Positions 1 to 35,034 of a DNA stretch of 35,034 nt are shown piece after piece. Made by a program: the position numbers and the translations under genes. The stretch comes from a virus. The notes under the pieces were generated by a model that saw only the letters and a list, made by a program, of their open reading frames with translations, searched no databases and had not been told where the DNA came from. The DNA is taken from IMG/VR virus record IMGVR_UViG_3300042898_001867, positions 1 through 35,034 of that record. One strand, written 5' to 3'. The number at the start of each line of letters is the position of its first letter. Positions within the stretch are counted from its first letter, which is position 1.

Positions 1-337
1 TGTCTCCATAGTAGGTCTTTCTTCTTTCCTTTCTGTTGTGGAGAATATCTAGAATCTCTGTCTTTTCGTCTTGGTCTAATTTCCCAACTAGACTAAAGTC
101 CTTTAGAATGCTGTAGATGTCCTTAAAGATTCCACATCCCCCGTTGTAGCACTTATAAGAAAGGGTGTCGAGATAAAAATTTCCCCTCTTCTTTCTTCCG
201 TCGTGACTATCTCCACAGTATGGACAGGAGAAGTTAAGTCTATTTCCTGCTCGATAAATTTTGTGTTTGTTGTGTTCTCCTGGGAATTCTTTCACCAGGA
301 CGTTGTTAATCAGGTCTTCAATTCTAGTGTCTTGCAT
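1..337 (-). CDS. DNA primase, T4 gp61-like, N-terminal part (cut by window edge)
   Basis: I translated the minus strand from an ATG at 337-335; the frame stays open for 112 codons to the window edge, so the catalytic part lies outside. Residues 34-71 form a zinc ribbon: Cys38-x2-Cys41, followed by GDS and a basic stretch ending in Arg-Gly, then Cys63-x4-Cys68. Order and flanking residues match the T4 gp61 primase zinc-binding domain (CPVCGDS, KARG, HCYNC), which helps recognise single-stranded template and start RNA primers at the replication fork. The second pair is spaced CX4C here, against CX2C in T4. The gene lies 63 bases downstream of the gp32-like gene, separated from it by a terminator, and so sits next to another replication-fork protein. 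The residues after the ribbon are charged and helical. What is seen is the ribbon; the primase identity is inferred from it and from the neighbourhood. Confidence 0.75.
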   Translation of the reverse strand, partial: MQDTRIEDLINNVLVKEFPGEHNKHKIYRAGNRLNFSCPYCGDSHDGRKKRGNFYLDTLSYKCYNGGCGIFKDIYSILKDFSLVGKLDQDEKTEILDILHNRKERRKTYYGD

Positions 338-357
338 AATCTAAATAGGTAAAAGAT

Positions 358-385
358 AAAAAAAGGGGTCTCCGGAAGACCCCTT
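358..385 (-). terminator. Intrinsic terminator after the gp32-like gene
   Basis: The 9-base arms at 363-371 and 377-385 (AAGGGGTCT and AGACCCCTT) pair perfectly around a 5-base loop. Read on the minus strand, the hairpin is followed by a run of T (complement of 358-364). It begins 16 bases after the gp32-like stop codon and ends about 20 bases before the primase start. It should stop or attenuate transcription from the gp32 promoter, keeping abundant gp32 mRNA separate from the primase. Confidence 0.85.
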
Positions 386-400
386 GTTGGTTTCTTTCTA

Positions 401-1354
401 TTATAGATCTGCGTAAAGATCGTCTAGAGATGATGCCGGTGTCGGCGTAGATGAAGTGTTGGGCTGAGCCTTAGTCGAGGTAGAACCGACGTTAGTTGAA
501 GAAGCTTCTGCGAAGAATTCGTTCGACTTGGTAGCAGGTGCAGCAGCAGAGACGTTAGTGGATAGGCCAGCTCCCGAGATGATCTCGTTAACCAATCTTC
601 CGTCAGGTACCGTGTTTCTGATGATCGACATTACCTTCTCTGTTGTCTCGTTGTCCCAGTCTTTGTAGTCGAAAGAAGCTAGATTCTGTGGACCAGTCTT
701 TAGGTACTCTACGATCGAGTCCATGTCTTCCTGGTTCTTCTCCATCTTCTTGCCTTCAACTTCGATTGAACATTTCTCGCCAACGAAAGAGCATAGGTCG
801 TAGTTGTTCCACTCCCCAACTTTTCTAGCGTGAACTGAGAATAATTTACCTTCGAATAGATCGAAAGGATTAGCAGGTGCTCCGTACTCTGGTTTGATCT
901 GTGCTTCGATCATGTCGTTTAGTTTTTTACCAAACTTGAAGATCATGATCTTTCCCTCTAGTTCAGGACGATTTTTGTCTTGAACGATCTGGATCAAGGA
1001 GTAGTAGTCCTCTTTGCGGCTGAAAGACTTAGCAAGTTCTTGGTCTGCTGCAGAATGTGAATTCTTCAACTTCCAGAAGATGTCCTTCAGTACTGATTTT
1101 TTACCTACCGTCGATGGACAGTCTACAGAGAATCCATTCCCCGTTGAAGGGTCTTGCAAATAAACGTAGTACTTGTGGATTTTTGATTTTGTGGGTTCAC
1201 TTGCATTAGGGACGAACCTAATTAGGGATTTGTAAACTCCATCTTTTCCGTCTTCGGGATAGGGTTTGTAAAATTCAAGATCTTTTGATCCTTCTTTTTT
1301 TACTGGAGTCACTAGTGACTCTGCGTCTAGATTGAAAATGTCTAAATTACTCAT
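401..1354 (-). CDS. Single-stranded DNA-binding protein, T4 gp32-like
   Basis: This 317-residue protein is close to T4 gp32 in length (301) and architecture. Its role would be cooperative coating of single-stranded DNA during replication, recombination and repair. Recognisable blocks are an N-terminal segment containing SLIRFVPN, like the gp32 AVIRFLPS strand; a central block with EGKIMIFKFGKKLNDMI, matching gp32 EGKVFKYRFGKKIWDKI; a flexible Ser/Thr/Ala/Pro-rich linker; and an acidic C-terminus SSLDDLYADL, like gp32 DLDDLLNDL. In T4 that tail recruits replication partners. The zinc ribbon of gp32 appears degenerate: where T4 has CSSTHGDYDSCPVC, this protein has CPSTVGKKSVLKD, losing the later cysteine pair. 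A terminator follows, the RuvC-like gene is upstream, and a 104-base leader carries a promoter-like motif. The start is preceded by AAAGGAAAC. Confidence 0.93.
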   Translation of the reverse strand: MSNLDIFNLDAESLVTPVKKEGSKDLEFYKPYPEDGKDGVYKSLIRFVPNASEPTKSKIHKYYVYLQDPSTGNGFSVDCPSTVGKKSVLKDIFWKLKNSHSAADQELAKSFSRKEDYYSLIQIVQDKNRPELEGKIMIFKFGKKLNDMIEAQIKPEYGAPANPFDLFEGKLFSVHARKVGEWNNYDLCSFVGEKCSIEVEGKKMEKNQEDMDSIVEYLKTGPQNLASFDYKDWDNETTEKVMSIIRNTVPDGRLVNEIISGAGLSTNVSAAAPATKSNEFFAEASSTNVGSTSTKAQPNTSSTPTPASSLDDLYADL

Positions 1355-1442
1355 GTTTCCTTTAATTTTTTTAAATTTATTTTAGTTTGTTTTAAATTAC
1401 ACCTATTGTACTCCGGAATCCTCTAAATGTTTCTTCAAACAC

Positions 1443-1452
1443 TGTATATATC
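1443..1452 (-). promoter_or_regulatory. Candidate promoter element upstream of the gp32-like gene
   Basis: The minus strand reads GATATATACA here, about 89 bases before the gp32-like ATG, in a 104-base intergenic region. The same core occurs in the other wide gaps of this window. The leader between it and the start is AT-rich, with long A and T runs. No biochemical evidence is available; the call rests on recurrence of the motif. Confidence 0.4.
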
Positions 1453-1458
1453 CCAAAT

Positions 1459-2121
1459 TTACCCATTTTTCATCACTTCCACCAAAAAGAGGCAGATCCA
1501 AGATGCATCGACTAGATCGTCGATTGGCTTGTTGACTTGGTTTGACTTTGTGATCCATGATGACGAATGAGCAGAGATAATATCGGTAAAGTGGGAAAAG
1601 TTTCCTCCTACTTCCGGTGACTTTTTAACCAGTGCGTGGTACATCTCGTCCTTCTTGAGATTTCCCTTGCCGGCAAACTTCTTGATTGCAGTTGGAGGAA
1701 AGACGTAGAAGTTTTGAGATCCGATGGTGTCCACGATCTTCTTTCTGATGAGGGCCGTCGCCATCGAAATGTCGATCAGTGCATTTCCATTAGATGAAAA
1801 GCTCAGTCCCTCGATGGCGATCTTCACGTCTCCTCCTAGGAAGGGCTCGATGTGGGACCAGAGAGAATCTACAACCTCTTGGAAGTAGTCTATCTTTACT
1901 CTCTCCTTAGCGCTGTACTCCGCAGGCATTTCTTTTTTGGTCAAGAAGAACAGATCTATGCTAGGATCTCCTTCTAAAATGGCATAGGGTTTGTCCTTTG
2001 ACTTTCTGAGGGACTCCGCAGTTCTGTCGGTTCTGGTGAGACTGCCCCAGGAATATTCACCGTCTTTTAAAACGCAGAATGCAGGAGAGGTCAGGGAAAA
2101 GTCTATTCCAATGTAGATCAT
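1459..2121 (-). CDS. RuvC-like Holliday-junction resolvase (RNase H fold)
   Basis: This 220-residue protein has the three acidic motifs of the RuvC superfamily. The first strand is IYIGIDFSLTSPAF with Asp7. The second acidic strand is IAIEGLSFSS with Glu104. A loop and helix follow, with TAIKKFAGKGNLKKDEM at 144-160, like the RuvC segment that contacts DNA. The C-terminal helix is PIDDLVDASWICLF with Asp201, Asp202 and Asp205. Such enzymes bind two metal ions and cut branched DNA. In T4-type phages the equivalent task (junction and branch removal before packaging) is done by gp49, an unrelated endonuclease VII; I infer this enzyme replaces it. It lies between small unknown genes and gp32, and its stop is 104 bases before the gp32 start. 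The insertion between motifs 1 and 2 (residues 20-98) is longer than in bacterial RuvC. A related non-resolvase role for the fold cannot be excluded. Confidence 0.8.
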   Translation of the reverse strand: MIYIGIDFSLTSPAFCVLKDGEYSWGSLTRTDRTAESLRKSKDKPYAILEGDPSIDLFFLTKKEMPAEYSAKERVKIDYFQEVVDSLWSHIEPFLGGDVKIAIEGLSFSSNGNALIDISMATALIRKKIVDTIGSQNFYVFPPTAIKKFAGKGNLKKDEMYHALVKKSPEVGGNFSHFTDIISAHSSSWITKSNQVNKPIDDLVDASWICLFLVEVMKNG

Positions 2122-2156
2122 AAAAGTGTTATAGTGATTAGTGGGGGATAAGTTCT

Positions 2157-2474
2157 CTAGTCCTGGATAGAACTAAAAGTTAGGGTAACTAGGGGATCGG
2201 TGGTAAAATCCAGGGTCACTATTTTATTATCTGTTAAAGACGATAAGATTAGTGATATCTCCTGGAAAATCTGATATGCTAGGTCGGTTTTGGCAAATTC
2301 AACCACAGTTCCATAGTAGATTTTTCCAGCACTTAAAGGTCCTGCCGTTGACAAAGATCTAAAGTACAGATAGACTGAGCTCTGATCAGATTTCATCTCC
2401 GAAAAACTCCGCATCGAGAAAGAACTATACAATTTTTCTGATCCAGAAAGATAAGCAATTCTAATGAACTCCAT
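2157..2474 (-). CDS. Unknown 105-residue protein
   Basis: I do not recognise this protein. It is rich in Ser, Leu and aromatic residues, has no membrane segment, and appears to be a mixed alpha/beta domain with an amphipathic helix near residues 58-75 (AYQIFQEISLILSSL). The ATG at 2474-2472 overlaps the stop of the upstream gene by one base (TAATG), so the two are probably translationally coupled and may act together. Both proteins share a similar composition, with YxF- and Ser-rich strands. A 35-base gap separates it from the RuvC-like gene downstream. Confidence 0.6.
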   Translation of the reverse strand: MEFIRIAYLSGSEKLYSSFSMRSFSEMKSDQSSVYLYFRSLSTAGPLSAGKIYYGTVVEFAKTDLAYQIFQEISLILSSLTDNKIVTLDFTTDPLVTLTFSSIQD

Positions 2475-2809
2475 TAGCTGGAAAGAATTGTTTGTGACAG
2501 GGAAAAACCAGCGCTATAGAAGTCCAGGTAAGAAATAGAACTGCTAGCTAAAATAGAATTATTCCAAAGAGATTCCATATAGTTTCCCGAACCAGTAGAT
2601 CCGGCAGATCCGGTTACTGCATAAAAATCCAGGAGAGTTTGAAAATTGGTAGCAGAAGGAAGAACCGAGCTAGAGTTGACCGAGTCTAAAAAAATATAAA
2701 ATTTAGTAGAAGATGTCTTATATGACCCAACTAGTTCTGGGTTAATTGAAACAGAAAGTGGATTCCCATTAGGGTCAAGGCCATATTGAATTTGAATAAG
2801 ACTTGACAC
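2474..2809 (-). CDS. Unknown 111-residue Ser-rich protein (GTG start)
   Basis: No family is recognised. The reading frame begins with GTG at 2809-2807, eight bases after the stop of the upstream 81-residue gene, and no ATG lies near the start; this makes GTG the likely initiator. The protein is rich in Ser, Asn and Tyr and contains a short Gly-Ser-Thr-Gly stretch (SAGSTGSG) like those in the phage's structural proteins, which hints at a virion component. It ends in TAATG, shared with the next gene. Function unknown. Confidence 0.55.
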   Translation of the reverse strand: MSSLIQIQYGLDPNGNPLSVSINPELVGSYKTSSTKFYIFLDSVNSSSVLPSATNFQTLLDFYAVTGSAGSTGSGNYMESLWNNSILASSSISYLDFYSAGFSLSQTILSS

Positions 2810-2817
2810 GGCGGAAA

Positions 2818-3063
2818 TTACATTTTAGGTTCAACTGCTTGTCCTACTTGTCCTGTGTATTGATAAACTTTAACGAGCTTGTCGTAGCACTTCTCCATCT
2901 GATCGTCGGTTAGACAGTCAACTAGATCGTTTAGAACTCTTTGGTCGTTTCCAGATGCAGCAACTAGAGTGTTCTTCATGTGTTGCTTTAGGTCGTTCTT
3001 ACCGTACATAGGCTGACCGTATTTCATCTCGTTTATTTTGGTTAGTTCTGAAAATGTTCTCAT
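2818..3063 (-). CDS. Unknown small helical protein, 81 residues
   Basis: This is a soluble, mostly helical protein with many charged residues (KNDLKQHMKN, DDQMEKCYDKLVKVYQY) and no membrane segment or recognised motif. It is the first gene after a 33-base gap carrying a promoter-like motif, and would lead a small transcription unit of 81-, 111- and 105-residue proteins running towards the RuvC-like gene. The start ATG follows an A-rich leader (AATAATAAAAAGAA) typical of this window. Function unknown. Confidence 0.6.
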   Translation of the reverse strand: MRTFSELTKINEMKYGQPMYGKNDLKQHMKNTLVAASGNDQRVLNDLVDCLTDDQMEKCYDKLVKVYQYTGQVGQAVEPKM

Positions 3064-3082
3064 TTCTTTTTATTATTTGTCA

Positions 3083-3092
3083 TCTATATATC
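3083..3092 (-). promoter_or_regulatory. Candidate promoter element before the small-gene unit
   Basis: The minus strand reads GATATATAGA about 20 bases before the ATG of the 81-residue gene, in one of the few gaps wider than 30 bases. It matches the core seen upstream of gp32, phoH and two fibre genes. The short distance to the start codon resembles T4 late promoters. Confidence 0.45.
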
Positions 3093-3096
3093 TAAC

Positions 3097-3648
3097 TTAT
3101 CTAGCCATTTCCAAATCAATGGAGAGGTAGTTGTAGTTGAATCCAGCGGAGAAAGACGTGGCGGTCGGGGCATTCTGAGTGTAGTTCAGAGCCAGCTCAG
3201 AAAGTGAAGCAACGGTAACACCTTTAAACTGGACCGTCGTGATGACGTTTCCGTTGTTGTCTAGAATCTGCAGGGGTAAATTCTCCACAAATAGATCTGG
3301 GCTCTTAAAGTTCAGATGCTCTAGCATTGTCTCCAACATCACAAAGTAGTTGGTAAATCCTTCCGCTGCTCTGAAGGTGACATTGAATCCCTGGGAGAAC
3401 ATATTCTGAATTGGAATTGAACTCTGGTAGGTGATAGTCTTGCCTAGTGGTCTAGTCTGAGTTACACTTCCCGCTGCTAGAGAAGGAAATGAAACGGACT
3501 GAATCGTGCTGTTCATAAACTGGGTCAGAGTGTCGTAGGGAAGCGACTGACTCTTCAGATACTGAAAGTACTTGTCCTGAATTCCAGGAGGAAAGAATCC
3601 CTTCGGGAAAACAAAGTAAAAACTATTGGCCCTTGCGTTTAATATCAT
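3097..3648 (-). CDS. Tail-tube-like protein (T4 gp19 / gp48 / gp54 fold)
   Basis: This 183-residue protein is close in length to T4 gp19 (163). The order of segments is similar: an N-terminal strand (SFYFVFPKG); a segment corresponding to the gp19 ALPAGIVEKIPVGF region (VSFPSLAAGSVTQTRPLG, about residues 52-69); a helical or loop part with FTNYFVMLETML; and a C-terminal block FKGVTVASLSELALNY followed by a strand ending near the terminus. In T4 gp19 the last block reads IKGLWPTNVGELQLDW. This pattern fits the hexameric ring fold shared by the tube (gp19) and the tube-initiation proteins gp48 and gp54. I cannot tell which of these roles it plays. It follows the 805-residue gene by six bases, so the two may be assembled together. 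The assignment rests on motif order, not a computed alignment. Confidence 0.55.
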   Translation of the reverse strand: MILNARANSFYFVFPKGFFPPGIQDKYFQYLKSQSLPYDTLTQFMNSTIQSVSFPSLAAGSVTQTRPLGKTITYQSSIPIQNMFSQGFNVTFRAAEGFTNYFVMLETMLEHLNFKSPDLFVENLPLQILDNNGNVITTVQFKGVTVASLSELALNYTQNAPTATSFSAGFNYNYLSIDLEMAR

Positions 3649-3654
3649 AGCTTA

Positions 3655-6072
3655 TTAGAGTTGATTTGCAGATCCGCTGTCCTGTCCAGTTTGATTTACC
3701 GTTGATCCTCTTCTCGCAGCAGGTCCTCCGTTGGTTTGGCCTGCTCTGGTATTACCGTACTTATTTAAAATGGTTAGATCTGCATCTGTGAAGATCCCGG
3801 TCACTGCATCTGTAAAGATCTGCTTGGTGATTCCCACATAGAGTTTATATCCAGGCTGGGTAGGATCTAGGAAGTAGGAGATGATGTCTTCCACTGCCCA
3901 CTGCTGAACTAGCTGTCCTTGAACAGCAGAAGCAATAGCAGACTTCAGCTCAGTTGGACTCAGAGGAGACTTGGTATTAGTTTTAGTTCCTGCATTCTGG
4001 TTGGTCGGGAGGGGAACCACGGTGTCCGTACTTCCCACTATCTGCCAGCTAGACTTTGGATTAACCGCTTCGATAGGAATCTGTACCGGCTGAGCATTAA
4101 CAGGACCGGTAAGAACGGGACCTGTTGATCCAGTTGTCACAACAGAAGGTCTGATTTCCCCCTCCTTCAGCCAGCTTCCCCAGTAGAGAACAGAAGAAGA
4201 ATTTGCAGAGATTGTTAGGGCGTTGGCATTTAGACCTTGATCTATCTGCTTTGCCGCCAAAATAATATCCTTGGAAGAGTCGCTGAGAGCTACCGATCTG
4301 GATGCAAGAGCGGTGTTTAACGCACCTGTAGTTGGGATCTGGTCCTGGATAGCATCGGGATCCGTAGTAGCGGGGGGCCGATTTGAAATATAATACTTTC
4401 TATTGGTGAACTGTAAGACGTCCGTTGCTAGGGTTTCAGAGACTTTAAAAGCAAGCTCCCCCTTAGATGGATTTGCTATGTTCTTGTTGTCGATCGAAGG
4501 TGCAGAAACTTTCTTGTTGCTGTTATTGAGAAACACCATGTAGTAGGTTCCCGAAGATTCCAGGTCGATCAGCTGGGTATTTCCATCTGCTCCCTGCTTA
4601 TAGAAGGTAAACTTGTAGTAGCTGTCAAAAGGAGAGATGTAGATGTATGCCTGACCAATCCCGTACACGGTCTGGTCCTGAACTGCTCCTCCATCTGCTG
4701 CAGTAATTGTATTTCCCTTCACAACTAGATTGGTTAGTGTTGTATTGACTAGACTCCTCTCGTAGAACACGTTACTATACTTGATAATAGTTCTCGGGGT
4801 TGGATTTGAATTTGGAACTGTGATGTTTGATTGAGTTGCCAGCTTATTGTAGATCTTCTGAACCTGTGGAAGATTCTGCAGCTGCAGAGGAGCTATGAAA
4901 GATCCATATTTAGCAGGGTTGTTAGAAGTGTAAGAGGCAATTCTGGTAACTCTAGATTGGTCCGCAGAGTTCACCAGCGTCATGGTGTATCTAAGGGTGA
5001 ACGAGGCTGCAACTCCTGCATTTCTAATAATCGGTCTATACAGGTTTGGGATATTATATGCGTTGGTTTGAACCGTATAGAAATTTGCGGTCTGAACTAG
5101 AGCAGTTCCGATCAGTTCAAGAACTTCAATATTGTTTTGGATGTAGTACTGGTTTCCAATCGAGTTCTGAAAAAGAACAAAGTCTTCTATGAATCCACCG
5201 TTGTCGGTTCCAAAGAACTCAAAAAAGTCTCCGGTATCGGCTGGACCAATAAATGCACCAATATTAGAAAAAGGATCCTCAGACTCAAGGGAAAGGGTGG
5301 AAACTAAATTTGCACCATACGTTGCATATCCTGAGGTAAGGGTTGTATTTAGAACTTCATAGACTCTGACTCTCATCGGGGATCCTACTACAAAACCATT
5401 CCCGCTCTTACTAAGAAGCGATGCAGGGGTTAGGCTAGGAGTTGGCGAGCTGATGTACTGGTTGTTCATGTACAGCAAGCTAGGAACCTTCACCTCAAAG
5501 TACTTGTCGTAGGAGTTAATTCCTATCATCAATGGACTTGGGTTTAGAGTGTATTGACTTGCAAATCCGCTATCTATGAAGATCTGAGAGAACGTAACAT
5601 AAGATCCGTCAACGTCTAAGAAATCTACTCCAAGAATAATTCCATCAATATTTCCTAGATTATAACCAGCAAGAATGTGATATCTTACCGAGTCGTAGGT
5701 GATGCTGAAGTTGCTGCTAAAGGTAACAGGAAGATCTGCACTAGAGGTTAAATTTGGATTAAAGTCGTTGTAGGGAATAATGTAGTTCGGATCCAGAGTA
5801 ATGTAGCTGTTGTCCGAAACTTTCACCACACTGTTAAGAGAGGTGTTCTGGGTAACGCTGTAGTTCTGACCCTGGTTGAAAATCTGAGCGTCGTTAGATG
5901 CAGTTCCGCCAGGTCCTTTGATTATTCCGTTGATCAGTTTATCGTAAGAAACCGTAGGATTTCCAGTGTTAACGAAGTATGTTTCCGGATTGGGTTGGTC
6001 AGCATACATGTACTCCATCACCAGATAAGGAGTTAACTGTACATATTTAGAAGTGGTAGTGTATGTTGCCAT
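3655..6072 (-). CDS. Large structural protein, unknown (805 residues)
   Basis: I do not recognise the family. The protein is rich in Asn, Ser, Thr, Tyr and Ile with an alternating beta pattern, as in phage appendage or baseplate proteins. It contains a short TGSTGPVLTGP stretch near residue 645. About residues 700-770 look helical (LKSAIASAVQGQLVQQ, VEDIISYFLDP), followed by a loop DAVTGIFTDAD and a Gly/Asn/Gln-rich end. It lies in a tight minus-strand unit after the membrane-anchored gene and directly before the tail-tube-like gene. This suggests a tail or baseplate protein, possibly one attached to the tube. The ATG at 6072 follows an A-rich leader without a Shine-Dalgarno sequence. Confidence 0.65.
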   Translation of the reverse strand: MATYTTTSKYVQLTPYLVMEYMYADQPNPETYFVNTGNPTVSYDKLINGIIKGPGGTASNDAQIFNQGQNYSVTQNTSLNSVVKVSDNSYITLDPNYIIPYNDFNPNLTSSADLPVTFSSNFSITYDSVRYHILAGYNLGNIDGIILGVDFLDVDGSYVTFSQIFIDSGFASQYTLNPSPLMIGINSYDKYFEVKVPSLLYMNNQYISSPTPSLTPASLLSKSGNGFVVGSPMRVRVYEVLNTTLTSGYATYGANLVSTLSLESEDPFSNIGAFIGPADTGDFFEFFGTDNGGFIEDFVLFQNSIGNQYYIQNNIEVLELIGTALVQTANFYTVQTNAYNIPNLYRPIIRNAGVAASFTLRYTMTLVNSADQSRVTRIASYTSNNPAKYGSFIAPLQLQNLPQVQKIYNKLATQSNITVPNSNPTPRTIIKYSNVFYERSLVNTTLTNLVVKGNTITAADGGAVQDQTVYGIGQAYIYISPFDSYYKFTFYKQGADGNTQLIDLESSGTYYMVFLNNSNKKVSAPSIDNKNIANPSKGELAFKVSETLATDVLQFTNRKYYISNRPPATTDPDAIQDQIPTTGALNTALASRSVALSDSSKDIILAAKQIDQGLNANALTISANSSSVLYWGSWLKEGEIRPSVVTTGSTGPVLTGPVNAQPVQIPIEAVNPKSSWQIVGSTDTVVPLPTNQNAGTKTNTKSPLSPTELKSAIASAVQGQLVQQWAVEDIISYFLDPTQPGYKLYVGITKQIFTDAVTGIFTDADLTILNKYGNTRAGQTNGGPAARRGSTVNQTGQDSGSANQL

Positions 6073-6087
6073 CTTAAATTTTAATCT

Positions 6088-6687
6088 TTATTTTATTTTC
6101 CAGCTGACAGATCCTCTAAGGTAAGGGGTAGCGTTAAAATTCATTCCCGCTCCAATTCCAAATAGCATGTCCTTTTTGGTCTTAAGTTGGACATCTCCTC
6201 CAATTGAAGGGGAAGGACCTAGGTGGATAGAAGGACCAGCAAAGAAATTACTGCTCAATTCTTTCAAGTAGATTGTTTCCTTGATGACAGGAACATTGAT
6301 GGAAGACTTGAATTTTCTTCCTGCTATTCTGTTCTTAGATATTGTGTCGTTAACCGAGATAAACCCAAGGGTGTCTTCTAGTCTAAATGTGTCGTTGTAG
6401 AAAACTTTAGCATAGTAGTCTTTCAGAATCGAAGCAGTGTCTATGTTTGCAGGAATTTCTTTAACAACTTCTACCTCATGGGTGATGTCCTCGCCCTTCC
6501 TGTAGAAGGTCTGGGTCTTAGTTTCGTAGAAGGTGTCGATCTCATGCTTAATCACCTCATATTTTTTTCCGTTGATGTTCAAAACATCTCCTTTGGACTT
6601 CTTGCCGAAACATCCTTCTTGATAGAAGATAATAATCACAAGTCCTACGATGATTAGGTAGGGGACGATTTTTTTAAGTGTTTCCAT
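6088..6687 (-). CDS. Membrane-anchored envelope protein with beta-rich C-terminus
   Basis: In this 199-residue protein residues 1-6 are short and basic, and residues 7-23 form one strongly hydrophobic segment (IVPYLIIVGLVIIIFYQ). A Cys at about residue 26 follows but lacks a good lipobox. A polar periplasm-like region contains TFYETKTQTFYRKGED and other short strands. The last 55 residues look like paired amphipathic beta strands (FFAGPSIHLG, LFGIGAGMNFN, YLRGSVSWKIK), as at the end of outer-membrane barrel proteins. The protein could therefore span the periplasm from inner to outer membrane. A one-piece spanin or an injection-channel or envelope modifier are possibilities; neither is proven. 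Its start overlaps the preceding coiled-coil gene by 14 bases. Confidence 0.6.
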   Translation of the reverse strand: METLKKIVPYLIIVGLVIIIFYQEGCFGKKSKGDVLNINGKKYEVIKHEIDTFYETKTQTFYRKGEDITHEVEVVKEIPANIDTASILKDYYAKVFYNDTFRLEDTLGFISVNDTISKNRIAGRKFKSSINVPVIKETIYLKELSSNFFAGPSIHLGPSPSIGGDVQLKTKKDMLFGIGAGMNFNATPYLRGSVSWKIK

Positions 6688-6934
6688 TGTCTTTTAGTTC
6701 GTATATTAGTGTGAAAGGATTTAGTTTTCCCGGCCCGTACTTTTCTTCTAGGTATTTAACCAGGTCAACCTCCTCTTCTCTTAGAGATTCTAGGCTGTCG
6801 ATGAGTTCTTTTGCTCTTTTGTTTAGCAATTCAATTTCAAATTGAACCCCCTGAATTTGGGAGTGAACCTCTCCAAATTTAGTCTTCAAGTTTCTTGCTC
6901 TTTTTTCCTCTTTAACTGTTAAATTTTTCTCCAT
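6674..6934 (-). CDS. Small coiled-coil protein, 86 residues
   Basis: This is a highly charged helical protein with heptad-like spacing across about residues 8-65 (VQFEIELLNKRAKELID, ESLREEEVDLVKYLEEKYG) and no membrane segment. It directly follows a collagen-like tail-fibre gene and overlaps the membrane-anchored gene by 14 bases. T4 has a similarly small coiled-coil fibre-assembly chaperone, gp57A; the size and position make a chaperone role conceivable, but I see no sequence match. A lysis-related partner of the next gene is the alternative. Confidence 0.6.
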   Translation of the reverse strand: MEKNLTVKEEKRARNLKTKFGEVHSQIQGVQFEIELLNKRAKELIDSLESLREEEVDLVKYLEEKYGPGKLNPFTLIYELKDNGNT

Positions 6935-6955
6935 ATTTATCTGTCTGTATTATAT

Positions 6956-8977
6956 TCAAAAATTAGCAAATTGATTCAATTTTTCTGGATTTCTAGAAGA
7001 TATAGACTTTCCAATAGCCTTAGAAATGAAGGTACCAACCTTCATTAGAACTTTACCTATCAGGTTGTCTTTTTCAAAAGATCCCATCTTGTATGCCATA
7101 TGATAAGCCCAAGGTCTAGCGACTGTCCAAACAATCCGAGTAAATAAGTGGGACTTCTGCATCAGATTAACGATAGGAATAGCCCAATAATGATAGCCAA
7201 GCATAGTTTCTGGGCTAGTTGCAGAAATCATTCTACCAAATCTCTCGTCCGCCTCTCTTATTTCATCCGACATAAGTCCCTGTCGGTGCAGCTCTGTACA
7301 AATTACTTTGAATCCTCCAATGAATCGATTATTATAATAGGGAAGCTGAACTGACGAACTGTATCCTGAAGAAAATGCCTCCAGATAGAAGAATTTATTC
7401 CCGCTTGAGTTTACTGCAGAGGGGAATTCTGATCCATAGAAATTGATTCTAACGTGTCTGCATCCACCGGTAGGTCCAGGGCTAGTCTGGCCAGAATCAC
7501 TGATCGTATAGTTGGAGTAGGAATCATTAGTCAAAACTGAAACACCACCTATGCAGTAAGTTGAGCTGTTCATGAAGAGGTCAACACAGTAGTCCTCACC
7601 TGGTTCAGTGTAATAAATTGGATAGGTAAGGCGGATCCAGATTCGATTGATTCTGCTCCCATCAGAAATAATAGGCCCGGTTGGATTAGGTGTGATCAGA
7701 ATGACATCGTCCGATGGTGTGATCTCGATATAGTTATTTAAATTTCCATTAATAGAAGCTCTGGAAGAAGCTGCATTTGTTATAGATTGATAAGACTTTA
7801 CGATGTTTGCCCCTGTTCCACCGCTAACTCCAGTAGATCCAGTGTATCCAATAACTAGAGCAGCTGAGGTTGCATCGATAATAGCGGGAGCTGGGGAGTT
7901 CCCAACGGAAAATAAGGTGTTATCCGACATGGACAGTCCCAAGCTGTTTCTCGTTGTTCCCCCGTAAAATCCTGAATAGTTAAATACGTTTCTCCTCCCC
8001 GTCTGAGAGTCGCTCAGAGTCCCAGTGATGTCCAGTGCATATCCGGTAGATGCTGCAGTAATCCCAATCGAAGATGACATGTTGGATAGGGCAAATCCAG
8101 CAGGACTGAGGGTTGAATTCCTGCTAGAAAATCCTAGGGTCTGTGAATTGATAGACAATCCGCCAGTAGCAGAAATCCCAATTGTGGTCGCAGAGCTAAA
8201 ATTAATGTTATTTGCGGAGACAAAAGCAGTCCCCCCAGTAGATCCGTAGGATCCTGTCGCCTGAGACTGGATTATCAAATCTTCCCCCGAGGAGAATTTA
8301 ATACCATAGTCAGTCCCTGTTGTCTTCCAATAGAAGGCAGGAAGTCCAGAAGAAGAATAAAATGTCTTATCGACCCCAAAAATAGGAAGAGAAGCAGTGA
8401 AAGAAGCATCGGTCTCGATTAAAACCTTAGCGTAGTTTGGGTTTGCATCTGCGGCAGTTACTTCCCTGTCGGTGAAGACGAACGTCGTGTTTAGAGGTCC
8501 GGTTCCAGAGTTAGGGGAAATGATAATTGCATCGTCTTCGGTTACTTCTCCGGGTCCGTAGATTCCTTGAAGTAGGGTAAACTGACTATCAATTACAAAA
8601 TTAGAAAGGGTATCCACCCAGAACGGGTAGTATCCAGAAGTGTTGTTGCCGTCGTATCTGTAGATTCTGTTTGGACCACTTGGACCTAAAGGTGATGTAT
8701 TAACCCAAATATCGTAGTTGATGAGAGGAGTCTCCGTATAGGGAACGTTGCCGTATGGCTGGTCCTCCTGAATAAACCAAAGATTTGCTCTAGTTCCAGT
8801 AGCACCAGTTGCTCCGTCTTTTCCGACCTGTCCGATGATTCCAGTCGGTCCTTTAGAACCTATTTCCCCGGGGAGCCCAACTGCATTGGCAAGGATCTGG
8901 GAAAAATTATAATTAACCTTTCCAAGTATCTGATTCTTATCGTCTCCTGGCAGTATGTAGTTCGTGTTAAAACTCAT
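6956..8977 (-). CDS. Collagen-like tail-fibre protein with helical C-terminal domain (673 residues)
   Basis: The N-terminus has the KVNYNFSQILAN helix (residues 20-31), a motif also seen in the other fibres here and probably the attachment end. Residues about 35-62 hold Gly-X-Y triplets (GLPGEIGSKGPTG, GKDGATGATG), expected to form a trimeric collagen-like stalk. Residues about 63-240 are clearly paralogous to the next gene upstream (shared ANPNYAK, DYGIKF and surrounding pattern). A long beta-rich part follows. From about residue 565 the protein changes character: an Arg/Lys-rich helical region (MLGYHYWAIPIVNLMQKS, KVLMKVGTFISKAIGK) runs to the end, unusual for a fibre tip. It may be an assembly or anchoring domain acquired by fusion. 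The protein presumably takes part in receptor binding or in carrying other fibres. Confidence 0.8.
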   Translation of the reverse strand: MSFNTNYILPGDDKNQILGKVNYNFSQILANAVGLPGEIGSKGPTGIIGQVGKDGATGATGTRANLWFIQEDQPYGNVPYTETPLINYDIWVNTSPLGPSGPNRIYRYDGNNTSGYYPFWVDTLSNFVIDSQFTLLQGIYGPGEVTEDDAIIISPNSGTGPLNTTFVFTDREVTAADANPNYAKVLIETDASFTASLPIFGVDKTFYSSSGLPAFYWKTTGTDYGIKFSSGEDLIIQSQATGSYGSTGGTAFVSANNINFSSATTIGISATGGLSINSQTLGFSSRNSTLSPAGFALSNMSSSIGITAASTGYALDITGTLSDSQTGRRNVFNYSGFYGGTTRNSLGLSMSDNTLFSVGNSPAPAIIDATSAALVIGYTGSTGVSGGTGANIVKSYQSITNAASSRASINGNLNNYIEITPSDDVILITPNPTGPIISDGSRINRIWIRLTYPIYYTEPGEDYCVDLFMNSSTYCIGGVSVLTNDSYSNYTISDSGQTSPGPTGGCRHVRINFYGSEFPSAVNSSGNKFFYLEAFSSGYSSSVQLPYYNNRFIGGFKVICTELHRQGLMSDEIREADERFGRMISATSPETMLGYHYWAIPIVNLMQKSHLFTRIVWTVARPWAYHMAYKMGSFEKDNLIGKVLMKVGTFISKAIGKSISSRNPEKLNQFANF

Positions 8978-8991
8978 TTTTTCTCAGAAGA

Positions 8992-10455
8992 TTAGACTGT
9001 AAATATTCCAGAAACCGAAGGGGTATCGTAGTAGATTAGGAAAGAACTGGAGGCAGTTCTGAGAACGTTGACCGTTAGTGATGTCGTTGCGGTGAAGGTT
9101 GAATTCCCTGCACTGGATGTTCCGTTTGTGCTATAGGAGATTCCAGAGATCGTATTAGATGCGGTAGAGCTGAAGATATTCATGGTCAGGGACTCTCCAA
9201 TTGCTATATAGTCAGACAGACCGGTAGATCCAGAGTTTAGAGGAATAGCAACCCCTATTCCAGATGATCCTGCAGTTAAATTTACAACCACTCTATTTCC
9301 GTTGGTTAGAATATTAGATCCAATAATATAGTAGTTCTTATTCGAGATTGTATAAGTTGGGGTGCTAGCTACGTACGTGGAATAAGCAAAATTGGTCTTG
9401 TCGAATTTTACCTTTCCGTCCGATCTAACATAGAATTTAGAAGTTCCAGAAGCCGAGAAGTTAGCCAGATATCTGCTGGTAGAAGCTGTTCCGGAGAGAT
9501 TAACATTTAGTCCTCCTCCCGTCGAAGTGTTCGAAAGAGAAACCATAGAAACTCCTCCAAAAGAACCGATGACGGTAACAGGAACACTAAACGAAGCAGA
9601 AGCAGCACTTAAGCTGAACTGATTGGAAGAAATGAGAAGGTTAGAGGATCCGGTGTTCAGGTTCAGATTTCCAGATGAGGTGAAAGTCATCGAATTGGTA
9701 GCTGAAAGAGATGCGGAAACCCCGGTAATATTTACGTTTCCACTGGTACTCTGAAGGGTTAGATTTCCACCTGCGATGATATCTAGGAGATCACCAGGGA
9801 CAACAAATCTAAGTCCATAATCAGAAGCAGAAGGGTTCTTCCATGCAAAGAAGGGGTGTCTGTTGTAGTCTGCGGGAAGTCCAGTTGCTAGATTACTCTT
9901 TGCAAATTCTAGTAGAGGGAATCCATTAGTTGCCTGGGTAGCAATTAAAAATTTAGCATATGTTGGGTTTGCACTAACTGTGGTCGTAACCGCATCGCTG
10001 AGAACAAACGTATTTGTGTTTGGGGTAGATGAGGACTGAACTATTGCATTTTTAGATGTGGCTCCTCCTGGACCAACAATTGCAGGTAGAGTCGTGAACG
10101 GGTTCTGGGCCTGAAGATTTTCTCCGGTGGAAACCCACCCTCCAGTTGCATAAGTATAAACTAACTTATCTTCGTTCGTGTCTACCCAGTAGTCTCCAAC
10201 AACGATACCAACCCCTGCGGTTCCCCCTAGAGGCTCGGTAGAAGAAAGAAACCATCTAGTTCCTCTTTCACCGGGAACTCCCTGATCACCGATTGGACCC
10301 GCTGGGCCAACTGATCCCTGGTCTCCCTGTGGTCCGTCTGGACCCTGTGGTCCTCCTCCATTGGCAACAATAGACCCAAAGTTCTGGTTTATTTTGTTTA
10401 CCAGATCTTCCTGGGTGTCCCCTAGAGTAAGATTTATGATAGTTAAATTAGGCAT
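8992..10455 (-). CDS. Collagen-like tail-fibre protein (487 residues)
   Basis: The N-terminal KINQNFGSIVAN helix (residues 21-32) is followed by a Gly-X-Y run at about 35-64 (GPQGPDGPQGDQG, GPAGPIGDQGVPGERG). Next comes a compact domain with GDYWVDTNEDKLVYTY, then a region paralogous to the neighbouring 673-residue fibre (ANPTYAK, ASDYGLRF). The C-terminal half consists of short Ser/Thr/Asn-rich strands (SLSATNSMTFTSSGNLNLN) like the beta-helical shafts of fibres, and ends in a small beta domain. It lacks the helical C-terminus of its paralogue. The gene starts after a 39-base gap with a promoter-like motif, so it probably leads the unit that includes the paralogue, the coiled-coil gene and the membrane-anchored gene. 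Confidence 0.82.
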   Translation of the reverse strand: MPNLTIINLTLGDTQEDLVNKINQNFGSIVANGGGPQGPDGPQGDQGSVGPAGPIGDQGVPGERGTRWFLSSTEPLGGTAGVGIVVGDYWVDTNEDKLVYTYATGGWVSTGENLQAQNPFTTLPAIVGPGGATSKNAIVQSSSTPNTNTFVLSDAVTTTVSANPTYAKFLIATQATNGFPLLEFAKSNLATGLPADYNRHPFFAWKNPSASDYGLRFVVPGDLLDIIAGGNLTLQSTSGNVNITGVSASLSATNSMTFTSSGNLNLNTGSSNLLISSNQFSLSAASASFSVPVTVIGSFGGVSMVSLSNTSTGGGLNVNLSGTASTSRYLANFSASGTSKFYVRSDGKVKFDKTNFAYSTYVASTPTYTISNKNYYIIGSNILTNGNRVVVNLTAGSSGIGVAIPLNSGSTGLSDYIAIGESLTMNIFSSTASNTISGISYSTNGTSSAGNSTFTATTSLTVNVLRTASSSFLIYYDTPSVSGIFTV

Positions 10456-10470
10456 TTATTTCTTCTTTCT

Positions 10471-10480
10471 TTATATATTC
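10471..10480 (-). promoter_or_regulatory. Candidate promoter element before the collagen-like fibres
   Basis: The minus strand reads GAATATATAA followed by AGAAAG, 16 bases before the ATG of the 487-residue fibre, in a 39-base gap that is wide for this gene block. The longer context (ATATATAAnGAAAG) is almost the same as upstream of the 298-residue fibre gene at 23212-23221, which strengthens the case for a shared regulatory element. Confidence 0.5.
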
Positions 10481-10494
10481 TAAAAATCTAGACC

Positions 10495-13400
10495 TCATAT
10501 TTTTCCTGTCGCAAAATTGAAGGTTAAAGAGTAGTTTTGATTTGCATCTAAGGAGTATTCGAACTCATAGGTCAGATTTGTTCTTTGTGTTAAACTAAAG
10601 TTCGGCTGTGGAACATACCCATACTTAACCTTATCTGGGTTGATCAAGTCCCCTCTTACAAGGATCTGTGTTGAGGAAAGGGGTTTACCCTTCTTCAACA
10701 CCAGAAGTTCAATTTGTTTTCCCTCATAGATTGGGATAACGTTCTGTTCTATGTAGGCCCTTACATCGTCCTGAATGCTATTTGGATTGCCAACTCCGTA
10801 TTCAGTAATGATATTTTCAGTAAATACCGAGCTGATGCCAGAATTCAGAAGGTACCTTTTGATAATTCTATCCAGGCGGATAACTCCAGAAACTTTGCTA
10901 GTCACCGAATTATACTGCCAGAACACCTCAATATCAGGGTAAATGCTCTCATCAAGTTTGGTAAGATCCACACCAGAGAGGGCTGGACCGAGCTGTCCTA
11001 TTCCAGTATTGGAAGTGGAAGGTGTCATCGACTGGATTGCAGAGGTTGCTGCCTGTGCTTGTAGGTTAATAATCTGTGGATCAGATATCCCAGCTGTCCT
11101 AGAGATCTCAAGGGTAATAAACGTATATGTTGTTACTTGGCCCGGAGTCTGCATCATCTTAGATCCAAAGAAGGTCTTGTCTTCAACCATCGATCTAGTT
11201 CCAGCAACAGGTGTTTGTGCTGTGGAGCTTGTGTATAAATTATAATATCCAGGATCCCAAGAAGAAAGAAAGATAGAAAAATCTTTCAGTGCTATTGGGG
11301 TCTGACCGACCAAGGGATAAACTGGACCCTGAGGTAAATTCTGAGACTGACTGAGGATATTTCTTCCCAGGGAAACTTTAGTGTAGCTCAAATTTTGAAT
11401 TTGACCAAACCCAGATTTCTCAGGTGCGAAGGTACAGTTTCTATAAGAGAGATTAAATCCAGTTGCTCCTGTGATTGAATCAATCTTATCGTTTTTGTAC
11501 ATGATGACTTTATCAAATAAAGGCTCATATCCGCCAGAATATCTTAGGATATCTGATGCCAGAGAAATACCTCCATTAGCAACCTCATAGCTGGTCGGTT
11601 GATTTTGTCCTAGTGTCTGCGGGCCAGTATAGCTCTTAATAGGAATTAGACCATTTGGTTTGAAGATAGCAGTCGGCTGGACAAAACTCAGTTCGAAATA
11701 ATTATCGGTAGCAACAGTTTGACCTGTCGAAGTTGTGTAGTCGTATGTGATGTAGGTCACATATGGGCTGCTAGTATTAACCCTATCCGCTATATAGGAA
11801 AGAGAAATTCTCTTCATGATAAAGTCGAAGTAGTTTTCTCCTCCCCCAATTTGGGTCACTGGTTTATTACTATATGCTCCCTGGGAAGCAAGAGGAATAT
11901 CTAATGTAGGACCAGGGTAGGTTGGGGAGAAAGGAATATCGAAGTAGTAGTTGGTTGGGTTTGTTGGGCCAAAATTAACCACGTTCTGAGATCTTCCGGT
12001 CGCCCAAGGATACAGGGAAGTAGATGAGGATCCAGCAATTGCCGTAAATGATCCGGTAGCTCCGGTAGCTCCTAAGATTGAGGTAGCCCCTGCTGGGTAG
12101 TATAGATTAATTTCTTCTCTCAGATCAGTATCATATACTGGATTTGGAATGATGTAAATCTGCCCATTTGAAGTTTGGTTGCACTGACTTAGAGAGGAGT
12201 AAGAAAGATCCAAAGCAGCACTCAACTTGATGCTGTCTATTTCATAAAGGGGTGATCCAGTTGGACCGGCTGCACCGGTAAGTCCAGTTGGAGGAAGAGC
12301 TGCTTGTCCCAATGCAGTTTCTTTCTTCTTGCTGCTCAGGGAATACATCAGAAGATAATCCAGATAAGGATCTCCTCCTGTGCTCCCTGTGTAATCCAGA
12401 GGAAGAGCTCTGTAGTCTTTGATCACCACGTAGGTAACAAATAGGATGCACTTTTGAGCAACGTTTTCTATCACCTCGTACCTTACAGGAGCCTGAATTT
12501 GGCTCGAATCCTCGGGAACGACTCTCAAAATAGCTGAAAATTTATAATCTTGGAATCCTCTGAAATTTGTAACAAACTTATCCAGATCACTCTGTGGATT
12601 CGGAAGAGTACTTCTTCTCTTGAGGGAAATTTTAATCCCTCTAAAGATCGTGTCGTAAAACCCGGTGGTTTTATTGTATTTGAACGGGGTGAAAAATTCT
12701 TTCACCTGATCAGTCTTGTCGTAGTAGATTCCAGGGTAGTCGATAGGATCTACGGTAAAGTAAGAATCGAAATAGTCCTCGTTAGAAGGAGAAGCATCCC
12801 TAATCTTAGCCAAATCTATTTTATAAGGTAGATAGTTGTTCTGGGCAGAAATAGAAGAGGCAGGATATTCTCTAGGAACACCTTCTAGCAGCATCCACTC
12901 GTGGGTGAGATACTGTGGGTTTGGTATGTCCTGTTGGAATCCAGGAGAGAAGTTGGTGGGAGTAAATGCAGGACTAACGTTTAGTCTGTACGAATTTCCT
13001 CTAGCGTCTGTTCCTCCGTTGTAAACCCACTTGTTAATATAGGGAACTATTCTAGATTTATTTGCTCTGGTAACAGTGTAGTTCTCTTCTAAGAACTCAT
13101 ACTCGGTGTCCAGTTTTCCATATTCGAATAGGGTCTGCTTGATATTTTCATCTACTATCTCATCAGGAACCAAGCTTTGAATTCCGTAGAACCCATTGAA
13201 AGAATTCAGATCCTGCTCAGATTGAACGCTACCTCCGTAGTTATAGATAGGGGTCGAAAGAACAGAATTGACGTATCCCATTCTAGTGAACACCGCAGGA
13301 AGAACGATTGCGTTCTGTCCGTTCAACAAGAGATCCTCAAAAGAGGTAGAAGAAAGACCTATGAAGACCTGCCCGGGATTGATTACTCTCTCGTTGATCG

Positions 13401-16400
13401 TTCCTTTTTCTACCCGAATCTGCCCCTGCCTTACATAGTATTTTACACCAACTTTGATCTGTCCATTCTGATTAGGAACTAGTTGGAAATATCTGTGGAA
13501 TTCTGGGGTTGGTGTTATTCCATATGAGGAAGACCAGAAGTCAAAATCGATAGTTTTAAGGTCGAAGAAGGTGAAAACTCCAGAATAGAGTTTAGCCATG
13601 CTAAAGACATTGAAGCTTGAATTTGATCCAAGTTCAATGATGGCACTGTTATCCGAAAGATTTGCAACTAAATATTCTTGATATCCCTTAAATCCAGTTA
13701 CGGTTCCGGTCACTGCTAAAGGATCGTTGTCGTAGATTGGGGAATCGACGTATCTAGTCGCAGAAGAAATCTGAGACATTCCCCCGGTTATTCCCTTTCC
13801 CGACTGGACCTGAATCCAGTTTCCAGGTATGACATTTCCGGATTCTGCAGCAGAGAAGGCAACTCTATTCCTAGTGTAGTTGGTTCCACCTACGAAGTTT
13901 TGCACGTAAGATATTTGTGACGCATCAACTCCTCCGATACTAACGTATCCAGGATACGAGAAAGGATAGTAGGGTGTCCAGTCGTCAGACTCTGTCGGAG
14001 GTAAGTTCGTATTGAACGTGTTCTGGGCAACCGCTGTGGTTGTCTCGTAGTAGTTGTTGTCGTAGGTAACAATAGATCCTACCGAGTAGGCAGAAGTGTT
14101 GTTCCAGGTACCGGTATAGCTTGCTTCAAATGCAGGGTAGTCCGAGAAGACGCTGATAGAATACTGTAGATTCTGATTTGCTCCTGGATTCTTAATTCTA
14201 ATAATTGCATCCGCAGGTGAAGTTGATCCAGCACTTGACGTTGCAGCATCCCAAACCACTGTGGAAATGTCAGAAACTGCTCCAGTGAATGCCTTCGCTA
14301 TCTGGGTAGGTGTTCCCTGAGTCCAATTGAAGTAGAAGTCGTCTCCTGTAGAATAATAAGATCCTGCAGACCATCCAGTTAGGGTTCCCGCATAGTCTCC
14401 TGAAGTAACCAGATCATACTTGTTATTCAGTTCTCCCCTGGACCCATTAGGCCAGAAGATCTTGAAAATAACTGGGTTGGAAAGATCCAAGGACTGTTGG
14501 AACGTGACGTTCATGTAAGATCTTCCCCTTTCTCCTGTGATGTTTCCTATATAGGATCCTATCTTCTCGTCGGGGCCGGTAAAGTCCAGTAGATCAACTT
14601 TGGTGTCTCCAATTACCAGGGATCCAGTCTGATAAACGGTAGATCCGGTAGTTCCCGCGATCAAACCTCCAGAAGCACCCTGGGAGGGGTACACCGTGGT
14701 GTCGACGTAGTTTACGGTAGATCCAGGAATATACCCGGTACTCCCGGTAACAACTCCAGCTCCAGCAGAGAGAGCGATTGGGATTTGGAATGAATTCCCG
14801 GTAGCTCCCGAAGGGACTGTAATCCTCCAAGGCCCATTAATCTGAGGAGTAGATCCAGTAATGGTTACTAATGACCCGTCCTCGAATCCATGATCTCCTA
14901 GAGTTAAAATATTAACATACCCATACTGAGAATCTGCGTCTAAAACAGAATAGGCCTTGTCAATGTTCTGATTGTTCGGATAGTAAGGCCCAAACCTCAG
15001 ATAATCCGGAGTGTTGTTCAACCAGATCCCATCGGGATAAATGGCATTCTGGACGTAGTTCTCGTATCTGGATAAACTATAAAATCTTTCCAACTTATCG
15101 ACGACATAGTACAGTTTCTGTGGGTCTTTAACGTTGACGTCTTCAGATCCAGGCATCCATCCAGAAGCACCCTCGTAGTAGAGTCTAACCCCGCCAGTGC
15201 TGCTCTGATAAGCCGGATTTGAGTTGTAGTAATAGCCTAGATTATTTCTGGTCGGTTTAGGAAGATTTAGATTATCCGCATCGTTTCTATTGTCGTAGAA
15301 ATATTGTCCATTTAGTTTAAATTCTCCAAGATCATTTCTAGAAACATAGAATCCCATATACCTGTTGATGGTATAAAGATCAGAGTCTGGGTCATCGAAT
15401 AAAAATTCTAGATTCAATACATTGGGACAAATTATCCCGTTTCGAGAAAATCCATCAGTAATATACTCCTCAAAATCAATTTGTGAACTAGAGGATGGGG
15501 AAGTAAAGTAGCTATTTAAGAGTTCCCCCTTCTGGGTCAAAACACCCTCTTTAATGCTAACCCCATTGAAATAGGAGAATGTATTGGGCTGGAAAGAAAC
15601 ATCGATTGGGTTGTTGCTGAACCCAGGATTGTTTACTAGAGATCTAATATATGCTCCGATTGGGGTATTAGACCTAAGATCGAAGGTGGAAATTACCTGT
15701 GCATAAGGAAGTACTTTCGAGTTGAAAAAATCTTCGACGTTGTTCACCTCGTCGTAGTACTTCAGTTCGTTCATCTCCGTTACAACTCCAGATCCCTGAA
15801 CTACCGTATAAGTGTTGTAAATGCTATTTCCGTAGAAAAATTCCCCATCAGCATATTCAATAAATCTGCTGGTCTGGTTGTCCCAATATTTAATAATAAA
15901 TGGGGTTGTAGAATTTGGACTAGCTATAACTTTATACTGAATCCCATCCGAAATGGTAGAGACGTTGGTTGGATAAGGGTAGCTTAAAGGTTGAGGAACT
16001 TTAAAGATGACGAAGAATTCAGGAAGGACATCTCTAATCCAAAGAGGCTGAAAGTACTTGAAGTTCTCCGTGTAGTTTCTATCGATCAGGGTTGAAGCTC
16101 CCGATCCATAGAAAAAATCATACTGGGAACTAAAGTTGTCTGCCGGTTGGCTAGCTCCGTTCGTAAAATTTCCAACCTGGAAAATTACGTCGTTAGGGGT
16201 TTTTCCCTCGTCGAAGAAATTATAAACGTCCTTAGCATACGTGTTTTTTCCCGTGATGCTAAACTTTTTATATTTCTGAAGGCTTAGGGTTGGATTCACA
16301 TCCATCGAATTGAACCACATTCCTCCCGTAGAATCTAGGGTCAGTTTTAGATTCCCAGTTAACTTAGGATTTGTCCTAAGTACTCCAAAGGAACTATTGT

Positions 16401-16425
16401 AGTCAAATAGTTGTTCTGTCGCCAT
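10495..16425 (-). CDS. Giant structural/adhesion protein (1976 residues)
   Basis: This is the largest gene here, longer than T4's long-tail-fibre protein gp34 (about 1290 residues). The family as a whole is not recognised. Two internal modules are. Residues about 499-575 hold a small beta module (GYVNILTLGDHGF, GSLVTITGSTPQING, GNSFQIP) of the type usually annotated FCCH-like in phage proteins; it is duplicated in the gp7-like gene. Residues about 771-821 contain W-x5-YSVGSIVTYDNNYYE and end in WTPY, the pattern of CBM5/12 carbohydrate-binding modules. The rest is beta-rich with many Tyr, Asn and Gly-Ser-Thr-Gly loops; the last 130 residues look like a folded domain (RLDRIIKRYLLNSGISS). It is probably a tail appendage that contacts the cell surface. 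It sits among fibre genes, and its ATG has the best Shine-Dalgarno-like leader seen. Confidence 0.72.
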   Translation of the reverse strand: MATEQLFDYNSSFGVLRTNPKLTGNLKLTLDSTGGMWFNSMDVNPTLSLQKYKKFSITGKNTYAKDVYNFFDEGKTPNDVIFQVGNFTNGASQPADNFSSQYDFFYGSGASTLIDRNYTENFKYFQPLWIRDVLPEFFVIFKVPQPLSYPYPTNVSTISDGIQYKVIASPNSTTPFIIKYWDNQTSRFIEYADGEFFYGNSIYNTYTVVQGSGVVTEMNELKYYDEVNNVEDFFNSKVLPYAQVISTFDLRSNTPIGAYIRSLVNNPGFSNNPIDVSFQPNTFSYFNGVSIKEGVLTQKGELLNSYFTSPSSSSQIDFEEYITDGFSRNGIICPNVLNLEFLFDDPDSDLYTINRYMGFYVSRNDLGEFKLNGQYFYDNRNDADNLNLPKPTRNNLGYYYNSNPAYQSSTGGVRLYYEGASGWMPGSEDVNVKDPQKLYYVVDKLERFYSLSRYENYVQNAIYPDGIWLNNTPDYLRFGPYYPNNQNIDKAYSVLDADSQYGYVNILTLGDHGFEDGSLVTITGSTPQINGPWRITVPSGATGNSFQIPIALSAGAGVVTGSTGYIPGSTVNYVDTTVYPSQGASGGLIAGTTGSTVYQTGSLVIGDTKVDLLDFTGPDEKIGSYIGNITGERGRSYMNVTFQQSLDLSNPVIFKIFWPNGSRGELNNKYDLVTSGDYAGTLTGWSAGSYYSTGDDFYFNWTQGTPTQIAKAFTGAVSDISTVVWDAATSSAGSTSPADAIIRIKNPGANQNLQYSISVFSDYPAFEASYTGTWNNTSAYSVGSIVTYDNNYYETTTAVAQNTFNTNLPPTESDDWTPYYPFSYPGYVSIGGVDASQISYVQNFVGGTNYTRNRVAFSAAESGNVIPGNWIQVQSGKGITGGMSQISSATRYVDSPIYDNDPLAVTGTVTGFKGYQEYLVANLSDNSAIIELGSNSSFNVFSMAKLYSGVFTFFDLKTIDFDFWSSSYGITPTPEFHRYFQLVPNQNGQIKVGVKYYVRQGQIRVEKGTINERVINPGQVFIGLSSTSFEDLLLNGQNAIVLPAVFTRMGYVNSVLSTPIYNYGGSVQSEQDLNSFNGFYGIQSLVPDEIVDENIKQTLFEYGKLDTEYEFLEENYTVTRANKSRIVPYINKWVYNGGTDARGNSYRLNVSPAFTPTNFSPGFQQDIPNPQYLTHEWMLLEGVPREYPASSISAQNNYLPYKIDLAKIRDASPSNEDYFDSYFTVDPIDYPGIYYDKTDQVKEFFTPFKYNKTTGFYDTIFRGIKISLKRRSTLPNPQSDLDKFVTNFRGFQDYKFSAILRVVPEDSSQIQAPVRYEVIENVAQKCILFVTYVVIKDYRALPLDYTGSTGGDPYLDYLLMYSLSSKKKETALGQAALPPTGLTGAAGPTGSPLYEIDSIKLSAALDLSYSSLSQCNQTSNGQIYIIPNPVYDTDLREEINLYYPAGATSILGATGATGSFTAIAGSSSTSLYPWATGRSQNVVNFGPTNPTNYYFDIPFSPTYPGPTLDIPLASQGAYSNKPVTQIGGGENYFDFIMKRISLSYIADRVNTSSPYVTYITYDYTTSTGQTVATDNYFELSFVQPTAIFKPNGLIPIKSYTGPQTLGQNQPTSYEVANGGISLASDILRYSGGYEPLFDKVIMYKNDKIDSITGATGFNLSYRNCTFAPEKSGFGQIQNLSYTKVSLGRNILSQSQNLPQGPVYPLVGQTPIALKDFSIFLSSWDPGYYNLYTSSTAQTPVAGTRSMVEDKTFFGSKMMQTPGQVTTYTFITLEISRTAGISDPQIINLQAQAATSAIQSMTPSTSNTGIGQLGPALSGVDLTKLDESIYPDIEVFWQYNSVTSKVSGVIRLDRIIKRYLLNSGISSVFTENIITEYGVGNPNSIQDDVRAYIEQNVIPIYEGKQIELLVLKKGKPLSSTQILVRGDLINPDKVKYGYVPQPNFSLTQRTNLTYEFEYSLDANQNYSLTFNFATGKI
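14701..14931 (-). repeat. Duplicated FCCH-like module, copy in the 1976-residue gene
   Basis: Residues about 499-575 of the giant protein align without gaps to residues about 1081-1156 of the gp7-like protein (30181-30408). By hand I count 47 identities in 76 positions (about 62 percent), far above the similarity of the rest of the two proteins. The shared features are HGF, GSLV, GSTP, ING, GATGNSFQIP and GSTGYIPG. It is a coding duplication or domain transfer within the genome. Confidence 0.85.
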
Positions 16426-16436
16426 TTTTTTAAAAA

Positions 16437-16443
16437 CTCCTTT
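16437..16443 (-). promoter_or_regulatory. Shine-Dalgarno-like site of the 1976-residue gene
   Basis: The minus strand reads AAAGGAG with 11 bases, mostly A and T, before the ATG at 16425-16423. This is exceptional: nearly all other starts here have A-rich leaders without such a sequence. It may raise translation of the giant protein, or be fortuitous because it lies partly over the preceding gene's end region. Confidence 0.4.
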
Positions 16444-16448
16444 CAGGA

Positions 16449-19400
16449 TTAGAACACTCCGCTATTTCCTAGCTGTCCGGACTGGGTCTGTGTTCCACCT
16501 AGTCCATATCCCGAAAGGGTTGCCTGCTTGTAAGATCCGGTAGCTACTAGGTCGAACGAGAAGGGTGCGCTATTTCTAACTTGTATGTCTATTCCTATTT
16601 TTTTCTGATAAACTATATTGCTTGGGTTTCCAGAAAGTCTATACCCTCCGATGTATCCCAGAGCATCTGTTGCTCTAAATTGGAATATCAAAGGAACGTT
16701 AATTGCGTTTGCTACCCCCTGTTGAACATATCTGCTAGCTAGAGCGGTAGATCCCTCTACCTGTATCAGGGAAGCTGTTGGGGGTCCTACGAAAAGATAG
16801 GCTCCGCACGTGTATTTCCCAATCAGGTATTGGTCATTCTGAGTGTAACCAAGTTTATTTGGGTACATTGCATCAGATCTAGATGCGGTTGGACCGGTTG
16901 CAAAGGTGGAAGTGATCAAAGAATACCCTAGCTGGGTAGCAAAGTTAGTGGAGGTCGTGTCCACGTAGAAGTAATCTGAGTGTCTAAAGTAGGGGTAAAC
17001 CACGGTTCCGTTTGAGAAGTCTGGTTTTACCAACTGTGTAAAGACAGACGTAGCCGAGTTTGGATCCCCGTTTGCTAGAGCAGGGTGATTTTTGCTAATG
17101 CAGAATTCTGCAAGGTATCCGTTTCCTAGACCGGTATAAGATCCAGTAGATCCGGTTAGACCTCCGTTCCAGACTGATCCATTCAGTCCTCCATTGGGGT
17201 AGGTTGGGGCTGTAGTCGAAGGTTCAAAAGGAAGAACTGCGCTTCCGTTTAGAGGATTTCCGTTAGAGTCACCTTGATAGGTATAAGACCCGGAAGGGGT
17301 TACTGCTGCAGTATAGTAGCTTGAATCTAAACCGACGCTCTTCCATCTCGGGTAGATGAATTGTCCGTTCTCGTTTGCAGACATATAAGGTGGGGCCTGC
17401 TGGAGAAGTTGAAATGAATTGATCGTAGCAACCGGAGATCCGACTGGTCTAATGCTAGAAGGGCTCAGTGAGGTCACAGAAATTGAAATCTCACCGTACC
17501 TTAGATTCTCAACGTACCCGTCAGGAAGAGAATATGTGCTGCTAGATCCGGCAAGGGTATTAAGTCCTCCGGGGAGTGAACTAGAAAGTTCAAGAAGTCC
17601 CGCAGAAGAATTTACGATCTGGACTGAGTAGATAGTAGAAGAGATTTTTCCTGCATCCGATGTGGTTGGATTTGGGAAAATCTGATTATATACAACAGGG
17701 GCAAGTTCAAATGTTGATCCACCGGACATCTTTTTTGTAGATCCGTCGGGGAGAACGATGTAAACTTCCAAGGTCCCAACTGCTTTCTCAACAACTGCCT
17801 GAAGGGAATTGATCTGATCCTGAAGTTCACTTATTTTTTGAAATAGATCCAGGGGCTGGCCATTTGGGCTGACAAATCCGCTCGCAACAGAAGCAGCATC
17901 GAGATAATACACACTAGACCCGTAGGTAAATTGCTTGCTTAGAAGCCCGTCGATTCCTTTGGATTGGAGATCCTGTTGGATAGCCAAAACTGCTGCATCC
18001 GTCAAATTATTATTGACGTCGGAAGCCTGAGACTGAACGGTAAGATCTGCGGGGAAAGAAATTATAACTGGAGTAGAATAATCCGACATTTGGGGATTTT
18101 CTGGCCATCCGGCTTCGGAGATGGATTTAATCCTGATCTCGACTTTTTCCCCCCTAGTGATAGGGATATCTAGCTGGTTGATGTTAGGAACGTCTGCATC
18201 TGCAGTTACCTCTGGGGCCCAAACGTAGGTTCCTGTGTTGGGGTCGAAAACCTTCTTTCTAATGTCAGTCAGGACTTCAACCCAGTTGCTAAATGCACCA
18301 GTCTTGGTCTGTCCATTGTTGTCAATGAAGTCCACCTGTTGGATGGGATTAGCAGAACCAGAATCACTCAGGTATCGGTATTGGATCGAGAACTGAATTA
18401 CCTGCTGTGGTCCAGTTTTTAGGCTAATTGTCGGTTCTGGAATTGCCCAAAATCCCCTAACTCTATATTTTGGTGCTTCGTAGATTCCGGGGGTAGTCTG
18501 ACTCAATGTACTAATATCCTGAACCAGAGAAGACAGAAGCTGCTGTTTCTGGACCCTTTGACTTGTCAAGCTGTCGATCTGGGCAAGAATACTATCTGAA
18601 CTAGCAACTGTGCTAGAATTAGAAAAGTTAGAAGCGGTAATAGTCTGTGTCGACGTCGTAGTGCTAGAAACTGAATTTGATCTAGATTTAGCATTTGCAA
18701 TCGCAATGTCCAGCTGGTTGATTTCGGATTGAAGAGCAGTCTTTGCTGCAACTTTATCGTTCAGGGTCTGAACCGAGGTTCCAGCGGTTAGTTGGGTATT
18801 AACCTGGACAACTTTAAAGTTTGTGTCCGCTAGAGCAGGAGTGTTTGGTACAAGGCCATCGAAGGCAGGAACTTTCTTTTCTTTTGCAGCACTAAGGAAC
18901 ATTTGTCCTATATCTGCAACAGAATTTAGATAGAACTGCTCTAGAGTTTGAACTCCAGAAGTTGTATTGATTCTTAGCTCGTTGCTGTAGAAGGTTATTC
19001 CAGTAGACCATGTGGTAGCAACTATATTATAGTTGTCGTCGATCTTCTTGAAGAAGATACCCTGTCTCTCGTTATAACCAACATTTACCTGGATGTATCT
19101 AGTTCCAAGTTGTCCACTAGAAAAAGAAAGTGTATCCGGCCCGATTTGGACTGGCTGGTACCCAGAAACTCTCTTTAGCTGAACCGTAGTCTGATCGACA
19201 TTCACAGAAACTATCTGGTAAGTAGATCCGTCTCTAGTTAGAAGATAGTCATTAACTGCTAGAGTTTTTCCATTCAGAATATTTGAGCTTGTGTCGGTAT
19301 AATTAAGACCGTTTAGTCTGTAGTTTCTTCTTGTCTCTTGGACAGTCTGATTGTTTGCATCTGTTGTAGAAACGATGTCATCAAAAATACTCAGTACACT

Positions 19401-20039
19401 AAAATTTCCAACATATCTTAGAGATCTGAGAGGAAGTGGAATCGTATCCTCGTCTACAAAATACCCAATTCCTGCCTGGGTTAACTGGTCGATAAACTGG
19501 GTCTCCGTAATATCATTTCTTCCCTTTAGGTTCTGGTCAAAAAAGATCTGCTGAGCATCCGTTGTTGTGTTTGCGATAATTCTCTTAACTAAAATTCTAT
19601 CTGCAGAGTCGGGGATTTGCCCGGTAACGTCTACATTGATATAAAGAAGTGGAGAGAGGAAACTTTCAAAAAACCAGTTGTCTCTAGTTGCAAATGTACT
19701 AGGTACAGGAAGTCCGATCAAGGGTAAAGGATCCCTTAGTGGTTCTGCTTTGTAAATCTGAGAGAAAGTTCCGTCCGGGTTCTTGATGGTCGAGAAATTT
19801 TGGCCTAGGCCTGCCAGAGCTTCTATGTTGCTATCTAGTCTTTGGATTTGACTTCTTAGATATCCGTATGCAGGAATACTAGAGGTAGTTGGGAATCCGA
19901 ACTCGTCAAGGAGCTGGATTTCAACAGTATCGTTGGTTGATGTTGCAACCTGATTCAGTCCATTGATAATTTCCAAGGCATTCTTTTGAAGTCTTAGAAA
20001 CTGGGCTACTAGCGAACTTATCGAATTTTGTGTATACAT
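16449..20039 (-). CDS. Large tail/baseplate-associated structural protein with FN3-like region (1196 residues)
   Basis: The family is not recognised. The N-terminus is helical (SSLVAQFLRLQKNALEIING), followed by a mixed domain. Coiled-coil stretches appear at about 430-450 (ALQSEINQLDIAIANAK), 485-510 (SQRVQKQQLLSSLVQDIS) and 730-750 (KISELQDQINSLQAVVEKAV), suggesting an oligomeric, probably trimeric, shaft. Between them, residues about 525-665 resemble fibronectin type III-like sandwich folds: VRGFWAIPEPTIS, VIQFSIQYRYLS, and KVEIRIKSISEAGW followed by SDYSTPVIISFP. The C-terminal 400 residues are beta-rich with a Gly/Ser/Thr-rich loop. It lies 16 bases from the 732-residue gene and 23 bases from the giant gene, so these three are probably made together and assembled into one appendage. 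Confidence 0.65.
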   Translation of the reverse strand: MYTQNSISSLVAQFLRLQKNALEIINGLNQVATSTNDTVEIQLLDEFGFPTTSSIPAYGYLRSQIQRLDSNIEALAGLGQNFSTIKNPDGTFSQIYKAEPLRDPLPLIGLPVPSTFATRDNWFFESFLSPLLYINVDVTGQIPDSADRILVKRIIANTTTDAQQIFFDQNLKGRNDITETQFIDQLTQAGIGYFVDEDTIPLPLRSLRYVGNFSVLSIFDDIVSTTDANNQTVQETRRNYRLNGLNYTDTSSNILNGKTLAVNDYLLTRDGSTYQIVSVNVDQTTVQLKRVSGYQPVQIGPDTLSFSSGQLGTRYIQVNVGYNERQGIFFKKIDDNYNIVATTWSTGITFYSNELRINTTSGVQTLEQFYLNSVADIGQMFLSAAKEKKVPAFDGLVPNTPALADTNFKVVQVNTQLTAGTSVQTLNDKVAAKTALQSEINQLDIAIANAKSRSNSVSSTTTSTQTITASNFSNSSTVASSDSILAQIDSLTSQRVQKQQLLSSLVQDISTLSQTTPGIYEAPKYRVRGFWAIPEPTISLKTGPQQVIQFSIQYRYLSDSGSANPIQQVDFIDNNGQTKTGAFSNWVEVLTDIRKKVFDPNTGTYVWAPEVTADADVPNINQLDIPITRGEKVEIRIKSISEAGWPENPQMSDYSTPVIISFPADLTVQSQASDVNNNLTDAAVLAIQQDLQSKGIDGLLSKQFTYGSSVYYLDAASVASGFVSPNGQPLDLFQKISELQDQINSLQAVVEKAVGTLEVYIVLPDGSTKKMSGGSTFELAPVVYNQIFPNPTTSDAGKISSTIYSVQIVNSSAGLLELSSSLPGGLNTLAGSSSTYSLPDGYVENLRYGEISISVTSLSPSSIRPVGSPVATINSFQLLQQAPPYMSANENGQFIYPRWKSVGLDSSYYTAAVTPSGSYTYQGDSNGNPLNGSAVLPFEPSTTAPTYPNGGLNGSVWNGGLTGSTGSYTGLGNGYLAEFCISKNHPALANGDPNSATSVFTQLVKPDFSNGTVVYPYFRHSDYFYVDTTSTNFATQLGYSLITSTFATGPTASRSDAMYPNKLGYTQNDQYLIGKYTCGAYLFVGPPTASLIQVEGSTALASRYVQQGVANAINVPLIFQFRATDALGYIGGYRLSGNPSNIVYQKKIGIDIQVRNSAPFSFDLVATGSYKQATLSGYGLGGTQTQSGQLGNSGVF

Positions 20040-20055
20040 TTTTTACTTTGCAATT

Positions 20056-22254
20056 TTAAGAGTTATTTGTCAAACTACTACCTATCATATCAACCTGGAA
20101 GGTTAAGTTTTCAGAATTGATGCAAACAATGTCAATTACTGGCATATAGTCCTGTGAAGCAAATTCTCCTTCGGTTAGGGAAACTATCAGAGTTCCATAA
20201 GGAACACCAGAAGGTGCTGTTATTGGATAAGATCCTGTTGCATCAGTTAGGAAAGAAACATTGTAGTCTCCGGGGTAGATTTGATCTCCAAAAGAGAATC
20301 TATAAACTTGCCCTCTTCTCCATTTGATGTTCGTGTCGTTCAGTCTGACGGTCAAATCCGAGGTGAGGGTGATTGGAATACCATTATTAACGTGCTTGGT
20401 ATAGTTTCCGTAGGGTCTAAGTTCAATAACGTTATTAGAAGTTGTAGAAAGAGTTACAGTTCCTCCTTGGGCTCCGATGTTATAATCTTGATTATCGTTG
20501 GCAATGATTAGCTGATTTGGTATACTTCTATCTACGATAATTCCAGGTCCCTGCTTGATTAGATCTAGGTTATAGGAGATCTCAACGCTAGTTTCCCCGT
20601 TGACTAGGGCTCTAACCAGTTCATAGTTCTGATTGATCAGACCCATGATTGCCTGAGTGTTGTTGAAGATTGCTTGGTTGGCTGCAAATGCACTCTCTAG
20701 GGAATCAATCCTCTTATTCAGGTTAAATATGGTATTTGAGGTGAGGGTTAGATTTTCCAAACTTGCAACTCTCTGCTCTAAACTTGCATAGATAGATGCT
20801 GTGTTATTAAGAGTAGAGCTTGCGTCCTGTAGAACGTTCATCGAGTCCATAAACATGGACAGAGAGAAAGGAGAATAGTCGTTAATCGCTTGTTCTACTC
20901 CGGTCTGATCTATGTCTACGTCAAATTTAAGATTGATCTTAAATCCATATGAGTTACCATTTAATTTGGTAACAATGTTCGGCTTGTACTTCTTTAGAAC
21001 CGGAATCGAGTAGATGCTAGCACCTGCAAGTTGAACGTCGTCCAAGAAGAGAACACCGTAGAGGTTGGTAGCAGAGTCGATTGGATTTGCTGGATCGTAA
21101 ACATCATAGTAGATCAGAACGCAGTTAAAATCAAAATCTTCCGCTGCAGAAGTTGAGTTGAATTCTTCGATTGTAGAAATAGCAGGATCAGAAACGATTT
21201 GCTGATACGAATCCGGATCGAAGTCAATCCCAACCGAGTCCAGCTTAGTTCTCACGTAGGTCTGAGTAGCAGAGTCGTACGTCTTGGTTAGGATTAATGC
21301 GGTAGGATCAGTAAAAGTAGAATCAGAGAAGTATGTTGTTGCGGTAGCTCTTGGTTCATACCAGTTTCCTGTTCCGGTACCACCGTTTGAAGTCTGGGAA
21401 TACGTGGCAGAAGGTGCACCGATTACAGCATCATCAAAGATTGCTAAATTTGTAAGTCCGCTGGGATTTAATTCATCATATGCTCTCCCCTGAAGATAGT
21501 CGTCATTCAACGGATCTGCTGGATTATTGGTCCATGCATAATCGGGATAGTAGTTTACGTCCAGATCGTTCTTAAATAGAACGGTCGGAGTGTTTCCGTC
21601 TTTAGTCGGTACGTAAACATAAACCTCCGAATAGGTGTTGTTATTATTCTTTACTGAGTTAACAATATCAAGATTTCCGATATACTGAACAACCCTATTG
21701 TAAGTTGCACCGGTAAGTCCGAAAGATCCAGTTCCCCCGGTAGGATCACCTTCCACCCACCTAATCTGGTTGGTTGGAAGACCCTCCACCATTACTGGGA
21801 CTTGGGTCTGATTTAGAAGGGAAGAAACCTGAGTAGAACTAGCCTGTTGATATCTAATTCCCCCAATTTCTTTCAACCATTTAAAAAATACCCTTTCGGC
21901 TACAGTCTGCTTGATATCGGAATTGTAGTCGGAAGCACTTAAAATGGTAGATTCCAAGTTTAAACAGTAGCTCTGAAAGCTCTGAGAAAAATCGACGTTT
22001 GCGTTCCCTGTGATGATCTGGCCAGCATTAGTAGCATAATCCAGGAATGCACTATCCGGAGCATTTAGCTTCAGTGAGTTTCCTAGTGGATCCCCGTTAT
22101 TGATCGGAGGAATATTCAGAAGAGCAAATTTAGAAAACTTAAATTTGTTGATCGAATTGTTGAATGTAAAAGACAGATCTTCAGCAGAAGAGGAGAAGGA
22201 ATAGAATGTTCCGCCCTGTACCTGGAGAGGCCTTATGAAAGGGGTTGTAGCCAT
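20056..22254 (-). CDS. Coiled-coil structural protein, probable trimeric appendage (732 residues)
   Basis: The family is not recognised. The N-terminal two thirds is beta-rich with polar loops. A heptad-type coiled coil runs through about residues 481-551 (YASLEQRVASLENLTL, NLNKRIDSLESAFAANQ, LINQNYELVRALV). The C-terminal 170 residues form a separate beta domain (VTLSTTSNNVIELRP, GIPITLTSDLTVRLND, QVYRFSFGDQIYPG). The layout (head, trimerising coil, terminal beta domain) is typical of phage fibre or whisker proteins. It follows the 298-residue fibre-like gene by 18 bases. The N-terminus (PLQVQGGTFYSFSSSAEDL) may be a docking element. The exact baseplate or fibre role is unknown. Confidence 0.65.
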   Translation of the reverse strand: MATTPFIRPLQVQGGTFYSFSSSAEDLSFTFNNSINKFKFSKFALLNIPPINNGDPLGNSLKLNAPDSAFLDYATNAGQIITGNANVDFSQSFQSYCLNLESTILSASDYNSDIKQTVAERVFFKWLKEIGGIRYQQASSTQVSSLLNQTQVPVMVEGLPTNQIRWVEGDPTGGTGSFGLTGATYNRVVQYIGNLDIVNSVKNNNNTYSEVYVYVPTKDGNTPTVLFKNDLDVNYYPDYAWTNNPADPLNDDYLQGRAYDELNPSGLTNLAIFDDAVIGAPSATYSQTSNGGTGTGNWYEPRATATTYFSDSTFTDPTALILTKTYDSATQTYVRTKLDSVGIDFDPDSYQQIVSDPAISTIEEFNSTSAAEDFDFNCVLIYYDVYDPANPIDSATNLYGVLFLDDVQLAGASIYSIPVLKKYKPNIVTKLNGNSYGFKINLKFDVDIDQTGVEQAINDYSPFSLSMFMDSMNVLQDASSTLNNTASIYASLEQRVASLENLTLTSNTIFNLNKRIDSLESAFAANQAIFNNTQAIMGLINQNYELVRALVNGETSVEISYNLDLIKQGPGIIVDRSIPNQLIIANDNQDYNIGAQGGTVTLSTTSNNVIELRPYGNYTKHVNNGIPITLTSDLTVRLNDTNIKWRRGQVYRFSFGDQIYPGDYNVSFLTDATGSYPITAPSGVPYGTLIVSLTEGEFASQDYMPVIDIVCINSENLTFQVDMIGSSLTNNS

Positions 22255-22272
22255 GTATAGCTTTTTTTAATT

Positions 22273-23169
22273 TTAGATGGTTACGTTTGTTCCAGAAAGA
22301 ACTATCCAAGATCCAGCCTGAGTGGTCTGTCCCTGTGCAATTCTAGGCTCCCACTGAAGATGTAGAGAAGCTTGATACTGGCTATTCTGTGCAACCACAA
22401 TCCCACCTGTCGCATAGTTTCCGTAGCTGGTGCTGGTATTAAATCCTGTATAGTAAGTCGTAGAAGATCCTTGAACACCGGTATAAATGTATCCAGTAGA
22501 TCCGCTTGTGTTGACAACTCTAATTCTGTATCCGGCAGGAATATTCGCTGCTGTTCCACCACTTCCACCAACAACAGATAGGTAGAATCCAGTAGGGCCG
22601 CAGTTTGCATAAATAACATCTTCTAGTCCTGTGATTGAATAAGGTGCATCGATCGAGGTATAAACTCCTCCACCACCTGAGGTATCAGAAGTAGGGAAGG
22701 TAGTTCCTGCAGTAGCTCCTACAGGAACTGTCGTATTGGTGCTAACGAAATTTCCAAATGGTCCAACTGTCGTTCTCCCATTTAGACTCATTCCGCCGTT
22801 AAAAGCAGCAGTAGCACCAAAGGTAGAAGCTCCGTTTTGAACTAAGGATCCAGAAATTGTAGTCAGACCGCTAGACGTGAATGTAGTGGTTTGAATATCC
22901 TGAAAAGAGCCTGCTCCACTTGCTAGAATTCTTGCTTTGAAAGTACCAGTCGAAGGAACCTGAATTTGGTCAAAATATCCGGTTTTAGCCGAGATAGATC
23001 CGGTAGTAGCTGATGAAAGATTTAGAATACCATTAACGGTATCGATTCCAAAAGTACTAACATATCCATTAATCCAGTTGTCCAGAATTAAGAAGTTAGA
23101 ATTGATGGTTATTCTCGAAGCTGATATAGAATCAGATCCTAAAATTGTTGTTGTGGTTACTGTTGCCAT
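22273..23169 (-). CDS. Fibre-like structural protein (298 residues)
   Basis: The N-terminus contains SRITINSNFLILDNW (residues 18-32), the same Asn-Phe helix pattern seen at the start of the two collagen-like fibres, so a similar docking site is likely. Residues 45-140 are repeated short strands of low complexity (GSISAKTGYFDQIQ, GSFQDIQTTTFTSSG, NGASTFGATAAFNGG), like a beta-helical fibre shaft. The C-terminal 110 residues form a compact beta domain (YRIRVVNTSGSTGYIYTG, SWIVLSGTNVTI). It is the first gene of the minus-strand fibre block, starting beside the divergent phoH promoter region. Confidence 0.68.
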   Translation of the reverse strand: MATVTTTTILGSDSISASRITINSNFLILDNWINGYVSTFGIDTVNGILNLSSATTGSISAKTGYFDQIQVPSTGTFKARILASGAGSFQDIQTTTFTSSGLTTISGSLVQNGASTFGATAAFNGGMSLNGRTTVGPFGNFVSTNTTVPVGATAGTTFPTSDTSGGGGVYTSIDAPYSITGLEDVIYANCGPTGFYLSVVGGSGGTAANIPAGYRIRVVNTSGSTGYIYTGVQGSSTTYYTGFNTSTSYGNYATGGIVVAQNSQYQASLHLQWEPRIAQGQTTQAGSWIVLSGTNVTI

Positions 23170-23211
23170 TTTTTTTGATTTATTTGTTTTCTACTAGTAT
23201 ATTTTATCTTT

Positions 23212-23221
23212 CTTATATATC
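23212..23221 (-). promoter_or_regulatory. Candidate promoter element for the fibre block
   Basis: The minus strand reads GATATATAAG followed by AAAG, about 43 bases before the ATG of the 298-residue fibre gene, within the 121-base divergent intergenic region shared with phoH. Its extended form matches the element at 10471-10480. It would drive the large minus-strand fibre unit. Confidence 0.5.
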
Positions 23222-23266
23222 AATGGTCGAAACGAGACTAAAAATTATTATTCCGAGAACTTAGTA

Positions 23267-23276
23267 AATATATAGA
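23267..23276 (+). promoter_or_regulatory. Candidate promoter element for phoH
   Basis: The plus strand reads AATATATAGA followed by GAGAG, 14 bases before the phoH ATG. It is the only instance on this strand placed before a gene, and phoH is the only plus-strand gene. Together with the minus-strand copy about 45 bases away it makes a compact divergent control region. Confidence 0.45.
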
Positions 23277-23290
23277 GAGAGTTATAAAAC

Positions 23291-23983
23291 ATGGACCAAA
23301 ACATACTGAGTGAAAAAACAAGGAACACGGACAAAAGAAGACCCAAAGGGGAAATCAAGTTTGCAATGTCCTTAAACGAGGAACAAAAGGCAGCAAAGTC
23401 CGAAATTCTCAAAAACACGGTTACTCTTCTGAGGGGCCAAGCTGGATCAGGAAAAACCCTACTTGCTTGTCAGGTAGCTCTGGATCTATACTTTACCAGG
23501 CAGATAGAAAAAATTATCATCACGAGACCTGTCGTTGAGGCAGCAGACCCTATTGGATTTCTTCCTGGAGACATGAAGGCCAAGATGGATCCGTGGTTAG
23601 CTCCAATCTATGCAAACTTGTACATGTTGTACAACAAGGAGCACATTGATAAGATGGTGGAGAATCAGTCCATCGAAATTCTTCCTTTCTCGTTTGTTAG
23701 GGGAAGAACTTTTATCGATTCGGTCGTTATTGTCGACGAGTGTCAAAACGTCAGCCACAGGCAGACCGAGATGATCGTTGGAAGACTTGGAATCAACTCA
23801 AAGATGATATTCTGTGGGGACACATCCCAGATAGATCTAAAGACCAAAAAAGAATCTGGGATTGATTTCTTCAAGACCCTAGAATCTAGAGTCGAAGGGG
23901 TAAAGGTCATCACTCTACTAAAGAACCACAGGAACAAGATAGTTCCTCAAATCCTAGAAATTTACAGAGAATACGAATCCTAA
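23291..23983 (+). CDS. phoH: PhoH-family ATPase
   Basis: This 230-residue P-loop ATPase of the PhoH family has Walker A GQAGSGKT at residues 49-56, ITRPVVEAADPIGFLPGD at 77-94 (the family signature), Walker B VVIVDECQN at 145-153, sensor-like GDTSQIDL at 176-183, and a putative arginine finger in NHRNKIV near 212-218. PhoH-like proteins are common in T4-type phages; an RNA-related ATPase role is suspected but unproven. About 25 residues precede the core, and an internal Met26 (MSLNEEQKAAK) is an alternative start; I prefer Met1 because it follows the promoter-like motif at a suitable distance. The gene is opposite in direction to all others here, and its stop overlaps the end of the 1203-residue gene by 4 bases (CTAA shared by both stops). 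Confidence 0.95.
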   Translation: MDQNILSEKTRNTDKRRPKGEIKFAMSLNEEQKAAKSEILKNTVTLLRGQAGSGKTLLACQVALDLYFTRQIEKIIITRPVVEAADPIGFLPGDMKAKMDPWLAPIYANLYMLYNKEHIDKMVENQSIEILPFSFVRGRTFIDSVVIVDECQNVSHRQTEMIVGRLGINSKMIFCGDTSQIDLKTKKESGIDFFKTLESRVEGVKVITLLKNHRNKIVPQILEIYREYES

Positions 23984-26900
23984 TTACCGCTAAAGGTACC
24001 ATAAGGATCATCTCTTAAGATCAGGCCTGAGCCGAATGGTTCTTCCATAGATTTTAAGATTTGTCCTTGTTGCTGGATTAGATCCTGGCTTAGTCTATAA
24101 GAAACATTCCCGTCCAGAGGAGTTAATGGAGGGTATCCATAGTCTACCGAATTGACAAACTCAGGATTAGGATCAGATGCAGTCGGAATAGACTGATTAA
24201 TAACCTTGATGAAAGCCGGTTTAGAAATCTGATAGACGTTTCCTGCAGCATCCTGAACTATATTCTGGATAGAATAATATCCAGCCTCGGTAAATGTGTA
24301 GATAAAGTAGGGGATGGATTTAACGTCCAGAATTGTCGTCTTGCTCGACTCGTCGGTCAGAACCCACTGGTTGTTTTGTTTTCCAAAAATCTGAGAAGCA
24401 TAGTTGCTAAAGAAGACCGTAGAAAGCATCGGGACCACTAGATCTCCATATGCTTCGTGAACGTCTGCCCATACCCAAGATCCAGATCCAGCTCTAGAAA
24501 TAATGTCTCCTAGATCTATTCCGGTCCCCGGTAAATACTGAGGGATAAATGCAGTGAAGGATGTATCGGTAGAAGAAGCATCAATCGGAAGTGCATCGGG
24601 ACCAGTAACACCCACCCTATATCCACCGATTAGTAGATTGTCTTCCAGGTCTAGTCCGAGTCTCATGTGACCAGTTCCAGGAACTCCGATAGATCCATTC
24701 AATCCCCCGCTCGGGTTCACCTTCCAGATGTAGTTGGTGGCAGTTCCGCCTTCAGTAAATATCGAATAGTACTTCTGTCCGGCCTTCCCAACGTCTATGT
24801 CGTCAAGACCGATAGATGTAATGTTTAAATCAACGGGAAGAACTTTGCTGCTGTGCAGCTTAACTGTCGATTCAGAAGGGGTTAGTTCTGCAGTTAAAAC
24901 GCTGTATCCGTTATAGTCCGGATTTTGGGAAGCTGTATATGATCCAAAAGAAGCAGTTCCAGAATAGAAGGTTGCCCAGTAGTATTTTCCGTCCCTGTAT
25001 CCAGAATCTATCCCTTGTTCGGGATTAATCGGAGCTGAATTTGTCTGGATGAAATTATAGGAAGATAGACTCCCTGAATAGTTTGCTACCATGTACAGAG
25101 GTCCAGTAGATCCGGTAGTTCCCCCTGTTAATCCAGAGCCAAGGAAACTGAATCCGTAAGAGTCTGAGGTTCCGGTGATTAGATAGGTTAGGGTTCCTTG
25201 ATCCTTCTGGACCGAATTGAAGATAACGTTTCCTCCAGTTCCAGAGGTGACCTTAGACTTTAGAAGTTCAAATTCGGTACCGATTGAAATCCAAAATCCA
25301 GACTTCAAATAAGACGAAGAATTCCAAGAAGAGAACAAGAATTCTGAAGTGGAAGGATTGTCGAGTCCTCTTTCCCATCCATCGCTATATGTGGAAATTC
25401 CACCCTTTAGTGTTCCCACGATGTCGACCTCATAGTTAGAGACCGCCAGAGAAAGGGTCTTTTCATAGAGCTCAGTATCTACTGTTGTAGAAGAAGAGTT
25501 TGGATCATAGGAAGAGCTGGCTGCAGGGAAAGATCTGAACTTTTTAAGTCTATAAGACGTCTCGAAATCACCGGCGGACCCAAAATCTATTCCTCCGTAA
25601 GAGGCTTGACTTCCTATGTTCTTTTCTATCTCCATCAAGAAAATTCCTTGCGCAGACGTATCAACCGGTCCTGTTGCAGGAATATACGGTCCTGTTGCAG
25701 GAAGAGCACCAGTTCCATCATAGATCCAAGGGTATAAGTATGGGCTTCCGGTTATTCCTGGAGTTTGAATATTAGAGAAACCGATCGGACCTCCAGTAGG
25801 TCCTCCAGTTAGTCCAGCAGCTCCTGGATAGGTAGAAGACCAAATTAGTTTTCCTGCTTCAACATACCCTTTATATGCTCCAAGAACATAGAGAGATTTT
25901 TGATCTACCGACGTTTGAATGTCCCAGACCTCGGTCTCATAACCTCTGATCGGGAGAACGTCCTGTACTTGTCCTGCTTCGTTATAGTAGGCAACATAGC
26001 CAACCTTCTGTCCAGACCTTGTGTAGCTAGATAGGGTGGGATTGGGATTTGTCAAAGTTAAAGGAGTCAAATTGTTTCTCAGACCAAAGTATGCAGTGTC
26101 TAAACTAGTGTACCCTCCTACTGCGTATTTTCCATCTATGTAGGACACAGATGTTGTTTTTGTAACTCCACCGGTAACTCCATCGACCCAGGAAGAATCT
26201 TGAAGAGATTGAGCAAGTTGGATCGAATCAAAATTTGGAATTTCACTTAGATTCCAGTAGTCTTGTTTTCCGGCTCTCCCGTCTGCAATAGCCTTTAGGT
26301 TTGCCTCCAAGAAGAGATTTCTAGGGTCTAGTCCAGGGTGTTTGTATTGAAGGTAATCGTTTTGATAGGTTCTCCAGGATGGGTAGGTCCAGGTATACTT
26401 GTTTGCCTTAGGAAGTTCTGCTTCGTCAGTCGGTAGAGCTTCGGTTGTTGGTGTATAGTAGACAAAGTTCCATCCGGTAGTTCCTGCATACTTAGAGGAT
26501 GCATAGACGTGGGGAATAACATAGTCAAATAAACCAACATAATTTCCAGAAGCAACAAAGATATCGTTGGGATAAATCTTCAGCCCGCTGTTGACAGACT
26601 TCGTCTCGGTCAGCATGATCGAGATAACGTCATCGGAAGGAAGACTAGAATTGGATGTATCATATAGAGTTAACGTGTCCCCATTAAAGTGGTACAGTCC
26701 AGTTCCTGATCCAGTGTTTGAATCTCCCGCTGCAAAGAAGACGTGCCCGTTGGGTCGGCTTTGAACGAAAGTGATCTCGTTGTTTGCAAGAGTTGGAAGA
26801 TTGGTAGTATCCCAGACGTAGAATTTATTTTGATCCCAGTAGACCAGTCCAGCATCGGTTCCAATCCAGAGATTCCCATTTTCGTCAAAATCCAGGGAGT

Positions 26901-27591
26901 AGATGACATCAGATGGGAGAGAAGTGTTTTTGCTGTTCCAAATCTGTGCTTGGTCTATGTAGGTTTCTCCACCTTCTAGGGTAGAGACTCTTAGAGTTCC
27001 ATCAGGGATAATATAAACACCATATTGGGTGGCTATGTAATAGTCGAAGGTAACTCCCTCGATCCCTTTAGCCTTAATGTCGTAGATGTGAGGCCAGGTA
27101 AATCCTTCCGCAGGTTGTGTCCAGGTAAGGTATGTCTTATCAAAAACATAGAGACTCCCGCCGGTAACTCCATATACCCCGGCAGGACCAGTCCCAGCTC
27201 CCCCGTTCAGAGGAGAAACGAAGGCAAGAACCTGTTCACCGAAAGGGGATGCATAGATTGTTGGAACGTCCAGGGATTGACCAGTTGCTCCTGTTACCTC
27301 CAGAGAGGTCCAGCTAGCTCCAGTTGCGGCAAAAGGTCCAGCTGCACTAAAAATTAAAGGAGTTGGCAGAGAAGGGGTAAATGCACATCCGACCCATTTT
27401 ACAGAGTCTTCGTCGATAGAAATACTTCTAGTGTCTAGGTAGTAGGGATTATTACCAGGAACTACCGAATTGGTAGAATCATAGTAGCTCCAGATGGAGC
27501 CGTCAAATTTAGTCAGATCCCTGCCGACTGCCCAGACGTTGTTAAATCCATCTAAAGCAGTTCCGTTAATATATCCTGTTGTACTTGCCAT
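23980..27591 (-). CDS. Double beta-propeller adhesin-like protein (1203 residues)
   Basis: Residues about 1-365 contain blades of the regulator-propeller type. Examples are NNVWAVGRDLTKFDGSIWSY near the start, NTSLPSDVIYSLDFDENG with NLWIGTDAGLVYWDQNKF near 230-265, and SSLPSDDVISI. This blade is typical of sensor domains of Bacteroidota two-component proteins. Residues about 485-1015 hold a second repeat resembling SBBP propeller blades: GKYAVGGYTSLDTAYFG, SLYVLGAYKGYVEAG, YWATFYSGTASFGSY, NLLIGGYRVGV. About 1040-1130 is PKD-like, ending FTEAGYYSIQNIVQDAAGN and KPAFIKVIN. Propellers usually bind ligands or partner proteins; here the protein is likely a virion appendage, being flanked by a PKD protein and baseplate genes. 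It has no signal peptide, as expected for a virion protein. Repeat boundaries were read by eye. Confidence 0.72.
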   Translation of the reverse strand: MASTTGYINGTALDGFNNVWAVGRDLTKFDGSIWSYYDSTNSVVPGNNPYYLDTRSISIDEDSVKWVGCAFTPSLPTPLIFSAAGPFAATGASWTSLEVTGATGQSLDVPTIYASPFGEQVLAFVSPLNGGAGTGPAGVYGVTGGSLYVFDKTYLTWTQPAEGFTWPHIYDIKAKGIEGVTFDYYIATQYGVYIIPDGTLRVSTLEGGETYIDQAQIWNSKNTSLPSDVIYSLDFDENGNLWIGTDAGLVYWDQNKFYVWDTTNLPTLANNEITFVQSRPNGHVFFAAGDSNTGSGTGLYHFNGDTLTLYDTSNSSLPSDDVISIMLTETKSVNSGLKIYPNDIFVASGNYVGLFDYVIPHVYASSKYAGTTGWNFVYYTPTTEALPTDEAELPKANKYTWTYPSWRTYQNDYLQYKHPGLDPRNLFLEANLKAIADGRAGKQDYWNLSEIPNFDSIQLAQSLQDSSWVDGVTGGVTKTTSVSYIDGKYAVGGYTSLDTAYFGLRNNLTPLTLTNPNPTLSSYTRSGQKVGYVAYYNEAGQVQDVLPIRGYETEVWDIQTSVDQKSLYVLGAYKGYVEAGKLIWSSTYPGAAGLTGGPTGGPIGFSNIQTPGITGSPYLYPWIYDGTGALPATGPYIPATGPVDTSAQGIFLMEIEKNIGSQASYGGIDFGSAGDFETSYRLKKFRSFPAASSSYDPNSSSTTVDTELYEKTLSLAVSNYEVDIVGTLKGGISTYSDGWERGLDNPSTSEFLFSSWNSSSYLKSGFWISIGTEFELLKSKVTSGTGGNVIFNSVQKDQGTLTYLITGTSDSYGFSFLGSGLTGGTTGSTGPLYMVANYSGSLSSYNFIQTNSAPINPEQGIDSGYRDGKYYWATFYSGTASFGSYTASQNPDYNGYSVLTAELTPSESTVKLHSSKVLPVDLNITSIGLDDIDVGKAGQKYYSIFTEGGTATNYIWKVNPSGGLNGSIGVPGTGHMRLGLDLEDNLLIGGYRVGVTGPDALPIDASSTDTSFTAFIPQYLPGTGIDLGDIISRAGSGSWVWADVHEAYGDLVVPMLSTVFFSNYASQIFGKQNNQWVLTDESSKTTILDVKSIPYFIYTFTEAGYYSIQNIVQDAAGNVYQISKPAFIKVINQSIPTASDPNPEFVNSVDYGYPPLTPLDGNVSYRLSQDLIQQQGQILKSMEEPFGSGLILRDDPYGTFSGN

Positions 27592-27614
27592 TTAATTTAT
27601 TTATTCTTAGTTTT

Positions 27615-29315
27615 TTAGACACTTCCCCCAAAATTCATCAAATTGTAGGCCATGCCTGGTGTTATAGACAAAGGAGTTGAAAATAATCCAGAACAGGTCT
27701 CCAGAGAACCCTGTGAGTTTGCATAATCAGCGGTAAAAGGTGCTATTGGTGTTGCTAAAGGAGGCATATTAGAACTATAGTAACCGTTAATAGTTGCAGA
27801 GTTGTCCGAAATACTAACTAGCTGGACTAATGATGCGTTTAGAATTAGAAGGGCCACCCCATAATAGTCAGTCGGACTATACCCAGATCCAACTGGACTA
27901 GACCAGCCACAAGAGAAATCAGGACTTGCAACAAACTGAACGTTTCCAGTTCCTCCGGGTATAGAAGAATTAATAGCAGAATTGAGGAAGCTGACAAACC
28001 CAGAGCCGTTAACAGTATTCTGTGCGGTAAAGAAATTACCGGCAGTTAAAGGATCGTTCCCGGTAGCTCCCGCGATTCCGATAGAAGCAGTAGCTCCGTA
28101 AGGGATTCCTCCCAAGGTTACAGAAATGTAGATCTGGTAAACAGGATTAGCCGGGGTTGGGAAAGATGGAAGATTAATGTTCTGAAGATAAGCAGAGGAA
28201 TAAACAACCGGGTTAGAATCCGATCCACCGATATTTATAAAGGTCATCGGGGTTGGATTCTGTGTATTCGAATACTGGAGATTTCCGCTGTGTGCAATCT
28301 TGTATGGATTATTTACGAGGTAGTTAAGGAGTCCAGAACTGTAGCTGTAGTTTGCGTATAGATTCAGTAAAAGCCCCGAGGTATCACCGATAAAAAATTC
28401 AGCAGTCTGATCCGAGACGATATAGAACCCAAGATTTATAGCGTCATTTGGGCTGAGATAAGAGTAGGAAGAGTATATCGGTCCTTGAATTAGCATGAGA
28501 CCCCCGATTATGTCATTGTAAGTCGAGCTCCATAATCCAGTATTCATCATCACATTTGCAGTTTCTGTGTCTGAATGGAAATACAAATTTGTTTTATTAG
28601 AAGTCCCTCTCAGAAGATAATTAAGTCTAATTATCAGATTGGAAGAGGAATACCCGAAAAAGTTCATGTCAACCGGAATTCCACCGCTGGTAACAATTCC
28701 GCCAGAAAGTCCGGTTACAAAATTAGGACTAGAAGGGCCAGTTGCGTTTAGATAAAGCTGTTCAGCAGGGCCCAACTTTTGAACCTGCACAGACGTAGAA
28801 GCCGAGGACGAAAGATAAACATTAGAGGTAGACAGCGAAATGTTTGCAGTATAGGAAGACCCAGGTGCACCGGTATATCCCCCGGTTAACGTGTTCCAAT
28901 CAGCATATCCAGTAACACCAACGTTTTGTGTTGTTGCGGATCTTCCATAAGGAAGGGTCCACGTCCAGGAGGTTGGGGGGAAAGGAGTTCCAACTGTGGA
29001 GTCCTGAAGGCTGTATCCCTCGTTCATCTTCACGGATGAAGGAGATGGGCCAGAAATTCCAGCTACCAGAGTGGTAGGAGAAACCTGGATCAGATTGGTT
29101 TTTGTTAGAGTGGAAGTAGTTCCAAACGAATCAGTTTCAGTCAGAGAAACTGTGTAGTTCCCAGGGACGTTATAAAAAATCGCTGCAGTTATTCCAGTTC
29201 CTGTAGCAGGAGATCCGCCGGAAAAAGACCACGATCTAGTCAGGGGAACCGCTCCTGAACTTGTGTCGGTAAAATTTACCGATTGGTATTGGTATATTTG
29301 TAAACTCTCTGACAT
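27615..29315 (-). CDS. PKD-domain structural protein (566 residues)
   Basis: Residues 13-78 form a clear PKD domain: VNFTDTSSG, SWSFSGGSPATG, and the hallmark FYNVPGNYTVSLTETDSFG, closing with NLIQV. About 88-180 is a second, divergent copy (GYSLQDSTVG, PTSWTWTLPYG, YTANISLSTSN, SVQVQKLG). The remaining 385 residues are beta-rich and of no recognised family (NLIIRLNYLLRG, YQIYISVTLGGIPYG). PKD domains are Ig-like spacers common on surface and carbohydrate-degrading proteins; in phages they decorate tail or capsid proteins. It lies between the gp7-like and propeller genes with gaps of 16 and 23 bases. I infer a baseplate-peripheral or adhesion role. Confidence 0.75.
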   Translation of the reverse strand: MSESLQIYQYQSVNFTDTSSGAVPLTRSWSFSGGSPATGTGITAAIFYNVPGNYTVSLTETDSFGTTSTLTKTNLIQVSPTTLVAGISGPSPSSVKMNEGYSLQDSTVGTPFPPTSWTWTLPYGRSATTQNVGVTGYADWNTLTGGYTGAPGSSYTANISLSTSNVYLSSSASTSVQVQKLGPAEQLYLNATGPSSPNFVTGLSGGIVTSGGIPVDMNFFGYSSSNLIIRLNYLLRGTSNKTNLYFHSDTETANVMMNTGLWSSTYNDIIGGLMLIQGPIYSSYSYLSPNDAINLGFYIVSDQTAEFFIGDTSGLLLNLYANYSYSSGLLNYLVNNPYKIAHSGNLQYSNTQNPTPMTFINIGGSDSNPVVYSSAYLQNINLPSFPTPANPVYQIYISVTLGGIPYGATASIGIAGATGNDPLTAGNFFTAQNTVNGSGFVSFLNSAINSSIPGGTGNVQFVASPDFSCGWSSPVGSGYSPTDYYGVALLILNASLVQLVSISDNSATINGYYSSNMPPLATPIAPFTADYANSQGSLETCSGLFSTPLSITPGMAYNLMNFGGSV

Positions 29316-29331
29316 CTATTAGTAATTTAAA

Positions 29332-32300
29332 TTAAGGTCCAGTTGCATATGTGAAAGAAACTATCAACGGTGGTGGTGCTCCAGGAACAGTCGGGGGAGA
29401 AGCATATCCTCCGGAGGTTGCACCAAAGAAGGTGAACTCGATCTGAACCGGCTGAGCAGTTGTTAGAAGATCTCCAGATCCGTATGGATATACCTGGTAG
29501 TAGAAATTAGAAATGTGAGGCTCAGTCGAAGAGTTTAATTCTGAAACTGCTCCAGATAGGGTGATGTATCCGGTAGGTCCAGTTACCCCACCTGTTGCTG
29601 AAAAAGTAACTCCTACAGGGAAAGGATATGTCTCATTTCCCGTACTAACTTTAATGTTGTCCCCAACTTTAATGCTGTGAATTTCAAATCCTCCTAACCA
29701 TCCGTTCTCATACTCAAAATCATACCATCCATGAGCGTATGCTTGATCCCAAGTTGAGGTTGGAATAGAATCCCAGTTTAGATTTTTATATCCCCAGTAT
29801 CTTAGGTTCTCGTCAGGGAAGCTTCCGTAGTTTTCGTTCCACGAGATATACTGGCTTCCTGAGGTTGCACCTCCGGAAAGAGAAGGGCTGGAAGAAATAA
29901 CCTCTAGCGATCCGGTTACGACTGCAGTTAAGACGTCGCCATTGCCAACGTTTCCAGAGTCCGTGTTTGCTAGAATATTAAGGGTTGCAGGAATCGAGTT
30001 CGGCCCAGTGCAGCCTGCAAAATAATCGGGTTGGGTATACACAGAGTTAACAACTTCTACTATGGAATTAACGGTCGACTGAAGACTAGCTCCTGCTGAG
30101 GTTGCCCCAATGGATCTTCCATTAACTAAGATGTTAATCTCTCCTCCTCCAGTAACAGTCTGGCTCGTCCAGTAAGAAGGGTCTATGTAAGTTGCAGTTG
30201 CACCAGGGATATAGCCTGTACTTCCCGCAATAATTCCATCGCCAGGTTCCAATACCACCGGAATCTGGAAAGAATTTCCAGTGGCACCGGGAGGTATTTC
30301 AACGTCCCACGCACCGTTTATTTCCGGAGTTGATCCTGAGATGAATACCAGAGATCCCTCGGTAAATCCGTGTGGCTGATCTGTTACGATCTGAACAAAC
30401 CCGTATTGGTTGCTGGTAGGGCTTCCCGGTAGGGAAGGAATCCAGACCGAATAAGCCTGAAGTATGCTGTAGAAGCTCTGCTGAAGAACTATATTTCCAG
30501 AAGCACCCTGCGGATTAATCGGAACTCTCACCATCATATCTGCAGTTCCCTGGACGTTGTTTCCGTAAGTTGAAAACTGAAGGATTTCCGGGGGAAGATT
30601 CTGAGTTAGTTCACTGTATGTTTTTCCTTCTGCTGGATATTCCCAGATGGACCCGTAGGAGTCCCAATCTCTGATTGTTTGGTTCCAAGAATAGTACTCG
30701 TTCTGTCTGTACCTGGTCCAAGCATCCATCTCGATCTGGATTGGATCGACTTTAATCAGAGAATTCTTAATGATGTTGTTCTTGAAGTTAAACGAATCGT
30801 AGACGTTGCAGGTAACCATATATTCTCCCGTGTAAGGAAGGAAATGGGCCAGTTTATTATAGTCCATGATGTACCCCCTCTTCTGGAAGTAATAGGGTGT
30901 TCCTGGTTGGGTTGCAGTTTTTTCTATGATCCACTCAACCTCGTTGTAGGTCGAGAAATCTATATTATCCCAGTTCAGAAGTTGAAGATCCTGAATTGTG
31001 GAAGTCAAAAGATTTACGGTCAAAAATGTTGTTGACAGATCAGAAGAAAGTCTAACGTGGTAAATCTGATCTGTGTAGGAACCGGTTGTTCCTATAATTT
31101 GTGCTCCGACTCCTCCGGTAGTTCCGGTTGGTCCAGTTGGTCCATAGAAAGGACCGGATGGATCCTGGTACGTTTTAACGTTAACTAAATCTCCAATTTT
31201 AAAATCAGGAAGCTTCAAAGAATTCCAGCTGACTCCCATTTCATCCCAAACCCAGATGTCCAAAAGTGTTTCCAGAATGACCGGCATTCCGATTGGATTC
31301 TGATAGGGGAGACCTGTTGCAGGTTCAATATAGTCAATGGGATCTGATGTTCCATCTCCCAAAGATTTTATTTGACCATTCTCTTTCAAATAGTAGAAGT
31401 TGGAAATGGCATCCAGCATAGCTGAATTTTGAGAAGAGCTATAGTTTTGAAGGTTATCAAGAGGTGCGGAAACGTTCCCTAAATCAGAGCTAGGAGAGTT
31501 CACTATGGTCATAGTTCCCTGAAGCTTGGTTGGATTTACACTAGAATAATAGTAGATAGTGGTCTGTTCCTGCGGATTTACGTTAATTGTAACAGGTCCA
31601 CCAGTTCCCCCGATTGTCCCGTTATTAGTAACACCTAATGGATTAACTTGAGACAGAGAAGACTGTGTGGTAAGATAAAAGTCATATCCTGTGGTAACAA
31701 GAGTAAAGTTGTATGTCTTTCCTTTTTCTAGAGTAATAATTGGATTATATCCCGGGACAGCTACAAGTGTATCCGTCTGGCCAGTTGCTCCAGAGAAGCT
31801 AAAGGCATCTCCCGAAGGTCCTACTATGCTGACATTATAATCTATAACGTCGAAGTAGTTCATCGGAGCTTGGATCGAGTTAGGGTAAGTTCTGAGGCCA
31901 AAAGATCTAAGATCCTCAATGTATCCCTGTGGGGGGTTTGCCTTAATGTCTAGATTAAATCCAGAGTCGATGTCGTTTCTCTCCATCGTATCTGTCCAAG
32001 ATCTAGTATTATAGACTTCAAAATAAACACCTTCTCCAGTGATGTCTACTATCCTTGCATTTAGGGGTAGATAGGTTAGTTTAAGTCTCTGCTTTAGAGC
32101 AAAGAGTTTAACCAGAATTTCCTCCTGACTGAAGACAAATGCCTCCTCAGTAATAGGATATCCATATTCGTCCTCCAGAACAGTCGACTTGTTCAGATCG
32201 TAGTAGAGACCAAATAGAGAAGTCTTTTTGTAAGTTCTGCTAGGAACTAGGGTATCTTCTCCAGAAACGTTCAGAACGTAATTTCCGTCTGCATCTGGTC

Positions 32301-33648
32301 CATAGGTCTGTTCAAGTCTATATTTCCCACTATTTTCATTATCCAAAACATCAGCGATCTGGATCGACTGGTTGACCATGAAGCTCTGGTCGTATTTATT
32401 GAGGAACATCTGGTTCTCCAGAAGAGGGCTAACCTTTACCTTCTGGTAGTTTAGATTTAACCAATATTCCTTGATTCTTAAATCTTGGTAGCCGAAGAAC
32501 TGAAGTGCTCCAATTAGACCTTTGTAAGCTCCGATATAGGGAAAGATTTCTTCCCCCGCAACCATCAATTCCTTTCTTTTCTCGTTGATCTCTATCCAGT
32601 TTGGAAGTGGTTCATAAGGGTCGTGTCCCCTTAGAATGTTAGAGTCAATTTGATAGAATGCCCTTCCGAGGTTTGCGGTCAGAACATCGAGACGAGAATC
32701 TTCTCCTATAATCTGTCCATAAAATAGGATCTCTACAATCTTTTCCGGTGTTCCTGATGTTATGTCTTCTACTACAAGCCTTCTCTCGTAGACCTCTGCT
32801 GCAACATCAGGTGCATTTAGAGCAACGTTGATAGACAGGGCGGAGGAGTCTACTGATCCAGAGGTGGTTTGGACATATCCAGGATAAGCAATAGAATAAA
32901 AATCTGCAGAAGTCCCACCAACAGGGATTGCAATGTTCTGGTAGTTGATAATAGAAGGTTCCCCCGAAATATCAGGGTCGTTCTGAACAATCTGGTAAGT
33001 GAAGATGATCTCGGAAACGTCTGTGTTTCCGTATGTGTCGTTCGCCCATCTAGTTCTCCATAACCGGGTTCCTGCAGTTGGTCCAGTTGCATTGGTGTGG
33101 GGATACCCAAGTTCACCTGTGGATCCAACGACAAATTCCTGCACAATAAAGATCTGCTGGTTCTCGTAGAGTCCTGCAGAGATTGGATCGAAATACATCT
33201 CCCCGTAGAAATATCCACCGGGTAGATTTGTGTATTCGGTCGACAGGTTTATGTCGTTCTGGTCGGAAATAATAGTAGATCCCAGAATTTTATCTACAGT
33301 TAGTGTAATCGTAGGCCCGGAGATAGAAACATCTCTAACTCTAAAGCTTAAATCGTTAGCAGGGTAGACCGCTAGGTTAACCCTAATGGTTGCTCCGTCT
33401 ATGATGGAAGCTAAGACTTCTTGAGCCCACGGAATGAGATTTCCTCTAGTTCTATCTGTTGTATTTAGATAGACAAGTCCATTGTCAATGTCTACAAGGG
33501 AAATATATCCATCAGCTGGGGATGATCCAGAATTTGTGGAATAGTAGAGGTAACTGGTGTCTAAATTAGCAGATCCAGTTGGACCAACATATGCAAAATT
33601 TAGAGGGTCTCCTTGCTTATCAAAAAACCTTAAGTGTAAATTTGCCAT
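29332..33648 (-). CDS. Baseplate wedge protein, T4 gp7 / P2 gpI-like, with extra beta domains (1438 residues)
   Basis: Residues about 318-405 carry the P2 gpI-type core: LDVLTANLGRAFYQID, then KRKELMVAGEEIFPYIGAYK, GLIGALQFFGYQDLRIKEYW. This GT/AY-x-GLxxALxxFGY pattern marks gpI-like wedge proteins, and T4 gp7 is the gpI equivalent. The protein is longer than T4 gp7 (1032). Added modules are a cupredoxin-like domain at about 630-715 (NPIITLEKGKTYNFTLVTTG, TTIYYYSSVNP, GTMTIVN) without obvious copper ligands; a PKD-like strand set at about 915-970 (FLPYTGEYMVTCNVYDSF); and an FCCH-like module at about 1081-1156 (PHGFTEGSLVFISGSTPEI), duplicated in the 1976-residue gene. In the wedge, gp7 holds the gp6 dimer, matching the gene order here. 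The gpI-like role is inferred from motif and neighbours. Confidence 0.65.
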   Translation of the reverse strand: MANLHLRFFDKQGDPLNFAYVGPTGSANLDTSYLYYSTNSGSSPADGYISLVDIDNGLVYLNTTDRTRGNLIPWAQEVLASIIDGATIRVNLAVYPANDLSFRVRDVSISGPTITLTVDKILGSTIISDQNDINLSTEYTNLPGGYFYGEMYFDPISAGLYENQQIFIVQEFVVGSTGELGYPHTNATGPTAGTRLWRTRWANDTYGNTDVSEIIFTYQIVQNDPDISGEPSIINYQNIAIPVGGTSADFYSIAYPGYVQTTSGSVDSSALSINVALNAPDVAAEVYERRLVVEDITSGTPEKIVEILFYGQIIGEDSRLDVLTANLGRAFYQIDSNILRGHDPYEPLPNWIEINEKRKELMVAGEEIFPYIGAYKGLIGALQFFGYQDLRIKEYWLNLNYQKVKVSPLLENQMFLNKYDQSFMVNQSIQIADVLDNENSGKYRLEQTYGPDADGNYVLNVSGEDTLVPSRTYKKTSLFGLYYDLNKSTVLEDEYGYPITEEAFVFSQEEILVKLFALKQRLKLTYLPLNARIVDITGEGVYFEVYNTRSWTDTMERNDIDSGFNLDIKANPPQGYIEDLRSFGLRTYPNSIQAPMNYFDVIDYNVSIVGPSGDAFSFSGATGQTDTLVAVPGYNPIITLEKGKTYNFTLVTTGYDFYLTTQSSLSQVNPLGVTNNGTIGGTGGPVTINVNPQEQTTIYYYSSVNPTKLQGTMTIVNSPSSDLGNVSAPLDNLQNYSSSQNSAMLDAISNFYYLKENGQIKSLGDGTSDPIDYIEPATGLPYQNPIGMPVILETLLDIWVWDEMGVSWNSLKLPDFKIGDLVNVKTYQDPSGPFYGPTGPTGTTGGVGAQIIGTTGSYTDQIYHVRLSSDLSTTFLTVNLLTSTIQDLQLLNWDNIDFSTYNEVEWIIEKTATQPGTPYYFQKRGYIMDYNKLAHFLPYTGEYMVTCNVYDSFNFKNNIIKNSLIKVDPIQIEMDAWTRYRQNEYYSWNQTIRDWDSYGSIWEYPAEGKTYSELTQNLPPEILQFSTYGNNVQGTADMMVRVPINPQGASGNIVLQQSFYSILQAYSVWIPSLPGSPTSNQYGFVQIVTDQPHGFTEGSLVFISGSTPEINGAWDVEIPPGATGNSFQIPVVLEPGDGIIAGSTGYIPGATATYIDPSYWTSQTVTGGGEINILVNGRSIGATSAGASLQSTVNSIVEVVNSVYTQPDYFAGCTGPNSIPATLNILANTDSGNVGNGDVLTAVVTGSLEVISSSPSLSGGATSGSQYISWNENYGSFPDENLRYWGYKNLNWDSIPTSTWDQAYAHGWYDFEYENGWLGGFEIHSIKVGDNIKVSTGNETYPFPVGVTFSATGGVTGPTGYITLSGAVSELNSSTEPHISNFYYQVYPYGSGDLLTTAQPVQIEFTFFGATSGGYASPPTVPGAPPPLIVSFTYATGP
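30181..30408 (-). repeat. Duplicated FCCH-like module, copy in the gp7-like gene
   Basis: This is the partner of 14701-14931. It lies in the C-terminal third of the gp7-like protein, after the PKD-like strands. The DNA is also similar but synonymous sites differ often, so the duplication is not very recent. Confidence 0.85.
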
Positions 33649-33650
33649 CT

Positions 33651-34223
33651 TTAGAAAACTCTTCTGTTATTAAAAGGAACTGTGTAGTTAAAGTAGTTTC
33701 TAATCTGTTTAACGGACTCGATAAGGGCGAATACAACCCTTTGGTATTTGTCTAGGATTGGAATTTTCTCTGGATTTGCATAGATTAGATTAGACAGGGT
33801 TCTAGGAAAAATCTGTTCCTTATAGTTAAATCCGGTAAAGGCGTTATCGTTGACTGAATCTTTAACATCAAAGACGTTCTCCGTCTGATCGAAAAGGTAG
33901 TATCTTCTGGGCATATCCTCCTTTGGAATCCCCGCCATAATGGTGGTGTACTCGGCAGAGGTTTGACACGGAGCATACTGATAATTTCCAGCAGAGGAAA
34001 TTAAGATAGTTCTATATCCGGAGCATCCCAGATTGTAAGATCTTATTTCTGCTTGGCCCGAAGTTGGGTATAGATCAGTGATCGTGTCAAAATTAGCCGT
34101 GTAGTTCTTATACTTTATCCCGTTCGGACTGTTCGAAGAGGAGTTAGAAGACGGAGCAACCGGAGTATTTGTGTAAGCGTTTTTTCCCTCGTCGGAAAAA
34201 TATGGAGAATAATCTAGTGCCAT
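33651..34223 (-). CDS. Unknown baseplate-region protein (190 residues)
   Basis: No family is recognised. The N-terminal 45 residues are disordered-looking (Ser/Asn/Pro-rich: APSSNSSSNSPNG). The middle has strands and two cysteines about 20 residues apart. The C-terminus is helical (LSNLIYANPEKIPILDK, VVFALIESVKQIRNYFNY) and ends in a basic NNRRVF. It sits between the gp6-like gene (6 bases away) and the gp7-like gene (2 bases away), so it is almost certainly made with the wedge proteins. By position it could be a wedge component such as a counterpart of T4 gp53, but I see no convincing sequence match. Confidence 0.6.
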   Translation of the reverse strand: MALDYSPYFSDEGKNAYTNTPVAPSSNSSSNSPNGIKYKNYTANFDTITDLYPTSGQAEIRSYNLGCSGYRTILISSAGNYQYAPCQTSAEYTTIMAGIPKEDMPRRYYLFDQTENVFDVKDSVNDNAFTGFNYKEQIFPRTLSNLIYANPEKIPILDKYQRVVFALIESVKQIRNYFNYTVPFNNRRVF

Positions 34224-34229
34224 TTCTTC

Positions 34230-35034
34230 TTATTTATTTGCAGCTATTAGTTGAGCTTTAGTTTCTGCTCCAAGTTCAGAAAGATAAGTAACTGGAACTA
34301 TCCCTTTAATAGAGATGTTTAATGCAGAAGGTTTCCCTGGTACGATTCCAACTTCATAGGAAGATCCGTATCTGTCGTTCCATCCACCTCTAATAACAAC
34401 TAGTTCTCCTCTTCCGATAATTATATCTCCAAATTCATCAAATCCAATATTGGTGTTCAACTCGGAAACGCTGGTGTTTGGAAGATTGTCTATCGTAGCA
34501 TGGTAAGCTTCGTTTGCTTGTCCTACGAAATAGAAAGAAACAGAATCAACACCAGGAACAGATTCGATCAAAGCGATCATATCGGATTTAGGAATTTTAT
34601 CCCTTCTCTTCAAGTTGATAAAGTATGTGGAAATAGTCGACTGGATTTTGTCCTTGATAATCTCCGGGTCAAATCCTTCAAATACGGTAATGATTGCATT
34701 TCCTACATATCTGGAAATTCTTGGTTCTACTATCTTAACAACGGTAGTTGCTATCATCGACCCAGAATCTTCGATTAAATTAAGGATTGCTAGCTTCTGA
34801 GCCTGAGTTAGCAAGAAAGAAGATATAGGAATGCTGAAATAGTCCTCGTTAGAAGTGAGCCCAATAGTCACATCCGGAACTAGGTAGAGGTAGACTACGT
34901 TATCATCGTCCAGATACTCATCGTCAAAAGTAGAGAAGGCCTGGATCTGAGAGAAGATGTTAAACTTCTGAAGGTAAATCTCGTAGTTTGCAGAATTTGC
35001 AAAGACGAATGCCCTGCTAGTTTTTGGTGCTGCC
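34230..35034 (-). CDS. Baseplate wedge protein, T4 gp6 / Baseplate_J-like, C-terminal part (cut by window edge)
   Basis: The frame is open to the window edge; I translated it beyond the GTG at 34871, which is internal (upstream in-frame residues include IYLQKFNIFSQIQAFSTF and NVVYLYLVPDVTIGL). The C-terminal part shows the Baseplate_J layout: a helix TQAQKLAILNLIEDSGS; a strand block KIVEPRISRYVGNAIITVF; then a helix EIIKDKIQSTISTYFINLKR leading to DKIPKSDMIALIESVPGVDS, where the 'I..S.....I..I.GV..V' pattern is the hallmark of P2 gpJ and T4 gp6. These proteins dimerise to build the wedge ring around the baseplate hub. The last 90 residues are beta-rich (GDIIIGRGELVVIRGG). It is followed by the 190-residue gene and the gp7-like gene, the wedge order expected. 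Confidence 0.75.
   Translation of the reverse strand, partial: AAPKTSRAFVFANSANYEIYLQKFNIFSQIQAFSTFDDEYLDDDNVVYLYLVPDVTIGLTSNEDYFSIPISSFLLTQAQKLAILNLIEDSGSMIATTVVKIVEPRISRYVGNAIITVFEGFDPEIIKDKIQSTISTYFINLKRRDKIPKSDMIALIESVPGVDSVSFYFVGQANEAYHATIDNLPNTSVSELNTNIGFDEFGDIIIGRGELVVIRGGWNDRYGSSYEVGIVPGKPSALNISIKGIVPVTYLSELGAETKAQLIAANK

Follow-up and report, generated by a model that had tools for sequence, protein, structure and literature searches.

The window analyzed here is a 35-kb IMG/VR virus fragment (35,034 nucleotides), whose neighboring genes are named wN (e.g., w566), with N being the length of the product in residues. The gene under study runs from 27591 to 23980 on the minus strand, starts with ATG, and encodes a protein of 1,203 amino acids (ORF call), referred to below as the two-propeller protein. 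The first-pass annotation had reported a gene at 23980-27591 without naming a strand; the ORF is real and lies on the minus strand, and the plus-strand reading of 23980-27591 contains no ORF and is full of stops. The gene and the main members of its surroundings are as follows:

23980..27591, minus strand: two-propeller tail/baseplate-region protein, 1,203 aa (ORF; relatives at ~80 viral loci; AlphaFold model)
27615..29315, minus strand: PKD-domain protein w566 (PKD_4, E = 6e-7; mean pairwise identity, 29%)
29332..33648, minus strand: large protein common to Lak, PAU, MaF61, and other phages (tblastn)
34230..34871, minus strand: gp6-like baseplate wedge protein, C-terminal part (complete in relatives)
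3097..3648, minus strand: tail tube protein, gp19-like (phrog_45, E = 8e-12)

The cassette that holds the two-propeller gene is flanked by the gp6-like baseplate wedge gene, full-length relatives of which match the phrog_219 baseplate wedge subunit (E = 1e-32 to 4e-27), and by the gp19-like tail tube gene. In all loci with enough downstream sequence (79/79), w298 was the next recognized structural gene, and in the 72 loci whose upstream sequence was long enough, the recognized upstream neighbor was either w566 (48 loci) or w1438 (24 loci). With neighbors this constant across loci, the gene is a fixed member of the tail/baseplate cassette, which is where an adhesin gene would be expected. The order between the gp6-like wedge and gp19-like tube genes agrees with the baseplate-side location given in the first-pass annotation and makes a role in the virion likely; the protein may have its place in the baseplate itself. 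Profile searches against the PDB gave no identification for w1438, w732, or w298.

Other observations concern the neighboring genes themselves. A PhoH gene (23291-23983, plus strand) overlaps the end of the two-propeller gene by 4 bases with its own end. In relatives, PhoH keeps its position between the two-propeller gene and w298 with an identity of often only 32 to 45%; its strand is opposite to that of the two-propeller gene in 69 loci and identical in 5, and no PhoH was detected in another 5. This low identity, the strand change, and the five loci in which it was undetected suggest repeated replacement at this spot. w566 (27615-29315), another candidate host-contact protein, was not recognized as the nearest upstream gene in 24/72 loci. 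The proteins encoded consecutively at 6956-8977 and 8992-10455 contain short collagen-like stretches and are probable fibers.

The window also carries a T4-type gp32 gene (PF08804, E = 3e-12), and the phage appears to be a T4-like large phage. Since the large neighboring proteins match those of Bacteroidota phages, namely the Lak (Prevotella), Tenacibaculum pT24 and PTm, Chryseobacterium MA9V, and Flavobacterium MaF61 phages, the host is likely a member of the Bacteroidota; matches were also found to phage PAU, recorded from Sphingomonas. The moraphage lineage, for which mostly Bacteroidota hosts have been predicted, has been described as having a comparable core, with gp6, gp19, and PhoH among its members (PMC12619734). 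Two scans of viral contigs yielded relatives of the two-propeller protein at ~80 loci, with 37 to 100% identity over the best segment, on contigs of up to 434 kb. An annotated phage collection contained no relative detectable by tblastn, and a search of eight related records with the family profile found only the PKD-like end of a w1438-type protein (MaF61 and LR756500). On these grounds, the gene appears to be confined to one clade among the records examined. It was not found in the 462-kb phage LR756500, the tail cassette of which contains a GIY-YIG/NUMOD3 endonuclease-like gene (L087, 7559-8785). A scan of bacterial genomes with the whole protein gave no relative and thus no prophage or misbinned phage that could name the host.

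The architecture of the protein was predicted with AlphaFold2 for residues 1 to 1195, using 49 sequences (mean pLDDT, 77.9; pTM, 0.77), and the blade counts were derived from the predicted secondary structure of this model. The model comprises seven four-strand blades (8-355), seven longer repeat units (~468-1016), an eight-strand sandwich (1051-1131), and a helix (1162-1182), and the pLDDT falls below 50 in segments 360-388, 396-430, and 1028-1043. All parts lie on the minus strand:

26527..27570, minus strand: first propeller, residues 8-355, Reg_prop type (model; alignable blade profiles; PDB profile search)
Residues 8-37, 53-94, 107-158, 169-218, 230-260, 273-310, and 322-355, minus strand: first-propeller blades, four strands each (model)
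26854..26922, minus strand: Reg_prop blade motif, residues 224-246 (Pfam PF07494, 23.3 bits versus a cutoff of 20.4)
26197..26526, minus strand: linker, residues 356-465 (conserved; 357-430 low confidence, then helical)
24532..26196, minus strand: second propeller, residues 466-1020, divergent (model)
24454..24531, minus strand: arm, residues 1021-1046, including GDIISRAGSGSWVWADVH (highly conserved, low-confidence structure)
24187..24453, minus strand: PKD/Ig-like sandwich, residues 1047-1135, eight strands (model; weak PKD matches in relatives)
23983..24186, minus strand: C-terminal tail with helix 1162-1182 (model)

The predicted plan is thus 7 + 7 + sandwich. The seven sets of about four strands in the first propeller mostly have a pLDDT of 80 to 94, and the seven repeat units of the second, which begin near residues 477, 551, 707, 789, 861, 926, and 973, mostly have a pLDDT of 75 to 95; the latter units could not be aligned with each other by profile. 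Confidence is low in the linker (pLDDT, ~31 to 53 across 361 to 440) and in the arm (<50 at 1028-1043). The first-pass annotation had proposed two different propellers with boundaries at residue 365 and at 485-1015, followed by a PKD-like end, and had suggested structure prediction as a check. The model, with two separate predicted propellers of seven units each and a sandwich, comes close to these boundaries, and the two propellers do differ, with the first being of the Reg_prop type and the second having neither Reg_prop nor SBBP sequence kinship.

By sequence, the first propeller reads as a genuine Reg_prop propeller. It contains the WIGTDAGL and SLPSDVIYSL/SLPSDDVISI motifs; Pfam Reg_prop exceeds its curated cutoff once (224-246, E = 5.7e-5), and 30/33 family members match this model (E ≤ 0.1). 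In profile-profile comparisons, the best-scoring blade pairs were N1-N2, N1-N5, N1-N6, N2-N5, N4-N5, N5-N6, and N5-N7, and because the blade profiles align pairwise, the pattern is a repeat rather than a single chance motif. When the first-propeller profile A5 was searched against the whole PDB, only five distinct sequences matched at an E value of ≤0.1, all of them BT4663-, BT3049-, and BT4673-type sensors or PorZ (best E = 3.6e-28). The regulator-type blades and the kinship with Bacteroidota sensor propellers that had been noticed from the letters alone are therefore upheld by the Pfam match and by the PDB profile matches.

Comparison of the full model with Foldseek ranked chains of HTCS sensors 1 to 15 (E = 2e-13 to 5e-12) and PorZ 24th, with low TM scores (0.14 to 0.31 over the whole length), which we attribute to a different placement of the domains. 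Propeller folds occur in a number of glycoside hydrolases and lyases, and propeller enzymes (CylK and, for the model of the relative L082, GH74) appear in the Foldseek rankings below the HTCS sensors. An enzyme acting on surface polysaccharide is nevertheless a highly improbable reading: searches of Pfam, NCBIfam, and PDB sequences gave no enzyme family match, and the best matches are noncatalytic sensors and PorZ.

When the first propeller was used as a tblastn query against bacterial genomes, it matched 14 loci over partial stretches with 25 to 47% identity; 11 of these loci belong to Bacteroidota, and 3 belong to Gammaproteobacteria. The best cellular match is a 1,923-amino-acid protein of a Saprospiraceae MAG (L096, 2337-8108), which, judged by eye, resembles a secreted subtilase carrying PKD and Reg_prop-like repeats. 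The sensor kinship holds, but the earlier view of regulator propellers as mainly sensor domains was too narrow, given this subtilase-like protein and the surface protein PorZ. A host origin of the first propeller, judged from these similarities, is plausible. If it was captured, this would have happened long ago, since the first propeller is present in every relative found and even the nearest cellular sequences reach only 25 to 47% identity over short stretches.

The second propeller is a predicted propeller by fold only, and a profile search found no PDB sequence match for it. Its blades at ~485-1015 had initially been described as SBBP-like; propeller-like repeat units are present there in the model, whereas the SBBP label had to be rejected, as no match was found in the two-propeller protein up to an E value of 10 or in 33 members up to 0.1. 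For the PKD-like end, the model gives the eight-strand sandwich, and PKD (PF00801) weakly matches 17/33 members (best E = 3e-4; individual scores seen were below the cutoff of 23.5), in keeping with the original assignment; the protein of the window itself gave no PKD match. The best PDB profile match of the sandwich is marginal (E = 0.049) and concerns a KIAA0319-like protein, a protein known for its PKD domains. Homology of the sandwich to the PKD-like parts of w566 and w1438 was considered but is not claimed, as the same motif lines up with negligible probability in profile comparisons.

The conservation pattern divides the protein into parts. Mean pairwise identities over 350 pairs were 71% for w732, 61% for w298, 60% for w1196, 54% for w1438, 44% for the two-propeller protein, and 29% for w566; within the two-propeller protein, they were 51% for the first propeller, 57% for the linker, 33% for the second propeller, 61% for the arm plus sandwich, and 45% for the tail. 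Among 15-residue windows, conservation is highest at 1031-1045 and next highest at 362-376; these two windows fall largely in low-confidence segments of the model, and linker window 418-432 is likewise among the most conserved of the family. Such conserved segments of low predicted confidence may be assembly contacts with other virion proteins. This would also suit a baseplate or tail protein of purely structural function, in which the propellers would be spacers or docking platforms without direct host recognition, as would the conserved position in the cassette and a first propeller nearly as conserved as the structural neighbors (51% versus 54 to 60%). We consider a purely structural protein unlikely, however: its second propeller comes close in divergence to w566, the most variable protein of the cassette (33% versus 29%), and whole domains have been added independently in loops.

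These added domains are found in several relatives. In L078 (8001-13031) and L082 (8001-13229), a whole DUF5122 propeller with 6 to 7 DUF5122 blades (E = 2e-71 and 9e-77) lies within blade 2 of the first propeller, between the equivalents of residues 71 and ~74-79, i.e., in the loop that links strand 2 of the blade to strand 3. In a model of the N-terminal 780 residues of the L082 protein (pLDDT, 76.9; pTM, 0.54), the insert forms about seven regular repeat units at middling confidence, with the flanking blade strands intact and the outer propeller resuming after the insert. In L025 (8001-13064), the first propeller carries an Asp-box/Ycf48-like insert of ~310 residues (PSII_BNR, E = 8.5e-5, below the cutoff) in blade 3, again in the loop from strand 2 to strand 3. 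In propellers, such strand 2-to-strand 3 loops share a face with the inter-blade loops, and presumably, both the DUF5122 and the Ycf48-like insertions are located on this face of the first propeller. The second propeller of L065 (7953-12137) contains an Lcl_C-like domain (E = 9e-7, below the cutoff); different inserts occur near 971-975 in L047, L049, and L052, and many members have 87 to 107 residues before position 628. The proteins of L051 (6756-11621) and L041 (7278-11606) are extended at the N terminus, with long runs of PT-rich repeats (PTPTPTQTLTATP) joining the extensions. On a tree of 54 members, insert and extension traits change six times, with close relatives lacking inserts; the N-terminal extension was left unscored for L070, whose open frame also runs upstream.

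The divergence between domains and the inserted modules indirectly support a role in host recognition. We therefore think it fairly probable that the two-propeller protein is a peripheral baseplate or tail component of T4-like large Bacteroidota phages that takes part in host-surface recognition; receptor binding by the protein would be part of this role. In the mechanism that we propose, the linker (357-430), arm (1021-1046), and sandwich (1047-1135) would fasten the protein to other virion proteins, and the conserved Reg_prop propeller would be a rigid platform. The fast-changing second propeller would contact variable cell surface structures, most likely glycans, and extra domains in second-propeller loops or in second/third-strand loops of first-propeller blades would likewise contact the cell surface. 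A glycan as ligand is plausible, and the adhesive role and the interfaces named here are putative assignments drawn from conservation. The large insertions could also be tolerated passively, and recognition may reside elsewhere, e.g., in the collagen-like candidate fibers (6956-8977 and 8992-10455).

The closest known systems include the periplasmic sensor domains of Bacteroides hybrid two-component systems (HTCS). The BT4663 ectodomain has a plan of seven blades, seven blades, and a β-sandwich (PMC5121618). The HTCS sensors BT4663, BT4673, and BT3049 (PDB 4a2l, 3ott, and 3v9f) likewise have two seven-bladed propellers and then an all-β C-terminal domain; the first propeller of the phage protein is related to them in sequence, and these sensors are its top 15 structural matches. 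In contrast to them, only the first propeller of the phage protein is of the Reg_prop type by sequence, no counterpart was found for its linker and arm, its C-terminal domain is PKD-like and not matched to the Y_Y_Y domain, and the domain arrangement in the model differs (TM, 0.14 to 0.31, whole length). The phage protein also differs in having no signal peptide, membrane helix, or kinase: Pfam and NCBIfam searches gave no kinase, and on inspection, the N terminus (MASTTGYINGTALDG) has no hydrophobic leader. PorZ shares the 7 + 7 + sandwich plan and matches the first propeller in sequence (E = 1.2e-6), whereas the NCBIfam PorZ model scores only 18.7 bits against a cutoff of 260, and the phage gene lies in a tail cassette, with nothing to suggest a T9SS role.

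This fold plan of host sensors and PorZ would fit a nonvirion protein of the infected cell, e.g., one that interferes with host surface sensors. We give this explanation very little weight, as the N terminus has no visible signal peptide or lipobox, a membrane or kinase part is lacking, and at every locus examined, the gene is part of the tail/baseplate cassette. By analogy with BT4663, a scissor-like switch on the baseplate can also be imagined, in which a glycan would shift the propellers, the linker and arm would trigger contraction, and inserted propellers would retune specificity; we regard this elaboration as improbable.

β-Propellers occur in tail or vertex proteins of other phages, namely phi11 gp45, PRD1 P2, and phiKZ gp131, for which receptor binding has been shown or is suspected, the function of phiKZ gp131 being unconfirmed (PMC4901313). 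As described there, each chain has a single propeller, with five blades in phi11 and PRD1 and seven in phiKZ gp131C, and the passages on them mention no Reg_prop relationship; the present family differs in having two propellers per chain, with a third inserted in the first in some relatives. "Structural proteins" of T4-like cyanophages (S-ShM2 E3SJZ4 and ACG-2014h V5USF6) are predicted to be propeller-like and match by fold only, with partial coverage. The literature searched, whose coverage leaves out most subscription journals, contains no report of regulator propellers or DUF5122 in phages. What is new is therefore not a propeller-bearing phage adhesin as such, since these are already known, but a two-propeller chain with the plan of a host sensor and with nested propellers.

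To our knowledge, little is known about host recognition by large Bacteroidota phages. The family described here provides a defined candidate: it has the plan of a host glycan sensor, its core is conserved while its second propeller diverges, and its natural insertions include a propeller in a propeller. Its conservation pattern suggests which segments to test for assembly versus recognition. Our best reading is that the two-propeller protein is a baseplate-side host recognition protein in which the core is conserved and modules can be exchanged.
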